Shown one piece after another: positions 1-64,000 of a stretch of DNA of 64,000 nucleotides; position 1 is the first letter of the stretch, and each line of letters opens with the position of its first letter. The translations under genes and the position numbers were made by a program. This DNA is from Alphaproteobacteria bacterium. GTDB lineage: Bacteria > Pseudomonadota > Alphaproteobacteria > Kiloniellales > DSM-21159. The notes below the pieces were generated by a model that saw nothing but the letters and a program-made list of their open reading frames with translations, was not told the DNA's origin and did not search any database. Location: NCBI GenBank assembly GCA_030433005.1, contig JAUILQ010000024.1, forward strand, positions 1 through 64,000, given 5' to 3'.

Positions 1-15
1 GAACCACTCTTCCAT
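1..15 (-). CDS. choW: start of ABC permease gene, probably choW (partial)
   Basis: Only the first five codons (M-E-E-W-F) lie in the window. They are preceded on the minus strand by a run of G residues that would serve as a ribosome binding site. The call rests mainly on position: it is the next gene downstream of the choline-binding protein gene choX, where the permease gene choW usually lies. The fragment is too short to confirm by sequence. Confidence 0.35.
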
Positions 16-133
16 GGCGTGCGCCCCCCTGGCGGACCGTCGCGATCAGGCCGGGGCTCGCCGGCGGGGGCGGCCCGCCCTTCCGCGCGCCGGCCGAGCC
101 GTGCGGCAGGAGGGGCGGAGCCGGCCGTCGCCG

Positions 134-160
134 CCCTGTCGCCGTCCGGCGGCGACAGGG
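134..160 (-). other. intergenic hairpin downstream of choX
   Basis: A perfect 10-bp inverted repeat (134-143 with 151-160, 7-nt loop) lies between choX and the presumed choW. It has no U-run. Such hairpins after a binding-protein gene often protect the upstream message and give binding protein in excess over permease; that role is inferred here. Confidence 0.5.
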
Positions 161-193
161 CCGGAGCCCGGGTGCTTGCTTGCCGGCCGGGGC

Positions 194-1153
194 CTAGAGC
201 CCGAGGGCCGACTTGACCGCCGGCAGGCCGGCCTCGCCCTCGACGGTGGTGACGCCGTCCAGCCAGGCGTCGAGCACGCCGGGATTGGCCTTCAGCCAGG
301 CCTCGGCCGCCGCCTCCGGCTGCATGTTGTCGTTGAGGATGCTGGCCATGATCTCGTTCTCCATCTTCAGGGAGAACGTCAGGTTGTTCAGCAGCTGTCC
401 GACATTGGCGCACTCCTCGACGTAGCCGTCGCGGACGTTGGTGTAGACCGTGGCGCCGCCGTAGTTCGGGCCGAACCAGTCGTCGCCGCCCGACAGGTAG
501 ACCATGTCGAAGTTGGCGTTCATGGGGTGCGGCTCCCAGCCCAGGAAGACCACGTCCTCGCCGCGGTTCTTGGCGCGCGCGACCTGCGCCAGCATGCCCT
601 GCTCCGAGGACTCGACGACCTCGAAGCCGTTCAGGCCGAAGGCGTCCTGGTCGATCATGTCGAGGATCAGGCGGTTGCCGTCGTTGCCCGGCTCGATGCC
701 GTAGATCTTGCCGTCGAGCTGATCCTCGAACTCGGCGATGTCGCCGAACGAGGTCAGCCCCTTGTCGGCCGTGCTCTTGAGCGTCGCCAGGGTGTACTTG
801 GCGCCCTCCAGGTTGACGCCGACGACGTCGACCGAGCCGTCCTCGCGGTAGGGCGCGAGATCGGCCTCCATGGTCGGCATCCAGTTGCCGAGGAAGACAT
901 CGACGTCGCCGTTCTTCAGCGACTGGTAGGTCACCGGCACCGACAGCACCTCGGTCTCGGTCTCGTAGCCGAGGCCCTGCAGCACCACCGAGGTCGTCGC
1001 CGTGGTCGCCGTGATGTCGGTCCAGCCGACGTCGGAGAAGACCACGGTCCTGCAGCTGTCCGGCACAGCCGCCCGGGCATCGCCCGTCGAGGCCAGCGCC
1101 GAGACCAGTCCGGCCGCGGCGAGCGCCGCGGAAAGGGTGATGGAGAATCGCAT
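194..1153 (-). CDS. choX: choline ABC transporter substrate-binding protein
   Basis: Periplasmic choline-binding component of a ChoXWV/glycine-betaine type (OpuAC fold) ABC importer, supplying choline for betaine synthesis or catabolism. The ATG at 1153 is chosen because it follows a strong GGGAGG site and opens directly into a signal peptide (MRFSITLSAALAAAG, cleavage near DARA-AV). Motifs typical of the family include VFSDVGWTDITATTAT near the mature N-terminus, GNWMPTMEADL and FLGWEPHPMN, which carry binding-pocket aromatics and acids. The mature length, about 300 residues, fits. The gene is divergent from betI, with a BetI-type palindrome between them, so induction by choline is expected. 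Glycine betaine or carnitine as ligand cannot be excluded. Confidence 0.9.
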   Translation of the reverse strand: MRFSITLSAALAAAGLVSALASTGDARAAVPDSCRTVVFSDVGWTDITATTATTSVVLQGLGYETETEVLSVPVTYQSLKNGDVDVFLGNWMPTMEADLAPYREDGSVDVVGVNLEGAKYTLATLKSTADKGLTSFGDIAEFEDQLDGKIYGIEPGNDGNRLILDMIDQDAFGLNGFEVVESSEQGMLAQVARAKNRGEDVVFLGWEPHPMNANFDMVYLSGGDDWFGPNYGGATVYTNVRDGYVEECANVGQLLNNLTFSLKMENEIMASILNDNMQPEAAAEAWLKANPGVLDAWLDGVTTVEGEAGLPAVKSALGL

Positions 1154-1317
1154 GTTCTGCCTCCCGCTTCTTTTCGTGAACCTGAAAGCCGAGGGGCCGC
1201 CCGCCAGCGACACGTCCGTGCGTCGCGGCTGCCGGTCGTCCCCCGCTTCGGCCCCTGCCGGTCTCACTATCATACCGGCCGGAGCGAAAATCGAGGGCCA
1301 AGCCTAACCGGTTTTTG

Positions 1318-1331
1318 ATTGAACGTTCAAT
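1318..1331. promoter_or_regulatory. BetI-type operator palindrome
   Basis: Perfect 14-bp palindrome ATTGAACGTTCAAT in an AT-rich patch within the choX-betI divergent region, 113 nt before the betI start. It matches the ATTGAACG/CGTTCAAT core I know for BetI operators. BetI (choline-responsive TetR repressor) is encoded next to it, so it probably controls both genes. Confidence 0.8.
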
Positions 1332-1444
1332 AAAAGATCGGAGAGACTTGGCGTGGGAGCGGCGGCATCCGGGGCATCGGGGCCGCCTCGCGTCGCGGCG
1401 GCGAAGCCGCCGGGCGATCCCGCGGAAACCAAGGGAGGCAGAGC

Positions 1445-2044
1445 TTGCCGAAGCTCGGCATGGAAACGCTGCGGCGGCGCCAACTGATCGAGGCGACGAT
1501 CGACACGATCCACGAGGTCGGCTTCGCCAACGCCAGCCTGCAGTCGATCGCCCGACGCGCCGGCGTCTCGCCGGGCCTCGTCGCGCACTACTTCCGCGAC
1601 AAGGAGGGCCTGCTCGAGGCGACGCTGCGCCAGCTTTCCTCCGACCTGGGGCACGGCGCGGCGCGGCGCCTGGCGCAGGCCGCCTCGCCCTACGAGCGGC
1701 TGCTCGCCGTCGTCGAGGCCAACCTCGAGCCCTCTCAGTTCGACCGGCGCATCGCCACGGTCTGGCTCGCCTTCTGGGGCCAGGTCCTGCACTCGCCGCG
1801 TCTCCGACGGGTGCAGATGGTCTACGAGAAGCGGCTGGTCAGCAACCTGCGCCACGCCTTCCGGCGTCTCGTCGCGGACGACGAGGCGGCCCGCCTGGCC
1901 GAGGCCACGGCGGCGCTGATCGACGGGCTCTGGCTGCGCGCGACGCTGTCGGTCGAGCCATCGGACGCCGACGAGGCGCGCGCCACCGTGCGCCGCTTCC
2001 TGCACGGCAACTTGCCGGCGGCGGCGTTGCCGCACGGCGCCTGA
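1445..2044 (+). CDS. betI: TetR-family choline-responsive repressor BetI
   Basis: Transcriptional repressor of choline uptake and betaine synthesis genes. The N-terminus MPKLGMETLRRRQLIEATI and the helix-turn-helix around residues 25-50 (SIARRAGVSPGLVAHYFRDK) are the BetI signature, followed by the C-terminal ligand domain. The start is TTG at 1445, chosen because MPKLGM is conserved in BetI and an AAGGGAGG site stands 8 nt upstream; the ATG at 1460 would remove that conserved end. The length of 199 residues is usual. It is divergent from choX, and the palindrome at 1318-1331 suggests autoregulation. No betA/betB genes are visible here. Confidence 0.92.
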   Translation: MPKLGMETLRRRQLIEATIDTIHEVGFANASLQSIARRAGVSPGLVAHYFRDKEGLLEATLRQLSSDLGHGAARRLAQAASPYERLLAVVEANLEPSQFDRRIATVWLAFWGQVLHSPRLRRVQMVYEKRLVSNLRHAFRRLVADDEAARLAEATAALIDGLWLRATLSVEPSDADEARATVRRFLHGNLPAAALPHGA

Positions 2045-2089
2045 GCGAGGCCACGCGGGGAGACGCCGTGCGGTGACGCCGTCGTGCGG

Positions 2090-2860
2090 TCAGGCCGCCG
2101 TGCGCTCTGCCAGGAAGCGCACGCGCCACGCCTGCTTCAGCGGGTCTTCCTGGCGCTCGATCGGCGCGCGCTGGCGGTCGAATGCGCCGTCCCAGGAAAC
2201 ATCCAGGAAGGCGCAGACCCTGGCGAGCTCGCGCTCGGGTGCCGCGACCACCTCCTCGTAGACCAGGGGCAGGGGCTCGATGCCGGCTTCGGCGAAGTAG
2301 AGCTCCCAGTTGGCGTTCTGCTGGATCACGCCGTGCAGCGCCTCGCGGATCGCACGGCCGTCGTAGGCCGCCTCGCCGCTCGCCACCCCGTTGCTCGTCC
2401 ACTGCCGGGTCTGGCGGGCGTGGACCAGCGAGATCGCCTGGCCGAGCAGGTCGCGCCGGCGGATATGGAGGAAGCGCGGACGCGGCAGGCAACGGCCGAA
2501 CAGTCCGAGCTTGAGGGCGGTGGCGAACTGGTCGAAGTGCGCGTGCAGGCCGAACACGCCGTTCGGCGTCGTGCGCAGCGCGGCGAGCGCGGCGGCATAG
2601 CCCTCGATCGAGCGGTCGTCCGGGTCGTGGCCGGCGCGCTCCAGGAGTTCGCGGTGCGGGCCGGCCGACGGCAGGTACTCCGTCGGCACCCCGAGCACCC
2701 CGGTCGCCGCCAGCAGGCTGGCCAGGTAGGTGCTGCCCGAGCGCCGCGTCGAGCCGAGCACGTAGGCGAGCCGCGGCGTACCGGACCAGCGCGGCTGGTC
2801 GAAGGCCGGGCCGACCAGCGGCTGGTCGCTCGCCCCGCTCACCTGCCCCACCCCGCTCAC
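2090..2860 (-). CDS. Stf0-type sulfotransferase
   Basis: Predicted cytosolic sulfotransferase moving sulfate from PAPS to a carbohydrate or small-molecule acceptor. The 5'-phosphosulfate-binding loop (LGSTRRSGSTYLASLL) near the N-terminus, the PTEYL segment and the later RRRDLLGQAISLVHARQT stretch resemble the Stf0 (trehalose 2-sulfotransferase) family, usually about 250 residues. I take GTG at 2860 as the start: it overlaps the stop of the upstream methyltransferase gene (GTGA) and has GGAAGG 7 nt before it. A longer reading from 2896 would only add a low-complexity tail. Coupling implies the two enzymes act together; the acceptor is unknown. Confidence 0.75.
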   Translation of the reverse strand: MSGVGQVSGASDQPLVGPAFDQPRWSGTPRLAYVLGSTRRSGSTYLASLLAATGVLGVPTEYLPSAGPHRELLERAGHDPDDRSIEGYAAALAALRTTPNGVFGLHAHFDQFATALKLGLFGRCLPRPRFLHIRRRDLLGQAISLVHARQTRQWTSNGVASGEAAYDGRAIREALHGVIQQNANWELYFAEAGIEPLPLVYEEVVAAPERELARVCAFLDVSWDGAFDRQRAPIERQEDPLKQAWRVRFLAERTAA

Positions 2861-3642
2861 GCCTGCGCCTTCCGGAAGATCGCGCCGTAGCGCCACTCCC
2901 AGCCGGGCTCGCGGTCGAAGGCGGGCAGCGACCAGGGCGCGAAGATCAGGCCCGGGCGCAGCTCGCGCCCGTCGGTCGCCACCCGGCGGTCGGTCCAGCC
3001 CTCGTGGATCGCCTCGGCGTTGCGCGTCACCGGCTCGAAGCCGGCTGCGCGCAGGTCGTTCTCGATGCGCTCGCCGTGGAAGCCGCTGGTCACGAACAGC
3101 CCGCTGCAGTAGCGGCCGATGCGCTCGATCGTGCGCGCCTGGTCCGCCGCCTCGACGTAGAGCAGGGCGTTGAGCAGGACCACGAGGTCGTAGCGCTCGC
3201 CGGTCTCGAAGCCGACGAAGCTGCCGGCCGGCAGCCAGGCGACGCGCTGGCGCAGCTCGGAGAGCAGCTCGACGCGCCCCTCGCCGACCGGGCGGAAGAA
3301 GTCGCGCTCCGCCGCGGTCAGCCCGTCCAGGACCGAGGCCGGATAGCGCCCGAGCGCGGCGAACTCGACGAAGCGCGCCTCGGCGTCGCTCGCCGCCACG
3401 CTCAGCGCGATGCCGTCAAAGCGCGGGTCGAGCCGGGCCGCGATCAGGAAGGAATAGACCTCGGCGCCGATCGAGCAGGCGTGGAACAGGACCTGCAGGT
3501 TGGCGCGCCCGAGCGCGGCGAGCTCGTCGAGCAGCGTCGCCAGCAGCGCCCGGTTGCGGAAGAAGGCCGTGGTGCCGATCCGCGATTCGGTCGCCGGCCG
3601 CAGGCGCACCGGCGGCGGCGCCGGCACTTTGTCGAAGGGCAT
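2857..3642 (-). CDS. CheR-like SAM-dependent methyltransferase
   Basis: The protein resembles the SAM-binding half of CheR methyltransferases: ATESRIGTTAFFRN, a Gly/Ser-rich motif I (FHACSIGAEVYSFLIAARL), an acidic motif II (AASDAEARFVEFAALGRYP) and a later DLVVLLNALLYV strand. It lacks the CheR N-terminal helical domain and has no chemotaxis neighbours, so glutamyl methylation of chemoreceptors is unlikely. ATG at 3642 is preferred (GGGGAG upstream) over a TTG at 3684. It is the first gene of a two-gene operon whose second gene is a sulfotransferase, which suggests modification of a shared glycan, lipid or small molecule. That role is inference. Confidence 0.65.
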   Translation of the reverse strand: MPFDKVPAPPPVRLRPATESRIGTTAFFRNRALLATLLDELAALGRANLQVLFHACSIGAEVYSFLIAARLDPRFDGIALSVAASDAEARFVEFAALGRYPASVLDGLTAAERDFFRPVGEGRVELLSELRQRVAWLPAGSFVGFETGERYDLVVLLNALLYVEAADQARTIERIGRYCSGLFVTSGFHGERIENDLRAAGFEPVTRNAEAIHEGWTDRRVATDGRELRPGLIFAPWSLPAFDREPGWEWRYGAIFRKAQA

Positions 3643-3740
3643 GAGCTGGCTCCCCGGAAGACCCGAGGCCGAGGGTGACAGCAAGCGGTGAGCGCTTGGT
3701 TAACGATGATGTCCCCTCTGCCGCCGTCGCCGGCGCCCGG

Positions 3741-4577
3741 TCAGAAGCGCCAGGTCGCCGTCAGGAAGCCCAGGAACTGGTTCGCCGAGCCGGCTTCCTC
3801 GGTCACCGGGCTGTCGGCGGCGTCCTCGAGCAGGCGCTTGTAGATCAGCGTCGGCCCCAGGCTCCAGCTGCGCGACAGCGAATAGGACAGCGAGGCGCGC
3901 AGGCTGACGTCCTGCAGGCCGCCGCGCGGATCGAAGGCCGGCAGACCGCTGGCGGCGGCGCCGGCCGCGCTGACGCCGAAGTAACTCTCCTGGTAGGCCT
4001 CGCTGGCATAGGTCAGACCGGCCCCGAGGTTGAGCGCCAGCGGCCGGGTCAGCACGAAGCCGTTCGAGAGCGATGCCGAGACGAGGTAGCCCTCGTGGCC
4101 GCCGCTCACGTCCTGGCTGAAGGAGAGGATCGCCGAGAAACGCTCGCGGGGGTCCTCGCCGACCGGCAGCACGACCCCGAGGAAGCCGCCGAGCTCGACG
4201 GCCCCCTCGACCTCCGGCAGGGCGTCGACGCGGGCGTCCTCGACGTCGTCGCGCGCGAAGCGGTAGTTGACCAGCGGCCCGCCGACGACCTCCTCCTGCG
4301 GAAAGACGTCGAGCGTCACGCCGGTGCCGCGCGAGGCCAGGCCGTAGCCGCGCCAGCCGAGCCGGAAGCTGGGAGCCGGAATCACCCGGTAGTCGTCGGA
4401 TCCTTCGTAGTCGGGGCCGAGGCCGACACCCAGCGACAGCGAACCGGAGACCGCGTCGGGATCGCGCGCGCGTTCCTCGTCGGACTCCTGCCCGGCCGCC
4501 CCGGCCGCGGCCAGGAGCAGGCCGGCGGCTGCCCCTGCGACGATCCCGGTGATCCTGCCGACACGCCTGCCCGCCAT
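3741..4577 (-). CDS. MipA/OmpV family outer-membrane protein
   Basis: Outer-membrane beta-barrel with a signal peptide (residues 1 to about 30, ending near AAGAAG-QES) and a C-terminal phenylalanine (TATWRF), as expected for Bam-dependent insertion. Family features are GLGPDYEGSDDYRVIPAPS near the start, a central NYRFARDDVEDARVDALPEV block and GPTLIYKRLLEDAADSPV near the end. MipA in E. coli is a scaffold linked to murein synthases; OmpV-type members have other roles, so the function here is open. It sits 116 bp downstream of a clear paralogue in the same orientation. Confidence 0.82.
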   Translation of the reverse strand: MAGRRVGRITGIVAGAAAGLLLAAAGAAGQESDEERARDPDAVSGSLSLGVGLGPDYEGSDDYRVIPAPSFRLGWRGYGLASRGTGVTLDVFPQEEVVGGPLVNYRFARDDVEDARVDALPEVEGAVELGGFLGVVLPVGEDPRERFSAILSFSQDVSGGHEGYLVSASLSNGFVLTRPLALNLGAGLTYASEAYQESYFGVSAAGAAASGLPAFDPRGGLQDVSLRASLSYSLSRSWSLGPTLIYKRLLEDAADSPVTEEAGSANQFLGFLTATWRF

Positions 4578-4693
4578 CCCGCGCTCCCTTCAGCTCTCGA
4601 CCCTGCCGATCGTAGGCTCCTGCTATCGGAGAGCTACGCGTCGGCACAAGGTTCGGATCTGTCGGCGGCCGCGGAGCGGGATCCGGCGGGCGT

Positions 4694-5509
4694 TCAGAAT
4701 CGCCAGGTCGCGCTGAGGAAGCCGGTGAACTGGTTGGCCGAGCCGGCCTCTTCGACGAGGGGGCTGTCCGCCGCGTCGCCGAGCAGGCGGGAGTAGATCA
4801 CCGTCGGTCCGAAGCTCCAGGTCTCCGAGACGTAGAGGTCGAGGGTCGCCTGCAGGCTGACGTCCTTGAAGCCGGCGCCCGGACTGTAGGGCGCAAGTCC
4901 GCTGGCGGCGGCGCCGGCCGGCCCGATGCCGAAGTAGCTCTGCTGATAGTCTTCGCTGGCGTAGGACAGCGAGCCGGCGAGCTCGAGCGCCAGCGGGCGC
5001 AGCAGCACGAAGGTGTTGGAGACCCGGGCGGTCGCCAGCCAGCCGTCGTGGGCACCGCTGACGTCGTGCTGGAAGGTCACCATCGGGATCAGCAACTGGC
5101 GCGGGTCGTCGCCGGTCGGCAGGCGGGCACCGAGGAAGACGCCGGCCTCGAGGGCGCCGTCGACCTCGGGCAGCGCGTCGACGCGCGGATCGGAGACGTC
5201 GTCGCGGGCGAAGCGGTAGTTGAGCAGCGGTCCGGCCAGCAGCTGGCGCTGCGGCGTCACGTCGAACAGCGCGCGCGTGCCCTGGGCGTAGAAGCCGAAG
5301 CCCCGCCACTCCAGGCGGGCCATCGGCACCGGCACGGCCTCGTAGGCGTCCGAGCCCTCGTAGTCCGGCCGGGCGCCGACGCCGAGCGTCAGCGAGCCGC
5401 GCCAGCCTTCGCGCTCGGCGACGCCAGAGTCGTCGGCGACGGCCGGGGTCGCGGCGGCCGCCATGACGGCCGCGAGCAGGCAAAGGATGAGCGAAGTCGC
5501 GCGTGTCAT
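4694..5509 (-). CDS. MipA/OmpV family outer-membrane protein, tandem paralogue
   Basis: Second MipA/OmpV barrel, upstream in the same direction as the one ending at 3741. The two share long blocks (PDYEGSD, NYRFARDDV, RVDALPEV, EEAGSANQF and the ATWRF terminus), so they come from a gene duplication that has since diverged. ATG at 5509 is chosen because it opens a signal peptide (MTRATSLILCLLAAVM, cut near PAVA-DD); longer readings only add arginine-rich low-complexity sequence. 271 residues, a normal family length. A tandem pair may mean dosage or differently regulated surface variants. Confidence 0.82.
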   Translation of the reverse strand: MTRATSLILCLLAAVMAAAATPAVADDSGVAEREGWRGSLTLGVGARPDYEGSDAYEAVPVPMARLEWRGFGFYAQGTRALFDVTPQRQLLAGPLLNYRFARDDVSDPRVDALPEVDGALEAGVFLGARLPTGDDPRQLLIPMVTFQHDVSGAHDGWLATARVSNTFVLLRPLALELAGSLSYASEDYQQSYFGIGPAGAAASGLAPYSPGAGFKDVSLQATLDLYVSETWSFGPTVIYSRLLGDAADSPLVEEAGSANQFTGFLSATWRF

Positions 5510-5717
5510 GGTCGGGCCCCCGGCTTGCCCGTCGGCGTCGGCGGCGGGCGGGTTCGTCACAGGCTGCCGGTAGCGGTCAGCCCTGCAGCGAAAGTCCCCG
5601 CCCCGTCCCGAGGTTCCAGACCGCACCCCACATGGTCGCGCGCAGCTGGCCCGGCGCCTTCGGCGACGCATCGCGGACGCCGCCCGCGCCGCCGAGACTC
5701 GCGTTCCCGCCCCCCGC

Positions 5718-7031
5718 TCAGTTGAAGCCGAGCAGCTGGTCGGGCAGCCAGAGCGCGGTCTCCGGGAAGATCATGACGATCGCCAGCACGACCACCTGCA
5801 GCACGATGAAGGGGATCACGCCCCGGTACATCTGCGGCAGCGTCATCTCCGGCGGCGCGATGCCGCGCAGGTAGAAGATCGCCGGGGCCATCGGCGGCGT
5901 CAGGTAGCTGGTCTGGATCATGATCAGGATCAGCATCGAGAACCACAGCGGGTCGAAGCCGGCCGCGGTCACGAAGGGCATGAACAGCGGCACGAAGATC
6001 AGCAGGATCGAGATCCATTCCAGGAAGAAGCCGGCGATGAACACCAGCCCGAGGAACAGGAAGATCATGCCCCAGGGCCCGAGGTCGACAGCCTCCAGCA
6101 GGTCGCGCATCACGGCCATGCCGCCGGTCGCCGCGAAGACCCCGGTGAACAGGCTGCCGGCGAGCAGGATCAGCATGATCATCGAGGTCACGGTCAGCGT
6201 CTTGACCAGCGCCTCCCAGAAGGTCTTCAGCGTGAAGCGCCGGTACAGCAGGGTCAGCAGGATGGCGCCGACCGCGCCGAGCGCCGCCGCCTCGGTCGGC
6301 GCGGCGATGCCGAGCATGATCGAGCCGAGCACCGCGACGATCATCAGGCTGGGCGGCAGCAGCGCCTTTACGGTGATGACGATCTTCTCGAGCAGCGGGG
6401 TGTCGTCGTCCTCGGCCGGCATGCGCGGGCCGGCTTCCTTGTCGATCGTGCAGTAGACCAGGATGTAGAGGATGTAGAGGCCGGACAGGATCAGGCCCGG
6501 AAAGATCATGCCGACCATCAGGTCGCCGATCGAGACGTTGGCGATCGGGCCCAGCACCACGACGACGACCGACGGCGGGATGATGGTGCCGAGCGAACCG
6601 CCCGCGCAGATCGTGCCGCTGATCAGCGAGTTGCGGTAGCGGTAGCGCATCATCGCCGGGATCGCGAGCAGGCCGACCACGGTCTCGGTGGCGCCGATGA
6701 CGCCGGTCGAGGCGGCGAAGATGATGCACATGCCGACCGTGCCGATGGCGAGGCCGCCGGGCAGCCGGCGCGTCCAGAGGTGGACCGCCGAGAACAGCGA
6801 TTCGGCGATGCCGGAGCGTTCGAGCATCGCGCCCATGAAGACGAACAGCGGCACGGCGGCCAGGACGAAGTTGCTGGCGACGTCCTCGACCTTCTGGGTG
6901 AACTGGAAGAAGGCCGCCATGTCGAAGGTCATGACGCCGAACACGAAGGCCACGCCCATCAGCGAGAAGGCGACCGGAAAGCCCAGGAAGATCAGCAGGA
7001 ACAGGGCCGGGAACATGACGAGGGCTTCCAT
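5718..7031 (-). CDS. TRAP transporter large permease (DctM type)
   Basis: Large membrane subunit of a tripartite ATP-independent periplasmic transporter, a Na+/substrate symporter. 437 residues, almost wholly hydrophobic with about 12-13 membrane segments; it opens FPALFLLIFLGFPVAFSLMG and has family stretches such as TGVIGATETVVG and GTIIPPSVVVVVLGPIANVS. The start is 3 nt after the small-subunit stop, so the two are translationally linked. Order in the operon (DUF6166, dctP, dctQ, dctM on the minus strand) is normal apart from the leading gene. Confidence 0.92.
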   Translation of the reverse strand: MEALVMFPALFLLIFLGFPVAFSLMGVAFVFGVMTFDMAAFFQFTQKVEDVASNFVLAAVPLFVFMGAMLERSGIAESLFSAVHLWTRRLPGGLAIGTVGMCIIFAASTGVIGATETVVGLLAIPAMMRYRYRNSLISGTICAGGSLGTIIPPSVVVVVLGPIANVSIGDLMVGMIFPGLILSGLYILYILVYCTIDKEAGPRMPAEDDDTPLLEKIVITVKALLPPSLMIVAVLGSIMLGIAAPTEAAALGAVGAILLTLLYRRFTLKTFWEALVKTLTVTSMIMLILLAGSLFTGVFAATGGMAVMRDLLEAVDLGPWGMIFLFLGLVFIAGFFLEWISILLIFVPLFMPFVTAAGFDPLWFSMLILIMIQTSYLTPPMAPAIFYLRGIAPPEMTLPQMYRGVIPFIVLQVVVLAIVMIFPETALWLPDQLLGFN

Positions 7032-7034
7032 GGC

Positions 7035-7634
7035 TCAGCCCTCCTGTCGGCCGGCGTGGGCGCGGCGGTAGTGCGGATCGTCGAGGCGCTCGGCGGCGAC
7101 GATCGGCCGCTCGCGCTCGTCGGGATCCGGGTCGATGGGCCGGCCGATCAGCACGGCGACGCTCTTGAGAATCTCGGCGACGACCTGCAGGCCGAGCAGC
7201 ACGAAGCTCGAGGCGATGACCACCCGCAGCGGCCAGATCGGCGGGTTCCAGGCCGACTGTCCGGTGCGCTCGCCGCTCTCCAGGGCGCGCAGGGCGTAGT
7301 CCGCCAGGGCGTCGCTGAGCAGCACCAGGAACGGCAGCAGCAGGAACAGGTAGAAGGTGAGGTCCAGCCCGGCGCGCCACTTGCGCGGCAGCTTGGCGTA
7401 GATCAGGTCGATGCGGATATGCCCGCCGCGCTGCAGCGTGATCGCCGCGCCCAGCAGGAAATGCGCGCCGGTCAGGCTGTAGCCGAGTTCGAAGGCCCAG
7501 ATCGTCGGCTCGAGCAGCACGTAGCGGGCGAAGACGTCGTAGACGGTGGCAAGCGCCAGCGGCAGCACGATCAGCGCCGTCACGTAGCCGACGCTGCCGG
7601 TGACGCGCTCGATGATCTGGACGAGCGATCGCAT
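7035..7634 (-). CDS. TRAP transporter small permease (DctQ type)
   Basis: Small four-helix membrane subunit that pairs with DctM. Hydrophobic segments fall near residues 15-35, 50-70, 90-115 and 135-160, with the usual amphipathic WAFELGYSLTGAHFLLGAA and HIRIDLIY segments. The start ATG has a GAGGAAA site upstream. It is separated from the binding-protein gene by about 160 nt holding a strong hairpin. The polar C-terminal tail (residues 165-199) is low in similarity to anything I recognise. Confidence 0.88.
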   Translation of the reverse strand: MRSLVQIIERVTGSVGYVTALIVLPLALATVYDVFARYVLLEPTIWAFELGYSLTGAHFLLGAAITLQRGGHIRIDLIYAKLPRKWRAGLDLTFYLFLLLPFLVLLSDALADYALRALESGERTGQSAWNPPIWPLRVVIASSFVLLGLQVVAEILKSVAVLIGRPIDPDPDERERPIVAAERLDDPHYRRAHAGRQEG

Positions 7635-7720
7635 GAAGGGGGATTTCCTCGGAACTATGTGGCCGGGCCGCCGCGACCCGGAACGGCCGGACGACCGACG
7701 GCCGGGCCGGGACGGCAGGA

Positions 7721-7749
7721 GGGCGGCGGGCCTCTGCGGCCCGCCGCCC
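7721..7749 (-). other. hairpin between dctP and dctQ
   Basis: A perfect 12-bp stem (7721-7732 with 7738-7749, 5-nt loop), extendable outward by GGCAG/CTGCC. It lies downstream of the binding-protein gene and before the membrane genes, with no U-run. It likely stabilises the dctP message or attenuates transcription so binding protein exceeds permease; this is inferred from position. Confidence 0.55.
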
Positions 7750-7795
7750 CTGCCGGAACGACGCCCGGTCTAGGCCATGCCAGTCTAGGCGATGC

Positions 7796-8875
7796 CTACT
7801 CCGGCGTCTTGACGTTGCGGTAGCGGCCCGCGTCCTTCCAGAGTTCCTCGAAGGCGCGCTGGCTCTCCAGCACCTCGCTGAAGAAGGGCCGGTCCTTGGC
7901 CTGCTCGTCGGCCCACTTCTGGCCCATCTCGCGGGCCTTGTACTGGACCTCGGGCGCCAGCTCGATGATCTCGTTGCCTTCCGAGCGGAAGAACTCGAGC
8001 GCCTTGGCGTCCTCCTGGCCGACGGTCAGCCACGAGTTCATCGTGGTGACGAAGGCCGCTTCGCGGATGATCGCCTTGTCCTGGTCCGAGAGCTCGTTCC
8101 AGACGTCCAGGTTGACGACCAGCTCGAAGGGCGCGGTCGGCTGGTGCACGCCCGGGATGATCACGTACTTGGTCACCCGGTGGAAGCCCGGCGAGATGTT
8201 CTCGTAGAGCGTGCCCCACTCGGTGGCGTCGATGGTGCCGAGCTCGAGCGCCGTGTAGACCTCGCCGCCCGGCGTCGTCACCGGCGCCGCGCCCATGTCA
8301 CGCGCCATCTCCAGCCAGGCGCCGGCCGTGCGCAGCTTCAGGCCCTTGAGGTCCTCGAGGGTCTTGACCGGCTTGCGCGAGTGCAGGAAGGCCTCGGCCG
8401 TGCGGATGAACAGCGGCATGCCGACGAGGTTGAACTCGTCGCGGCGCCACTGCTCCCACAGCTCGACGCCGCCGCCCCGGTACAGCCAATGCAGCATGCG
8501 CTCGGTGTCGAAGCTGCCGGCGTAGCCGCCGAACAGCACCGAGGTCGGGTCGGCGCCCCAGTCGTAGCCGGGCCAGGTGTGGCCCATGTCGGCGATGCCC
8601 TGCTGGACGGTCTCGGAGACCTTGAGCGCCGGGCCGAGCGTGCCGCCGGGGAAGACCTCGACCTCCATGCGCCCGCCGGAGAGGGTCGCGACGTTCTCGG
8701 CGAAGGCCTTGGCGCCGATCTCCATCAGCGGCCCGCCGGACCAGCCGGTGGCCATGCGGAAGGTCTTGTCGGCCGCGTCGGCGCTGCCGCCGGACAGGCC
8801 GGCGGCCAGGGCGACGCCGGCCGCCACGGCGAGGCCGCGCAGCCCCGCCTTCAGGTTCAGGTTCTCGTGCAACAT
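7796..8875 (-). CDS. TRAP transporter substrate-binding protein (DctP family)
   Basis: Periplasmic receptor of the TRAP system. Signal peptide over roughly residues 1-35 (Ala/Gly-rich, cut near SADA-AD), then the DctP fold with KTFRMATGWSGGPLMEIGAK, the conserved arginine region in LKGLKLRTAG, and the EWGTLYENISPGFH segment shaping the ligand site. The binding-pocket arginine suggests a carboxylate ligand, but the exact substrate cannot be read. GGGAGG precedes the ATG. The operon begins upstream with a DUF6166 gene and a putative GntR operator, so the substrate may be tied to the neighbouring PanB-like and desaturase genes. Confidence 0.88.
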   Translation of the reverse strand: MLHENLNLKAGLRGLAVAAGVALAAGLSGGSADAADKTFRMATGWSGGPLMEIGAKAFAENVATLSGGRMEVEVFPGGTLGPALKVSETVQQGIADMGHTWPGYDWGADPTSVLFGGYAGSFDTERMLHWLYRGGGVELWEQWRRDEFNLVGMPLFIRTAEAFLHSRKPVKTLEDLKGLKLRTAGAWLEMARDMGAAPVTTPGGEVYTALELGTIDATEWGTLYENISPGFHRVTKYVIIPGVHQPTAPFELVVNLDVWNELSDQDKAIIREAAFVTTMNSWLTVGQEDAKALEFFRSEGNEIIELAPEVQYKAREMGQKWADEQAKDRPFFSEVLESQRAFEELWKDAGRYRNVKTPE

Positions 8876-8935
8876 CGTGTCCTCCCGTTATTGTCGTTCG
8901 CCGCCGGTCCGGGCGGCCCGTGGTTCCGGCGCCGC

Positions 8936-9265
8936 TCAGGTCGACGTCGGCATCTCGGCCAGCACCGCGTCGATGTCGGCGCCGGTCATCTCCCACTCGT
9001 TGCCGAAGTTGGCGACGGCCTTCTTCATGAAGTCCTGGCAGAGCGCCTTGGCACGCGCGTCGTCGCCGAGGTGCTCGGCGAGCAGGGCGAGCGCCAGCTG
9101 CGCCGGCTCCGGGCCCTCGTAGCTCCACTCGAAGCCGTTGCGCGACAGCGCCTGCAGGTCGGTGCGCGGGTCGAGCGGCCGGCCGTCGACCGTGACCTCG
9201 ACGCCGTCGATCGTGCGGTCGCCGCGATAGGTCTTGGTGCCAGAACTCGTGCCGGCGCTGCTCAT
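8936..9265 (-). CDS. DUF6166 domain protein
   Basis: Small soluble protein of 109 residues with the DUF6166 pattern: KTYRGDRTIDGVEVTVDG, then NGFEWSYEGPEPAQLALALL, and a C-terminal W-E-M-T-GADID segment. The function of the family is unknown to me; members are usually stand-alone or on mobile elements. ATG at 9265 is chosen for its GGGGAGA site; a longer frame from 9367 has no homology-like sequence. It is the first gene of the TRAP operon, 60 nt before dctP, which is an unusual partner. Confidence 0.65.
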   Translation of the reverse strand: MSSAGTSSGTKTYRGDRTIDGVEVTVDGRPLDPRTDLQALSRNGFEWSYEGPEPAQLALALLAEHLGDDARAKALCQDFMKKAVANFGNEWEMTGADIDAVLAEMPTST

Positions 9266-9366
9266 GCCCGTCTCCCCGCTTGTCCGCCGCCCCGGCGGGC
9301 CGGCGTAGCGGGCCCCGCGGGTCTCGGCGATCGCCGGCCGCTGCGTCGGCGACCAGTCATGTATCA

Positions 9367-9376
9367 CTGATATATT
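9367..9376. promoter_or_regulatory. degenerate TGATATATCA site, putative GntR operator
   Basis: CTGATATATT, reading AATATATCAG on the minus strand. One half is intact and the other imperfect; it sits in a short AT-rich patch between the DUF6166/TRAP operon and the GntR gene. Perfect versions of the same palindrome occur at 12015-12024 and 13873-13882. Symmetric 10-bp sites of this type fit FCD-class GntR regulators. Confidence 0.55.
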
Positions 9377-9585
9377 TTTGACATCCTAACGGCCTAGCGT
9401 CACGCTGAAAAGCGCGTCCTGCCGACAGCCCGCGTTTCGGCGGAGCCCGCGCCGGCGATTCTCGGCCCGCGGCCCGGCACCCGCGGAACGGGCTCAGCGC
9501 GCGGCTTGGTGGACCGCGCCGCATGGTGTATCGACAGGGTCGGGCCGCGCGGCCCGCGCGAAAGTGGAAAGCCGAAGAGGGCGGG

Positions 9586-10293
9586 ATGGCCGAGGGCAGC
9601 CTCTCGAGTCCGGACATCGAAACCGTCGAAACGGGCGGCAGCCTGACCGACCGCGCCTACCGGCAGCTCGAGGAGCGCATCGTCACCCTGCGGCTGGCGC
9701 CGGGCGAGGTGCTCTCCGAGGCGGCGCTCAGCAAGCAGCTCGGCATCGGCCGCACGCCGATCCGCGAGGCCCTGCAGCGCCTGGCCCGCGAGGGGCTGGT
9801 GGTGATCCTGCCGCGCCGCGGCATCCTGGTCGCCGAGATCAACGTGCGCAGCCAGCTCGAGCTGCTCAAGGTCCGCCGCGAGCTGGAACGCCTGATGAGC
9901 CGCCTCTGCGCGCTGCGCGCCACGGCGGTCGAGAAGCGCGCCTTCGCCGAGCTCGCCGATGCCATGGAGCAGGCCGGCGAGGCCGACGACGACGTCGCCT
10001 TCATGCGCCAGGACCGCCAGCTCAACGGCATGATCTCGCAGCACTGCCGCAACGAGTACGCCGCCAAGGCGATGGGCCTGACCCACGGGCTGTCGCGCCG
10101 CTTCTGGTACCAGCACTACCGGCAGGTGCTCGACCTGCCGCGCTGCGCTCGCCTGCACGCGGCCCAGGCCCGTGCCATCGCCGAGGGCGACCCGCACGCC
10201 GCCGCCGCCGCCTCGGACCGCCTGATCGACTACATGGAGACCTTCACGCGGGCGACGCTCGACGCCGAGGAGCCGGCCGCGGCGCGCGTCTGA
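9586..10293 (+). CDS. GntR-family regulator, FCD (FadR-like) class
   Basis: Winged-helix DNA-binding domain at about residues 20-90 (LTDRAYRQLEERIVTLRLAPG, then ALSKQLGIGRTPIREALQRL), followed by an all-helical FCD ligand domain. The FCD metal ligands look plausible (acidic DRQLN segment, later histidines), suggesting control by a small carboxylate. ATG at 9586 follows GAAGAGGG; an upstream start at 9523 adds only a basic tail. It is divergent from the TRAP operon. The repeated TGATATATCA palindromes upstream of the TRAP, PanB-like and desaturase genes make it the likely controller of a small regulon, possibly as repressor. Confidence 0.85.
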   Translation: MAEGSLSSPDIETVETGGSLTDRAYRQLEERIVTLRLAPGEVLSEAALSKQLGIGRTPIREALQRLAREGLVVILPRRGILVAEINVRSQLELLKVRRELERLMSRLCALRATAVEKRAFAELADAMEQAGEADDDVAFMRQDRQLNGMISQHCRNEYAAKAMGLTHGLSRRFWYQHYRQVLDLPRCARLHAAQARAIAEGDPHAAAAASDRLIDYMETFTRATLDAEEPAAARV

Positions 10294-10312
10294 GCGAAGG
10301 CAGGTCGCTTGC

Positions 10313-11344
10313 CTAGCCCAGGTGGACGCGCAGATCCTCGGCGGCGCGGCCGCGTCGGCCGCGGCGGAAATGGCTGGGCGGCGCGCCGTAGCGCGTCAGG
10401 AAGGCGCGGGCGAAGTGCGAGGGCGACTGGAAGCCCGCGGCCAGAGCGACCTCCATCAAGGGCATCGCGGTGTGCTCGATCAGCTGCTTGGCGCGTGCCA
10501 GGCGCAGGCTGCGGTAGAAGCTGCCCGGCGTCTGGGCGAAGAAGTCGAGGAACAGGCGCTCCAGGTGGCGCGCCGAGATTCCGGCCGCCTCGGCCAGCGC
10601 CGCCTTGTCGAGCGGCGCCTCGAGGTTGCGCTCCATGGCGTCGACGCAGCGGGCGAGCGCGGCGTGGTTGACGCCGAGCCGCGCCGAGAGCGGCGGCGCC
10701 AGCGGCTGGGTTGCCGTCCGCGAGCGCCCGAGTGCCTCGGCCACGGCGTCGGCGAGCCCCGCGCCTTCCCAGCGCTCGATCAGTGCCAGCGCCAGGCCGA
10801 GCGCGGCGTGTGCGCCGGCCGCGGTGCTCACCGCGCCGGGCGGCTGGTGGCCGAAGGCGGCGAGCGGCGACCGGCCGAAGGTCTCCCGGAAGGCCGGGGC
10901 GAGGCGCGGCAGCACGTAGGCCTGCTCCGGCTCCAGCAGGCCGGCGCGCGCGAGCGGCCAGACGCCGCCGTCGAGACCGGCCAGCGCCGTGCCGAAGCGC
11001 TGCAGGCGGCGCAGCCAGTCGAGCAGGTCGCGGCGCTCCAGGCGCGTTGCCGGATCGCCGCCGCAGACCAGCAACAGCGCGTAGTCCGAGGATTCGCCGG
11101 CCAGCTGCTGCACCGCGACGCGCGCGCCGCAGCGCGCCCGCACCGCCTGCGGGTCGAGGCCGAGCGTGACGAGTTGCCGCCCGGCCGCCGGCCGGCGTCG
11201 GGCGGCCTCGCCGAAGGCCTCGGCGGCGAGCGCGAAGCCGGCGAGGTCGAAGCCTTCGAGCAGCAGGCAGCCGATCCGCCGCCGCCCGACGGGACCGGGC
11301 GGCGTCTCCGGCGTCGGCCCGTCCCGGACCCCGGGCTCGCTCAG
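10313..11344 (-). CDS. GlxA-type AraC-family transcriptional regulator
   Basis: Two-domain activator: an N-terminal DJ-1/PfpI-like domain (RRIGCLLLEGFDLAGFALAAEA and DYALLLVCGGD) and a C-terminal AraC domain with two HTHs (AALAEAAGISARHLERLF; MEVALAAGFQSPSHFARAF). GlxA-type regulators often answer to betaine, carnitine or arginine derivatives. Start problem: no ATG, GTG or TTG occurs in frame between the GTG at 11464, which lies deep inside the upstream gene, and the domain itself. CTG at 11344 overlaps the upstream stop (CTGA), has AGAAGGG before it and gives the normal length, about 343 residues, so I use it provisionally. Confidence 0.82.
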   Translation of the reverse strand: MSEPGVRDGPTPETPPGPVGRRRIGCLLLEGFDLAGFALAAEAFGEAARRRPAAGRQLVTLGLDPQAVRARCGARVAVQQLAGESSDYALLLVCGGDPATRLERRDLLDWLRRLQRFGTALAGLDGGVWPLARAGLLEPEQAYVLPRLAPAFRETFGRSPLAAFGHQPPGAVSTAAGAHAALGLALALIERWEGAGLADAVAEALGRSRTATQPLAPPLSARLGVNHAALARCVDAMERNLEAPLDKAALAEAAGISARHLERLFLDFFAQTPGSFYRSLRLARAKQLIEHTAMPLMEVALAAGFQSPSHFARAFLTRYGAPPSHFRRGRRGRAAEDLRVHLG

Positions 11345-11529
11345 CGCTCGCCCTTCTGCTTCTTGCCCTTGGCCTCGGGGAACAGCCAGATCGCGAAGAT
11401 CATGAAGGCGCCCAGGGCGAAGGCCACGTAGCCGGGCCCCTGCTGGCCGAGACCGAGCTGCCACCAGCCGGCGAGGCCGGCCACGGCGACGACGATGGCC
11501 GAGAGAATGAGCTTGATGTGCGTGGGCAT
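11341..11529 (-). CDS. small two-helix membrane protein, unknown
   Basis: 62-residue protein with two hydrophobic segments (about residues 6-22 and 32-50) and a basic Lys/Gly-rich tail (EAKGKKQKGER). No family recognised. A GGAGGAAGCC stretch before the ATG supports translation. It lies between a 123-residue membrane protein gene (21 nt upstream) and the AraC regulator gene, whose start overlaps its stop, so the three form one operon divergent from the PanB-like gene. Confidence 0.65.
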   Translation of the reverse strand: MPTHIKLILSAIVVAVAGLAGWWQLGLGQQGPGYVAFALGAFMIFAIWLFPEAKGKKQKGER

Positions 11530-11550
11530 GGCTTCCTCCAGTAGTCTCGC

Positions 11551-11922
11551 TCAGGCGGCCCCGTAGAGCAGCGCGGCCAGGGCGCCGCCTGCGAGGACGA
11601 CCAGGAACAGGCCGCCGGCGCCGTCGCGCAGCCGCGCCGGCAGGGCCTGGAACAGCAGCGGGCCGGCCAGCAGCCCGAGTCCGCCGGCGACAACCGCGGC
11701 GGCGATCGGCAGGCGGCCGGCGAACAGCAGCGCGCCGGCGCCGAGCGCCAACAGGGCGAGCAGCGCGAGCGGCAGCAGGACCGCGGCGAGCGGTCCGCGC
11801 TGCCTGGGCCCGCGGGCCGACAGCGGCAGGAAGCCGCCGAGCAGCACCGCCGAAGCCGCGGTGATCGCGAGGGCCAGGGCGAAGAGCAGCAGCCCGCCGA
11901 GGTCCAGGGTCTCCAGGTTCAC
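11551..11922 (-). CDS. small four-helix membrane protein, unknown
   Basis: 123 residues, Leu/Ala-rich, with about four predicted membrane segments (near 8-30, 44-66, 69-88 and 98-120) and a short basic loop (ARGPRQRGP). I do not recognise the family. It is the first gene of the minus-strand operon facing the PanB-like gene; the TGATATATCA site lies in the shared 135-nt divergent region, so it is probably co-regulated with that gene. Confidence 0.6.
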   Translation of the reverse strand: MNLETLDLGGLLLFALALAITAASAVLLGGFLPLSARGPRQRGPLAAVLLPLALLALLALGAGALLFAGRLPIAAAVVAGGLGLLAGPLLFQALPARLRDGAGGLFLVVLAGGALAALLYGAA

Positions 11923-12014
11923 CGACTCGCTTCCCCTGCTTGTTCCGGGCCAGCCACTTCGCCCGAGGCCGGCCGCGCTTGACCGCCGCCCCGCCTCGAC
12001 ACTATGCAGGGATG

Positions 12015-12024
12015 TGATATATCA
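12015..12024. promoter_or_regulatory. TGATATATCA palindrome, putative GntR operator
   Basis: Perfect 10-bp palindrome, extended on the right as TGATATATCAG, 33 nt before the start of the PanB-like gene and 92 nt before the divergent membrane-protein gene. Same core as at 13873-13882, and half-matching 9367-9376. Confidence 0.65.
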
Positions 12025-12057
12025 GTCGCCCATCAGATGGCGCAAGGGAGGCAGCGA

Positions 12058-12927
12058 ATGAGCGAGAGCGAGAAGAAGAAGCGGACGATCACCGAGATCC
12101 GCGACTCCAAGCACAGCGGCGAGAAGATGGTCTACACCTCGGTGCCGGACTACACCTCGGCGCGCTGGGCCGAGCTCGCGGGGGTCGACGTCTGCGTCGT
12201 CGGCGACTCGCTCGCCATGGTCGCCCACGGCCACAAGAGCACGATCCCGGCGACCATGGAGATGATGGTCATGCACGCGCTCGCCGTGCGCCGGGGCGCG
12301 CCCAACACCTTCGTGCTCGGCTGCATGCCCTACCAGAGCTACAACACGCCGGACCGGGCCCTGGCCAACGCGACGCGCTTCATGCAGGAGGCCGACTGCG
12401 ACGCGGTCAAGCCGCAGGGCGGCAAGAGCCAGGCGCACATCCTCAAGGCCCTGGTCGACGCCGGCATCCCGACCGCCTCGCACATCGGCCTGACGCCGCA
12501 CACCATCGCCATGTTCGGCGGCTTCAAGATCCAGGGGCGCACCGCCGAGGCGGCGATGAAGATCCTGGAGGACGCCCTGGCGATCCAGGACGCCGGCTGC
12601 TTCATGCTGGAGTTCGAGGCCGTGCCGGCGCCGGTCGCGAAGCTGATTTCCGAGCAGCTCGAGATCCCGACCATCGGCATCGGCGCGGGCGCCGGCACCG
12701 ACGGCCAGATCCTGCTGAGCTACGACCTGCTCGGCGTCTTCACCGACTTCAAGCCGAAGTTCACCAAGCGCTACGCCAACCTGACCGAGGTCGCCGTCGG
12801 CGGCCTCAAGGAGTACGTGCGCGAGGTCAAGGAGGGGCTGTTCCCCGACGACGACCACAGCTACGGCGTCAAGGACGGCGTGCTCGAGGAGTTCCAGTCG
12901 CTGATCGAGAAGCGCCGCCAGGTCTGA
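12058..12927 (+). CDS. PanB-like ketopantoate hydroxymethyltransferase homologue with altered metal site
   Basis: 289-residue member of the PanB family (TIM barrel, PEP mutase/isocitrate lyase superfamily); canonical PanB uses 5,10-methylene-THF to make ketopantoate. Family landmarks are present: VCVVGDSLAMVAHGHKSTIP, RRGAPN, SHIGLTPHTIAMFGG and IPTIGIGAGAGTDGQIL. Compared with E. coli PanB from memory, D45, K112, H136 and E181 are kept (D50, K118, H142, E187), but D84 is C89 (LGCMPYQSY) and E114 is Q120 (VKPQGG). Those two help hold the Mg ion, so the reaction may differ. ATG at 12058 has AAGGGAGG upstream. A palindromic operator lies just before it. A pantothenate role is unproven. Confidence 0.75.
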   Translation: MSESEKKKRTITEIRDSKHSGEKMVYTSVPDYTSARWAELAGVDVCVVGDSLAMVAHGHKSTIPATMEMMVMHALAVRRGAPNTFVLGCMPYQSYNTPDRALANATRFMQEADCDAVKPQGGKSQAHILKALVDAGIPTASHIGLTPHTIAMFGGFKIQGRTAEAAMKILEDALAIQDAGCFMLEFEAVPAPVAKLISEQLEIPTIGIGAGAGTDGQILLSYDLLGVFTDFKPKFTKRYANLTEVAVGGLKEYVREVKEGLFPDDDHSYGVKDGVLEEFQSLIEKRRQV

Positions 12928-12965
12928 GCGCGCGCTCGCTGCCCCTCTCTTCGCCCCGTTCACTC

Positions 12966-13101
12966 CCTCTCCGCCCCTGTGGGGCGGAGAGGGTCGGGGA
13001 GAGGTGGGGGTGCGGACCGACGGAGCGGCTCCGACCGCGCCCATTCCCACGCCGGAATCCCCCACCTCTCCCTGCCCTCTCCGCCCCGGGGGGCGGAGAG
13101 G
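12966..13101. repeat. composite inverted repeat (family A)
   Basis: Two arms of about 44 nt (12966-13010 and 13059-13101) are near-perfect reverse complements; each arm itself folds into a CCTCTCCGCCCC/GGGGCGGAGAGG hairpin. The 48-nt centre holds a smaller palindrome around CGGAGCGGCTCCG. This fills most of the 329-nt gap between the PanB-like and GNAT genes. A related unit recurs at the right edge of the window. It looks like a REP/BIME or MITE-type element; there is no gene inside. Confidence 0.75.
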
Positions 13102-13256
13102 ATACTTTGCGAATGCGGCGCCGCCGCCGCCCGCCACTTGTGCCGCCGACTCGCCGCCCCACCTGCTAGTCTTGTCCAGGCGATCCGCTCGACCGGACCG
13201 CGTCCAGGCAGGGAGTGAAACGCGCTGATCTCCGACAGGTAGAACCGGAGGCTCGA

Positions 13257-13847
13257 ATGCGCGTCTATCGGAAGCTCGTCCCCTTCGAGTACCCACGGCT
13301 CGAGCGGCATCTGCTGCGGCTCGACGCCGAAGACCGCGCCCGGCGCTTCTCGGGCAGCGTCGGCGACGCCGCCGTCACGGCGCACTGCCGCCGGCTCGAC
13401 TGGCTGCGTGCGGTCGTCGTCGGCTGCTTCGACGACGGCGCGCTGCGCGGCGCGGCCGAGCTCTGGCTCGATCCCTCGCCGGCCGGCCGGGCCGAGCTCG
13501 CCATCACCGTCGAGCGGCCCTGGCAGGGCCACGGCATCGGCAGCGCCCTGCTCGGCCGGGCGCTGCTGGTCGCCGGCAACCGCTCGGCCCGCTCGCTGTC
13601 CATGCTCTGCCTGCTCGACAACCGGCGCATGCAGCACCTGGCCCGCAAGTTCGGCGGCCGCCTCGTCCTCGCCGCCGACCAGGCCGAGGCCGACCTCGTC
13701 GTGCCCTACCCGACCCAGCTGTCGCTGTGGGAGGAGGCGGCCGGAGAGGGCCTCGGCTTCGTCGGCAGCTGGGTCGAGCAGTTCAGCCTCGCCCCCTGGG
13801 CCGTCGGAGCCTGGGGCGGTTCGGGCACCCGCGCCCCGCGCATTTGA
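13257..13847 (+). CDS. GNAT-family N-acetyltransferase
   Basis: 196-residue acetyl-CoA-dependent acyltransferase domain; the acetyl-CoA-binding motif A is seen as ELAITVERPWQGHGIGSALL (residues about 80-100, Q-x-x-G-x-G). The N-terminus contains RLDAEDRARRFSG, common in single-domain GNATs related to the Pat-type acetyltransferases but lacking their large CoA-ligase part. ATG at 13257 follows ACCGGAGG. The substrate is unknown. It stands alone between a repeat element and a sterol-desaturase gene. Confidence 0.8.
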   Translation: MRVYRKLVPFEYPRLERHLLRLDAEDRARRFSGSVGDAAVTAHCRRLDWLRAVVVGCFDDGALRGAAELWLDPSPAGRAELAITVERPWQGHGIGSALLGRALLVAGNRSARSLSMLCLLDNRRMQHLARKFGGRLVLAADQAEADLVVPYPTQLSLWEEAAGEGLGFVGSWVEQFSLAPWAVGAWGGSGTRAPRI

Positions 13848-13872
13848 CTCGCCGCAGGCTCTGATCTATCGT

Positions 13873-13882
13873 TGATATATCA
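13873..13882. promoter_or_regulatory. TGATATATCA palindrome, putative GntR operator
   Basis: Perfect 10-bp palindrome (context TTGATATATCAG) 89 nt upstream of the sterol-desaturase-family gene. Identical core to the site before the PanB-like gene. Confidence 0.65.
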
Positions 13883-13971
13883 GATGAGCGCAGACATCCT
13901 GGCGACACGCTCCGGCGGGCCGCCTGTCTGGGGGCAGCTGCGCCGAGCGACGAGAGCAAGAGAGGATCCCC

Positions 13972-14784
13972 ATGGAACTCGCCACCTCCCCGATGACCGA
14001 CCGCCAGCGCAGCTACCGCGAGCAGTACCGCGAGCGCATCGCGGGCTGGTACAACGGCTGGCTCCACGTCGCGGTGATCTACACGATCGGCATCGCCGCC
14101 CTCTACATCTACGTCTCTAACATCGGCAATGTGGCCTGGTGGGAGTGGCTGACGATCCCGGTCGTCTTCCTGCTGTGCAACTTCTTCGAGTGGTTCCTGC
14201 ACCGCCACGTCATGCACCGGCCGCTGCGCTTCCCGGGGCTGCGCGCGATCTACACGCGGCACACGCTGATGCATCACCAGTTCTTCACGGACAAGGAGAT
14301 GCGCTTCGCCGACTCGCACGACTGGCGCGTCACCTTCTTCCCGCCCTACGCCCTGGTCACCTTCATCCTGATGTCGATCCCGGGCGCGCTGTTCCTCGGC
14401 TGGCTGCTGTCGCCGAACGTCGGCTGGCTGGTCATGTGCACGACGACCTCGATGTACCTGATCTACGAGTTCATGCACTTCTGCTGCCACGTCGAGGAGA
14501 ACGCCTTCGTGCGCTGGTGCCCGCTGGTCAACACCAACCGGCGCCACCACGCCGCCCATCACGACCAGTCGCTGATGATGGAGCGGAACATGAACCTGAC
14601 CTTCCCGATCGCCGACTGGCTGATGGGCACCTCGGACCTAGACCGCGGCCTGATCGGCACGCTGTTCAACGGCTACGGCACCAAGCACGTGCGCAAGGAC
14701 ATGCGGAAGACCTCGCGCACCCCCGGCCGCAAGGCCGAGACCCCGGCCGAGGCCCGGGGCGGCGCCGCCGGCGCGACCGCCTGA
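13972..14784 (+). CDS. sterol desaturase / fatty acid hydroxylase family membrane protein
   Basis: Di-iron membrane oxygenase of the fatty acid hydroxylase superfamily. The histidine clusters are complete: HRHVMH (77-82), HTLMHHQ (97-103), HFCCHVEEN (169-177) and RRHHAAHH (190-197). Hydrophobic segments near 33-50, 60-76, 125-146 and 150-168 make two to four membrane passes. The C-terminal 40 residues are polar and Ala/Gly-rich. It likely hydroxylates or desaturates a lipid chain or sterol-like substrate, using O2. The start has GAGAGGA upstream. A TGATATATCA site lies before it and a good terminator after it, so it is a single-gene unit. Confidence 0.85.
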   Translation: MELATSPMTDRQRSYREQYRERIAGWYNGWLHVAVIYTIGIAALYIYVSNIGNVAWWEWLTIPVVFLLCNFFEWFLHRHVMHRPLRFPGLRAIYTRHTLMHHQFFTDKEMRFADSHDWRVTFFPPYALVTFILMSIPGALFLGWLLSPNVGWLVMCTTTSMYLIYEFMHFCCHVEENAFVRWCPLVNTNRRHHAAHHDQSLMMERNMNLTFPIADWLMGTSDLDRGLIGTLFNGYGTKHVRKDMRKTSRTPGRKAETPAEARGGAAGATA

Positions 14785-14811
14785 CCTTCCCAGCCTCGAT
14801 CGAGCCTCCCA

Positions 14812-14846
14812 GGGGGCAGGGCTTCGGCCCTGTCCCCTTTTTCTTT
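14812..14846 (+). terminator. rho-independent terminator
   Basis: An 11-bp stem of GGGGGCAGGGC with GCCCTGTCCCC (one G-T pair), TTCG loop, followed by TTTTTCTTT. It sits 28 nt after the desaturase stop codon. Confidence 0.9.
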
Positions 14847-14888
14847 GTCACCGCACGGGGGCACCGCCGGTGCCTCACCGCCCCTCTC

Positions 14889-14916
14889 CGTCATCCCCGC
14901 GCACGCGGGGATGACG
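14889..14916. repeat. REP-type hairpin, GTCATCCCCGCG family
   Basis: CGTCATCCCCGCG (14889-14901) faces CGCGGGGATGACG (14904-14916). This palindromic unit is common between genes of many proteobacteria. It lies between the terminator and the convergent ligase gene. Confidence 0.75.
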
Positions 14917-14992
14917 AAAATAGGGGGGATAAGACAGGGAAAGAGGGCGGGCGGGCCTTAGAACCAGGCCGCAGCACACCAAGCCTCCCGCC

Positions 14993-16579
14993 CTACCCCT
15001 CGACCAGGGCCTGCAGGCTCTCCAGGCGGTCGGCCTCGTGGGCCGGCTTGTCCCAGCGGATGCGGTGGACGCGCGGGAAGCGCATGGCCAGGCCCGACTT
15101 GTGGCGGGTCGAGCGCTGCACGGCGTCGAAGGCGACCTCCAGCACCAGGCCCGGCTCGACCGCGCGCACCGGCCCGAAGCGCTCGGTGGTGTGGTCGCGC
15201 ACCCACTTGTCGAGCCGCTTCAGCTCCTCGTCGGTGAAGCCGAAGTAGGCCTTGCCGACCGGCACCAGCTCGTCCTCCGGCGTCCAGGCGCCGAAGGTGT
15301 AGTCGGAGTAGAAGGAGCTGCGCTTGCCGTGGCCGCGCTGGGCGTACATCAGCACGCAGTCGAGCAGCAGCGGGTCGCGCTTCCACTTGTACCAGGGCCC
15401 CTTGGGCCGGCCGGCGAGGTAGGCGCTGTCCTTGCGCTTCAGCATCAGCCCCTCGATGCCGTTGTCGCGCGCCGCCTCGCGCAGCGCCTTGAGCTCGTCC
15501 ATCGAGCGGAAGTCGACCAGCGGCGAGAGGTCCATGCGCGCCGGCCGCTCGCGCTCGTAGAAGGCCTCGAGGCGTTCGCGGCGCGGCAGCAGCGGCAGGC
15601 CGCGCAGGTCCTCGGTCCCGTCGAACAGGATGTCGTAGAGCCGGAGGTGCGCCGGGTAGAGCTCCAGCAGCTTGCCGGTCACGGTCTTGCGGTTGAGCCG
15701 CTGCTGCAGGTCGTTGAAGGGCGCGACCTCCTCGCCTTCCCCCGGGCCGTGCCTGAGCACCAAGAGCTCGCCGTCCAGCGTCGCCTCGAAGCCGACCGCG
15801 TCGAGCAGGTCGGGAAAGGCGCCGCCGATGTCGTCGCCGGTGCGGCTGAACAGCCGCGTCTCGCCGCCGCGGGAGACCAGCTGGACGCGGATGCCGTCCC
15901 ACTTCCATTCGGCGAGGTAGTCCTCGAAGGGCAGCGCCTCGACCTCGCTCTCCTCGAGCGGCGTCGCCAGCATCAAGGGGCGGAAGGCCGCGCTGTCGCC
16001 GAGCTCCGGCTTGTCGCCGCGGCCCTCGAGCCAGGCGAAGAGCGGCTCGTAGGGCGGCTCCAGGCCGTGCCAGAGCTCCTCGATCTCGGCGGCGTCGTGC
16101 TCGCCCAGCGCGGCCAGCGCGGTCTTGGCGAGGCGCGCCGAGACGCCGACGCGCAGGCCGCCGGTGATCAGCTTGAGCAGGGCCCAGCGCTCGGTCGGCT
16201 CCAGCGCGTCGAGCCAGCGCTCGAGCAGGGCCGGGACCTCGCCGCGGCCGGCCTCGCGCAGCCGCTCGACGACCTCGGCCAGGCTCGGCGGCCGGTTGGC
16301 GCCCGGCCGCTCGGGCCAGATCAGCGCCACGGTCTCGGCGAGGTCGCCGACGTAGTCGTAGGACCAGCGGAACAGCACCGGGTCCGTGCGCTCCTCGACC
16401 AGGGCCCGGATCAGCGCCGGCTTGGCGCCCTTGAAGTCGAGGCCGTCGCTGAGCGCCGCCAGGGCCCAGCCGCGATCCGGGTCTGGGGCGTGGCGGAAGT
16501 AGTCGGCGATCAGCCGCAGCTTGCCGTTGCGCTGCGGCGTGTAGACCAGACGGTCGAGCAGCGCGGCGAAGGCCCTCAC
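14993..16579 (-). CDS. ATP-dependent DNA ligase (Lhr/exonuclease-associated)
   Basis: 528-residue ATP-dependent ligase of the bacterial LigB/LigC-like group found with Lhr-Core helicases and linked to cisplatin-type damage. An N-terminal alpha domain (1 to about 200) precedes the nucleotidyltransferase core with motif I EWKWDGIRVQL (lysine 226 takes AMP), RTGDDIGG, ATLDGELLVL and the distal KRKDSAY, GPWYKWKRDP motifs; the OB domain follows. The GTG start overlaps the stop of the exonuclease gene (GTGA), showing one operon. The matching helicase and PdeM genes are 7 and 12 kb away on the other strand. Confidence 0.92.
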   Translation of the reverse strand: MRAFAALLDRLVYTPQRNGKLRLIADYFRHAPDPDRGWALAALSDGLDFKGAKPALIRALVEERTDPVLFRWSYDYVGDLAETVALIWPERPGANRPPSLAEVVERLREAGRGEVPALLERWLDALEPTERWALLKLITGGLRVGVSARLAKTALAALGEHDAAEIEELWHGLEPPYEPLFAWLEGRGDKPELGDSAAFRPLMLATPLEESEVEALPFEDYLAEWKWDGIRVQLVSRGGETRLFSRTGDDIGGAFPDLLDAVGFEATLDGELLVLRHGPGEGEEVAPFNDLQQRLNRKTVTGKLLELYPAHLRLYDILFDGTEDLRGLPLLPRRERLEAFYERERPARMDLSPLVDFRSMDELKALREAARDNGIEGLMLKRKDSAYLAGRPKGPWYKWKRDPLLLDCVLMYAQRGHGKRSSFYSDYTFGAWTPEDELVPVGKAYFGFTDEELKRLDKWVRDHTTERFGPVRAVEPGLVLEVAFDAVQRSTRHKSGLAMRFPRVHRIRWDKPAHEADRLESLQALVEG

Positions 16580-17688
16580 GAGCCGTCCTCCTCCCCTGCC
16601 CCTTCCTCGGACCTTTCGCCACTCCCTTCACCGGGAGGCCAGCTCTCCTGCTCGTCCTCCTCGCCGAGGCCGACGACCGAGAGCGCGCGGGCGCGGAAGC
16701 CGCGCTCGGTGGCGTGGTGGACCAGCGCCTCCTCGTTGCCGTGGGTGACCCAGACCTCGGGGGCGCCGACCTCGTCGAGCGTGCGGTTGAGCTCGTCCCA
16801 GTCGGCATGGTCGGAGATTATCAGGGGCAGCTCGACGCCGCGCTGCTTGGCGCGCTGGCGCACGCGCATCCAGCCCGACGCCATGGCGGTCACCGGGTCG
16901 GAGAGACGCCGGGCCCAGCGGTCGGCGATCGCCGAGGGCGGCGCCAGCACCAGGGCGCCGGCCATCTCGGCCTTGGCCTTGGCGGTCGCCGGCTCGAGCG
17001 GGCCGAGCGCGACGCCCAGGTCCTCGTAGAGATCGCAGAGCGCCTGCAGCGCGCCGTGGACGTAGATCGGCCGCTCCCAGCCAGCCTCGCGTAGCAGGCG
17101 GATCAGGCGCTGCGCCTTGCCCAGGGCGTAGACCCCGACGACGTGGCTGCGCTCCGGGAAGACCTCCAGCGAGTGCAGCAGCTTGGCGACCTCGCCGGCG
17201 TCGTCGGGGTGGCGGAAGACCGGCAGGCCGAAGGTCGCCTCGGTGACGAAGACGTCGCAAGGCACCGGCTCGAAGGGCGGGCAGGTCGGGTCGCGCCGGC
17301 GCTTGTAGTCGCCGGAGACCACGACCCGGCTGCCGCGCCACTCCAGCACCGCCTGGGCCGAGCCGAGCACGTGGCCGGCCGGCGCCAGCCAGACCGTGAC
17401 CTCGCCGATCGTCACGCGCTCGCCGTAGGCCAGGGCCTGGCGCCCGGCGCCCGCGTTGTCGCCGTAGCGTGCCGCCATGATCGCCAGGGTCTCGGGCGTC
17501 GCCAGCACCTTGTCGTGGCCGGGCCGCGCGTGGTCGGCGTGGCCGTGGGTGATCACGGCACGTTCGACCGGGCGCACGGGATCGACGTGGAAATCGCCGG
17601 GCACGACGTGGAGCCCCTGGGGCGTGACGCGGATCCAGCGCTCGGGATGCGGCGGTGCTCGGCGGGCGGCAGGCATGGCCATGACCAT
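16576..17688 (-). CDS. ligase-associated DNA exonuclease (metallo-beta-lactamase / SNM1-like)
   Basis: Predicted DNA end-processing nuclease of the MBL/beta-CASP type. The zinc site THGHADHARPG (47-57), APAGHVLGSAQ, SGDYKRRRDPT and the late SDHADWDEL and THGNEEALV motifs follow the family order. The C-terminal about 25 residues are Glu/Ser/Gly-rich and poorly conserved. Three in-frame ATGs (17688, 17682, 17676) make the exact start uncertain. First gene of the exonuclease-ligase operon; a ligase partner fits a role in preparing nicks or breaks for sealing. Divergent from a HIT gene. Confidence 0.9.
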   Translation of the reverse strand: MVMAMPAARRAPPHPERWIRVTPQGLHVVPGDFHVDPVRPVERAVITHGHADHARPGHDKVLATPETLAIMAARYGDNAGAGRQALAYGERVTIGEVTVWLAPAGHVLGSAQAVLEWRGSRVVVSGDYKRRRDPTCPPFEPVPCDVFVTEATFGLPVFRHPDDAGEVAKLLHSLEVFPERSHVVGVYALGKAQRLIRLLREAGWERPIYVHGALQALCDLYEDLGVALGPLEPATAKAKAEMAGALVLAPPSAIADRWARRLSDPVTAMASGWMRVRQRAKQRGVELPLIISDHADWDELNRTLDEVGAPEVWVTHGNEEALVHHATERGFRARALSVVGLGEEDEQESWPPGEGSGERSEEGAGEEDGS

Positions 17689-17759
17689 ATGGCCAGATGC
17701 GCGCGACTCGCCAAGTCCGCTAAGCTTTCCGAAAGGCTTGCGGGAGGAAGAATCGCCCC

Positions 17760-18200
17760 ATGACCCAACCTGTCGAGATCCATCCCGGCCTGCTCAAGGA
17801 CTGCCACGACATCGGCCCGCTCAAGCTGTCGCGGCTGCTGCTGATGGACGAGGCCGCCTGGCCCTGGCTGGTGCTGGTGCCGCTGCGCCCCAACAAGGTC
17901 GACTTCGACGACCTCGACCCGATGGACAGCTACCGAGTCTCGGACGAGATCCGCGAGTGCTCGATGGCGCTCAAGCGGCTCTACAGCCCGGCCAAGATCA
18001 ACGTCGCCGCGCTCGGCAATTCGGTGCCCCAGCTGCACATCCACATCATCGCCCGCTTCACCGACGATCCGGCCTGGCCTCGCCCGGTCTGGGGCGTCAC
18101 CGAGAAGCGCCGCTACGGCGAGGCCGAGCTCAGGCACCGCATCGAGCAGATCGAGCACGAGATCCACTCGACCTTCGGCTTCGGCGACCGTCCGGGCTGA
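17760..18200 (+). CDS. HIT-family nucleotide hydrolase
   Basis: 146-residue histidine-triad protein, probably a nucleotide phosphate hydrolase or transferase. The active-site motif reads PQLHIHIIARF near residues 95-105: the first position of H-x-H-x-H is Gln, as in other members of this proteobacterial subgroup that I know, while the catalytic central histidine is kept. Other family blocks are LLMDEAAWPWLVLVPLRPN and the DDPAWPRPVWG segment. Starts 71 nt from the divergent exonuclease gene; single-gene unit followed by a repeat element. Confidence 0.85.
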   Translation: MTQPVEIHPGLLKDCHDIGPLKLSRLLLMDEAAWPWLVLVPLRPNKVDFDDLDPMDSYRVSDEIRECSMALKRLYSPAKINVAALGNSVPQLHIHIIARFTDDPAWPRPVWGVTEKRRYGEAELRHRIEQIEHEIHSTFGFGDRPG

Positions 18201-18204
18201 GGCG

Positions 18205-18390
18205 GCCCCGACCTCTCCCGGGAGAGACCTCTCTCGCTCGCGGGAGAGGTCGGAGCGGCGCAAGCCGCTCCGGGTGAGGGCCGGGGCAGAGGCGATGCAA
18301 GTGCCGACGGCGTGCCCCGGTCCAGGTCCGGGCCCGCCCTCACCCGAAACGCTGACGCGTTTCGACCTCTCCCGGTGGGCGAGGTAGGCG
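18205..18390. repeat. interspersed repeat, family B (inverted pair)
   Basis: Two opposing copies of a unit of the form CCCTCACCCGAAACGC...GCGTTTCGACCTCTCCC. The left part carries GAGAGGTCGGAGCGG then GGGTGAGGGCCGG; the right part carries CCGCCCTCACCCGAAACG then CGTTTCGACCTCTCCCGG. Related single copies lie near 51.0 and 51.6 kb. There is no coding signal in this gap between the HIT and GNAT genes. Confidence 0.65.
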
Positions 18391-18399
18391 GCGGCGAGC

Positions 18400-18924
18400 C
18401 TAGAGCTGGCGGTACATGATCGTGGTCGGGTCCAGGCGCTGCGAGCGGACGTCGAGGCTGTAGCCGGGCACCACGCCGACGGTGACGTAGCCGAGCGCGG
18501 CGTAGAGCGGCTCGGCGGCGTCGCCGCTGCGGGTGTCGAGGGTCAGCAGGTGGCGGCCGAGGCCGGCGGCCTGCCGTTCCAGCTCGCGCATCAGCGCCCG
18601 GGCGACACCGCGCCGACGGCAGGCCGGATGAACCAGGAGCTTCAGCACCTCGGCGCGGTGCGGCTGGTTGGGCGGCGTGTCGAGGTCGAGCTGGACCGTA
18701 CCGGCGAGCCGTCCCTCGAGCTCGGCGGCGAGCAGCAGGCGCCGGCCCGCGGCCAGCGGCGGCAGCACCTTCTCCCGCCAGAAAGCCTCCGCCTCGGCGT
18801 GGCCGAAAGGCTCAACGAAGTTGACGCTGGCGCCGGCGGCAACGCAGGCCTGCAGGAGGCCGCCGAACTCGGCCAGGCGCGCCTCGAGCCGGTCGGCGGA
18901 AAGAGCGTGAATCTCGGTCGTCAT
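18400..18924 (-). CDS. GNAT-family N-acetyltransferase
   Basis: 174-residue acetyltransferase with a clear motif A, EVLKLLVHPACRRRGVARAL (about 95-115), then LTLDTRSGDAAEPLYAALGY, the substrate-side motif of GNATs acting on small amines or antibiotics. ATG at 18924 is 18 nt after the stop of an XRE-cupin regulator gene, so the two are an operon in which the regulator probably senses the acetyltransferase's substrate or product. The substrate is unknown. Confidence 0.85.
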   Translation of the reverse strand: MTTEIHALSADRLEARLAEFGGLLQACVAAGASVNFVEPFGHAEAEAFWREKVLPPLAAGRRLLLAAELEGRLAGTVQLDLDTPPNQPHRAEVLKLLVHPACRRRGVARALMRELERQAAGLGRHLLTLDTRSGDAAEPLYAALGYVTVGVVPGYSLDVRSQRLDPTTIMYRQL

Positions 18925-18941
18925 GGCAGCGGGGCCCTCGC

Positions 18942-19514
18942 TCAGACCAGGAACAGCAGGTAGCGCGCGCCCGCCTCGGGCGGCGTCTCGAAGCGGCTCG
19001 GGCCAGCCAGGCGGTAGCGCAGGCAGTCGCCGGCCGCGAGCGCGTGGCGCCGCTCCTCCAGGGTCACCGCCAGCGCGCCCTCGAGCATCACCAGGTGGTG
19101 CTCCAGCCCCCGGCGCGGCGGCGCCGGGTAGTCGAGGCGGACGCCGGGCGGCAGCCGGCCCTCGATGACCTCGCCGGCCAGGCTCTGCGCTGGCGGCGAG
19201 ACCGAGCGGCGGCGGAAGCCGCTCTCGGGATCGCTCCAGAGCGACTGCGCGGCCGCCGGCACCAGCGGCGCGAAGTCGTCCTCGACCTGCTGCATCAGCC
19301 GCGACAGGGTCAGGCCGTAGGCGGCGCAGAGCCGGCCGAGCACGCTCGCGGTCGGGCTGACCTCCGCGTTCTCGAGCCGAGACAGCGTCGCCCGGCTGAC
19401 GCCGCTCTCGGCCGCCAGGGCGTCGAGCGACCAGCCGCGCTCGCCGCGCAGCGCCCGCAGGCGGCCGGCGATCCGGCCGTCCAGGGAGGCCTCGGGCTGG
19501 GGAGCGCATTCCAT
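18942..19514 (-). CDS. XRE-cupin transcriptional regulator
   Basis: An N-terminal Cro/C1 HTH (GRLRALRGERGWSLDALAAES then SRATLSRLENAEVSPTASVL) is fused to a C-terminal cupin (RRGLEHHLVMLEGALAVTLE), the plan of single-domain sensor repressors such as PuuR. The start is uncertain: ATG at 19514 has no visible ribosome site and lies 2 nt from a perfect operator-like palindrome, so the message may be leaderless; TTG at 19550 would add 12 residues. The palindrome suggests autorepression of this regulator-GNAT operon. Confidence 0.85.
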   Translation of the reverse strand: MECAPQPEASLDGRIAGRLRALRGERGWSLDALAAESGVSRATLSRLENAEVSPTASVLGRLCAAYGLTLSRLMQQVEDDFAPLVPAAAQSLWSDPESGFRRRSVSPPAQSLAGEVIEGRLPPGVRLDYPAPPRRGLEHHLVMLEGALAVTLEERRHALAAGDCLRYRLAGPSRFETPPEAGARYLLFLV

Positions 19515-19516
19515 AA

Positions 19517-19533
19517 TCGGGAATTGTTCCCGA
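19517..19533. promoter_or_regulatory. 17-bp inverted repeat, probable XRE operator
   Basis: TCGGGAATTGTTCCCGA: perfect 7-bp arms around a 3-nt centre, just upstream of the regulator's ATG, with a second CGAATTCG palindrome touching it. Fits autorepression by the adjacent XRE-cupin protein. Confidence 0.65.
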
Positions 19534-19563
19534 ATTCGGGATTCGGTCAAGAGACCGCGCTCG

Positions 19564-20568
19564 TCACCTCGTCCGCGTCTGCGGACGCGACGCGAAGCCG
19601 AGCTCGGCGAGGCCGCGGCCCGGGCGTCGCGCGTAGTCGACGAAGAAGGCGGCGAGGCGGCTCGCCGGGCTGTCGTCCGCCTCGCCGGCGCGGGTCACGG
19701 CCCACCAGTCGAGGCTGTAGCCCTCCGGGCCCAGCGGCTTGGCGAGCAGCGAGCCGTCGGCGACCTCCGGCTCGACCGCCCAGCGGCTGATGATCGCGCA
19801 GCCGTAGCCGGCGCGCACCAGGTCGATCACCGCCTCGGGCAGCTGGACCTGGGAGACCCGGCGGAAGGGCACCGGCGGCGGCCCGACCACCGTGTCCCAG
19901 CTGTAGCCGGGCTCGCTCGACAGCGGATAGGCGAAGAAGCGCTCGTCGGCCATCTCGGCCGAGGAGAGCCAGGGCAGCTCGGCCAGGCGGTGGCCGGGCG
20001 CGACGATCGCGACCAGCGGGTCGCGGGCGATGTGGCGCCAGCGGAAGCGCCCGCTCCACAGGCTGCCGGCGGGACTCCCCGCGGAACCGCCGCGCGGCCC
20101 CCGGCTGCCGTAGACCAGCGCCACGTCGACCGCGCCCTCGGCGAGCGCCGTGAAGGGACTCTGGGTCGCGCGCGAGACCAGGTCTACCTCGACCGCGGGC
20201 GCCCGCTCGGCGAAGCCGGCCAGCAGCCCTGGCAACCAGTGGTAGCGGCTGTAGGTCGCCTGGCCGAGGCGCACCAGCTCGACCGCGCCCTCCCGGCCGG
20301 GGCGCAGCTCCGCCTCGGCGCGGCCGAGCTCGTCGACGACGCGGTAGGCGCTCTGCAGCAGCCGCTCGCCGGTCGTGGTCAGCAGCAGCTTGCGGCCGAC
20401 GCGCGAAAACAGCGGCCGCTGCAGGCGCCGCTCGGCCTCGCGGATGCGGTGGGTCACCGCCGACTGGGTCAGGCCCAGGCGCAGCGCGGCCGTGGTCACG
20501 CTGTCGGTCTCGACGACGGCGATCAGGACCTGGAGGTGGCGGATCTCGAGCCGCGGCGCGTCGGGCAT
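19564..20568 (-). CDS. LysR-family transcriptional regulator
   Basis: 334 residues. N-terminal winged HTH (LEIRHLQVLIAVVETDSVTT; LGLTQSAVTHRIREAERRLQ) and a periplasmic-binding-like effector domain from about residue 95. The region RHLQVLIAVVETDS...SAVTHRI resembles MetR, though the effector cannot be read. Divergent from an EamA exporter gene with a 9-bp inverted repeat in the 75-nt gap, the classic arrangement for a LysR activator and its target. The polar C-terminal tail is basic. Confidence 0.88.
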   Translation of the reverse strand: MPDAPRLEIRHLQVLIAVVETDSVTTAALRLGLTQSAVTHRIREAERRLQRPLFSRVGRKLLLTTTGERLLQSAYRVVDELGRAEAELRPGREGAVELVRLGQATYSRYHWLPGLLAGFAERAPAVEVDLVSRATQSPFTALAEGAVDVALVYGSRGPRGGSAGSPAGSLWSGRFRWRHIARDPLVAIVAPGHRLAELPWLSSAEMADERFFAYPLSSEPGYSWDTVVGPPPVPFRRVSQVQLPEAVIDLVRAGYGCAIISRWAVEPEVADGSLLAKPLGPEGYSLDWWAVTRAGEADDSPASRLAAFFVDYARRPGRGLAELGFASRPQTRTR

Positions 20569-20600
20569 TCAATGAATCCTTTTCATACGAACCCTGAAAA

Positions 20601-20633
20601 TAGCGAATTTTTCTTTTGGTCACCAATTCGCTA
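20601..20633. promoter_or_regulatory. inverted repeat in LysR-EamA intergenic region
   Basis: TAGCGAATT (20601-20609) and AATTCGCTA (20625-20633), perfect 9-bp arms 15 nt apart, in the only AT-rich stretch of the gap and ending 10 nt before the exporter ATG. Position and symmetry fit an operator for the divergent LysR regulator. Confidence 0.55.
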
Positions 20634-20643
20634 GCTGTCGGGC

Positions 20644-21585
20644 ATGAGCCTCGTCGCCCGCCCGCCCTCGCCGCTTCGCCGCGGCCTGCGCCCCTCGCCG
20701 CTGACCGGCGCGACGCTGCTGGTCGTGCTCAGCGCCTTCGGCTTCGGGCTGGTGCCGCTGTTCGGCCGGCTGCTCGCCGAGGCCGGGCTGGCCAGCCCGA
20801 CCATCGCCTTCCTGCGCTTCGCCTTCTCGCTGGCGGCGATGCTGCCCTTCATGCCGCGGCTCTGGCGCCCGGCGGCACGCGCCAAGCGCCGGCCGGCGCT
20901 GCTGCTGGCTGGCGCCGGCGTCGCGATGGGGCTCTGCTGGACCGCCTACCTCGACGCCCTGGAGCGGGTCAGCGTCGCCAGCGCCGGCGTCGTCTACATG
21001 ACCTACCCGCTCTTCGCGGTGCTGCTCGCGCGCCTGCTGCTCGGCCAGCGCCTGACCGCCCGCGCCCTGCTCGCCGCGGCCCTGGTCGTGGCCGGCGCGC
21101 TGCTCGCGCTCTCGCCCGCGAGCCTCCCGGCCGGCCAGCTGCCGGCGCTGCTCTCGGCCCTGCCGGCGCCGCTCGCCTTCGCGTTGATCATCGTCGTGCT
21201 GACCGGCTGCACGCACGGCCTGACGACGCTGGAGAAGATGGCCTGCGGCATGGCGGGCGCGACCCTGGGACTGCTGCCGCTGGCGCTGCTCGAGGGCGAC
21301 CTGCTCGGCCTGCCAGCCGTTCCCGGGGTCTGGCTGCTGATCGCCGGCATGATCGCCACCACCGCCCTGCTGCCGCAGCTGCTCTACACCTTCGCCGCAC
21401 CCCGGGTCGGGCCGTCGCGCTCGGCGATGGCCGGCAGCCTGGAGCTGCCGACCATGTTCGCGGTCGGCGCGCTGGCTTTCGGCGAATCCCTCGGCGCGGC
21501 CGAGCTCGGCGCCGCCGCGCTGATCTGCCTCTCGGTGGTCGTCGCCCCGGCGATCGTCGCGGCGCCGCGCGACAGGGACGTCTGA
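20644..21585 (+). CDS. EamA-family (DMT) transporter
   Basis: Inner-membrane exporter of the drug/metabolite transporter superfamily, 313 residues with about ten hydrophobic helices in two EamA repeats (roughly 20-150 and 170-305). The first repeat holds ASPTIAFLRFAFSLAAMLPF and the second ends in FGESLGAAELGAAALI. The substrate is unknown; amino acids or purine/pyrimidine compounds are common. Probably activated by the divergent LysR protein. Followed after 50 nt by psuG, which may be co-transcribed. Confidence 0.88.
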   Translation: MSLVARPPSPLRRGLRPSPLTGATLLVVLSAFGFGLVPLFGRLLAEAGLASPTIAFLRFAFSLAAMLPFMPRLWRPAARAKRRPALLLAGAGVAMGLCWTAYLDALERVSVASAGVVYMTYPLFAVLLARLLLGQRLTARALLAAALVVAGALLALSPASLPAGQLPALLSALPAPLAFALIIVVLTGCTHGLTTLEKMACGMAGATLGLLPLALLEGDLLGLPAVPGVWLLIAGMIATTALLPQLLYTFAAPRVGPSRSAMAGSLELPTMFAVGALAFGESLGAAELGAAALICLSVVVAPAIVAAPRDRDV

Positions 21586-21635
21586 TTTCCCGGCCCCGAT
21601 TTCCCACTGCCGGCCGCCGTGCTACCTCAGGGGCC

Positions 21636-22577
21636 ATGAGCGAGCCGCTGATCGAAGAGACCGAGGAGGTCGCGACCGCGCGCGCCGGGGGCCGCCCGCT
21701 GGTCGCGCTGGAGTCCACCGTCATCGCCCACGGCCTGCCCTGGCCCGACAACCTGCACGCCGCCGAGGCGCTGGAGGCGGCGGTACGCGAGGCCGGCGCC
21801 GTGCCGGCGACGATCGCGCTGGCCGACGGCCGCCTGAAGCTGGGCCTCGACCGCGACACCCTGGAGCGCCTGGCGCGCGGCGGCGCGCCGGTCATGAAGG
21901 TCAGCCGGCGCGACTTCGGTGCCGTGCTGGCGCACCGCGGCCTCGGCGCCACCACCGTCGCCGGCACCATGGCCGCGGCGGCGCTCGCCGGCATCCGGGT
22001 GATGGCGACGGGCGGCCTCGGCGGCGTGCACCGCGGCGCCGAGGCGAGCTTCGACATCTCGGCCGACCTCGGCGAGCTGGCGCGCACGCCGGTCGCGGTC
22101 GTGTGCAGCGGCGCCAAGTCGATCCTCGACCTGCCCAAGACCCTGGAGCTGCTGGAGACGCTGGGCGTGCCGCTGCTCGGCTACGGCTGCGCCCGCCTGC
22201 CGGCCTTCTACCTGCGCGACTCCGAACACGCCGCGCCGGCGCGTGCCGACAGCCCCGAGGAGGTCGCGGCGATCCTGCAGGCCCAATGGGGCCTCGGCCT
22301 GGGCGGCGGCGCGCTGGTCGCCAACCCGGTGCCGCAGAGCGCCGCGCTCGATCCCGCGCGCTTCGCCGGCTGGCTCGCCGAGGCCGAGCGCGAGGCGGCG
22401 CTGCAAGAGGTCGCCGGCAAGTCGGTGACGCCCTTCCTGCTGTCGCGGCTGCACGCGCTCTCCGACGGCGCGACCCTGGCCGCCAACCGCGCGCTGCTGA
22501 TCGACAACGCGCGCCTCGCCGGCCGCATCGCCGTGGCCCTGGCGGCGGGTGACGGCGCCGTCGCGGCGCGTGGCTGA
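21636..22577 (+). CDS. psuG: pseudouridine-5'-phosphate glycosidase
   Basis: PsuG reversibly splits pseudouridine 5'-phosphate into uracil and ribose 5-phosphate. The 313-residue protein shows the family blocks PLVALESTVIAHGLPWPDN, APVMKVSRRDFG, GATTVAGTM, ATGGLGGVHRGAE, CSGAKSILDLPKTLELLETL (with the catalytic lysine) and LVANPVP. The Mn-binding acidic residue falls in the FDISADLGEL region. The ATG is read from the block alignment; upstream frames are low complexity. The kinase partner psuK is not in the window. It overlaps the start of the Lhr helicase gene. Confidence 0.93.
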   Translation: MSEPLIEETEEVATARAGGRPLVALESTVIAHGLPWPDNLHAAEALEAAVREAGAVPATIALADGRLKLGLDRDTLERLARGGAPVMKVSRRDFGAVLAHRGLGATTVAGTMAAAALAGIRVMATGGLGGVHRGAEASFDISADLGELARTPVAVVCSGAKSILDLPKTLELLETLGVPLLGYGCARLPAFYLRDSEHAAPARADSPEEVAAILQAQWGLGLGGGALVANPVPQSAALDPARFAGWLAEAEREAALQEVAGKSVTPFLLSRLHALSDGATLAANRALLIDNARLAGRIAVALAAGDGAVAARG

Positions 22578-25035
22578 GGCCGCGGCCCAGGCCTCTCTGC
22601 CGCCGGCCTTCGCGGCCTGGTTCGAGGCGCACGGCTGGGCGCCCCACCCGCACCAGCTGGCGATGCTGGCCGCCGCCGAGGCCGGCCGCGCGGCGCTGCT
22701 GATCGCGCCGACCGGGGGCGGCAAGACCCTGGCCGGCTTTATGCCCAGCCTGGTCGAGCTCGCCGGCCAGCCGGCCGAGGCGCCGCGCGGCCTGCACACG
22801 CTCTACGTCTCGCCGCTGAAGGCACTGGCCGTCGACATCGAGCGCAACCTGATGGCGCCGCTGCGCGACCTCGAGCTGGACATCGCCGTCGAGACGCGCA
22901 CCGGCGACACGCCCCAGGCCAAGCGCCAGCGCCAGCGCAAGACGCCGCCGGAGATCCTGCTGACCACGCCCGAGTCCCTGGCGCTGCTGCTCAGCTACCA
23001 CGACGCGCCGGAGATCTTCGCCGGCCTGCGCTCGGTCGTCGTCGACGAGCTGCACGCCCTGGCCGGCGGCAAGCGCGGCGACCTGCTGGCGCTCGGCCTC
23101 TCCCGCCTGCAGGCGCTGGCGCCGGGCCTGCGCCGCGTCGGCCTCTCTGCGACGGTGCACGACCCGGCGCGGCTGGTCGCCTGGCTGTCGCCGAGCGGCC
23201 GCGCCGACGACGCCGCGGTCGAGACGGTCGTCGGCCGCGGCGGCGTGCGCCCCGAGATCGAGATCCTGACCACCGAGCAGCGCCTGCCCTGGTCGGGCCA
23301 CATGGCGCTGCACGCCCTGGAGGAGGTCTACCGGCGGATCCGCGCGTCCGGCGTCACCCTGGTCTTCGTCAACACCCGCGCCCAGGCCGAGCTGGTGTTC
23401 CAGGAGCTCTGGCGGCTCAACGAGGAGGCCCTGCCGATCGCCCTGCACCACGGCAGCTTGGCGGTCGAGCAGCGTCGCCGCGTCGAGGCGGCGATGGCCA
23501 GGGGCTCCTTGAGGGCCGTGGTCGCGACCTCCTCGCTCGACCTCGGCATCGACTGGGCCGGCGTCGACCTGGTCGTCCAGGTCGGCGCGCCCAAGGGCGT
23601 CTCGCGCCTGCTGCAGCGCCTGGGCCGCGCCAACCACCGCCTCGACGCGCCGAGCCGCTGCCTGCTGGTGCCGGCCAACCGCTTCGAGGTGCTGGAGTGC
23701 CGCGCCGCGCGCGACGGCGTCGAGGCCATGACCCTGGACGGCGAGCCGCCGCGCGCCGGCGGGCTCGACGTGCTGGCCCAGCACATCCTCGGCATGGCCT
23801 GCTCGGCGCCGCTCGACGCCGGGGCGCTCTACGCCGAGGTGACGCGGGCCGCACCCTACGCCGGGCTCGCGCGCCGCGACTTCGACGACGCCCTGCAGTT
23901 CGTCGCGACCGGCGGCTATGCGCTCAGGACCTACGAGCGCTTCCGCCGCCTCGTGCAGGACCGCGCCGGCCGCTGGCGGGTCGCCTCGCCGCAGCACGTC
24001 AAGCGCTACCGCATGAACCTCGGCGTCATCGTCGAGGCGCCGACGCTCAAGGTGCGGCTCGGGCGCGGCCGGCGGCTCGGCGAGGTCGAGGAGTACTTCG
24101 TCCAGGGCCTGGTGCCCGGCGACACCTTCGTCTTCGCCGGCCAGCTGCTGCGCTTCGAGGCGGTGCGCGAGACCGACGTCATCGTCTCGAAGGCGGCCGC
24201 GGGCCAGGAGCCCAAGGTGCCGGCCTACGTCGGCGGCCGCCTGCCGCTCTCGACGCACCTGGCCGACCGCGTGCGCGCGATGCTGGAGGATGACGGCAGC
24301 TGGCCCGGCCTGCCCGACCAGGTCGGCGAGTGGCTGCGCCTGCAGCGCCGGCGCTCGGTGCTGCCGCCGGCCGAGGGCCTGCTGGTCGAGACCTTCCCGC
24401 GCGGCGGCAAGCAGTTCCTGGTCGCCTACAGCTTCGAGGGCCGCAACGCCCACCAGACCCTCGGCATGCTGCTGACCCGGCGCATGGAGCGCGCCGGCCT
24501 CGGCCCGCTCGGCTTCGTCGCCACCGACTACGTCATCGCCGTCTGGTCGCTGCAGCCGGCGCGCGACGTCGCCGGCCTGTTCGACCAGGACATGCTGGGC
24601 GACGACCTGGAGGAGTGGATGGCCGAGTCGACGCTGCTGAAGCGCACCTTCCGCAACGTCGCCGTGATCGCCGGGCTGATCGAGCGGCGCGCGCCCGGCC
24701 AGCAGAAGTCGGGCCGCCAGGTCACCTTCTCGGCCGACCTGATCTACGACGTGCTGCGCAAGCACCAGCCCGACCACCTGCTGCTGCGCGCGACCCGCGC
24801 CGACGCCGCCGGCGGCCTCACCGACATCGGCCGCCTGGCCGCCATGCTGGCGCGCGTCCAGGGCAAGATCCTGCACCGGCCGCTCGACCGGGTCTCGCCG
24901 CTCGCCGTGCCGGTGCTGCTGGAGATCGGCCGTGAGCAGGTCGCCGGCTCGGCCCTCGACGACCTGCTCGACGCCGCAGCGGCCGAGCTGATCGCGGAGG
25001 CAACGGGAGAGGCGCCGGGAGGCGGGGCGTCCTAG
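22549..25035 (+). CDS. Lhr-type DEXH-box DNA helicase (ligase-associated)
   Basis: SF2 3'-5' helicase, Lhr-Core size (828 residues). Motif I APTGGGKTLAGF (about 53-64), motif Ia VSPLKALAVD, motif II VVDELHAL, motif III SAT, then VFVNTRAQAELVF, VVATSSLDLGIDW and QRLGRANHR motifs; the C-terminal half is the Lhr winged-helix and beta-barrel part. It is the bacterial type that occurs with a ligase, an exonuclease and PdeM, implicated in crosslink and mutation repair. Start is GTG at 22549, or GTG at 22570; both overlap psuG. Confidence 0.92.
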   Translation: MTAPSRRVAEAAAQASLPPAFAAWFEAHGWAPHPHQLAMLAAAEAGRAALLIAPTGGGKTLAGFMPSLVELAGQPAEAPRGLHTLYVSPLKALAVDIERNLMAPLRDLELDIAVETRTGDTPQAKRQRQRKTPPEILLTTPESLALLLSYHDAPEIFAGLRSVVVDELHALAGGKRGDLLALGLSRLQALAPGLRRVGLSATVHDPARLVAWLSPSGRADDAAVETVVGRGGVRPEIEILTTEQRLPWSGHMALHALEEVYRRIRASGVTLVFVNTRAQAELVFQELWRLNEEALPIALHHGSLAVEQRRRVEAAMARGSLRAVVATSSLDLGIDWAGVDLVVQVGAPKGVSRLLQRLGRANHRLDAPSRCLLVPANRFEVLECRAARDGVEAMTLDGEPPRAGGLDVLAQHILGMACSAPLDAGALYAEVTRAAPYAGLARRDFDDALQFVATGGYALRTYERFRRLVQDRAGRWRVASPQHVKRYRMNLGVIVEAPTLKVRLGRGRRLGEVEEYFVQGLVPGDTFVFAGQLLRFEAVRETDVIVSKAAAGQEPKVPAYVGGRLPLSTHLADRVRAMLEDDGSWPGLPDQVGEWLRLQRRRSVLPPAEGLLVETFPRGGKQFLVAYSFEGRNAHQTLGMLLTRRMERAGLGPLGFVATDYVIAVWSLQPARDVAGLFDQDMLGDDLEEWMAESTLLKRTFRNVAVIAGLIERRAPGQQKSGRQVTFSADLIYDVLRKHQPDHLLLRATRADAAGGLTDIGRLAAMLARVQGKILHRPLDRVSPLAVPVLLEIGREQVAGSALDDLLDAAAAELIAEATGEAPGGGAS

Positions 25036-25212
25036 AGGCGGCGATCCGCCGGCTCGCGCCGGAACGGTCCTGAAATCGCCCAGCTTTTGCCCAGACCCGT
25101 TCCCTTGCCGTGCGGGTCGCAGTGCCCACGTCCGTTACCACGCCAACGGGAAGCCGGTGCCCGTGCGGGACGACCTCGAGCGGGACCGGCGCGAACCATG
25201 GAGGCACGAGCC

Positions 25213-25797
25213 ATGACCCGAGTCACCGTTCCGGCCCTCGCTTCGACCGCCCTCGCCGCCCTGCTGCTCGCCGCGACGCCCGCCCTCCAGGCCGGTGCCG
25301 GCCAGGACGCGGGCGCCCCGGACCGGGCGAGCGCGCAGACGGCCGCCGCGCGGATCGCGCCGCAGCAAGTCGCGATGCCCTACGATACGCGCGGCGACGG
25401 CTTCGCGATCGCGCCCGGCGCGACGACCTCGACGACCACGCTGCTGGCCGACGGCCGGGCGCTGGCGACCGTCGCCCGCTGCGCGCCCGCCGGCGGCTGC
25501 ACGGTGTCGGCCTACGACGCCGAGAGCGGCGTGCGCCTCTGGACCCGCCGCATCGAGCTACCCGGCACTTCCGACGGCCATCTGCTCCGCCCGGTCGCCG
25601 CCGAGGTGACGCCGAGCGCGCAGGTCTCGCCGCTCTACGCGCCGGAGACCGACAGCCTGTTCGTCGCGGTCGACGGCCCCGAGGCGCCGCCGGTGACCTA
25701 CGCCCTGGCCGCGCGGACCGGCGCGGTCCAGTGGGTCCGCCAGGCCAGCGCCGAGCCGATGGTCGAGCTGGGCGTCGACCAGGGCCTGTCTCAGTAG
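25213..25797 (+). CDS. secreted protein with a PQQ-like beta segment, unknown
   Basis: 194 residues with a clear signal peptide (MTRVTVPALASTALAALLLAA, cut near LQAGA). The mature part is Thr/Ala-rich; YDAESGVRLWTRRIELPG and ALAARTGAVQWVRQASAEP look like two blades of a PQQ/WD-type beta-propeller, and one cysteine pair (RCAPAGGC) could form a disulfide. It is too short for a full propeller, so it may be a fragment of one or an independent small fold. ATG at 25213 has GGAGG; 25198 is an alternative. It converges on the TRIC-fusion gene with a 7-nt overlap. Confidence 0.55.
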   Translation: MTRVTVPALASTALAALLLAATPALQAGAGQDAGAPDRASAQTAAARIAPQQVAMPYDTRGDGFAIAPGATTSTTTLLADGRALATVARCAPAGGCTVSAYDAESGVRLWTRRIELPGTSDGHLLRPVAAEVTPSAQVSPLYAPETDSLFVAVDGPEAPPVTYALAARTGAVQWVRQASAEPMVELGVDQGLSQ

Positions 25798-27374
25798 CGC
25801 GGGCTGCGCCAGCGCAGCAGCGTGAAGGCCATCCGCGTGGCGAAGATGCCGAGCATCGCGACCAGGCTGGCGGCCAGCAGTTCCCCGGGCCCGGCGTAGG
25901 GCCCGAGGAACTGCAGGAACAGCGCGTAGGCGAGGCTCCAGATCACCGCCGCCTCGCCGTAGAAGGCGCTGTGCAGCATCGGGTTGACCGCGTCCTTGCG
26001 GATCATGTCGCGCAGGATGGCGCCGCCGGTGGCGGTGATCGCGCCCAGGATCGGCCCCCAGAACCAGAGCGGCGCCAGGTCCTCCTCGGCGGCGATCGAG
26101 ACCGCGGTGACGGTGAAGAGCGCGAGGCCGGCGGCATCGAAGACCTGCATGGTCAGCTCCGGGCTGATCCGCCGGCGCAGGTAGACCACCAGGTTGACCA
26201 GGTCGAAGAACCAGAGCGCGCGGCCGCGCAGCAGGTCGAGCAGACGGTTGAAGAGGTAGCCGGCCGCGATGGTCAGCAGGCAGGCGTAGATCATCTCCGG
26301 CGACTCGAAGAAGTAGATTTCGCGCAGCAGCAGCAGGTCGCGCACCACGCCGCCGCCCAGCGCCGGCAGCGAGGCGAGCACGAGCGCCCCGAAGATCGAG
26401 TACTCGCCGGTGCGCGCGATGACCACGCCGGAGATCGAGAAGGCGACGATGCCGACGATGAAGAACAGGTCGATCAGGTCCGAGCGGAAGGCGACCGACA
26501 GCGACAGCGCGCTGGCGAAGCCCTGCGCGATCTCGCGCACGCGCCCCTCCCGGTCGAGCTCCGCGAGCGCTCGGTCGAAGGCCCCGGCCTCGGCCGCCGA
26601 GAGGCCGTCGCGCGAGAACAGCATGTGGATCGAGCGCACCTGCAGCACCAGCGGATGCAGGGTCAGGCGCCCGGTCGCGCCGTTGTCGCGGAGCAGGGCG
26701 AGCCCGGCCAGCTGGTCGCCGAGAAACCCGTCGACCTCGCCGAGAATGGCCAGGCGCCCCGCCTCCGCCAGCCCATCGGTCCAGCGCACCAGCCCGGCGG
26801 CGTCGAGCCGTTCGAGGCCCGGGCCGGCCGCCTCTCCCCAGTCGTAGCGCCGGGCCACCGCGATGGAGAGCCGCCGCTCGAGCAGGGCGTCGAACAGCGC
26901 ATCGACATCGCCGACCGCCGGCAGGTCCCTGCCGGCCGCGACGAACAGGCGGTCGCGGCCGATGCGGTAGGGCCGGGAGGCGCGCGCGTAGCCCAGGCGT
27001 TCCGGGCTCTTGTAGGCGCCGATCAGCACGTCGAGCCGGCCGTCGCGCAGCGCTTCCAGCCCGCGCGCGAAGTCGACGTGCTCGAACGACAGGGTGAAGC
27101 CGGCTCGCTCGGCCGCCTCGCGCACCAGCACGGCGTCGAGGCCGGTGACGACGTCGTCGCCGCCGTGCAGCTCCTGGAACTGGTAGGGCGGCTGGTTCGA
27201 CCAGCCGACCGTCACGTGGCCGCCCACGGTGGCCGAGAGGTAAGAGGCCGCCGAAGGAGCGGAGAACAGCGGTGCCAGGGTGCAGAGCATGGCCAGCAGC
27301 GCCGGCATCAGGGCCCGCAGCCTGCCCCTCCTGCCGCCCGCCAGGGCGGAACTGCCGACGCGCCGCGACAGCAC
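25791..27374 (-). CDS. periplasmic binding domain fused to a TRIC-type channel
   Basis: A signal or anchor segment (ALMPALLAMLCTLAPLF), then a family-3 solute-binding domain (VTVGWSNQPPYQFQELHGGDD; LEALRDGRLDVLIGAYKSPERL; about 50-290), then a TRIC/UPF0126 membrane domain (about 305-520) with two repeats each carrying its glycine-arginine motif (GGGVVRDLLLL; GGAILRDMIRK) and six to seven helices. TRIC proteins conduct K+ or transport glycine. The fusion suggests an extracytoplasmic ligand gates or feeds the channel. GTG at 27374 or ATG at 27308 may be the start. Monocistronic. Confidence 0.85.
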   Translation of the reverse strand: MLSRRVGSSALAGGRRGRLRALMPALLAMLCTLAPLFSAPSAASYLSATVGGHVTVGWSNQPPYQFQELHGGDDVVTGLDAVLVREAAERAGFTLSFEHVDFARGLEALRDGRLDVLIGAYKSPERLGYARASRPYRIGRDRLFVAAGRDLPAVGDVDALFDALLERRLSIAVARRYDWGEAAGPGLERLDAAGLVRWTDGLAEAGRLAILGEVDGFLGDQLAGLALLRDNGATGRLTLHPLVLQVRSIHMLFSRDGLSAAEAGAFDRALAELDREGRVREIAQGFASALSLSVAFRSDLIDLFFIVGIVAFSISGVVIARTGEYSIFGALVLASLPALGGGVVRDLLLLREIYFFESPEMIYACLLTIAAGYLFNRLLDLLRGRALWFFDLVNLVVYLRRRISPELTMQVFDAAGLALFTVTAVSIAAEEDLAPLWFWGPILGAITATGGAILRDMIRKDAVNPMLHSAFYGEAAVIWSLAYALFLQFLGPYAGPGELLAASLVAMLGIFATRMAFTLLRWRSPRY

Positions 27375-27610
27375 GGGTCAGCGGGCGGCGGGGCCGATTG
27401 GGAATGCAGGGAGCCGGGCCGGCACCGGCTGCCCTCCGTCACCCCCAATGCCTGGCCCCTTGTGCCTCATGCCCCCTCCCGAAGCCTGCTCCCGCGGGGC
27501 GCGGATCCTCGGCCATCTGCGCCGCGGATGCAATCCGGCGCCGGGAGCCGCCACGCCATGCCGCAGCCGCGCCTGCTTGCCGTCCGCCGGCCAGCCGCTA
27601 GGATGCGCCG

Positions 27611-28336
27611 ATGCAGAGCGTTCTCGATTCACCCCTGCCGCTTACCAAGCCCGCAGGCCGGCTGGAGCTCGCCGTCAACGGCAGGGCCCTGGTGCCCGAG
27701 CCCTGCGGCGCGCTCTGGTGGCCGGGGCGCGAGACCCTGGTCGTCGCGGACCTGCACCTGGAGAAGGGCTCGGCCTACGCCGCGCGCGGCCAGCTACTGC
27801 CGCCCTACGACACGGCGGCGACGCTGGAGCGGCTGGCGGCCGCGGTCGCGCGGCGCCGGCCGCGCCGCCTGGTCTGCCTGGGCGACTCCTTCCACGACCG
27901 CGCGGCCGCGGCGCGCCTGGCGCCCGAGGCGCGGGCGGCGATCCGGCGGCTGGCCGCCGGCCTCGAGTGGATCTGGATCGCCGGCAACCACGATCCCGAG
28001 CCGCCGGAGGAGCTCGGCGGCCGCGTCCTGCCGGCACTGGAGCAGGACGGCCTGGTCCTGCGCCACGAGGCGGCCAGAGACGCCGTCGCGGGCGAGCTCT
28101 CCGGCCACTTCCATCCCAAGGCGCGGGTCGACCTCAAGGCCCGCGCGATCTCGGCGCGCTGCTTCGTCGGCGACGGACGGCGCCTGATCCTGCCGGCCTT
28201 CGGCGCCTTCGCGGGCGGGCTCGACGTGCTCAGCCCGCCCCTGCGCGCGCTCTTCCCCGCCGGCTTCGAGGTCGCGCTGCTCGGCCGCCGGGCGGTCTAC
28301 CGCTTCCCACACAGCCGGCTCGTGCCGATCGCCTGA
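27611..28336 (+). CDS. pdeM: ligase-associated metallophosphoesterase PdeM
   Basis: Calcineurin-like phosphoesterase of the PdeM family that accompanies Lhr, ligase and exonuclease in DNA-damage operons. The two-metal site is complete in order: VVADLHLEKG, GDSFHD, GNHDPE and GHFHPKA, with the C-terminal GAFAGGLDV block. 241 residues, a normal size. It stands 2.6 kb downstream of the Lhr gene on the same strand, separated from it by a secreted protein and the oppositely directed TRIC fusion, so it is not operonic with the other three repair genes here. Confidence 0.88.
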   Translation: MQSVLDSPLPLTKPAGRLELAVNGRALVPEPCGALWWPGRETLVVADLHLEKGSAYAARGQLLPPYDTAATLERLAAAVARRRPRRLVCLGDSFHDRAAAARLAPEARAAIRRLAAGLEWIWIAGNHDPEPPEELGGRVLPALEQDGLVLRHEAARDAVAGELSGHFHPKARVDLKARAISARCFVGDGRRLILPAFGAFAGGLDVLSPPLRALFPAGFEVALLGRRAVYRFPHSRLVPIA

Positions 28337-28404
28337 CGCCGCTGCCCGGACGCGAACGGGCCGGCCTCCGGAGAGACCGGCCCGCCGCGGGAGGTTGGCC
28401 GCGG

Positions 28405-28902
28405 TTACTGCGGCATCACCACCTGGTCGATGACGTGGATGACGCCGTTGTCGGCCTCGATGTCGGCCTGCACGACGCTGGCCTCGTCGACCATGACGCC
28501 GCCGCCCATGGCGTCGACCTCGAGCGTCGAGCCCTGGACGGTCTCGACCATGGCCTGCTTGCCGGCGACGTCGGCGGCCATCACCTTGCCGGGCACCACG
28601 TGGTAGGTGAGGATCGCGACCAGCTGCTCCTTGTTCTCCGGCTTCAGCAGCTCTTCGACGGTGCCCTCGGGCAGCTTCGCGAAGGCCGCGTCGGTCGGCG
28701 CGAAGACGGTGAAGGGCCCCTCGCCCTTCAGGGTCTCGACCAGTCCGGCGGCCTTGACGGCGGCGACCAGGGTCGTGAAGTCGCCGGCCGACACCGCGGT
28801 GTCGACGATGTCGGCGGCCTTGGCGGCGCCGGCCGACAGGGCCAGCGGCAGCGCCACGGCTGCCGCGGCGGCGGTAACGGTCAGGCGGCTCAGGATACGC
28901 AT
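28405..28902 (-). CDS. secreted fasciclin-domain protein
   Basis: 165 residues: a signal peptide ([20 protein letters not shown], cut near AKA-AD) followed by one FAS1 domain with its two signature blocks, [17 protein letters not shown] and [13 protein letters not shown], and the central YHVVPG motif. FAS1 proteins are periplasmic or surface adhesins. ATG at 28902 is chosen by the signal peptide. It is divergent from the photolyase operon; fasciclin genes often belong to oxidative or light stress regulons, so co-regulation is possible but unproven. Confidence 0.9.
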
Positions 28903-29030
28903 CTCAAGCTTCTCCTCGTGATGGCTCGGGTGGGCGCGGGCCTCTCGCCCGCTGGACGAGCCGGTAGCTAGCGCCGCCCGATGGCTGATCAAGCGATTGA
29001 AAAATCACAAAGATTTAGGTCGGTCGTGAG

Positions 29031-29060
29031 TGATCCAGGGCGCTGCGGCCTGCGTAGATG
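29031..29060 (+). promoter_or_regulatory. putative ECF-sigma promoter of the photolyase operon
   Basis: TGATCC, 18-nt spacer, TAGATG. TGATCC is the -35 I know for the RpoE-ChrR (ECF11, singlet-oxygen) group. A near copy precedes the opposing FeS-photolyase gene (37142-37171): both end their spacers in CGGCCTGCG followed by TAGA. The element lies about 80 nt before the photolyase start. Confidence 0.65.
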
Positions 29061-29139
29061 AAAGGTGCACGCGCAGGCCGGCGCGTTATGGCGAGAGCCG
29101 TCCCGCCCGCCCCCTCTGTCGACCGTCCCGGGAGTCCCC

Positions 29140-30600
29140 TTGACCGTCTCGCCGACCCTCGTCTGGTTCCGCCTCGACCTCCGCCTCTCCGACAATCCGG
29201 CGCTCCACGCAGCGGCCGGGCGCGGCGGACCCGTGGCCGCGCTCTTCGTGCTGGACGACGAAGACGCGGGAGACTGGAGCTTCGGCGGCGCCCAGCGCTG
29301 GTGGCTGCACGGCTCGCTGGCCGCCCTCGCCGAGGCCCTGGCGAAGAAGGGCGTCGCGCTGGTCCTGCGCCGCGGCCGGGCGGCCGAGATCGTGCCGGCC
29401 GTGGCGCGCGAGAGCGGCGCCGGCGCGGTCTACTGGAACCGCTGCTACGAGCCCTGGCGCGTCGCGCGCGACAGGCAGCTGAAGCAGGCGCTCGCCGACG
29501 AGGGGCTGGAGACCGAGAGCTTCAACGCCGCGCTGCTGCACGAGCCCTGGACCGTGAAGACCGGGCAGGGCGGGCCCTACGGCGTCTACTCGCCGTTCTG
29601 GCGAGCGCTGCAGCAGAGGGAGGTGGCGCCGCCCTGGCCGACGCCCGGCGCGATGACCGGCGTCGAGGGTCTGGAGAGCGACGCGCTCGAGGACTGGCAG
29701 CTGCTGCCGACCCGGCCGGACTGGGCCGGGGGCCTGCGCGAAACCTGGACGCCCGGCGAAGCCGCCGCCCAGGGCCGCCTCGGCGCTTTCCTGCAGCACG
29801 CGATCGAGGATTACGGCGAGGAGCGCAACCGGCCCGACCTGGAGTCGACCTCGCGCCTCTCGCCGCACCTGCACTTCGGCGAGATCGGCCCGCGCCAGGT
29901 CTGGGCGGCGACCCAGGACTTCCTGGAGCGCCAGGGCGGCCAGCCCGGCAAGGCCGGCAAGTCGGCCTGGAAGTTCCTGTCTGAGCTGGCCTGGCGGGAG
30001 TTCTCCTATCACCTGCTCTACCACCACCCCGCCCTTCCGGAGCAGCCCTGGCGCGAGAATTTCCGCGCCTTCCCCTGGTCCGACGACGAGGCCGCGTTCC
30101 GCGCCTGGACAAAGGGCCGGACGGGCTATCCCATCGTCGACGCCGGCATGCGCCAGCTCTGGCAGACCGGCTGGCTGCACAACCGCGTACGCATGGTCGT
30201 CGGCTCCTTCCTGGTCAAGGACCTGCTGATCCCCTGGCAGCGCGGCGAAGCCTGGTTCTGGGACACGCTTGTCGACGCCGATCTCGCCAACAACGCGGCG
30301 AGCTGGCAGTGGGTCAGCGGTTGCGGCGCCGACGCAGCGCCCTACTTCCGCATCTTCAATCCGGTCCTGCAGGGCGAGAAGTTCGACCCCGAGGGCACGT
30401 ACGTACGGCACTGGGTGCCGGAGCTCGCCGGCCTGCCCGACCGCTGGCTGCACAAGCCCTGGGAGGCGCCGGCGGAGGTCCTGCAGGACGCCGGCGTACG
30501 CCTGGGCGACAGCTATCCCGAGCCGCTGGTCGACCACCAGCGGGCCCGGCAGAAGGCGCTCGCCGCCTTCGAGGAGATCAAGAAGGACGCCGCCGAGTGA
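29140..30600 (+). CDS. phrB: deoxyribodipyrimidine (CPD) photolyase
   Basis: Light-dependent repair of cyclobutane pyrimidine dimers, with FAD and an antenna cofactor. 486 residues: N-terminal Rossmann antenna domain (PTLVWFRLDLRLSDNPAL), then the helical FAD domain with RPDLESTSRLSPHLHFGEI, WREFSYHLLYH, GRTGYPIVDAGMRQLWQTGW and NNAASWQWVSGCGADAAPYF. TTG at 29140 is chosen: it has GGGAG upstream, starts at the conserved domain, and a GTG at 29065 would lie only 5 nt past the predicted -10 box. First gene of a five-gene operon. Confidence 0.93.
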   Translation: MTVSPTLVWFRLDLRLSDNPALHAAAGRGGPVAALFVLDDEDAGDWSFGGAQRWWLHGSLAALAEALAKKGVALVLRRGRAAEIVPAVARESGAGAVYWNRCYEPWRVARDRQLKQALADEGLETESFNAALLHEPWTVKTGQGGPYGVYSPFWRALQQREVAPPWPTPGAMTGVEGLESDALEDWQLLPTRPDWAGGLRETWTPGEAAAQGRLGAFLQHAIEDYGEERNRPDLESTSRLSPHLHFGEIGPRQVWAATQDFLERQGGQPGKAGKSAWKFLSELAWREFSYHLLYHHPALPEQPWRENFRAFPWSDDEAAFRAWTKGRTGYPIVDAGMRQLWQTGWLHNRVRMVVGSFLVKDLLIPWQRGEAWFWDTLVDADLANNAASWQWVSGCGADAAPYFRIFNPVLQGEKFDPEGTYVRHWVPELAGLPDRWLHKPWEAPAEVLQDAGVRLGDSYPEPLVDHQRARQKALAAFEEIKKDAAE

Positions 30601-32069
30601 CGGTTCTGCCCCTGGCTTCCGCCGCGCGCGGCGCTGCACCCGACAGCGTCGCTCCGCGCCGCATCGCCGTGGTCGGTGCCGGGATCGCCGGCCTCGGCGC
30701 GGCCTGGCTGCTCGCCCGCGACAACGAGGTCGTGGTCTACGAGGCCGGCGACCGGGCGGGCGGACACGCCAACACGGTGGAGGTCGAGCTGCCGTCCGGC
30801 CCCGGCCGCGCCGCAGGCGGGCCGCGCCGCATCGCCGTCGACACCGGCTTCATCGTCTACAACGAGCGAAACTACCCGAACCTGATCCGCCTGTTCGACG
30901 CCCTCGGCGTCGAGACCGCCGCGTCGGACATGTCCTTCTCCTTCTCGGCCGACGACGGCGCTTTCGAGTACGCCGGCAGCCTCGGCGGCCTGTTCGCCCA
31001 GCGCGTCAACTTCCTGCGGCCGCGCACCTGGCGCCTGCTGCGCGACATCCTGCGCTTCTATCGCGAGGCGCCGGCGCTGCTCGACGCCCCTGCGGCGCCG
31101 GGAGAGCCCGAACCGGCGATCGGCGACTGGCTCGCCGAGCGCGGCTACAGCCGCGTCTTCGTCGAGGAGCACCTGATGCCGATGGCGGCGGCGATCTGGT
31201 CGTCACCGCTGTCCGACGTGCGCCGCTTTCCGCTGCGCTCCTTCCTGCGCTTCTTCCGCAACCACGGCCTGCTGCAGGCAGCCGACCGGCCGCGCTGGCG
31301 CACGGTCGCCGGCGGCAGCCGCCGCTACGTCGAGCGCATCGCCGCCGAGCTGGGGCCGCGCCTGCGCCTCTCGACCCCGGTCGTCGGCCTGGAGCGCCGC
31401 GCCGAGGGCGTGCTGCTGCGCGACGCGAACGGCGGGCTGGAGCGCTTCGACGAGGTGGTGCTGGCCTGCCACGGCGACCAGGCGCTCGCCATCCTCGGGA
31501 GCGCGGCGGCCGAAGACGAGCGCGCGCTCCTGGAGAACGTGCGTTTTCAGCCGAACCGCGCCATCCTGCATTCCGATCCGGCGCTGATGCCGAAGCGGCG
31601 CGCGGTCTGGGCGAGCTGGAACTATCTGAGCGCCGGCGGCGTCGCCCCGGGGACAGACGGATCCGGGGCAGCCGGCGACCCCGGCGGCGGCCGGGACCGC
31701 GCCGTCTCCGTCACCTACTGGATGAACCGACTGCAGCCGATCGATCCCGCCGTGCCGCTCTTCGTCTCGCTCAACCCGCTGAAGCACCCCGACCCCGCGC
31801 TGGTGCATGGGCGCTTCGACTACGACCATCCGCTGCTCGACGACGCGGCGATCGCGGCCCAGCGCGCGCTGCCCGGCATCCAGGGGCGGGACCGTGTCTG
31901 GTTCTGCGGCGCCTGGTGCGGCTACGGCTTCCACGAGGACGGCCTGGAGGCCGGCTTCGCCGTCGCCGAGGCCCTGGGCAGCCCGGCGCCCTGGGCGGGC
32001 AGCGTGGTGCCGGCCTCGCCGGCCGCGGCCAACGCGGCGCCGGCGCAGCGCCTGCAGGCCGCCGAGTAG
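30597..32069 (+). CDS. FAD-dependent amine oxidase-like oxidoreductase
   Basis: 490-residue flavoprotein with the dinucleotide-binding motif RRIAVVGAGIAGLGAAWLLA, the RAGGHANT loop, VDTGFIVYNERNYPNL and a C-terminal FCGAWCGYGFHEDGLEAG flavin segment. This group occurs beside CFA-type methyltransferases and DUF1365 genes; in Rhodobacter sphaeroides such a set makes furan fatty acids, where a flavoprotein desaturates the methylated acyl chain. The GTG start overlaps the photolyase stop (GTGA). A desaturase role on membrane lipids is inferred from family and context. Confidence 0.85.
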   Translation: MTVLPLASAARGAAPDSVAPRRIAVVGAGIAGLGAAWLLARDNEVVVYEAGDRAGGHANTVEVELPSGPGRAAGGPRRIAVDTGFIVYNERNYPNLIRLFDALGVETAASDMSFSFSADDGAFEYAGSLGGLFAQRVNFLRPRTWRLLRDILRFYREAPALLDAPAAPGEPEPAIGDWLAERGYSRVFVEEHLMPMAAAIWSSPLSDVRRFPLRSFLRFFRNHGLLQAADRPRWRTVAGGSRRYVERIAAELGPRLRLSTPVVGLERRAEGVLLRDANGGLERFDEVVLACHGDQALAILGSAAAEDERALLENVRFQPNRAILHSDPALMPKRRAVWASWNYLSAGGVAPGTDGSGAAGDPGGGRDRAVSVTYWMNRLQPIDPAVPLFVSLNPLKHPDPALVHGRFDYDHPLLDDAAIAAQRALPGIQGRDRVWFCGAWCGYGFHEDGLEAGFAVAEALGSPAPWAGSVVPASPAAANAAPAQRLQAAE

Positions 32070-32082
32070 GCGGCCGCCCGCG

Positions 32083-32928
32083 ATGCGCTCCCGGCTCTAT
32101 ACCGGCGAGGTCATGCACAAGCGGCTGCTGCCGTTCCGGCACCGCTTCCGCTACCGCGTGTTCTCGCTGCTGCTCGACCTCGACGAGCTGCCCCGGCTCG
32201 ACCGCGAGCTGCGGCTGTTCTCGCACAACCGCTTCAATCTCTTCTCCTTTCACGACCGCGACCACGGCGGTCGCGACGGCCGGCCGCTGCGGCCCTGGAT
32301 CGCGGCCCGCCTGGCCGAGGCCGGGATCGAGAGCGACATCGCGACCGACATCGCCGGGGGCCGCGGGCGCATCGAGCTGCTGTGCTTCCCGCGGGTGCTC
32401 GGCTACGTCTTCAACCCGCTGACCATCTGGTTCTGCCGGGACTCTTCGGATCGCCTGCGGGCGGTGCTCTACGAAGTCCGCAACACCTTCGGCGACAAGC
32501 ACGGCTACCTGCTGCCGGTCGCCGAGGCGCACCGGCCGGAGCAGCCGCTGCGCCAGGCCTGCGCCAAGGGCTTCCACGTCTCGCCCTTCCTGCCGATGGA
32601 CGGCGGCTACCGCTTCCGCCTGCACGAGCCGGGCGAGCGCCTGTCGGTGCTGATCCGCGAGGACTTGCCGGAGGGCGAGGTGCTGGTCGCGACCCAGACC
32701 GGCCGCCGCGCGCCGCTCGACGACCGCCGCCTGGCGCGCGCCTTCGTCGCCTTCCCGCTGCTGACCCTCAAGGTCATCGCGGCGATCCACTGGCAGGCCC
32801 TGCGGCTGTGGCTCAAGGGCGCGCGCTTCCACCGGCGCCCGGCGCCGCCGGCCGCCGAGGTGACGCCGGTCCTCGACGCCGCCGCGGCCCGCCCTCTGAC
32901 ACTCCCCGCCCACCAGCCCGCGGAATGA
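32083..32928 (+). CDS. DUF1365 family protein
   Basis: 281-residue protein beginning SRLYTGEVMHKRLLPFRHRFRYRVF, with HNRFNLFSFHDRDHGGRDG, CFPRVLGYVFNPLTIWFC and KGFHVSPFLPMDGGYRF, all hallmarks of DUF1365. The function is not settled; it is always found with the FAD oxidoreductase and the CFA-like methyltransferase, so it probably works on the same modified acyl chains. ATG at 32083 is 13 nt after the oxidoreductase stop. A late hydrophobic segment (AFVAFPLLTLKVIAAIHW) suggests membrane contact. Confidence 0.87.
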   Translation: MRSRLYTGEVMHKRLLPFRHRFRYRVFSLLLDLDELPRLDRELRLFSHNRFNLFSFHDRDHGGRDGRPLRPWIAARLAEAGIESDIATDIAGGRGRIELLCFPRVLGYVFNPLTIWFCRDSSDRLRAVLYEVRNTFGDKHGYLLPVAEAHRPEQPLRQACAKGFHVSPFLPMDGGYRFRLHEPGERLSVLIREDLPEGEVLVATQTGRRAPLDDRRLARAFVAFPLLTLKVIAAIHWQALRLWLKGARFHRRPAPPAAEVTPVLDAAAARPLTLPAHQPAE

Positions 32929-32938
32929 CGGACGCTGC

Positions 32939-34159
32939 ATGACCCTCGTCGAGAAAGCCCTGCCAACCCCGCTCGACCGCCTGCCGCCTGTCGCCGGCTA
33001 CGGCCTGCTGATCGCCCTCGGCCGGCGCCTGCTTTGCGGCCGCGTCACGCTGGTCCTGCCGGACGGCACGCGCCATCTCTTCGAAGGGGCGGAGCCCGGC
33101 CCGAGCGTCGAGCTGAGCGTGCGTCGTCCGCGCTTCGTGCGCCGCCTGCTGCTCGGCGGCGCCAACGGCTTCGCCGAAGCCTACCTGGACGCCGACGTCG
33201 ACTGCGACGACCTGCGCGGCTTCCTGCTGATCGGCGCGCGCAACAAGGACGCCTGGAGCGCGGTGCTGCGCGGCAAGCCGCTGTTCCGCGCCGCCGCGCG
33301 CCTGGCGCACCGCCTGCGCCCGAACACGCGGCGCGGTGCGCGCCGCAACATCGCCGCGCACTACGACCTCGGCAACGACTTCTATCGCCTCTGGCTCGAC
33401 CCGGGGATGACCTACTCCTCGGCGGTCTTCACGCCGGCCACGGCCAGCCTGACCGCCGCCCAGGACGAGAAGTACCGGCGCATCGCCGCGCTCGCCGGCA
33501 TCGAGCCCGGCGACCGGGTGCTGGAGATCGGCTGCGGCTGGGGCGGCTTCGCCGAGTACGCCGCGCGGGCCCTGGACGCCCGGGTCACCGCGATCACCGT
33601 CTCGCGCGCCCAGCACGATTTCGCCAGACAGCGCATCGCCGCCGCCGGCCTCGACGAGCGCGTCGAGATCCGCCACCAGGACTACCGCGACGTCGAGGAG
33701 CGCTACGACCGCATCGTCTCGATCGAGATGCTGGAGGCGGTCGGCGAGGCCTACTGGCCGGCCTTCTTCCGCCAGCTCCGCCGCAGCCTGGCGCCCGGCG
33801 GACGCGCCGGCCTGCAGGTCATCACCATCGCCGACCGCTTCTACGACTCCTACCGGCGCGGCGCCGACTTCATCCAGCGCCACGTCTTTCCCGGCGGCAT
33901 GCTGCCGTCGCCGTCTGTGCTGCGCCGGGAGATCGAGGCGGCCGGCCTGGCGCTCGGCGAGCACCACGACTACGGCGCCGACTACGCGCGCACCCTGGCG
34001 GCCTGGCGCGAGCGCTTCGACACGGCCTGGCCGGAGATCGCCGGGCAGGGCTTCGACGAGCGCTTCCGGCGTCTCTGGGCCTACTACCTGGCCTACTGCG
34101 AGGCCGGCTTCCGCACCGGCCGCATCGACGTCCGCCAGCTGGCGGTGAGCGCAGGCTGA
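32939..34159 (+). CDS. cyclopropane-fatty-acyl-phospholipid synthase-like methyltransferase
   Basis: SAM-dependent methyltransferase acting on unsaturated phospholipid acyl chains. 406 residues: an N-terminal lipid-binding part (EPGPSVELSVRRPRF), then RNIAAHYDLGNDFYRLWLDP, motif I VLEIGCGWGGFAEYAAR, DYRDVEERYDRIVSIEMLEA and FIQRHVFPGGMLPS, in the CFA synthase order. The clustered FAD desaturase-like protein and DUF1365 make it more like the UfaM-type methylase of furan fatty acid synthesis than a housekeeping Cfa, though sequence alone cannot separate them. Starts 10 nt after DUF1365. Confidence 0.9.
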   Translation: MTLVEKALPTPLDRLPPVAGYGLLIALGRRLLCGRVTLVLPDGTRHLFEGAEPGPSVELSVRRPRFVRRLLLGGANGFAEAYLDADVDCDDLRGFLLIGARNKDAWSAVLRGKPLFRAAARLAHRLRPNTRRGARRNIAAHYDLGNDFYRLWLDPGMTYSSAVFTPATASLTAAQDEKYRRIAALAGIEPGDRVLEIGCGWGGFAEYAARALDARVTAITVSRAQHDFARQRIAAAGLDERVEIRHQDYRDVEERYDRIVSIEMLEAVGEAYWPAFFRQLRRSLAPGGRAGLQVITIADRFYDSYRRGADFIQRHVFPGGMLPSPSVLRREIEAAGLALGEHHDYGADYARTLAAWRERFDTAWPEIAGQGFDERFRRLWAYYLAYCEAGFRTGRIDVRQLAVSAG

Positions 34160-34232
34160 GCGCCGCGCAGGGCTTTCCCGCGGCGCCCCCCGCCCTAGGT
34201 TCCATAGGGTGAGGGATCTTAGGGGTGGGGCC

Positions 34233-34733
34233 ATGAGGATCGAGAGCTTCGCCGGGCGTGGCCCGGCCTTCGTGCCCGAAGACTACTTCGCGGGCGAGAC
34301 CCGCGCCTGGGGCATCTTCGAGGACCGCTTCGGCCGCCTGCGCCGCGACTTCCAGGTCGCGATCCAGGGCCGCTGGGACGGCCGGACCCTGACCCTCGAC
34401 GAACACGTCAGCTTCTCCGACGGCGAACGGGATCGGCGCGTCTGGCGCCTGACGCGGCAGGCCGAAGGCCGCTACCTCGCGGCCTGCGACGAAGTCGAGG
34501 GCGAGGTGCCGCTGCGCGTCGCCGGCAACGCCCTCAACTTCAGCTACCGCATCGCGCTGTCGATCGGCGGCCGCCGGGTCCGCGTGCGCTTCGACGACTG
34601 GATGTTCCTGCTGCCGGGCGGCGTGCTGGTCAACCGCGCTCGGGTCTACAAGGCCGGCCTGCGCCTCGGCGAGGCGAGCATCTTCTTCGCCCGTCCGGAG
34701 CCGCTGGCCGAGCGGCAGGTCGCCGCGGCCTGA
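34233..34733 (+). CDS. DUF3833 family protein
   Basis: 166-residue protein with the DUF3833 pattern: an early GRGPAFVPEDYFAGETRAWGIF block, DGRTLTLDEHVSFSDGE, RVWRL and a C-terminal FDDWMFLLPGGVLVNRARVYK. Many members are lipoproteins; this one shows no signal peptide, so it may act in the cytosol. It is the last gene of the photolyase operon, a usual place for it, suggesting a part in the lipid modification. ATG at 34233 has GGGGTGGGG before it; a GTG at 34209 is also possible. Confidence 0.8.
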   Translation: MRIESFAGRGPAFVPEDYFAGETRAWGIFEDRFGRLRRDFQVAIQGRWDGRTLTLDEHVSFSDGERDRRVWRLTRQAEGRYLAACDEVEGEVPLRVAGNALNFSYRIALSIGGRRVRVRFDDWMFLLPGGVLVNRARVYKAGLRLGEASIFFARPEPLAERQVAAA

Positions 34734-34739
34734 ACGGCG

Positions 34740-35513
34740 TCAACCGCCTTCCCGCTTCGGAATCATCCGGCGGGTGATCCGGAAGAACAGCCCGTAGGGC
34801 AGGAAGCGCAGCAGGCGCATCGACCAGTGCATGGCCGCCGGGAAGACGATCTCGAAGCGGTCGGATTCGAGGCCCTTCTCGAAGGCTCTGGCGGCGTCCT
34901 CGACCTCCATTAGGAAGGGCATGTCGAACGCGTTGCGGTCGGTCAGCGGCGTCTTGACGAAGCCCGGGTTGACGACCTGCAGCACGACCCCGGCCTCGGC
35001 CAGTTCGGGCCGGAGCGCCTCGCAGAGATGGATCAGTCCGCCCTTGGTCAGCGCGTAGGCGCCGGCGGTCGGCAGCCCGCAGTAGCCGGCGACCGAGGCG
35101 ACCACGGCGATGCGCCCGGCGCGCCGAGCGAGCATCGTCGGGATCAGCGCCTCCAGGCAGTGTGCCGCGCCGAAGACGTTGAGCTCGACCAGCTTGCGCA
35201 GCGTCTCGCTGGAGAACTCCCGGGCCGCCATCGGCGTGTGGCTGCCGGCGTTGAGCACGGCCTGGGCGATCGCGCCGTGCTCCGCCTCGATCGCCGGCAC
35301 GGCCTGGGCGACCGCCGCGGCGTCGGTCACGTCGAGCGGCCAGGCGACGATCCGGCCGGCCAGCGGCTCGGCCTCGGCGGCCAGGGACTCCAGCTTGTCG
35401 GCCGAACGCGCCGAGGCGACGACGAAGCGCCCCTGGTCGGCCAGACGCAGCGCCAGCGCGCGGCCGATGCCGCTGCTCGCCCCGGTGATCCATACGGGTC
35501 CGTTGCTCACCAT
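34740..35513 (-). CDS. short-chain dehydrogenase/reductase
   Basis: 257-residue NAD(P)-dependent oxidoreductase of the classical SDR type: the cofactor loop WITGASSGIGRALALRLA near the N-terminus, LNAGSHTPM (NAG), the catalytic serine in VVASVAGYCGLP and YALTK with tyrosine and lysine in the right spacing. The ATG lies across the stop of the upstream FeS photolyase gene, showing coupling. Its C-terminus (FLPYGLFFRITRRMIP) is hydrophobic and basic, consistent with a membrane-associated lipid substrate. It converges on the DUF3833 gene with a 6-nt gap. Confidence 0.88.
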   Translation of the reverse strand: MVSNGPVWITGASSGIGRALALRLADQGRFVVASARSADKLESLAAEAEPLAGRIVAWPLDVTDAAAVAQAVPAIEAEHGAIAQAVLNAGSHTPMAAREFSSETLRKLVELNVFGAAHCLEALIPTMLARRAGRIAVVASVAGYCGLPTAGAYALTKGGLIHLCEALRPELAEAGVVLQVVNPGFVKTPLTDRNAFDMPFLMEVEDAARAFEKGLESDRFEIVFPAAMHWSMRLLRFLPYGLFFRITRRMIPKREGG

Positions 35514-37060
35514 TCGCCCTCCTCGGCGTAGTCCAGGCTGTCGAGGAAGGCCCCGGCCCGGCGTCTCATGCGCTCGACCCGCTCCGGCGCCATGCGCTCC
35601 AGGCTGCGCAACGGCATGGCCATGCGCGGATTTCCCCGGAAGCGCTCGCGGTGGCGGGCGATGAAGTCCCAGTAGAGCGCGTTGAACGGGCAGGCCGTGT
35701 CGCCCGCGCTCTGCTTGGGGTCGTAGCGGCAGTGCCGGCAGTGGTCGCTCATGCGGTCGATGTACTTGCCGCTGGCCGCGTAGGGCTTGGAGGCGAGCCG
35801 GCCGCCGTCGGCCCAGAGCACCATGCCGTGGGTGTTCGGCAGCTGCACCCACTCGTAGGCGTCGGCGTAGACCACCAGGTACCAGTAGTTCACCGCCGCG
35901 GGTGCGAGCCCGGCGAGCAGCGCGAAGTTGCCGAGCACCATGAGCCGCTGGATGTGATGCGCGTAGGCCTCGTCTCGGGTCTGGCCGACGGCCTGGGCGA
36001 GACAGGCCATGTCGGTCTCGCCGGTCCACCAGAAGCGCGGCAGCGGCCGCCTGGCCTCCAGGGCGTTGCGCTCTGCGTACGCCGGCATCTCGAGCCAGTA
36101 GAGGCCGCGCACGTACTCGCGCCAGCCGAGGACCTGGCGGATGAAGCCCTCGACGGCGTTCAGCGGCGCCCCGCCCTCGTGATAGGCGCGTTCGGCCCGC
36201 GCGCAGAGGGCGTGGGGGTCGAGCAGGCCGAGGTTGAGGTAGGCGGCGATCGTCGCGTGGAACAGGAAGGGCTCGTCCTGGCGCATGGCGTCCTGGTAGT
36301 CGCCGAAAGACGCCAGGCGCTTCTCCACGAAGGACTCGAGCGCGCGCTCCGCCTGCTCGGCGGTGACCGCGTAGTGGAACGGCCTGAGGCTGCCGAAGTG
36401 GTCGGAGAAACGCTGCTCGACGAGCTCGAGCACCTCCTCGGTGACCGCGTCGACGCGCGCCTGGTAGGGCCGCGGGATCTCGGCGTCGGCCGGCAGGGCC
36501 TTGCGGTTGTCGTGGTCGAAGTTCCACTTCCCGCCCTCGGGCTCGCCGTCGGCGGCCATCAGGAAGCCGCTGCGGCGGCGCATCTCGCGATAGAAGTGCT
36601 CCATGCGCAGGCTCTTTCGCCCTTCGGCCCAGGCCGCGAAGTCGGCGCGCGAGCAGAGGAAGCGGTCGTCCTCCAGCAGGCGTACGGGCCGACCGAGCCG
36701 CTTCTCCCAGCCCTCCATCTCCTGCCGGAGCCGCCACTCGCCGGGCTCCACCAGCACGACCTCCTGCGGGTCGTGCGCCGCGCAGGCCACCGCGACCGCC
36801 TCATAGAGGCTGCCCGCCGGCTCTGCCTCGTCGAGCCGCCGGTAGTCGAGCGCGACGCCGCGCCCGGCGAGATCGGCGGCGAAGTGCCGCATCGCCGAGA
36901 ACACCAGGGCGAGCTTCTTCTTGTGGTGGCGCACATAGGTCGCCTCGGTCTCGACCTCGGCCATCAGCACGCGGTCGCGCTCGCGATCGAGGTCGCGCAG
37001 CGAGGCGAGCCCGAGGCTCAGCTGGTCGCCCAGGACCAGCACCAGACGGTCGCAGGCCAC
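35507..37060 (-). CDS. iron-sulfur bacterial photolyase/cryptochrome (FeS-BCP, PhrB/CryB type)
   Basis: 517-residue photolyase-like flavoprotein of the prokaryotic (6-4) photolyase/cryptochrome class. The [4Fe-4S] cysteines are present with the spacing known for Agrobacterium PhrB: one in TDMACLAQ, then 88 residues later C-x2-C in DHCRHCRYDP and a fourth in DTACPFN 13 residues on. Family blocks include LVLVLGDQLS, GKWNFDHDNRK, PFHYAVT and VQLPNTHGMVLWADGG. The GTG start (37060) gives the typical N-terminus. It probably repairs 6-4 photoproducts or senses light, and is translated with the downstream SDR. Confidence 0.93.
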   Translation of the reverse strand: MACDRLVLVLGDQLSLGLASLRDLDRERDRVLMAEVETEATYVRHHKKKLALVFSAMRHFAADLAGRGVALDYRRLDEAEPAGSLYEAVAVACAAHDPQEVVLVEPGEWRLRQEMEGWEKRLGRPVRLLEDDRFLCSRADFAAWAEGRKSLRMEHFYREMRRRSGFLMAADGEPEGGKWNFDHDNRKALPADAEIPRPYQARVDAVTEEVLELVEQRFSDHFGSLRPFHYAVTAEQAERALESFVEKRLASFGDYQDAMRQDEPFLFHATIAAYLNLGLLDPHALCARAERAYHEGGAPLNAVEGFIRQVLGWREYVRGLYWLEMPAYAERNALEARRPLPRFWWTGETDMACLAQAVGQTRDEAYAHHIQRLMVLGNFALLAGLAPAAVNYWYLVVYADAYEWVQLPNTHGMVLWADGGRLASKPYAASGKYIDRMSDHCRHCRYDPKQSAGDTACPFNALYWDFIARHRERFRGNPRMAMPLRSLERMAPERVERMRRRAGAFLDSLDYAEEGEW

Positions 37061-37141
37061 GGCGTCAACGGCCGTGCGATCGGCCGCCGGCGCCGCTGTC
37101 GCGGAGGCCGACGGCGCAAGGCGGAAGGCAGGTCATGAGGG

Positions 37142-37171
37142 AGTCTACGCAGGCCGGGGCAGCTTGGATCC
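37142..37171 (-). promoter_or_regulatory. putative ECF-sigma promoter of the FeS-photolyase operon
   Basis: On the minus strand: GGATCC, 18-nt spacer, TAGACT. It shares spacer length, the CGGCCTGCG spacer end and the TAGA of the -10 with the element before the CPD photolyase, differing at the first base of the -35. It lies about 82 nt before the GTG start, the same distance as in the other operon. Confidence 0.6.
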
Positions 37172-37368
37172 TCGGCAATGCCCGTGCGGCCCGCCGACGC
37201 ACCCTGCGGGTCGTCGACGCAATTTCACGGACACGTAACCGGACTGTCGCGGACGCCTTCTAACAACGCCGGAGCAGCGCGCCATGAGACGCGCGACGCC
37301 GGCCGGGACCGGATCATCCAGTCACCGGGACGCGGCTTTTCCGCTTGTTCGAAAGGGAGAGCGAAGAC

Positions 37369-39387
37369 ATGGACAGCAAGCGTCCGACCATCGACATGAG
37401 CGAGTTTTCCTGCCGGGCCGAGGCCTACGAGGCCTCCGAGGACATCGGCCGCAACGACAGCGGCAACCCGACCCTCGGCGACGTCATCAACGCCCGCTTC
37501 GGCCGTCGCGACGTGCTGCGCGGCATGCTGGGGGTCGCCGCCGTCTCGGCCCTCGCCGGCGGCGCCGGCCTCGCCCTGACCCGCAGGCAGGCGCTGGCGG
37601 CGAGCAGCTCCTACGGCTTCACCGAGATCGAGCACGGCGTCGACGAGACCCATCACGTCGCCCCTGGCTACGACGCCGACGTCCTGGTCCGCTGGGGCGA
37701 CCCGGTGATCAAGGGCGCGCCGGCCTTCGATCCGATGAAGCAGAGTGCCGCCGCGCAGGCCCGGCAGTTCGGCTACAACAACGACTTCCTCGGCTTCGTG
37801 CCGCTGCCGGCCGGCTCCGGGAGCGGCGAGCGCGGCCTGCTCTGCGTCAACCACGAGTACACCAACGCCGAGGTCATGTTCCCGGGCCTGCCCGGCGAGC
37901 CGGGCGGCGACAACGACTTCGCCGGCATGACCAGGGAGCTGGTCGACATCGAGATGGCCGCCCACGGCGGTACGGTGGTCGAAATCCGCAAGCAGGACGG
38001 CAAGTGGGCCGTGGTGCCCGACGGCCAGTACAACCGGCGCATCACCGCCGGCTCCACCGAGATGGCGCTGACCGGCCCGGCCGCCGGCCACGAGCGCATG
38101 AAGACCTCGGCCGACCAGAGCGGCACCAAGGTCGTCGGCACCTTCAACAACTGCGCCGGCGGCATCACGCCCTGGGGCACCTACCTGATGGCCGAGGAGA
38201 ACTTCCACGGCTACTTCTCCGGCGACGCCGCGGGCCTCGCCGATGCCGCCAAGAAGGAGCGCTACGGCGTGCCCGGCGGCTGGTACGCCTGGGCCAAGTA
38301 CTACGACCGCTTCGACGTGGCCAAGGAGCCGAACGAGTCGAACCGCCACGGCTGGATCGTCGAGGTCGACGTCATGGACCCGGCCTCGACGCCGAAGAAG
38401 CGCACCGCCCTCGGCCGCTTCAAACACGAGGGCGGCGAGACGGTGGTCGGCCCGCGCGGTCAGGTCGTCGTCTACATGGGCGACGACGAGCGCTTCGACT
38501 ACGTCTACAAGTTCGTCACCGCCGGCAGCTACGACCCGAACGACCGCGCCGCCAACAGGGACCTGCTCGACGAGGGCACGCTCTACGTCGCCCGGTTCGA
38601 CGAGGACGGCAGCGGCCGGTGGCTGCCGCTGGTCCAGGGCGAGGGCCCGCTCACCGAGGCGAACGGCTTCGCCAGCCAGGCCGACGTGGTGATCGACGCG
38701 CTGCTCGCCGGCGACGCCCTCGGCGCCACCAAGATGGACCGCCCCGAGGACATCCAGCCGAACCCGCAGACCGGCAAGGTCTACGTCATGCTGACCAACA
38801 ACACGAAGCGTGGCGCCGACCAAGTCAATGCCGCCAACCCGCGGCCCGACAACGCCTTCGGCCACATCATCGAGATCAGCGAGACGGCCGACGACTTCGC
38901 CGCCGAGACCTTCCGCTGGGACATCCTGGTCAAGTGCGGCGACCCGAAGGTCGCCGACATCGGCGCGGCCTGGAACCCGGCGACCAGCGACAACGGCTGG
39001 TTCGCGGCGCCCGACAACTGCGCGGTCGACCACCAGGGTCGGCTGTGGGTGACCACCGACCAGGGCTCCGGCTGGGTCAAGTCGGGCACCGCCGACGGCG
39101 TCTGGGCGATGGAGACCGAAGGCGAGCTGCGCGGCACCGGCCGCATGTTCTTCCGCGTGCCGGTCGGCGCCGAGATGTGCGGCCCCTGCTTCGCGCCGGG
39201 CGACGAGACGCTGTTCGTGGCCGTCCAGCACGTCGCGACGGACGGCACGAAGAACTATCCGGGCTTCGAGCGGGCCTCGACCTTCGAGGATCCGGCGACA
39301 CGCTGGCCCGACTTCCAGGACGGCATGCCGCCGCGGCCCTCGGTCGTGGCGATCACCAAGCAGGGCGGCGGCGTCATCGGCTCCTGA
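37369..39387 (+). CDS. phoX: PhoX-family alkaline phosphatase (DUF839), Tat-exported
   Basis: 672-residue periplasmic phosphomonoesterase of the Ca/Fe-dependent PhoX type. The twin-arginine signal is seen as FGRRDVLRGMLGVAAVSALAG (residues about 44-64, cut near ALA-AS). Conserved parts are RGLLCVNHEYTN, NNCAGGITPWGTYLMAEEN, RHGWIVEVD, RPEDIQPNPQTGKVYVMLTNN and GCGDPKV-like blocks with many acidic metal ligands. ATG at 37369 has AAAGGGAG; a TTG at 37345 only adds eight residues. I saw no convincing pair of Pho boxes upstream. A terminator follows. Confidence 0.88.
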   Translation: MDSKRPTIDMSEFSCRAEAYEASEDIGRNDSGNPTLGDVINARFGRRDVLRGMLGVAAVSALAGGAGLALTRRQALAASSSYGFTEIEHGVDETHHVAPGYDADVLVRWGDPVIKGAPAFDPMKQSAAAQARQFGYNNDFLGFVPLPAGSGSGERGLLCVNHEYTNAEVMFPGLPGEPGGDNDFAGMTRELVDIEMAAHGGTVVEIRKQDGKWAVVPDGQYNRRITAGSTEMALTGPAAGHERMKTSADQSGTKVVGTFNNCAGGITPWGTYLMAEENFHGYFSGDAAGLADAAKKERYGVPGGWYAWAKYYDRFDVAKEPNESNRHGWIVEVDVMDPASTPKKRTALGRFKHEGGETVVGPRGQVVVYMGDDERFDYVYKFVTAGSYDPNDRAANRDLLDEGTLYVARFDEDGSGRWLPLVQGEGPLTEANGFASQADVVIDALLAGDALGATKMDRPEDIQPNPQTGKVYVMLTNNTKRGADQVNAANPRPDNAFGHIIEISETADDFAAETFRWDILVKCGDPKVADIGAAWNPATSDNGWFAAPDNCAVDHQGRLWVTTDQGSGWVKSGTADGVWAMETEGELRGTGRMFFRVPVGAEMCGPCFAPGDETLFVAVQHVATDGTKNYPGFERASTFEDPATRWPDFQDGMPPRPSVVAITKQGGGVIGS

Positions 39388-39413
39388 CGCCCGCGTCCGG
39401 AGCGGAACGACTG

Positions 39414-39445
39414 ACGGGGCGGCCGCGAGGCCGCCCCGTTTTCCT
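39414..39445 (+). terminator. rho-independent terminator
   Basis: Perfect 11-bp stem ACGGGGCGGCC with GGCCGCCCCGT and a GCGA loop, then TTTTCCTT, 27 nt after the phoX stop. Confidence 0.9.
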
Positions 39446-39474
39446 TCGGCCGCAGAGCCGTCCCCGAAACCGGG

Positions 39475-39744
39475 CTACTCGCGCGGTTCCTGGTTGAGCC
39501 GGTTGTGGACCTTGCCGAAGAAGCGCCCGGCGCGGCGCGCCGCCGAATCGTCCTGGGGCGCCTTCTCGCCGGTCTCGCGCCAGTCGTCGCGCAGCAGCTC
39601 GTAGGTGTCGCGGCCCTTGCCGGCGGCGTCGCGGGCGCGCGGCGCGACCTCCTCGCGCACGAAAGTCTTGGCCTTCTCCCGCGTCCGCGGGTCGCTGGCG
39701 ACGTGTTGCACGGCCCGGCCCAGCAGCGTTCTCAAGATCGCCAT
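39475..39744 (-). CDS. small basic/acidic helical protein, unknown
   Basis: 89 residues, highly charged (RTREKAKTFVREEVAPRARD), no signal peptide and no recognised family. AAAGGAG before the ATG and the lack of any competing frame support it as a real gene. The composition suggests a long amphipathic helix. It stands alone between the phoX terminator and znuA; nothing in the context tells its role. Confidence 0.6.
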   Translation of the reverse strand: MAILRTLLGRAVQHVASDPRTREKAKTFVREEVAPRARDAAGKGRDTYELLRDDWRETGEKAPQDDSAARRAGRFFGKVHNRLNQEPRE

Positions 39745-39851
39745 GGCTTCGCTCCTTTATCCCCTGACCGAGATATCCGCTCGCCGGGGCATGCGGTCAA
39801 GGGGCGCCCGGTCGCGGTCGGGCCGCAACGAAGGCGAGCGAGCCGGGGTTC

Positions 39852-41021
39852 TCAGCCGGCCCCGCCGAGGCAGTCGGCGAGATGCAGCGCAAGGCCCCGC
39901 AGCAGTTGCGCGTAGGCCTCCGGACCCGGCGTCAGATCGGCGCCGAGCGGGTCGAGGACGCCGACCCGGACACCGGTTCCCTCCGCCAGCGTCTCGACCA
40001 GGCGCGGCGCGAACTGCGGCTCGCGGAACAGGCAGACGGCACCGAGCGCCTCGATCCGCTCGCGCAGCTCGGCGATGCGGCGGGCGGAGGGCGCCTGTTC
40101 CGGGCTGACGGTCACGGAGCCGACGGCGTTCAGCCCGAACGCCTCCTCGAAGTAGCCGTAGGCGTCGTGGAACACGATGAAGGGCTTGTCCGCCACCGGC
40201 TCCAGCCGAGCCGCGAGCTCGTCGGAGAGCGCATCGAGGCGCGCCCGGGCGTCCGCGGCGTTCTGCCGGTAGCGCGCGGCATGCGCCGGGTCGAGCTCGG
40301 CGAGTGCGCCGGCGATCGCCTCCAGGATGCGCTGGCCGTTGGCCGGGGCCAGCCAGACATGGGGGTCGAGCGCCCCCTCGGGGCGCCCGTCGGCGTGGTC
40401 GTGGCCGTGAGCGTCCTCTCCCGCGTCGCCGTGGTCTTCTTCGTGGGCGTGTTCTTCCCCGTGGGCGTGTTCTTCCCCGTGGGAATGGTCGTCGTCGTGC
40501 TGGTGCTCCGCCTCGTGGGCATGACCTCGATCGTGGTCGTCGTCATGGTCGTGCCCGTCGTCGTGCCCGTCGTCGTGGGCGTGGTCATGGGCGTGGTCGT
40601 GGCTCTCCCACTCGGCGCCCTCGCGCTGGGCACGCAGCCCGAGGCCGGGCAGCGCCAGGATCTCGAGGTGGCGCGCGTCCGGGGCGAGCGACTCCAGGCC
40701 CTGCGCCAGGAAGCTCTCCAGCGCCGGCCCCGTCCAGACCACCAGGTCGGCCCGCTGCAGCGCCGCCGCCTCCGAGGGGCGCAGGCTGTAGGCGTGCGGC
40801 GAGGCGCCGCCCTCGATCAGCAGGGTCGGCTCGCCGACGCCCTGCATGACCTGGGCGGCCAGGCTGTGCAGCGGCGCGATCGTCGTGACGACGCGGGGCG
40901 CCTCGTCGGCCCGCGCCGGGCCGGCGGCGACGGTGGCGAGCGCGGCGGTCAGCGCGGCGGTCAGCGCGACAGGCGCGGCGACGGAGAGGGCGAGCGAGAG
41001 TGTCCTGAGCTTGGCAGCCAC
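39852..41021 (-). CDS. znuA: zinc ABC transporter substrate-binding protein
   Basis: Periplasmic zinc receptor, 389 residues. Signal peptide about 1-38 (cut near ARADE), then APLHSLAAQVMQGVGEPTLL, the first zinc histidine in GASPHAYSLRPSE, a very long His/Asp/Glu-rich loop (about residues 140-212), the second zinc histidine in LDPHVWLAP, and FHDAYGYFEEAFGL. The loop is longer than usual for ZnuA and partly built by an 18-nt tandem duplication (GEEHAHGEEHAH). Divergent from zur-znuCB across a Zur box, hence repressed when zinc is ample. Confidence 0.93.
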   Translation of the reverse strand: MAAKLRTLSLALSVAAPVALTAALTAALATVAAGPARADEAPRVVTTIAPLHSLAAQVMQGVGEPTLLIEGGASPHAYSLRPSEAAALQRADLVVWTGPALESFLAQGLESLAPDARHLEILALPGLGLRAQREGAEWESHDHAHDHAHDDGHDDGHDHDDDHDRGHAHEAEHQHDDDHSHGEEHAHGEEHAHEEDHGDAGEDAHGHDHADGRPEGALDPHVWLAPANGQRILEAIAGALAELDPAHAARYRQNAADARARLDALSDELAARLEPVADKPFIVFHDAYGYFEEAFGLNAVGSVTVSPEQAPSARRIAELRERIEALGAVCLFREPQFAPRLVETLAEGTGVRVGVLDPLGADLTPGPEAYAQLLRGLALHLADCLGGAG

Positions 41022-41054
41022 GGGTGCGTTCCTTGTCGTCTGCGGAGATCAAGA

Positions 41055-41071
41055 ATGTTATTTTATAACAT
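41055..41071. promoter_or_regulatory. Zur box
   Basis: ATGTTATTTTATAACAT: perfect 7-bp arms around a 3-nt T centre, in the gap between znuA and zur. It matches the GTTAT-ATAAC palindrome known for Zur in alphaproteobacteria and lies 34 and 26 nt from the two start codons. Confidence 0.88.
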
Positions 41072-41096
41072 GCTGCCGTCAAGCTAGATTTGCCCG

Positions 41097-41618
41097 ATGA
41101 CCGACGAACCGCTGGCCTTCCTGCCGCCCCGCCACGATCACGACGCCTGCATCGCGGACGCGCTCGACCGCGCCGAGCGGCTCTGCGCCGATCGCGGCGA
41201 GCGCCTGACCGAGCTGCGGCGCCGCGTGCTCGAGCTGGTCTGGTCGGGCCACGCCCCCCAGGGCGCCTACGACATCCTGGACGCCCTCGGGCAGACGCGC
41301 GGCCGCGTGGCGCCGCCGACGGTCTACCGGGCGCTCGACTTCCTGCAGGCCCAGGGCCTGATCCACCGCATCGAGAGCCTCAACGCCTTCATCGGCTGCC
41401 CGGCCCCGGAGCGCCGCCACAGCGGGCACTTCTTCATCTGCCGGCGCTGCCGCACCGCCGCCGAGCTCGACGCCCGCGCCATCGATCGGGCGATCGACCG
41501 CGAGGCGGGCAGGCTCGGCTTCGTCATCGAGCAGCGCACGGTCGAGCTGCTCGGGCTCTGCGCGCCCTGCCGCGAGGCGGAGGCCACTGCGGCCCCCGGA
41601 CCGACAGGCCGAGCATGA
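41097..41618 (+). CDS. zur: Fur-family zinc uptake regulator Zur
   Basis: 173-residue zinc-sensing repressor of the Fur family. Winged helix (LTELRRRVLELVWSGHAPQG; VAPPTVYRALDFLQAQGLIHRI) and a dimer domain with the structural Zn cysteines FICRRCRT and CAPC, plus HSGHF at the regulatory site. The cysteine pair and the gene context show Zur rather than Fur. First gene of zur-znuC-znuB: the znuC ATG overlaps its stop (ATGA). It should repress both directions through the box at 41055-41071. Confidence 0.92.
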   Translation: MTDEPLAFLPPRHDHDACIADALDRAERLCADRGERLTELRRRVLELVWSGHAPQGAYDILDALGQTRGRVAPPTVYRALDFLQAQGLIHRIESLNAFIGCPAPERRHSGHFFICRRCRTAAELDARAIDRAIDREAGRLGFVIEQRTVELLGLCAPCREAEATAAPGPTGRA

Positions 41619-42370
41619 GCGAGCGGCTCGCCGAGGCGCGGCAGGTCAGCGTCAGCTTCGCCGGCCGCGAGGCCCTGAAGGCCGTCGACTTCTCGATCCG
41701 CCGCGGCGAGATCGTCAGCCTGATCGGCCCCAACGGCTCGGGCAAGTCGACGCTGGTACGGGTCCTGCTCGGCCTGTTGCGCCCCGACCGCGGCAGCGTC
41801 GCCCGCGCGCCGGATCTCAAGGTCGGCTACGTGCCGCAGCGCCTGGCGCTCGACGCAAGCCTGCCGCTGCCGGTCGCCGGCCTGCTCTCGCTGCCGACGA
41901 GGCGCCCCGAGGCCGAGCGCCGCCAGGCGCTGGCCGAGGTCGGCGTGCCGCATCTCTGGGACGCGCAGATCCACGAGCTGTCCGGCGGCGAGCTGCAGCG
42001 CGTCATGCTGGCCCGGGCGATCCTGCGCGGCAGCGACCTGCTGGTGCTCGACGAACCGGCGAGCGCGGTCGACGTCGCGGGCCAGGCCGCGCTCTTCGAC
42101 CTGATCGGCCGGGTCCGCGACCGGCGCGGCTGCGGCGTGCTGCTGGTCTCGCACAACCTCCACGTGGTCATGGCCGGCGCCGACCGGGTGGTCTGCCTGA
42201 ACCACCACGTCTGCTGCACCGGCAGCCCGGAGGCCGTCGGCCTCGACCCGTCCTTCGCCGAACTGTTCGGCGGCTCGGCCCGGGCGCTCGGGCTCTACCA
42301 TCACCATCACGACCACGACCACGCGCTGAGCGGCGAGACCGCGCCGCCGGCGACCGGCACCGGAGGCTAG
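41615..42370 (+). CDS. znuC: zinc ABC transporter ATP-binding protein
   Basis: ATPase subunit of the zinc importer, 251 residues. Walker A GPNGSGKSTLV, Q-loop region VGYVPQRLAL, signature LSGGELQRVMLARA, Walker B LLVLDEPASAVD and the switch histidine in LLVSHNLHVV. The C-terminal tail is rich in histidine (YHHHHDHDHAL), as in other ZnuC proteins, and may hold zinc. Overlaps zur at the start and abuts znuB (its TAG is followed directly by ATG). Confidence 0.93.
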   Translation: MSERLAEARQVSVSFAGREALKAVDFSIRRGEIVSLIGPNGSGKSTLVRVLLGLLRPDRGSVARAPDLKVGYVPQRLALDASLPLPVAGLLSLPTRRPEAERRQALAEVGVPHLWDAQIHELSGGELQRVMLARAILRGSDLLVLDEPASAVDVAGQAALFDLIGRVRDRRGCGVLLVSHNLHVVMAGADRVVCLNHHVCCTGSPEAVGLDPSFAELFGGSARALGLYHHHHDHDHALSGETAPPATGTGG

Positions 42371-43177
42371 ATGCTCGACGATTTCCTGCTGCGCGCGCTG
42401 GCCGCCGGCATCGGCGTCGCGCTGCTCGCCGGTCCGCTCGGCTGCTTCGTGGTCTGGCGGCGCATGGCCTATCTCGGCGACAGCCTCGCCCACTCGGCGC
42501 TGCTCGGCATCGCGATCGGCCTGCTGCTCGACCTCGAGGCCACGCTGGCCATCGTCTTCGCCGGCCTCGCCTTCGCGGTGCTGCTGGTCGGCCTGCAGCA
42601 GCAGCGCCAGCTCGCCACCGACACGCTGCTCGGCCTGCTCGCCCACTCCGGCCTGGCCATCGGCCTGGTCGTGCTGTCCTTCGCCGAGGGCGTGCGCGTC
42701 GACCTGATGGGCTACCTGTTCGGCGACGTACTGGCGGTGCGCTCCCGCGACCTGCTGTGGATCTGGGGCGGCGGCGCGCTGCTGGTCGGCGTGCTGGCGG
42801 CGCTCTGGCGGCCGCTGCTGCTCGCGACCCTGCAGGAGGACATGGCGCGCGCCGAGGGTCAGCCGGTGCTGGCCCTGCGCTTCGCCCTGACGCTGCTGCT
42901 GGCCCTGACCGTGGCGCTGGCCATGAAGGTGGTCGGCATCCTGCTGATCACCTCGCTGCTGATCGTGCCGGCCGCCGCCGCCCGGCCGCTGGCGCGCACG
43001 CCGGTCGCCATGGCGCTGATCGCCGCGGCCGCCGGCAGCCTCTCGGTCGCCGGCGGCATCGGCGGCTCCTACCTGGCCGACACGCCGACCGGCCCGAGCA
43101 TCGTCGTCGCCGCGCTGCTGCTGTTCCTGCTCAGCCAGGCCGCGAGCGCCCTGGCGCGGCGCGCGCGGGCCGCCTGA
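42371..43177 (+). CDS. znuB: zinc ABC transporter permease
   Basis: 268-residue inner-membrane permease of the ABC-3 family with about eight helices. Family blocks: FVVWRRMAYLGDSLAHSALLG near the N-terminus, LLAHSGLAIGLVVL in the middle and ALAMKVVGILLITSLLIVPAAAARPLA near the end. Starts immediately after the znuC stop. The stop codon is inside a 17-nt tandem duplication (43174-43208). Confidence 0.93.
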   Translation: MLDDFLLRALAAGIGVALLAGPLGCFVVWRRMAYLGDSLAHSALLGIAIGLLLDLEATLAIVFAGLAFAVLLVGLQQQRQLATDTLLGLLAHSGLAIGLVVLSFAEGVRVDLMGYLFGDVLAVRSRDLLWIWGGGALLVGVLAALWRPLLLATLQEDMARAEGQPVLALRFALTLLLALTVALAMKVVGILLITSLLIVPAAAARPLARTPVAMALIAAAAGSLSVAGGIGGSYLADTPTGPSIVVAALLLFLLSQAASALARRARAA

Positions 43178-43241
43178 GGAACAAGCCCGCCTGAGGAACA
43201 AGCCCGCCTGGGTCGGCCCGACTCGGCCGGCCCGCCGGCGC

Positions 43242-43793
43242 CTACTTGCCGCCCTTGGCCGCCTCGGCCTCGTCGTGGCGGCGCATCGCCTTCTCGATCA
43301 TCTTGTGGGCCTCGCCGGGCTCGCCCCAGGTCTTGATCTTGACCCACTTGCCCTTCTCCAGGTCCTTGTAGTGCTGGAAGAAGTGGGCGATCTGGTCGAT
43401 CAGGATCTGCGGCAGGTCGCGCCAGGAGTGCACGTCGCTGTAGTAGGGATGCAGGGCGTCGGCCGGCACCGCCAGCACCTTCTCGTCCTCGCCCTTCTCG
43501 TCGTCCATGATCAGCACGCCGATCGGCCGCGCCCGCACGATGGCGCCGGGCACCACCGGCTGCGGGCCGGCGACCAGCACGTCGACCGGGTCGCCGTCGT
43601 CGGACAGCGTGTGCGGCACGAAGCCGTAGTTGCAGGGGTAGAACATCGCCGTGTGCAGGAAGCGGTCGACGAAGATCGCCCCGGAGTCCTTGTCCAGCTC
43701 GTACTTGACCGGCTCGCTGCCGACCGGAACCTCGATCACGACGTTGACCTCGAACGGCGGATTGGTTCCGACCGATACCTTGCTCAAATCCAA
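43242..43793 (-). CDS. ppa: inorganic pyrophosphatase
   Basis: Family I soluble pyrophosphatase, hydrolysing PPi to phosphate and so pulling biosynthetic reactions. 183 residues; catalytic blocks are [39 protein letters not shown] (the D-x-D-P-x-D metal motif), [14 protein letters not shown] and [19 protein letters not shown] at 43793 is the start (AGGAG upstream; no in-frame ATG in the right place). Single gene on the minus strand after znuB. Confidence 0.95.
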
Positions 43794-43875
43794 AACTCGA
43801 TCTCCTGATGCCTGGTCCGCTGCTGCACCGATGACGGCATCCCGCTCCCTCGCCGCACGCCTTCGCGGAACGGCA

Positions 43876-43911
43876 GCGCCCGGCGGGACAGGCGAGCCTG
43901 CCGCCGGGCGC
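43876..43911. terminator. strong hairpin downstream of the epimerase gene
   Basis: GCGCCCGGCGG (43876-43886) pairs with CCGCCGGGCGC (43901-43911); inside it CAGGC-GA-GCCTG adds five more pairs. No U-run on either side. It lies between the epimerase stop and ppa, both on the minus strand, and may end the epimerase transcript. Confidence 0.5.
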
Positions 43912-43991
43912 CGGCCCCGCGGGCACGGCCTCTTCTCGATTCCGGCGCCGCTGCCGGGACCCTGGCGGGGCCGGGAGCGGCGGGCCGAGGG

Positions 43992-45032
43992 CTACTCGGC
44001 GGCGGCGCCCTTCTCGCGCGCCACCATCTGGTCGTGGATCCAGCGATAGGTCTTTTCCATGCCCTCTTCCAGCCGAATCGAGGGGGCCCAGCCCATTTTC
44101 TCCTGGATCAGCGTGTTGTCGGAGTTGCGCCCGCGCACGCCCTTGGGCGCGTCCAGCTTGTAGTTGCGCTTCAGCGTGATGCCGGCGATGCCCTCGACGA
44201 TCGAGACCAGCTCGTTGATCGAGACCAGCTGGTCGGAGCCGATGTTGAGCGGCTCGACGATGTCGCTGGCGAGCAGCCGGCGCGTGCCGGTCAGGCAGTC
44301 GTCGATGAACATGAAGCTGCGCGTCTGCTCGCCGTCGCCCCAGATCTCGATCTCGTGGCGGCCCGACAGCTTGGCCGCGACGACCTTGCGGCAGATCGCC
44401 GCCGGCGCCTTCTCGCGGCCGCCGTCCCAGGTGCCGTAGGGGCCGTAGACGTTGTGGTAGCGCGCGACCCGCGTCGCCAGGCCGTAGTCCTCGCGGAAGT
44501 GCCGGCACATGCGCTCGCTGAACAGCTTCTCCCAGCCGTAGCCGTCCTCCGGCATCGCCGGGTAGGCGTCGGCCTCCTTGAGTGCGGTGACCTGCGCGTC
44601 GGTCTGCTTGTCGGCAGCGTAGACGCAGGCCGAGGAGGAGAAGAAGAAGCGCTCGGTGCCGGCGTCGCGGGCGGCCATCAGCATGTGGGTGTTGATCAGC
44701 ACCGTCAGCATGCACTCGGCCTTGTGGGTCTCGATGAAGCCCATGCCGCCCATGTCGGCCGCCAGGTTGAAGATCGTCGCCGCCTCCTTGGCGGCCTCGC
44801 GGCAGGCGCCGATCTCGCGCAGGTCGAGCACCCGGTTGTCGGCCTCTGGAAAGCGCTGGTACCACTCGCTGAAGGGCTTGCAGTCGACGGCGCGCACGCG
44901 GCTGTGGCCGTCGCGCAGCAGGTCGGCCACCAGATGGCCGCCGATGAAGCCGCCCGCACCGGTGACCAGGACCAGGGAATCCTTCGCGCCCGGCTCGTCG
45001 CCGCGGTTGTCGTTGCCCCCGCCCGTCGTCAT
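43992..45032 (-). CDS. NAD-dependent sugar epimerase, GDP-mannose 3,5-epimerase-like
   Basis: 346-residue extended SDR. NAD loop LVLVTGAGGFIGGHLVADLL, the AADMGGMGFI segment, the catalytic serine in FFSSSACVYAADKQ and Y-x-x-x-K as YGWEKLFSER. AADMGGMGFI and the YGWEKL form are typical of GDP-mannose 3,5-epimerases and their bacterial relatives that make GDP-L-galactose type sugars. Neighbours (O-antigen ligase divergent, glycosyltransferase beyond) suggest surface polysaccharide synthesis. The exact nucleotide sugar is not proven. Confidence 0.83.
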   Translation of the reverse strand: MTTGGGNDNRGDEPGAKDSLVLVTGAGGFIGGHLVADLLRDGHSRVRAVDCKPFSEWYQRFPEADNRVLDLREIGACREAAKEAATIFNLAADMGGMGFIETHKAECMLTVLINTHMLMAARDAGTERFFFSSSACVYAADKQTDAQVTALKEADAYPAMPEDGYGWEKLFSERMCRHFREDYGLATRVARYHNVYGPYGTWDGGREKAPAAICRKVVAAKLSGRHEIEIWGDGEQTRSFMFIDDCLTGTRRLLASDIVEPLNIGSDQLVSINELVSIVEGIAGITLKRNYKLDAPKGVRGRNSDNTLIQEKMGWAPSIRLEEGMEKTYRWIHDQMVAREKGAAAE

Positions 45033-45310
45033 GCCGCCTCGCCCGATTCGCGTCCCGCAGAAGTGCGCGGAAGTCTAACCGATCGCCTCGCCCGAGGCGA
45101 AGCGCCTTGTTGCGGTGCGGTGTCTTGCCCCGGGGCCGCGCCCCATGCCATTGAAAGGCCGTGAGTTCCTGAAGATCCGCCGCCGACAGCTGCGGCGTCG
45201 CCGGTGCGGCGGTCGCGCGTCGCGCCCGCCCCTCGCCGACCAGACTCCCCGTCGCCCTTCTCACAGTCTCCCGAAGCAGCCCGAGCAGCAGCCCGCCCCC
45301 CCGAGAGCCG

Positions 45311-46537
45311 ATGTCTCGCCCCTTCCCCCTTCTCGCGTCGCGCCTCGACGCCGCGGCCCTCCTGGTGCTGGCCTTCGCCTTCCCGGGCATGGCGGTGCTG
45401 CTGCCGCTCGCGGTGGTGCCGCTCATGCTGGCGGTCGCCGCCGCCTGCCTGCTCGCCGAGTGGCTGGCCGGCGCCGGCTTCAGCCGGCCGCGCCCGGCGG
45501 TCGCCCTGGCCGGCTCGGCTTTCGCCGGCTGGGCCCTGCTCTCGGCGCTCTGGTCGATCGAGCCGGCGACCTCGCTGCAGACCTGGGCCAGGGTCATGCC
45601 GACCCTGGCCGCCGGCGGCTTCCTGATCCTGCACGCCGGCCGCGCCCCGGCGGCGCTGCGGCGCCGGCTCGGCGCCTGGCTGCTCGCCGGCGTCGCGGTC
45701 GCCGCCGGGCTGATGCTCGTCGAGGGCGCGTTCGGGCGGCCGATCAACCTGTTCCTGGCCGGGCTGGTCGACCAGCTGCCGGAGAGCGGCGCCTTCCGCC
45801 TCTACCGGATGAACCGCGGCGCGGTCGCCCTGGCGATCCTGGTCTGGCCGGCCGCCGCGGCGCTCGCCGCCCGCCTGCCGCGCGGCCGCCGCTGGCTGGC
45901 GCTGCTGCTGCCGCTGGCGACGATCGGCCTGCTGACCGGCTTCGTCAGCGCCTCGGCGATCGTCGGCTGCACCCTCGGTCTCGCCGCCGCGCTGGCCGCC
46001 GCCGCGGCGCCCCGGCTGGTCGCGCGCAGCCTGCTCGGCGGCCTGGCGGTCGTGGCGCTGGTCATGCCGCTCGTCGGCAAGGGCATGGCCGACCTCGGGC
46101 TGGTCGAGCGCGAAGGCCTCGACTTCTCCTGGCGCCACCGGGTCTTCATCTGGGACTACACCGCCGGCCAGATCGCCGAGCGGCCGCTGCTCGGCTTCGG
46201 CTTCGACGCCTCGCGCAGCCTCGCCAAGCCCGAGGCGCCGCGCTTCGACGAGACCCACGAGGCGCTGCCGCTGCACCCGCACAACGCGCCGCTGCAGGTC
46301 TGGGTCGAGCTCGGCCTGGTCGGCCTGCTGCTCGGCGGCGCGCTGCTGCTGCTGGCCCTGGCGCGCCTGCGCCGGGCGCCGCCGCTGACCGCGGCGCTCG
46401 ACATGGGCCTGGGCGTCAGCCTGACGGTCATCGGCCTGGTCGCCTACGGCATCTGGCAGTACCACTGGCTGACCGTGCCGCTGGTCGGCGCCGCCCTGCT
46501 GCGCGCCGTCGGCCCTCCGGAAGAAGAAGCGCGGTAG
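45311..46537 (+). CDS. O-antigen ligase family membrane protein
   Basis: 408 residues, about eleven membrane helices and a large periplasmic loop (about 235-330) holding the Wzy_C hallmark, HPHNAPLQVWVELGLVGLLL, preceded by WRHRVFIWDYTAGQIAERPLLGFG with conserved arginine, tyrosine and histidine. Members either ligate O-antigen to lipid A core (WaaL) or polymerise repeats (Wzy). 278 nt of divergent spacing from the epimerase gene holds no other gene. Downstream lies a family C repeat, then a glycosyltransferase on the other strand. Confidence 0.87.
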   Translation: MSRPFPLLASRLDAAALLVLAFAFPGMAVLLPLAVVPLMLAVAAACLLAEWLAGAGFSRPRPAVALAGSAFAGWALLSALWSIEPATSLQTWARVMPTLAAGGFLILHAGRAPAALRRRLGAWLLAGVAVAAGLMLVEGAFGRPINLFLAGLVDQLPESGAFRLYRMNRGAVALAILVWPAAAALAARLPRGRRWLALLLPLATIGLLTGFVSASAIVGCTLGLAAALAAAAAPRLVARSLLGGLAVVALVMPLVGKGMADLGLVEREGLDFSWRHRVFIWDYTAGQIAERPLLGFGFDASRSLAKPEAPRFDETHEALPLHPHNAPLQVWVELGLVGLLLGGALLLLALARLRRAPPLTAALDMGLGVSLTVIGLVAYGIWQYHWLTVPLVGAALLRAVGPPEEEAR

Positions 46538-46599
46538 CGCTGGCGCCGCCAGCGCCGGCCCCGGCCCGCGCCCCTCGAGTGACACTCGGGCGCGAAGCG

Positions 46600-46652
46600 G
46601 GGGCCACCCACGACAGTATCCTGAGTGGGTGGCCGGGCGGGGGAGAGGGCCG
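46600..46652. repeat. interspersed repeat, family C
   Basis: CCACCCACGACAGTATCCTG then GTGGGTGGCCGGGCGGGGGA: a short hairpin (CCACCCA with TGGGTGG) plus a GC-rich arm. The ATCCTG-GTGGGTGGCCGGG core recurs in both orientations at 48.71-48.84 kb. It separates the convergent O-antigen ligase and glycosyltransferase genes. Confidence 0.65.
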
Positions 46653-46675
46653 GTGCCGAGAGGCCTGGAAGGCCT

Positions 46676-47806
46676 CTACTCGGTCAAGGACTCGTAAAGC
46701 GCCAGGGTCCGGGCGTTGACCGCGGCCAGGTCGAACTCGCTCTCGGCGACCGCGCGCGCCCGCGCGCCGAGCGTCCGGCGCAGCGCCGGCTCGGCGTCGA
46801 GGCGCAGGAAGGCCCCGGCCAGCGCCGCCGGGTCGCCGGGCGGCACCAGCAGGCCGGTCTCGCCCTCGCGGCAGACCTCGCGGCAGCCCGGCACGTCGCT
46901 GGCGACCAGCGCGCGCCCCGCCGCGGCGCCCTCGATCAGGCAGCGCGGCACGCCCTCGCCGTACTGGCTGGGCAGGCAGACGAGGTGGGCAGCCGCCATC
47001 AGCGCCGCCATGTCGTCGCGCCGCCCGAGCCACTCGACCACGCCCTCGTCGTGCCAGGCCCGGAGCTGCGCCTCGGGAATCGCGTCGGGATTGCCGGGGT
47101 CGGGCGCGCCGACCAGCAGGAAGCGGAAGCCCGGCCGCTCGGCCCGGGCCCGCCGCGCCGCCTCGACGTAGACGCCGATGCCCTTCTTGGCGATCAGGCG
47201 CGAGGCCAGCAGCACGGTCGTCGGCCCGGCGGGCTCCGGCGTCGCCGCGAAGGCCTCGAGGTCGACGCCCGAGCCGCGGATCAGCACGGTGCGCGGCTGC
47301 AGGTAGCCGGCGGCGGCCAGCGCCCGGCCGTCGTCGGGGTTCTGCACCAGCAGGCGCGTGCGGTCGCGCGCCAGCAGCGCCAGGTAGCGCGGGATCGCGC
47401 GCTGCAGCAGGCGCCAGACCAGCCCGGGATCGTGGTAGGTGCGCCCGACCCCGGTGACCGCCAGCACGATCGCGGGCACGCCGGCGAGGCGCGCGCCGAG
47501 CAGGCCCGGCACCACCGCCTTGAGGGTGACGGAGTGCAGCAGGGCGGGCCTGAGGCGCCGGCAGAGGCGCGCGACCGCCAGCGCGGTGCGCAGTTCGCCC
47601 AGCGGCCGGAGGCCGAAGCGCTCGATCGGCAGGGCGTGGAAGGTCAGGCCCGCCGCCTCGATCTCCGGCACCCGCGCATCGGCGCGCGAGGCGACGTGGA
47701 CCTGCCAGCCGGCGTCGCGCGCCGCGCAGGCCAGCGCCAGGCGGTGCGACAGGAAGAAGCCGGTGTCGTTGATCAGGAACAGCAGGCGGCGGTCGGGAGG
47801 CGGCAT
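46676..47806 (-). CDS. glycosyltransferase, family 4 (GT-B)
   Basis: 376-residue GT-B enzyme. Begins LLFLINDTGFFLSHRLALAC (acceptor domain), HSVTLKAVVPGLLGARLAG in the middle, then the donor domain from about 190 with LIRGSGVDL, VLLASRLIAKKGIGVYVEAA, FLLVGAPDPGNP and the E-x7-E region PSQYGEGVPRCLIEGAAAGR. Likely adds a sugar to a lipid-linked glycan in the cytoplasm, together with the nearby epimerase and O-antigen ligase. The sugar cannot be named. Confidence 0.88.
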   Translation of the reverse strand: MPPPDRRLLFLINDTGFFLSHRLALACAARDAGWQVHVASRADARVPEIEAAGLTFHALPIERFGLRPLGELRTALAVARLCRRLRPALLHSVTLKAVVPGLLGARLAGVPAIVLAVTGVGRTYHDPGLVWRLLQRAIPRYLALLARDRTRLLVQNPDDGRALAAAGYLQPRTVLIRGSGVDLEAFAATPEPAGPTTVLLASRLIAKKGIGVYVEAARRARAERPGFRFLLVGAPDPGNPDAIPEAQLRAWHDEGVVEWLGRRDDMAALMAAAHLVCLPSQYGEGVPRCLIEGAAAGRALVASDVPGCREVCREGETGLLVPPGDPAALAGAFLRLDAEPALRRTLGARARAVAESEFDLAAVNARTLALYESLTE

Positions 47807-47961
47807 GGCGGCGAGGTCTTGGCACGTCGGCCGCGCCGCGGCAAGCCGCCGCGGCGGCGCCCCCGGGCGCTTTCGCTTTCGCCGACAGGCTCCGCGCCCC
47901 TACATTGACGGACAGCCCGCCGTTTCCTTCCGTCGCCGACCCGAGGTCCCGCCGCCCCGCC

Positions 47962-48636
47962 ATGCCGCCCCTGCTCGACGCCCGCACCCCGCCGCCGCCG
48001 CGCCAGGGCCCCAACGGCCCGGCCCTGACCCTGGCCCCGGCACCGCTCGCCATCGTGCTGCTGCTGCTGGTCGCCTTCGCCGCCCAGCGCCTGGCCCCGG
48101 GGGCGCTCGCCCAGTGGATCTTCGTGCACGGCGCGCTGGTCATCTTCGTCGACGGCCAGGCGCACTGGGACCGGCTCTACACCCTGGTCACCTCGATGTT
48201 CCTGCACGACGGCTGGCTGCACTTCGGCTTCAACGCCTTCTGGGTGGCGACCATCGGCTCGCTGGTCCACCGCTTCCTCGGGCCCTGGCGCTTCCTGCTG
48301 CTGTTCTTCCTCGGCGGCATCGCCGGCGGCCTCGCGCTGGTGCTCGGCCACTGGGGCGAGACGGTGATCGCGATCGGCGCCTCGGGCGCGGTCTTCGCCC
48401 TGCTCGGCGCCGCCGGCCACCTCTTCGTCGCGCGCCCCGGCGACGACCCGAAGGAGCGCCTCAAGCGCCTCGGCGCCTTCGTGCTGGTGATGATGGCGCT
48501 GAACCTCGCCTTCGCCTCCTTCGGCAGCCTGCCCGGCGCCGACGAGGGCGACGTCGCCTGGGAGGCCCACGCCGGCGGCTTCGTCGCCGGGCTGCTGCTG
48601 TTTCCGGTCCTGGCGCGGCGGAAGAAGAGCATGTGA
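47962..48636 (+). CDS. rhomboid-family intramembrane serine protease
   Basis: 224 residues, about six helices. Catalytic serine in IGASGAVFALLGA (G-x-S-G) and catalytic histidine in VAWEAHAGGFVAGLL; the L1 loop and MFLHDGWLHFGFNAFW (H-x-x-x-N type oxyanion residues) are in the right place. A proline-rich cytosolic N-terminus of about 30 residues comes first. ATG at 47962 is preferred; a TTG at 47905 would lengthen the tail. It starts 156 nt from the divergent glycosyltransferase. Confidence 0.88.
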   Translation: MPPLLDARTPPPPRQGPNGPALTLAPAPLAIVLLLLVAFAAQRLAPGALAQWIFVHGALVIFVDGQAHWDRLYTLVTSMFLHDGWLHFGFNAFWVATIGSLVHRFLGPWRFLLLFFLGGIAGGLALVLGHWGETVIAIGASGAVFALLGAAGHLFVARPGDDPKERLKRLGAFVLVMMALNLAFASFGSLPGADEGDVAWEAHAGGFVAGLLLFPVLARRKKSM

Positions 48637-48842
48637 TGTCGCGAGCGCCGTCTCCGACGGCGCCGGCACTCGCTTCTCGTAGAAGATCGCTCCGCGATCT
48701 CCGGCTCCAGCCCTCTCCCCCACCCGGCCGGATTGTCGCGAGCGCCGTCTCCGACGGCGCCGGCTCCAGCCCGCTCCCCCACCCGGCCACCCATTCCAGG
48801 ATACTGACGTGGGTGGCCGGGTGGGGGAGCGGGCTGGAGCCG
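48637..48842. repeat. direct and inverted repeats, family C
   Basis: A 31-nt sequence occurs identically at 48637-48667 and 48734-48764 (TGTCGCGAGCGCC...GGCGCCGGC), beginning at the end of the rhomboid gene. A perfect 33-bp inverted repeat follows: 48761-48793 with 48810-48842, 16-nt loop. The arms carry GGGTGGCCGGGTGGGGGAGC, related to 46.6 kb. This fills the gap between the convergent rhomboid and TauE genes and may act as a two-way terminator. Confidence 0.85.
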
Positions 48843-48847
48843 CCTAC

Positions 48848-49630
48848 CTAACCAGCCAGCCCCCGCCGCACCAGGCTCGCGCCCATCAGCAGCAGGACGG
48901 CCAGCAGGACGCGGCGGAACAGCGTCTGGGGCACGACCCGGCGCAGGCGCTGGCCGGCCAGCACGCCGAGCATGACCGGGGCGACGAAGACCGCCGAGGC
49001 GAGCAGCTCGGGCCAGCCGAGCACGCCACGCACCGCCAGCGTCGCCCAGAGCGGCAGGCCGGCGGCGACGAAGGCCAGGCCGACGGCGCAGACGAAGGCG
49101 TCCTTGGTCAGCTTGAGCGAGACCAGGTAGACGATGATCGGCGGCCCGAAGAAGTTGGAGAGGCCGCCGAGCGCCCCGGCGAGCAGCCCGACCAGCGGGC
49201 CGAGCGGCCGCTCCAGGCGCGGCGGCACGGTCACGCGGTCGCTGACCAGGCTGAACAGCGCGAAGGCCATGACGATGACGCCGAGCGTCAGGTAGGTCGT
49301 CGCCGCGTCGAGCGCGACCAGCAGCTGCGCGCTGGCGAGACAGGTGACCATGGCGACCAGGATCATCGGCCAGAAGCGCCGCAAGGTCGGCGCGACCAGC
49401 CGCCGGTCGAGGCCCTGGTAGAGGTTGGAGACCAGGATCGGCAGGGTCATCACGGCGATCGCGGTCGGCACCGGCATGACCTGGGAGAGCAGCGGCACGG
49501 CGACCAGCGGCAGGCCGATGCCGAGCACGCCCTTGACCCCGCCGGCGACCAGCATGACGCCGGCGAGCAGCGCCAGGCCGAGCAGCTCGACGTGCAGCGA
49601 GGCGGCCAGGTCGGCCACAAAGCCGCTCAT
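48848..49630 (-). CDS. TauE/SafE family sulfite/anion exporter (TSUP)
   Basis: 260-residue inner-membrane protein with about eight helices in two repeats; LALLAGVMLVAGGVKGVLGIGLP opens the first and LGALSNFFG-like GGLSNFFGPPIIVYLVSLKL opens the second, the TSUP pattern. Substrates in the family are sulfite, sulfoacetate, taurine or related organosulfur compounds; this one is not assigned. The start is 24 nt after the FAD reductase gene, so they probably share a transcript. Confidence 0.88.
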   Translation of the reverse strand: MSGFVADLAASLHVELLGLALLAGVMLVAGGVKGVLGIGLPLVAVPLLSQVMPVPTAIAVMTLPILVSNLYQGLDRRLVAPTLRRFWPMILVAMVTCLASAQLLVALDAATTYLTLGVIVMAFALFSLVSDRVTVPPRLERPLGPLVGLLAGALGGLSNFFGPPIIVYLVSLKLTKDAFVCAVGLAFVAAGLPLWATLAVRGVLGWPELLASAVFVAPVMLGVLAGQRLRRVVPQTLFRRVLLAVLLLMGASLVRRGLAG

Positions 49631-49654
49631 GGGAATGCGCTCACCGAACGCCCT

Positions 49655-50917
49655 CTAGGCCAGGCTCTTGGCGAGGTCGCGCAGCGAGACGCCGGGGTCG
49701 GCCAGGGCCTCGGGATCGACCCGCGACCGGCTCTCGATGATCTGCTTGACCGGCCGGCGCTCGCGGCCGGAATCGAACAGCGCGGCGCCGCGGACCATGC
49801 CGTGCTCGAGCTCGAAGGCGACGGCCGGGCCCTCGAGCGGGGTGCCGCGCCAGACCAGCTCGCCCTCGAAGGCGGTCAGGCCCAGGAGCTGCAGGTTGAG
49901 CCCGTACTGGTCGGTCCAGAACCAGGGCACCGCGGCATAGGGCTCGGGCTTGCCGCAGATCGCCCTGGCCGCGACCTGCGGCGCCAGCTCGGCGTTCTCC
50001 CAGGACTCCAGCCGCACCCGGCGGCCGAGCCAGCGGTTCTCGTGGCGCGTGCAGTCGCCGACCGCCCAGACGCCGGGCGCCGAGGTGGCGCAGAAGGCGT
50101 CGGTCAGCACGCCGTCGTCGCAGTCTATGCCGGCCGCCCTGGCCAGCGAGTCCTCGGCGAGGCAGCCGATGCCGACGACCGCGACCTCGGCCGGCAGCCT
50201 CGTGCCGTCGGCCAGCACGGCGCCCTCCAGCCGCTCTTCCCCCTCGAAGGCCGAGACCTGGCCGGAGAGACGGATGTGCACGCCCTTCTCGATATGGAGC
50301 TGGCGGAGGAAGCGCGAGATCTTCGGGCCCATGGCGCGGCCGATCAGGTGGGGCGCGGCCTCGACCACCGTCACCCGGCAGCCCCGCCGCCGCGCGCTCG
50401 CCGCGACCTCCAGGCCGATGAAGCCGCCGCCGACCAGCAGCACGCGCCGCCCTTCGGTCAGCTCGGGCGCCAGCGCGCGCGCGTCGGCGGCGGTGCGCAG
50501 CAGGTGCACGCCGGGCAGGTCGGCGCCCGGCACGCTCAGCCGCCGCGGCCGCGCGCCGGTCGCCAGCACCAGCGCGTCCCAGGCGACCTCGCGCCCGTCG
50601 GCGCAGCTCAGGCGCTTGGCGGCCGTGTCGAGCGCCGTCACCGCGACGCCGGTCTCCAGCTCGATGCCCTGCGACTCGGCCTGGCCGGGCTTGAACAGCG
50701 GCACGCACTCGGGGTCGGCGCCCTCAGCCAGCACCTCCTTGGACAGCGGCGGGCGCTCGTAGGGCGCCTCCGGCTCCTGCCCGAGCAGCAGCACGCGGCC
50801 CTGCCAGCCCTGCCTGCGCAGCGCCTGCGCCGTGCGCGCCCCGCCCTGCCCGGCCCCGACGATCACCACGGTCCGTTGGGCGGTCTCGCTGGAGGTCTCG
50901 CTGGGGGATCCGCTCAT
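49655..50917 (-). CDS. ferredoxin/rubredoxin reductase-like FAD oxidoreductase
   Basis: 420-residue NADH-dependent flavoprotein. FAD loop VVIVGAGQGGARTAQALR, YERPPLSKEVL, LVLATGARPRRL, NAD loop VLLVGGGFIGLEVAASARRR, GIGCLAEDSLARAAGI, and a late WAVGDCTRHEN; the C-terminal reductase domain carries YAAVPWFWTDQYGLNLQLLG. This is the class that reduces ferredoxins or rubredoxins for P450s and ring hydroxylases. No ferredoxin or oxygenase gene is next to it. Probably in one transcript with the TauE exporter. Confidence 0.88.
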   Translation of the reverse strand: MSGSPSETSSETAQRTVVIVGAGQGGARTAQALRRQGWQGRVLLLGQEPEAPYERPPLSKEVLAEGADPECVPLFKPGQAESQGIELETGVAVTALDTAAKRLSCADGREVAWDALVLATGARPRRLSVPGADLPGVHLLRTAADARALAPELTEGRRVLLVGGGFIGLEVAASARRRGCRVTVVEAAPHLIGRAMGPKISRFLRQLHIEKGVHIRLSGQVSAFEGEERLEGAVLADGTRLPAEVAVVGIGCLAEDSLARAAGIDCDDGVLTDAFCATSAPGVWAVGDCTRHENRWLGRRVRLESWENAELAPQVAARAICGKPEPYAAVPWFWTDQYGLNLQLLGLTAFEGELVWRGTPLEGPAVAFELEHGMVRGAALFDSGRERRPVKQIIESRSRVDPEALADPGVSLRDLAKSLA

Positions 50918-51008
50918 GCCGCACGCCTTTCTCTCGTTCGGCCCAGCATCGCGGGGGCGCCCGGCAGTCGCAAGCGCCGCCGCGGCATGGCAGGCGGGCC
51001 TCTCCGAG

Positions 51009-51052
51009 CCGAGCCCTCACCCGAAACGCGGCACGCCGGTCGGGCGAGGGCC
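51009..51052. repeat. interspersed repeat, family B copy
   Basis: Carries GCCCTCACCCGAAACGCGGC and GGGCGAGGGCCGG, matching the family B core seen at 18.2-18.4 kb and 51.57-51.61 kb. It lies in the gap between the FAD reductase and the tail-collar gene. Confidence 0.55.
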
Positions 51053-51163
51053 GGTCCCAGGCCAGGGTCCGCCCGACGCCATCTCGACTCTTGCGTGCAT
51101 TTCCGCTTACCCTCGTCCCGCCTTACGCGGCCGCGGAAGCGCCCAGCAGGGGGATCCGAGCTC

Positions 51164-51538
51164 ATGTCCGACCGTACGCCTGGGCGCCGCCGCCCGCCCG
51201 CCGTTCGCATGCGAGCGCCCCGCGTCCTCGCCCCGGCCCTGCTCGCGGCCGGACTCGCCGCCGGCAGCGCCGGCCCGGCACTGGCCTGTTCGACGGAGTC
51301 CTACCTCGGCCAGGTCTGCGTGCTGGCCATCGACTACTGCCCGGCCGGGACCCTGAAGGCCGCGGGCCAGACGCTGTCGATCTCGCAGTACCGCACGCTC
51401 TTCACGCTGCTCGGCAACCGCTTCGGCGGCGACGGCCGCACGACCTTCCAGCTGCCCGACCTCGGCGGCGTCAAGGACCCGACCCCGGTGCCGCTGACCC
51501 GCTGCATCGTCGTCGACGGGCTCTGGCCGCCGCGCTAG
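51164..51538 (+). CDS. secreted tail-collar domain protein
   Basis: 124 residues: a basic N-terminus, a signal peptide (RVLAPALLAAGLAAGSAG, cut near PALA-C) and a phage tail collar domain (YCPAGTLKAAGQTLSISQYR...LLGNRFGGDGRTTFQLPDL). Such domains occur in phage tail fibres and in MdpB-type exported microcystin-dependent proteins. It stands alone without other phage genes, so it is more likely a domesticated exported or envelope protein. Cysteines at the mature N-terminus and in CVLAIDYC may form disulfides. ATG at 51164 has AGGGGG; 51209 is possible. Confidence 0.75.
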   Translation: MSDRTPGRRRPPAVRMRAPRVLAPALLAAGLAAGSAGPALACSTESYLGQVCVLAIDYCPAGTLKAAGQTLSISQYRTLFTLLGNRFGGDGRTTFQLPDLGGVKDPTPVPLTRCIVVDGLWPPR

Positions 51539-51554
51539 GCGGGTTCGGAGACCG

Positions 51555-51613
51555 ATCCTCACCCCGAGACCGGCCCTCACCCGAAACGCCGGCGCGTTTC
51601 GACCTCTCCCGGG
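51555..51613. repeat. interspersed repeat, family B copy
   Basis: CCCTCACCCGAAACGCCGGCGCGTTTCGACCTCTCCC in outline: the GAAACGC/GCGTTTC inverted arms and flanks match the unit at 18.33-18.38 kb. It ends 3 nt before the stop of the convergent D-serine dehydratase-like gene. Confidence 0.6.
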
Positions 51614-51616
51614 ATC

Positions 51617-52921
51617 TCAGAAGTAGGTCTCCAGCGCCCCGGTGACGCGATAGCCGTCGTCGACCGTGTAGACGACGCGCCAGCGGTCGAAGGTGGTGCA
51701 GGGGTGCGAGACGCCGCAGCCGACGAGGTCGCCGACCTTCAGGGGAGATCCCTCGGGCAGCGCGACCTCGGCGTGCTGGTCGTGCAGCTTCGTGACGACG
51801 TGGCCCTCGAGCGCGTGCGGCCCGCCGGCCTGGTCCCCTGCCCCCGGCCGGTGCCACCACAGCGGCACGGGCAGCCCGGCGTCGAAGCCGGCGTCGCGCT
51901 TGCCGAAGGTCAGCACCGCCTTGCCGGGCTCGGGCCGCGACTGCACCAGCGACCAGACCTCCAGCGCCGGCCGCGGCCCCTCGCCCAGGGCCGCGAGCGC
52001 CGGCGCGCGCTCCAGCAGCCGCTCGAAGGCGCGGCCGTAGAGCCCGGAATCGTGGGTCAGGTAGCAGCCGCTGCGCGTCACAACCCGCGCCGGCCGCGAC
52101 AGCCGCACGGCCGAGAGCCGCGCCGCCACCAGGTCGTAGAAGGCCGAGCCGCCGGCGGTCAGCAGCACCTCGCCGCCGATCTCGTCGTCACGGCCGAACA
52201 GCCCCTCGGCGTCGCAGGCCTCGGCGAGGCCGGCCAGGACCTCGAGGAAGCCGGCGACCGCCGCCTCGCGCGCCGCCTCGCTGTCGCCCTGGATCAGCCC
52301 CTCGAAGCCCTCGACCCCGGCGAGCGCCAGGTGCGGCGCCGCCGCGAGCGCGCGCGCCACCGCCAGCGCCGTCTCGCGGTCGCGGCAGCCGGTGCGCCCG
52401 CCGGCGACGCCGGTCTCCAGCAGCAGCCGCAACGGCCGCGCCAAGCCGGTGCCCTCCCCGAAGGCCGCCGCCGCGGCCTCCAGCTCGGCGACGCTCTCCA
52501 GCGAATCGACCAGGCACCAGAGCTCGAAGCCGGGATCCTCGGCCAGCAGATCCAGCACCGCCGCAATCGCCGCGCGCCCGACCAGCTGGTTGGCCAGGAT
52601 CACCCGCCGGATGCCGAAGCGCCGGCAGACCTGGAGCTGCGGCACGGTCGCCACGGTGATCGCCCAGGCGCCGTCGGCGAGCTGCCGCTCGAACAGCGCC
52701 GGGCACATGGTGGTCTTGCCGTGCGGCGCGATCGAGGCCCCGGTGCGCGCCAGGAAGCGCCGCATCCAGTCGGCGTTGTGCGCCAGCGCCGACTCCCTGA
52801 GCACCGCGGCGGGCAGCAGCAGGTCGCCGGCGAGAAGGCGCGCCCCGGCGGCGACCTCACCGGCGGCAAGCGGGCCGGCAGGGGTCGGCGGGTCGGGCGT
52901 GGCGGTCGCGGGCTCGGTCAT
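51617..52921 (-). CDS. D-serine dehydratase-like / D-threonine aldolase-like PLP enzyme
   Basis: 434-residue fold-type III PLP enzyme (DSD1/alanine racemase N domain). The PLP lysine is in SIAPHGKTTMCPALF near residue 65, with GGRTGCRDRETAL and LLTAGGSAFYDLV shaping the site. The C-terminal metal motif GCGVSHPCTTFDRW keeps the H-x-C pair that binds Zn in eukaryotic D-serine dehydratase. It likely breaks down a D-hydroxy amino acid or similar compound. Converges on the tail-collar gene; a small membrane protein gene lies just upstream on the same strand. Confidence 0.85.
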   Translation of the reverse strand: MTEPATATPDPPTPAGPLAAGEVAAGARLLAGDLLLPAAVLRESALAHNADWMRRFLARTGASIAPHGKTTMCPALFERQLADGAWAITVATVPQLQVCRRFGIRRVILANQLVGRAAIAAVLDLLAEDPGFELWCLVDSLESVAELEAAAAAFGEGTGLARPLRLLLETGVAGGRTGCRDRETALAVARALAAAPHLALAGVEGFEGLIQGDSEAAREAAVAGFLEVLAGLAEACDAEGLFGRDDEIGGEVLLTAGGSAFYDLVAARLSAVRLSRPARVVTRSGCYLTHDSGLYGRAFERLLERAPALAALGEGPRPALEVWSLVQSRPEPGKAVLTFGKRDAGFDAGLPVPLWWHRPGAGDQAGGPHALEGHVVTKLHDQHAEVALPEGSPLKVGDLVGCGVSHPCTTFDRWRVVYTVDDGYRVTGALETYF

Positions 52922-52959
52922 GGCGGCTCCTCGGAGGGGACGGGCGCGGGGCCGCCACT

Positions 52960-53214
52960 CTAGCCGGCGAACAGCCCGGCGGCGAAGCGCAGCGCGACCA
53001 GCGCCGAGGAGACGGCGGTCGCCAGCGCCGCGCGGCGGTTCAGCAGGTTGCTGCGGTTCATGCCGACGACCAGGCGGTTGATGTCGGCGGCGTCGAGCCG
53101 CTCGTGCCGCGAGACGCGGCGCTGCGGGCGCTGGCCGGCCAGGTACCAGAGCCAGGCGGCGAGCAGCGCGGCGAGCGCGGCGCCGGCCTCCAGCGCGAGC
53201 AGCAGGACGTCCAT
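52960..53214 (-). CDS. small membrane protein, unknown
   Basis: 84 residues with a first membrane helix (about 3-27, [23 protein letters not shown]), a basic middle ([21 protein letters not shown]) and a second helix (about 63-82). No family recognised. It stands between the membrane-hydrolase gene (32 nt upstream) and the D-serine dehydratase-like gene (38 nt downstream), all on the minus strand, so it may be part of one operon. Confidence 0.6.
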
Positions 53215-53246
53215 CGGCTCTCTCCCTCGTCTCGGCCTCGGCCGCC

Positions 53247-54824
53247 TCAAGCGCGCTCGACCAGCGGCACCACCGCGGCGAGCGCGTAGGCCAGCAGCAG
53301 CCCCTGGGCGATGCCCAGCGCCGTCGGCGCCGGGCGCCAGCGGCCGAGCCAGCGCGCCATCGAGCCGAACACCAGGAAGAAGGCGAGCAGGACCGGCAGG
53401 TAGAAGCCGAGCACGAAGCGCTCGCCCGGGGCCAGCGCGATCGCCGCCGCGAGGCTCGCCAGCAGGGCGGCGCGCGCGGCGAAGCGCAGCCACCGGGCGA
53501 CGGCGCGCGCGGTGAGCAGCAGGCTGTCGGCGAGCAGCAGCGGCACCGCCCCCAGCGCGATCCAGGCGAGGCCCGGCAGGCGCGCCGGGATCGGCAGGAA
53601 GTCGGTGACGTAGCGCCCGACCAGCGTGCCGAAGACGCCGAGCGCGTAGGCCAGCAGCAGCGCCGCCGGCAGCCAGCCGCCGGGCTCGCGCCGCAGGCCG
53701 ATGCCGGCGCGCCGCAGCAGCGCCAGCGCCAGCAGCCCGTAGACCGCCAGGTGCGCGGCGAGATAGCTCATGCCCAGCATCCCGGTGACCTCGCCGCCGA
53801 CCACGGACCCGAAGGGATAGAGCAGCAGCGGCGTCGCCAGGGCGGGCAGCCAGAGCGCCGGCTGCAGCGAGCGGCCGGGCGGCGGCAGGGTCGGCGGGGT
53901 TGGCGGCGCCCCGCGGCGCGGCAGCAGCCGGCTGACCGGCCAGAGCAGCAGGAACGCGCCGGCCAGGGCCATCAGCAGCGGCCCGCCCAGCGACCGGGGG
54001 GCCGGGGACGCCGGGGGCGCCGCCGCGCCGGTGCGCCCGTAGGCCGCGTCGAGCCAGTCGAGCGCGGCCTGCCGGCTGGTTTGGCTGTAGAGCACGCCGA
54101 CATGGCCGACGCCGGGCGCGACGACCGCGCCGCGCCGCACGGTGCCGTCGGCGCTCCCGACGATCTCGCCCTCGGCGGCCTCCGGCGCGACCAGCCGCAG
54201 CGCCGCGAGCGCGACGTCGCGCAGCCCCGGCTCGAACTGGCCGGTGATCGCCAGCAGCCGCGCCGGCGCCGCCGCCGTCACCGCGCCCGAGACCATCGAG
54301 ACCGCGACCACCGGGCCGACCCGCGAATCGCGGACCGCCTGGCGCACGACGATGTCGCTGGCCATCGAGTGGCCGAGCAGCGCGACCGGCCGCTCGCCGC
54401 CGAAGCGCTCCCGCACGCCGCCGACGACGCCGTCGAGCGCCTCGACGAGCTGGCGGGTGGCACCGTCCAGCCCCTGGATCTCCGCCGACATCGGCACCGC
54501 GTTGTCGCCGTGGCCGGGCAGGTCGATAGCGACCGCGAGGTAGCCGGCCCGCGCGAAGGTCAGCGCGAAGCCCTGCATCATGCGCCGCGAGCCGGAGAAG
54601 CCGTGCGCCAGCACGACCGCCGGCCCCTCGCCCGCGCCAGCGCCCTCGCCCCCGCCCGCGCCCGCGCCCGCGCCGCTCCGGTAGACCGTCGCCGGGATCG
54701 CGCCGAACGCCGTGTCGCGCTGCTCGACGCCGTCGCGCGCCGCCTCCAGCTTCAGCACGCCGGCCGCCAGCAGCCCGACGGCGAGCAGCGCGACCGCGAG
54801 CGGCAGGACGAGCCCTCGGCGCAT
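53247..54824 (-). CDS. alpha/beta hydrolase fused to a multi-pass membrane domain
   Basis: 525 residues. A membrane helix (about 5-25), a Gly/Ala/Glu low-complexity stretch (50-67), then an alpha/beta hydrolase domain (about 68-275) with AHGFSGSRR as oxyanion region, LPGHGDN and nucleophile elbow LLGHSMASD (serine 153), and [10 protein letters not shown] carrying a likely histidine. The C-terminal 240 residues hold about seven hydrophobic helices. The two halves are rarely joined; the membrane part matches nothing I can name. It probably acts on a lipid or hydrophobic ester outside the membrane. Confidence 0.8.
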
Positions 54825-54990
54825 GACGAAGCCGCCGCCGGCCGGCTAGGCCGCGCCGCGGGGCGCGGCGGGCGCGGCGGCGGCGCGAAGGTCGAGGTCG
54901 TCGGACACCGGCGGTCCTTGCGAGGCAGAGGCGACCGGCCGAGCTTCCCACGATCCGCCCCGGCCCGTCGATTTCTCCCGTCCAGCGCCC

Positions 54991-55035
54991 GGCGCGATTT
55001 TCCCCGGCGCGGTTTTCCCCTGCGCGATTTTCCTC
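54991..55035. repeat. three 15-nt tandem repeats
   Basis: GGCGCGATTTTCCCC, GGCGCGGTTTTCCCC and TGCGCGATTTTCCTC follow each other exactly, 95 nt before the chloroperoxidase-like gene. The TTTTCC runs stand out in this GC-rich DNA. They could be a regulatory array or slippage. Confidence 0.75.
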
Positions 55036-55130
55036 TGGTCGAACTGTCAAAAATCCATGCGAGACTGCGCCGGCGCGACCGCCCGCAAGCCCGCGGCGGC
55101 GCGGCTCCTGACCGCAAAGGACTCCCGGCG

Positions 55131-55967
55131 ATGAGTTTCGTCACCACCCCGGACGGCGTTGCCATCTTCTACAAGGACTGGGGCCCGAAGGCGGCCCGCC
55201 CGCTGGTCTTCCACCACGGCTGGCCGCTCTCGGCCGACGACTGGGACGCCCAGCTGCTGTTCTTCCTGGAGCGCGGCTACCGGGTGGTGGCGCACGACCG
55301 CCGCGGCCACGGCCGCTCCGACCAGGTCTGGGACGGCCACGACATGGACCACTACGCCGCCGACCTCGCCGCCGTGGTCGAGGCGCTCGACCTCCGGGAC
55401 GCCGTGCACATTGGCCACTCGACCGGCGGCGGCGAGGCGCTGCACTACGTCGTGCGCCACGGCCAGCCGCAGGGCCGCGCCGCCAAGCTGGTGCTGATCG
55501 GCGCCGTGCCGCCGCTGATGCTGCAGACCCCGGCCAACCCCGGCGGCCTGCCGCGCGAGGTCTTCGACGGCTTCCGCGCCGCCCTGGCCGCCGACCGCGC
55601 GCAGTTCTACCTGGACGTCGCGAGCGGCCCCTTCTACGGCTTCAACCGGCCGGGCGCCGCGGTCTCGGAGGGCGCCGTGCGCAACTGGTGGCGCCAGGGC
55701 ATGATGGGCGGCGCCAAGGCGCACCACGACGGCATCAAGGCCTTCTCCGAGACCGACTTCACCGAGGACCTGAAGGCGGTTCGGATCCCGACCCTGGTGA
55801 TGCACGGCGACGACGACCAGATCGTTCCGATCGCCGACTCGGCCCTGCTCTCCGCCAAGCTGGTCGAGGGCGCCGAGCTCAAGGTCTACGAGGGCCTGCC
55901 CCACGGCCTCTGCACGACGCATCCGGAGCGGGTGAACGCGGATTTGCTGGCGTTCGTGGAGGGGTGA
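55131..55967 (+). CDS. alpha/beta hydrolase, non-heme chloroperoxidase (Cpo) type
   Basis: 278-residue cytosolic hydrolase of the cofactor-free haloperoxidase/esterase family. Motifs: [17 protein letters not shown] (oxyanion), [10 protein letters not shown], the elbow [11 protein letters not shown], the acid in [10 protein letters not shown] and the base histidine in LPHGLCTTH. Family members hydrolyse esters and, with peroxide and organic acid, form peracids. ATG at 55131 fits the family start. Preceded by the 15-nt repeat array and followed by a hairpin. Confidence 0.9.
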
Positions 55968-56038
55968 CGGGAGAGCCGGCTGCGGCCACGACGGCTTGAC
56001 GCCGCAGACGCGCCCGCCGATAAGGCCGCCCTCGCCCA

Positions 56039-56066
56039 GGCCGGGCGCTCCGACGAGCGCCCGGCC
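56039..56066. terminator. 12-bp perfect hairpin
   Basis: GGCCGGGCGCTC (56039-56050), loop CGAC, GAGCGCCCGGCC (56055-56066), 72 nt after the chloroperoxidase stop. No U-run; probable transcript end. Confidence 0.55.
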
Positions 56067-56092
56067 ACGACTTGGCAGAAGGGAGGTGCGCC

Positions 56093-56282
56093 ATGGCACG
56101 CCGGATCGACGGAGTCTCGCTGGAGACCATGAGCAAGCGCCGGAAGGGGTTTCAACTCGGAGAGCCGCGTCAAGCGCGGTGACCGCGTCGTCCACGGCGA
56201 CAAGGAGCTGATCGAGAAGCTCGGTCGCAACGACCCCTGCCCCTGCGGTTCAGGACGCCGGTTTCAAGGCCTGCTGCTTGAC
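56093..56282 (+). pseudogene. decayed SEC-C motif mini-protein gene
   Basis: An ATG with an excellent site (GGGAGG) opens [20 protein letters not shown], which runs into a stop after 29 codons. The expected continuation [19 protein letters not shown] and the zinc motif [12 protein letters not shown] lie in the next frame, and the closing FKACCL in the third frame. So two small frameshifts (near 56160 and 56262) break what was a small SEC-C zinc-binding protein of about 60-65 residues. The end is approximate. It marks the left edge of the lower-GC insert. Confidence 0.75.
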
Positions 56283-56489
56283 GAGCCGGAGCTTTCATCG
56301 AGCGGAAGTACTATCGGCGGTAGCGAAGGCGGCCGACCTCTCAAGGGAGTTCCGCTCAAGAGAGTTCCGTGCCGAAGGCCAATCCCCAACCCCTAGTACA
56401 AGGGTGAAGACCCGAACACACCACTCCACCTTGCGCTTCCCGCTACCTTCTCCCACCATCGTAGCAGAAGAGCAAAATGGGGGGCCACC

Positions 56490-59400
56490 ATGGAAGCGGA
56501 GACAACAGCCGAAGCCGGAACCCGCAAAATCAAGGTTCACTGGCAGATCGCTGCGAAACTCAACTTCGCTTGCCATCAGAGCGCCTTTCCAGTCCTACGC
56601 GACCTCAGGATCGAGAACCTCGATCCTGACGAACGTCTCGAAGGTCTGCTGGTCACGATCAGTGCCGACCCAACCTTCCTGAAGGCGCGAAGCTGGCGCT
56701 TCGACAGGATTGCGCCTGGGGGCATCGTGCCCGCCAAACAGAGGGACCTGGAGGTGGAAGGCGGCTTCCTCCTCGGCCTCGACGAAGCGATGCGCGGCAC
56801 GGTTACGCTTCGGGTGGAGCGAGACGGCGAGGTGCTCACAGAGGAGAGCCGCACAGTCGAGCTGCTGGCGCGCAACGAGTGGGGCGGCGCTGGCTACATG
56901 CCCGAATTGCTGGCGGCTTTCTCGATGCCGAACGACCGAGCGGTCGACCGGGTGCTGCACGATGCCTCGATGGCGCTAAGGAAGGCCGGCAAGCCGGACG
57001 GCCTCGACGGCTACAAGTCAGGGAGCCGCCAGCGCGTCTGGGAGGTCGTCTCGGCGGTCTACTCGGCGGTCGCCAATCTCGGCATCACCTACGCAGTGCC
57101 GCCGGCAAGTTTCGAGCGCGACGGCCAGAAGATTCGCCTGCCGAGTCAGATCCTGGAGAACCGCGTTGCGACATGCCTCGATACCACGATGCTATTCGCA
57201 TCGGCGCTGGAACGGGCCGGACTGAACCCCATCGTGGCACTGCCGCACGGGCACGCCGTCGTTGGCGCTTGGCTCCAGCCCGAGGAACTGACGTCGATCG
57301 TCATCGACGAGGCGGAGACCCTGCGCAAGCGGTACCAACTGAGAGAGTTGGTCCTGTTTGAGACGACTTGTGTCACCTCGCATCCCGCGCCGCCTTTCTC
57401 CAAGGCCGTAGCAGCCGCGATGGAGACGCTGGTCCCCGAAAAGGACGATACCTTCGGGGCCGCCGTCGACATCCGGCGTGCGAGGTCGCACAGGATTTTG
57501 CCGCTTGGGCTGAAAGACAGTGCCGCGGGTCTCCCTGATGGCGAACCCGAGTCTGTTGCCGCCGAGGTAACGCTGGAGCAAGCGCCTCCGCTTCCCGACT
57601 TCGACCAAGAGGTCGAAGAGGAGACTCCGGATACTCCGGCAGGTCGGCTGGAGCGGTGGCAGCGCAAGCTCCTCGATCTCTCGGCGCGCAACCCTCTCCT
57701 GGCCCATCGCGCGACCAAGGCTTGTCTACGGATCATCTGCCCGGATCCTGGACTGCTCGAAGACAAGCTCGCGGACGGCGCGCGGATCTCTATCGAGCCT
57801 GTGCCCCAGCCCTCCGCTGAAGCTCAGGACAGTGAGATTCATCGCCAACGCACTGGCGAGGTAATCACGGAAGAGTATGCCCGCGACGCGCTCCATAGAG
57901 GCCAGGTTCTGGTGGACCTGCCGAAGGATGAGCTCGGCAAGCGTGCAGTCGAGATCTACCGGAAGGCCGAGACGGCGCTCCAGGAAGGCGGCTCGAACAC
58001 GCTTTACCTCGCGCTCGGCTTCCTGCTCTGGAAGCGCGACGAGAAGGACGATCGGCGCTTTCGGGCGCCGCTGATCCTGCTTCCGGTGACCCTGCAGCGC
58101 CAGTCGGTGCGCAGCGGCGTCAAGATGCTCGCGCACGACGACGAGCCGCGCTTCAACACGACGCTGCTCGAAATGCTGCGCCGGGACTTCAAAGTCGATA
58201 TCAAGGGCCTCGACCAGGACCTGCCGAAGGACCAGAGCGGCATCGACGTCCAGGGTATTTGGAACACGGTGCGCCGCGCCGTAAAGGATGCGCCCGGCTT
58301 CGAGGTCGTCGAAGAGGTAGCCCTCGGCCACTTCTCGTTTGCGAAGTACCTCATGTGGAAGGACTTGGTGGACCGCACGGACGCGCTCCGCCGAAACCGG
58401 GTCGTCCGCCACCTGATCGATGCGCCCCGCGATCCATTCCCAACGGAGATCGGTTTCGTCGAGGCCGAGCGGCTCGATCGGGACTACAAGCCGTCAGATC
58501 TTCTGACGCCGTTGCCAGCCGACTCCTCACAGATGGCGGCGATCGCCACCGCCGACCGGGGCAAGGACTTCATCGTCATTGGGCCCCCAGGTACCGGCAA
58601 GAGCCAAACGATCAGCAACCTGATCGCGCACCTGCTGGGAACCGGCAAGACAGTTCTTTTCGTCTCGGAGAAGACTGCGGCGCTCAATGTCGTCCACCGA
58701 CGCCTCGAGCAGGAAGGCCTCGGCCAGTTCTGCCTCGAGCTCCATTCCAACAAGGCGCGCAAGGCAGACGTACTCAGCCAGCTAGAGAGGGCCTGGGCCG
58801 CTGGCCAACGCTTGACGACAGAGGAATGGCAGCGTGAAGCCGATCGCCTCATGGAGCTGCGCGACCGTCTCAACCGCGTCGTTGAGCATCTGCATCGCCG
58901 GTATCCCAATGGCCTGACCTCGCACTACGCCATCGGCGTGAAGGTGCGTGACGAGGAGCTGGCCGGGCGCGTCTCAGTCTCCTGGCCTCGCTCAGATCAG
59001 CATTCAGAGCAGGACCTCGCTCGTCTGCGCGAGACGGCCGAAAACCTACGTATCCAGGCAAGCGCTATCGGGATGACCGCGGAGACCCCCTTCAGGCTCA
59101 TCGCGACCGGGGACTGGAGCCCGCAGTGGGAGAACGAGCTCGTCGAGAGGGCGGTCGCCCTCTCCTCTGCTGCGGGAGCCGCGGACCGGGCCTGCTCCAA
59201 TCTTTGCGAAACGATCGGTGTCCAGCTGCCGGATCGGACAATGGAGCGCCTTGAGGCGTTCGGCCGCCTTGCCGAAGTTATCGCCGACTCCTACCGCAAG
59301 CAGACTTCCTACGCACTGGAACAGGACGGCCCGGACGTCATCGAGGCGCTGGAAGAGGCGGTGGGGCACTTGAAGGCCTACGCAGAAGCGCACGCACAGC

Positions 59401-62400
59401 TCAGCTGCCGGTACGAACCCATGGCTTGGCGCAAGCTCGATGGGAAGGAAATCGGCCGGAGGTGGCAGGAAGCATGCGCGGCCTGGTGGCCGAAGAGCGT
59501 CTTCGCGCGCCGTACCGTGATGAAGGAGCTGGGCCTGGGTGGTGCACTCGGGAAGCCTGATCCGCGAAGCGACGCTCCAGTGCTGACGAGGTTACGCGCG
59601 GAAGGTGAGGCGATCGACCAGGTCGATCGCCGGCTATCCGCCCTCAAGGCATGGTCGGGCCACGAGACCGATCCGAAGACGGCCGAAGCGTTGCGGGAAC
59701 TCGGCGAGCGGGCGCGCGCGGCCGTAGGCCACTTGGCCGACGACGCGCACGGTCTTGCCGAGTCGCGCGGCAAGGTGCGCGCACTGCTTCAGGACGGCAA
59801 CGACCTGCTTGCCCCGGAGGCGATCGTCGGCCGCGCTGTGCGCGGCTACCTCGAGGCCTACGAGGCTCTGAAGTTGGCCTGCGAGGCATTCGAGCAACGG
59901 GCCGGCCAGGGCATACGCGACTTCTTCGTGACGGAGCGGCATGCGCTCGAGGCGCTGCGGGAGTCCGCCGAAACGATCGTCGCGCGGCGCGCCGAGTTAA
60001 ACGCTTGGTGCGCTTGGCGGAAGGTGCGGAACGAAGCGATCGACCTCGGTCTCAAGGCGCTGGTCGATCGAATCGAGGAAGGCCGCGTTCCGGTCGAGGA
60101 GATTCCGGAGACGCTGGAGGCCGCATACTGCGCCTGGTGGTCCGGGATGATTATCGGCGAGGACGAGGTGCTGCGCACCTTCTCGACGCCGGCTCACGAA
60201 GATGCCATCAGCAAGTTCAGGCGGCTCGACGAAGCGTTTCGAAAGCTCACGGCGGCCTACGTTGCCGCCAAGCTGAGCGGTGCATTGCCGACCCAGGATG
60301 ATGTCCAGCGCAGCTCTCAATGGGGCGTGCTCAAGCACGAGATCCAGAAGAGGAGGCGCCACAAGCCCGTGAGGCAGCTGATGCAGGAAGCGCCGGAGGT
60401 CGTCACGACTTTGGCGCCCTGTCTGATGATGTCGCCCCTATCGGTTGCCAGTATCTGTCTGCCGAGCAGGCACTCTTCGACGTGGTCATCTTCGATGAAG
60501 CCTCGCAGATCACCGTTTGGGATGCGGTAGGCGCCATCGCGCGCGGCAAGCAGGTGATCGTCGCTGGCGATCCGAAGCAGATGCCGCCGACGAACTTCTT
60601 CAATCGTGCCGAGGACGATCAAGACGGTGACGTCGACGAAGGCGACCTGGAGAGCATCCTCGACGAACTCCGCAGCGCCAGTGTCCCGGAATGCACGCTC
60701 AACCTGCATTACCGCTCGCGCCGTGAGAGCCTCATAGCTTTCTCGAACAGCCGCTACTACGAGGATCGTCTCGTCACCTTTCCGGCACCGGTCCATCCCG
60801 ACAGGGGCGTGCGGCTCGTCCGGCCGCATGGGTTTTACGCACGGGGAGCGGCGCGGACAAACGAAGGAGAGGCGCAGGCCATCGTGGGGGAAGTGGTGCG
60901 CCGCCTGACGTCCGATGATGCGAACGAGCGAGAGCCCTCGATCGGCGTCGTCACCTTCAACTCGGAGCAGCAGTCCCTCATCCTGGATCTGCTCGACAAG
61001 GCGCGAAACGCCAATCCCGGAATTGAGTGGGCCTTCGCCGAGGACGCGCAGGAGGCGGTCTTCGTCAAGAACCTGGAAACCGTGCAGGGTGATGAGCGCG
61101 ATGTCATCCTATTCAGCGTTACCTACGGTCCCGACCGATCCGGACACGTGACGATGAACTTCGGCCCGCTGAATCGCGACGGCGGTGAGCGCCGCCTGAA
61201 CGTCGCTATGACTCGTGCACGTTCGGAGATGATCGTCTTCTCGACGCTCCGGCCGGACCAGATCGATCTTTCGCGGACCAGCTTCCGGGCGGTCACGGAT
61301 CTGAAGCACTTCCTGGAGTACGCAGAGCGAGGTCCCGCCGCCTTAGGTGCCGCCGTCAAAGGCTCGCTCGGCGACTTCGAATCACCTTTCGAGACGGCAG
61401 TGGCCAGGGCGCTTCAAGACCGCGGCTGGGCTCTCCACCCCCAGGTGGGAGTTTCATCCTACCGAGTAGACATCGGCATCGTTCACCCGGATGCGCCGGG
61501 CGCCTACCTCGCCGGGGTCGAGTGCGACGGCGCCACCTATCACAGCGCTGCCTACGCTAGGGAGCGAGACAAGATCCGGCAGCAGGTCCTGGACGCGCTT
61601 GGCTGGACGCTATTCCGCGTCTGGTCGACCGATTGGTGGATCAATAAGGCTCACGCCCTCGAGAAACTCGACAGGCAGTTGCGCGAGCATCTGGAAGCCG
61701 ACCAAGCGCGCCGAGCAGCCGAGTCGGAGGCGGGTCAAAGCGAAGAGCCGATGGCCGACCATCCAGACCTGTCCGATGTAGCGGTCGGGAATGGCTCGGT
61801 CGAATCGTCGGTCGAAATCGACGAGCAGCAGGAGCCGGCCGGTCACGAATCAGTGGCGCGCCTGCGCACCTCTTCCCGAGCGGCGAGTGACCCGGAATGG
61901 TCGCCGCCAAGCGAGGGAAATGCGGTCGACGAAGGGCAGGACGAGTTCCAGCTCGGCATCGAAGCCGACGGAGCCCCCGAGCATCTCTACAGGAAGGCTC
62001 CCTTCAACGAAGACGGTCTCGCGGCCGAGCCGGAGCAATTCTACGACGAGGGCTACAATCCGCGTCTTATCGCCATGATCGATCACGTCATCGACGTCGA
62101 GGGCCCCATCCACGAGGACATCCTGGTACGTCGTATCGCTCGCCACCACGGTTTTCAGCGGTCGGGGCGCCAGATCCGCGAGCGGGTACTCGACTTGGCG
62201 AAGACCCGAGGTGGCTGCACGCGGGAGAAGGTGGGAAGGTTCTTCTGGCGAAAGGGAACAGAGGAGAACCGCGTCTCTCCGGCTCGGTATCACGGCCGCG
62301 ACGAGGAGATGCGGAAGGTCGAGCACATCTGCGCCGAAGAGCTTCAGGCTGTTGATCGCAATCTCCAGCTTGGTGGGAATGCAATCGAACTTGCCCGTGC

Positions 62401-62509
62401 CCTCGGCATTGCGCGCCTCAGTCAGCCGGGACGCGATCGGCTCGAGACGGCAGTTGCGACTGGCGACGAAAACTCGGCCGCATCGCTCGCCGATGAAGGC
62501 GGCGCTTAA
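56490..62509 (+). pseudogene. giant DUF4011-helicase-nuclease gene (Hhe-like defence), frameshifted
   Basis: Two overlapping open frames (56490-60530 and 60320-62509) form one gene of about 2006 codons. Order: a transglutaminase-like N-terminal region (about 150-330); DUF4011 (RLERWQRKLLDLSARNPLL near 385); SF1 helicase with Walker A GPPGTGKSQT (698-707), Walker B FDEASQ (about 1333), GDPKQMPPT, HYRSRRESLIAFSN, QGDERDVI and VAMTRARSEM; a PD-(D/E)xK domain of the Vsr/DUF559-like MTES_1575 type (SPFETAVARAL, VECDGATYH near 1630-1680); DUF3320 (near 1856). This layout is that of Hhe anti-phage proteins. One base is missing near 60447-60449, so full product needs repair or a base-call fix. Confidence 0.85.
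60444..60452 (+). other. frameshift site in the Hhe-like gene
   Basis: The first frame reads SPLSVASICLPS and then leaves homology; the second frame resumes exactly with QYLSAEQALFDVVIFDEAS. GTT-GC-CAG shows one base lost between the valine and glutamine codons. There is no homopolymer and no X-XXY-YYZ slippery heptamer here, so neither simple slippage nor classic programmed frameshifting explains it. Confidence 0.8.
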
Positions 62510-62632
62510 GGAGGATCACCACACTCTAGTCTGTGCACCGGATGAAACACCCGTAGCACCTCCCTTGCATCCTGCACCGTCTGTGTCATCCTGGCTCCCG
62601 TCCCTGCTCCCTGCACGAGCCCGAGCCCGGCC

Positions 62633-63886
62633 ATGTCGCGCTATTCCGCCTTCTCGCTGCTGCGCCACGCCCTGACGGGGCACCGGGACTGGGCGCCGGC
62701 CTGGCGCGATCCGGAGCCGCAGGCGCACTACGACGTGGTCATCGTCGGCGGCGGCGGGCACGGCCTGGCGACCGCCTTCTACCTCGCCAAGCTGCACGGC
62801 GTGCGGCGCGTCGCGGTGCTGGAGAAGGGGTGGCTCGGCGGCGGCAACACTGGGCGCAACACCACCATCGTGCGCTCGAACTACCTGCTCGACGGCAACG
62901 CGCCCTTCTACGAGAAGTCGCTGCAGCTCTGGGAACAGCTCTCCCAGGAGCTCAACTACAACGTCATGTTCTCGCAGCGCGGCGTGCTCAACCTGGCGCA
63001 CTCCGACACGCAGATGGACACGCACGCCAGGCGCGGCAATTCCATGCGGCTCAACGGCATCGACGCCGAGCTGCTGACCCGCGAGCAGGTGCGCGCCTTC
63101 TGCCCGGAGCTCGACCTCGACAACGCCCGCTTCCCGATCCACGGCGGCCTGCTGCAGCCGCGCGGCGGCACGGCGCGCCACGACGCCGTCGCCTGGGGCC
63201 TGGCGCGCGGCGCCGACCGGCTGGGCGTCGACCTGATCCAGAACTGCGAGGTCACCGGCATCCGCCGCCAGGGCGACCGCGTCGCCGGCGTCGAGACCAC
63301 GCGCGGCTTCATCGGCGCCGGCAAGATCGGCCTGGCGGTCGCCGGCAACACCAGCCGCCTCGCCGCCATGGCCGGCCTGACGCTGCCGATCGAGAGCCAC
63401 GTGCTGCAGGCCTTCGTCTCGGAGGGCCTGAAGCCGCTGGTCGACCACGTCGTCACCTTCGGCGCCGGGCACTTCTACATCAGCCAGTCGGACAAGGGCG
63501 GCCTGGTCTTCGGCGGCGATCTCGACGGCTACAACTCCTACGCCCAGAAGGGCAACCTGCCGACCATCGAGGACGTCGTGGCGATCGGCGTCTCGATGCT
63601 GCCCTGCATCTCGCGCACCCGCCTGCTGCGCCACTGGGGCGGCGTCATGGACATGACCATGGACGGCAGCCCGATCATCGGCACGACGCCGGTCAAGGGC
63701 CTCTACCTCAACGGCGGCTGGTGCTACGGCGGCTTCAAGGCGACGCCCGGCTCGGGCTGGGTCTTCGCCCACACCATCGCCCACGACGCGCCGCACCCGC
63801 TGAACGCCGCGCTCTCGCTCGACCGCTTCCGCCACGGCCGGACGATCGACGAGAGCGGCCACGGCCCGCAGCCGAACCTGCACTAG
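62633..63886 (+). CDS. soxB: sarcosine oxidase, beta subunit
   Basis: Flavin-carrying beta subunit of heterotetrameric sarcosine oxidase, which demethylates sarcosine to glycine, passing the one-carbon unit to THF. 417 residues, full length. It starts with the typical SRYSAFSLLRHALTGHRDW, then the FAD loop VVIVGGGGHGLATAFYLAK, GGNTGRNTTIVRSNYL, the flavin-linked histidine region GGTARHDAVAWG, WGGVMDMTMDGSPIIG and NGGWCYGGFKATPGSG. soxD/A/G are expected just downstream but lie outside the window. It links to the choline-betaine genes at the left by pathway. Confidence 0.93.
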   Translation: MSRYSAFSLLRHALTGHRDWAPAWRDPEPQAHYDVVIVGGGGHGLATAFYLAKLHGVRRVAVLEKGWLGGGNTGRNTTIVRSNYLLDGNAPFYEKSLQLWEQLSQELNYNVMFSQRGVLNLAHSDTQMDTHARRGNSMRLNGIDAELLTREQVRAFCPELDLDNARFPIHGGLLQPRGGTARHDAVAWGLARGADRLGVDLIQNCEVTGIRRQGDRVAGVETTRGFIGAGKIGLAVAGNTSRLAAMAGLTLPIESHVLQAFVSEGLKPLVDHVVTFGAGHFYISQSDKGGLVFGGDLDGYNSYAQKGNLPTIEDVVAIGVSMLPCISRTRLLRHWGGVMDMTMDGSPIIGTTPVKGLYLNGGWCYGGFKATPGSGWVFAHTIAHDAPHPLNAALSLDRFRHGRTIDESGHGPQPNLH

Positions 63887-63905
63887 AGAGGGCGAGGACG
63901 GAGAT

Positions 63906-63990
63906 GAACCGCCACCTCTCCCTCCCACGCTCCCGCGTGGGCCCCTCCCTCTCCCCCGGAGGCGGAGAGGGGCAAGGGGGCGCCCAGGTC
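63906..63990. repeat. interspersed repeat, family A-like
   Basis: Carries a CCCACGC-TCCC-GCGTGGG hairpin, then CCTCCCTCTCCCCCGGAGGCGGAGAGG, which resembles the CCTCTCCGCCCC/GGGGCGGAGAGG unit near 13.0 kb. It follows soxB by about 20 nt, before any further sox gene. Cut by the window end. Confidence 0.55.
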
Positions 63991-64000
63991 TTCCCTCTCC

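Follow-up and report, generated by a model that had tools for sequence, protein, structure and literature searches.

Locus and base composition

The window considered here, i.e., the whole stretch of 64,000 nucleotides that was analysed, carries a very long proA-like coding region that is flanked by sarcosine-oxidase genes and is read on the + strand in two overlapping frames. ORF A (56490..60530, 1346 aa) covers the 5′ two thirds of the proA-like gene and is native up to about residue 1320, followed by ~26 out-of-frame residues, while ORF B (60320..62509, 729 aa) covers the 3′ third, with homology starting at about residue 43-44, that is from ~60449. Both ORFs overlap by 211 bp, with frames offset by -1. 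Note that they were searched separately throughout and that the frameshift was left unmended in every computation.

The GC content (1-kb profile) falls to 63-67% between 56 and 63 kb, compared to 71.8-78.8% over the 7 kb left of the proA-like stretch and 72.1% just to its right, the lowest value elsewhere in the 64-kb window being 66.5%. In addition, the GC content at third codon positions (GC3) reaches 75-79% in the gene vs 98% next door. Since GC and GC3 both lie below those of the neighbouring DNA, the gene is foreign to its host and horizontally acquired. A first-pass annotation, based on the letters of the sequence, had delimited a low-GC insert at 56093-62509; the drop in GC is present, but the left end at 56093 falls outside the gene, which starts at 56490. 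A short, separate relic of a SEC-C motif (56093-56319), with an apparently broken reading frame, lies upstream of the proA-like gene. Copies of this relic were also seen elsewhere in Tistlia consotensis, a sister species in the same genus (C53, 93% identical and with the same layout), and in another genome (G012, 82%), at ~17 kb from proA.

Domain organization of the encoded protein

The predicted protein comprises, in this order, a beta-sandwich, a transglutaminase-like fold, DUF4011, a superfamily 1 (SF1) helicase with a long helical insert, a Vsr-like nuclease and a DUF3320 winged helix, with Pfam matches to DUF4011, AAA_11, AAA_12, REase_MTES_1575 and DUF3320 distributed across ORF A and ORF B (all features on the + strand). 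The DUF4011, helicase, nuclease and DUF3320 layout had been recognized in the first-pass annotation, which nevertheless missed the two N-terminal domains. The beta-sandwich (aa 10-126, 56517..56867) is followed by the transglutaminase-like domain (aa ~129-335, 56874..57494), and the AlphaFold model of residues 10-372, which displays this arrangement, has a mean pLDDT of 92.7. No sequence relatives of this N-terminal part were found in the PDB. Structural comparison gave Z scores up to 10, which concern the beta-sandwich, as beta-sandwich domains filled the match list. Within the transglutaminase-like domain, Cys229 and His255 are invariant in 51 sequences (columns C220/H246 of A1), and in the model the invariant Cys starts a helix (220-233) while the invariant His lies between two strands (238-243 and 248-252). 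Pfam transglutaminase matches are weak and occur in 11 of the 51 members; the predicted fold and the expected placement of the conserved Cys and His nevertheless indicate a transglutaminase-like domain.

Downstream, DUF4011 (PF13195, 57666..58178) is matched at 2.3e-49 and is followed by helicase motif I, a Walker A GPPGTGKS (aa 698-705, 58581..58604). The helicase core is then interrupted by an all-helical insert (aa 785 to ~1265, 58842..60284); in the predicted model residues 785-1300 are all helix, with a mean pLDDT of 90.8, and the ~480 residues of the insert had no PDB match at E <= 0.001. Helicase motif II, a Walker B DEASQ (60494..60508), appears only when frame B is read; ORF B also holds the second helicase domain with motifs III-VI (AAA_12, 60653..61243), the Vsr-like PD-(D/E)xK nuclease REase_MTES_1575 (PF18741, 61388..61681, 1e-35; conserved D384, E401 and D403 of ORF B) and DUF3320 (PF11784, 62036..62182, 2e-21), which overlaps a winged helix-turn-helix (Anantharaman et al. 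2013, PMC3710099).

This organization is close to an architecture known since 2013. Indeed, giant proteins of the MTES_1575 type, with HEPN, transglutaminase, SF1 helicase, Vsr-type nuclease and a winged helix-turn-helix overlapping DUF3320, were proposed to recognize invading DNA while lacking DNA modification genes, i.e., a modification-free restriction (Anantharaman et al. 2013, PMC3710099). The transglutaminase-like domain, SF1 helicase, Vsr-type nuclease and DUF3320/winged helix that these giants unite in one polypeptide occur here across ORF A and ORF B. ORF A, ORF B and the helical insert gave no HEPN match with Pfam, which a diverged HEPN could escape.

Family assignment

The NCBIfam model NF058533 ('anti-phage protein ProA', ~1903 positions) matched ORF A over positions 1-1295 and ORF B over positions 1295-1875, a complete and collinear coverage with no profile position lost at the junction, so that both ORFs are the two parts of one protein of ~2,000 residues. 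The scores were 1341 and 834 bits, i.e., a sum of 2175, close to the 2172 and 2161 bits obtained for two intact relatives (the former related at the order level). Owing to the frameshift, neither ORF alone reaches the cut-off of 1500 bits and a single uninterrupted frame is absent. The closest PADLOC model was PDC-S37, a phage defence candidate (3.6e-168 and 1.8e-197 on the two parts), which covers about the same family as ProA but is a candidate model only and lacks the N-terminal ~380 residues (beta-sandwich and transglutaminase-like part). Compared to ProA, the window copy displays a whole-length match, the same domain order and a score equal to that of intact members; it differs by one missing base, and activity is not expected. 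The gene can therefore be regarded, on profile evidence, as a broken rather than a working member of the ProA (PDC-S37) family. Note that we found no paper describing ProA, the anti-phage activity being taken from the family name alone.

The first-pass annotation had proposed a Hhe-like gene. Both families share DUF4011, an SF1 helicase and an MTES_1575-type nuclease region, and the Hhe models do match the two parts (NCBIfam NF042953, 355 and 461 bits; PADLOC PDLC02194, 202 and 346 bits). However, ProA scores far higher on the same parts, and even intact relatives reach only 828-843 bits on the Hhe model, whose curated cut-off is 2000 bits, while they exceed 2160 bits on ProA. Hhe, which comes second best and for which window parts and intact relatives alike fail the cut-off, was thus rejected, and membership in that system is hardly credible. 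The remainder of that description holds: a single very large gene of foreign origin, which combines DUF4011, SF1 helicase, nuclease and DUF3320 and is open save for one base.

Conservation and selection among relatives

A scan of GTDB genomes returned 371 relatives of ORF B; 80 of these were fetched, and other loci were added. In 70 relatives the gene is open over its full length as one frame of ~1,730-2,290 residues, and none of the relatives examined is split at the break point of the window. A short N-terminal product conserved in many strains, which would speak against a single-gene reading, was therefore not what we observed. Copies broken elsewhere by a frameshift or stop (L089, L090, L158, L007 and L035) form a minority. 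Besides, a subgroup in marine gammaproteobacteria (L120, L121, L124 and L126-L130) ends after the nuclease, at ~1,745 aa, without the DUF3320 part.

Conservation in 93% or more of relatives defines a set of 367 positions; the window keeps 365 of them and differs at 2. Compared to T. consotensis, dN/dS was 0.095 up to the insertion point described below and 0.131 between that point and the frameshift; past the frameshift it was 0.046 for the first 420 codons and 0.498 for the final 261 codons, a linker and C-terminal part. Given these values, the gene had been kept under selection as a single unit until recently, and since purifying selection is strong before as well as after the break, the loss is either very recent or a base-call error.

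Nature of the frameshift

The break (60448..60449, + strand) lies just before helicase motif II, between the end of a conserved PLSVA read in frame A and the start of a conserved QYLS read in frame B, at a place that is neither a homopolymer nor a tandem repeat. Over 60150-60750, BLASTN aligned the window with T. consotensis at 91% DNA identity, with 601 bases in the window vs 602; the extra base falls at 60448/60449 in T. consotensis as well as in all four other aligned relatives, which come from other families or orders. One of these four (L037) shows several further gaps in the alignment, yet has the extra base at the same place. None of the other loci fetched contains the break-spanning sequence seen in the window. 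The alignment to relatives thus bears out the earlier observation that a single base is lacking in the helicase core, at a site without repeats.

The overlap of ORF A and ORF B and their -1 offset might also evoke two frames joined by programmed -1 frameshifting, or working as two polypeptides. Both readings are very improbable and were rejected, since no relative splits at the window's break; the 70 relatives have one frame, T. consotensis reads straight through the region, the frame switch coincides with the missing base, and no slippery heptamer was seen by eye at 60430-60450. More weight must be given to the possibility that the organism itself carries an unbroken, functional gene and that the base was lost through an assembly or base-call error, as the draft assembly consists of 116 contigs and no other lesion exists in 6 kb, an absence that fits an error as well as a recent mutation; the same holds for the conserved residues and the purifying selection reported above. 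On the other hand, the site is not a homopolymer, and real breaks of proA are not rare, with a few further copies among the loci examined split by frameshifts, stops or an insertion. Moreover, a coding-phase scan for frame breaks in a 468-kb sample of the same assembly, which detects 25 of 40 deletions planted in native genes, returned five candidates, four of which Pfam explains as normal neighbours (SoxD/SoxA, GntR/MFS and ABC/ABC) or as a two-frame transposase, leaving at most one other unexplained break. The scan did not flag the proA break itself, the codon usage of proA being foreign. With so few unexplained breaks, random indel errors look rare in this assembly, which favours a real mutation. 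We retained both readings of the first-pass annotation, a recently silenced defence gene or a base-call error, and consider the latter somewhat unlikely. The gene is probably a ProA (PDC-S37) single-gene anti-phage system, horizontally acquired and very recently inactivated by the loss of one base, as read in one genome of the species.

Disruption of the gene in Tistlia consotensis

In T. consotensis USBA 355 (G001), whose proA is the nearest relative of the window copy, the gene is itself split over two contigs, one of which is 4,600 bp long, and the contig ends have exactly 8 bp of the gene in common (TGCGAAGT). Beyond these 8 bp, both contigs continue into inverted ends beginning with GTAAGCGCT. 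The 8-bp target TGCGAAGT is uninterrupted in the window (58340..58347, + strand), where it matches the duplication around the inserted element of T. consotensis. One element end occurs 7 times in the T. consotensis genome, in at least four cases at contig ends. Inverted ends, an 8-bp duplication and a multicopy end together indicate that a transposable element has cut proA in this genome (L008 1-92 and L034 10202-10295). It is a putative IS66-type element, to judge from its end sequence and the 8-bp duplication, and fragments of IS66 transposase are present in the T. consotensis genome. Comparing the locus in sister strains, as the first-pass annotation had suggested, thus revealed the same gene disrupted a second time, by an inserted element. 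This newly found disruption is independent of the one-base loss in the window.

Putative function and meaning of the loss

An intact protein would bind incoming DNA through its winged helix and helicase and translocate on ATP, after which the nuclease would cut the DNA, while for the transglutaminase-like domain either action on a protein or a regulatory role within the enzyme may be envisaged. In the window copy, translation would leave the frame just before helicase motif II, and ORF A would yield a protein cut short ahead of motif II, so that the second helicase domain, the nuclease and the winged helix are missing as well. Given this truncation before motif II, the system in the window is expected to be dead.

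The gene is placed in ProA, not Hhe, and the genus would offer a natural pair of broken alleles in a defence family named only recently. Should the loss prove real, the two lesions suggest that such a large helicase-nuclease is costly to keep. A broader hypothesis, which we consider rather doubtful, is that ProA has been switched off repeatedly and independently in this genus soon after strong selection, that active ProA carries a high cost (e.g., through self-targeting) and that the gene is alternately captured and lost. The kind of system is already known, and the locus would be an ordinary example of a defence gene that was switched off not long ago. The conserved N-terminal beta-sandwich and transglutaminase-like part, in which the Cys and His are kept, offers a testable ProA feature.

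Genomic surroundings

An all-against-all comparison of 472 flanking ORFs, aimed at a conserved partner gene, found no family in more than 6 of the 70 loci, and this lack of a recurrent flanking family fits a stand-alone gene. The flanking ORFs that do recur resemble, from a reading of their sequences, an SbcD-type exonuclease and subunits of type I restriction systems. In T. consotensis, proA sits elsewhere in the genome, not beside the sarcosine-oxidase genes; the site upstream of these genes, which proA occupies in the window, holds there a 591-aa ORF with no Pfam match (L064 8951-10726), and may be an insertion hotspot. A second multicopy sequence starts 25 bp after the proA stop in T. consotensis, and the window's genome carries a copy of it ~110 bp from an IS66 transposase match. 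This second repeat, common to contig ends in T. consotensis, contains a small ORF of 92-94 aa with no Pfam match (L008 4273-4600, L064 10685-10990 and G000:C45:70244-70571).
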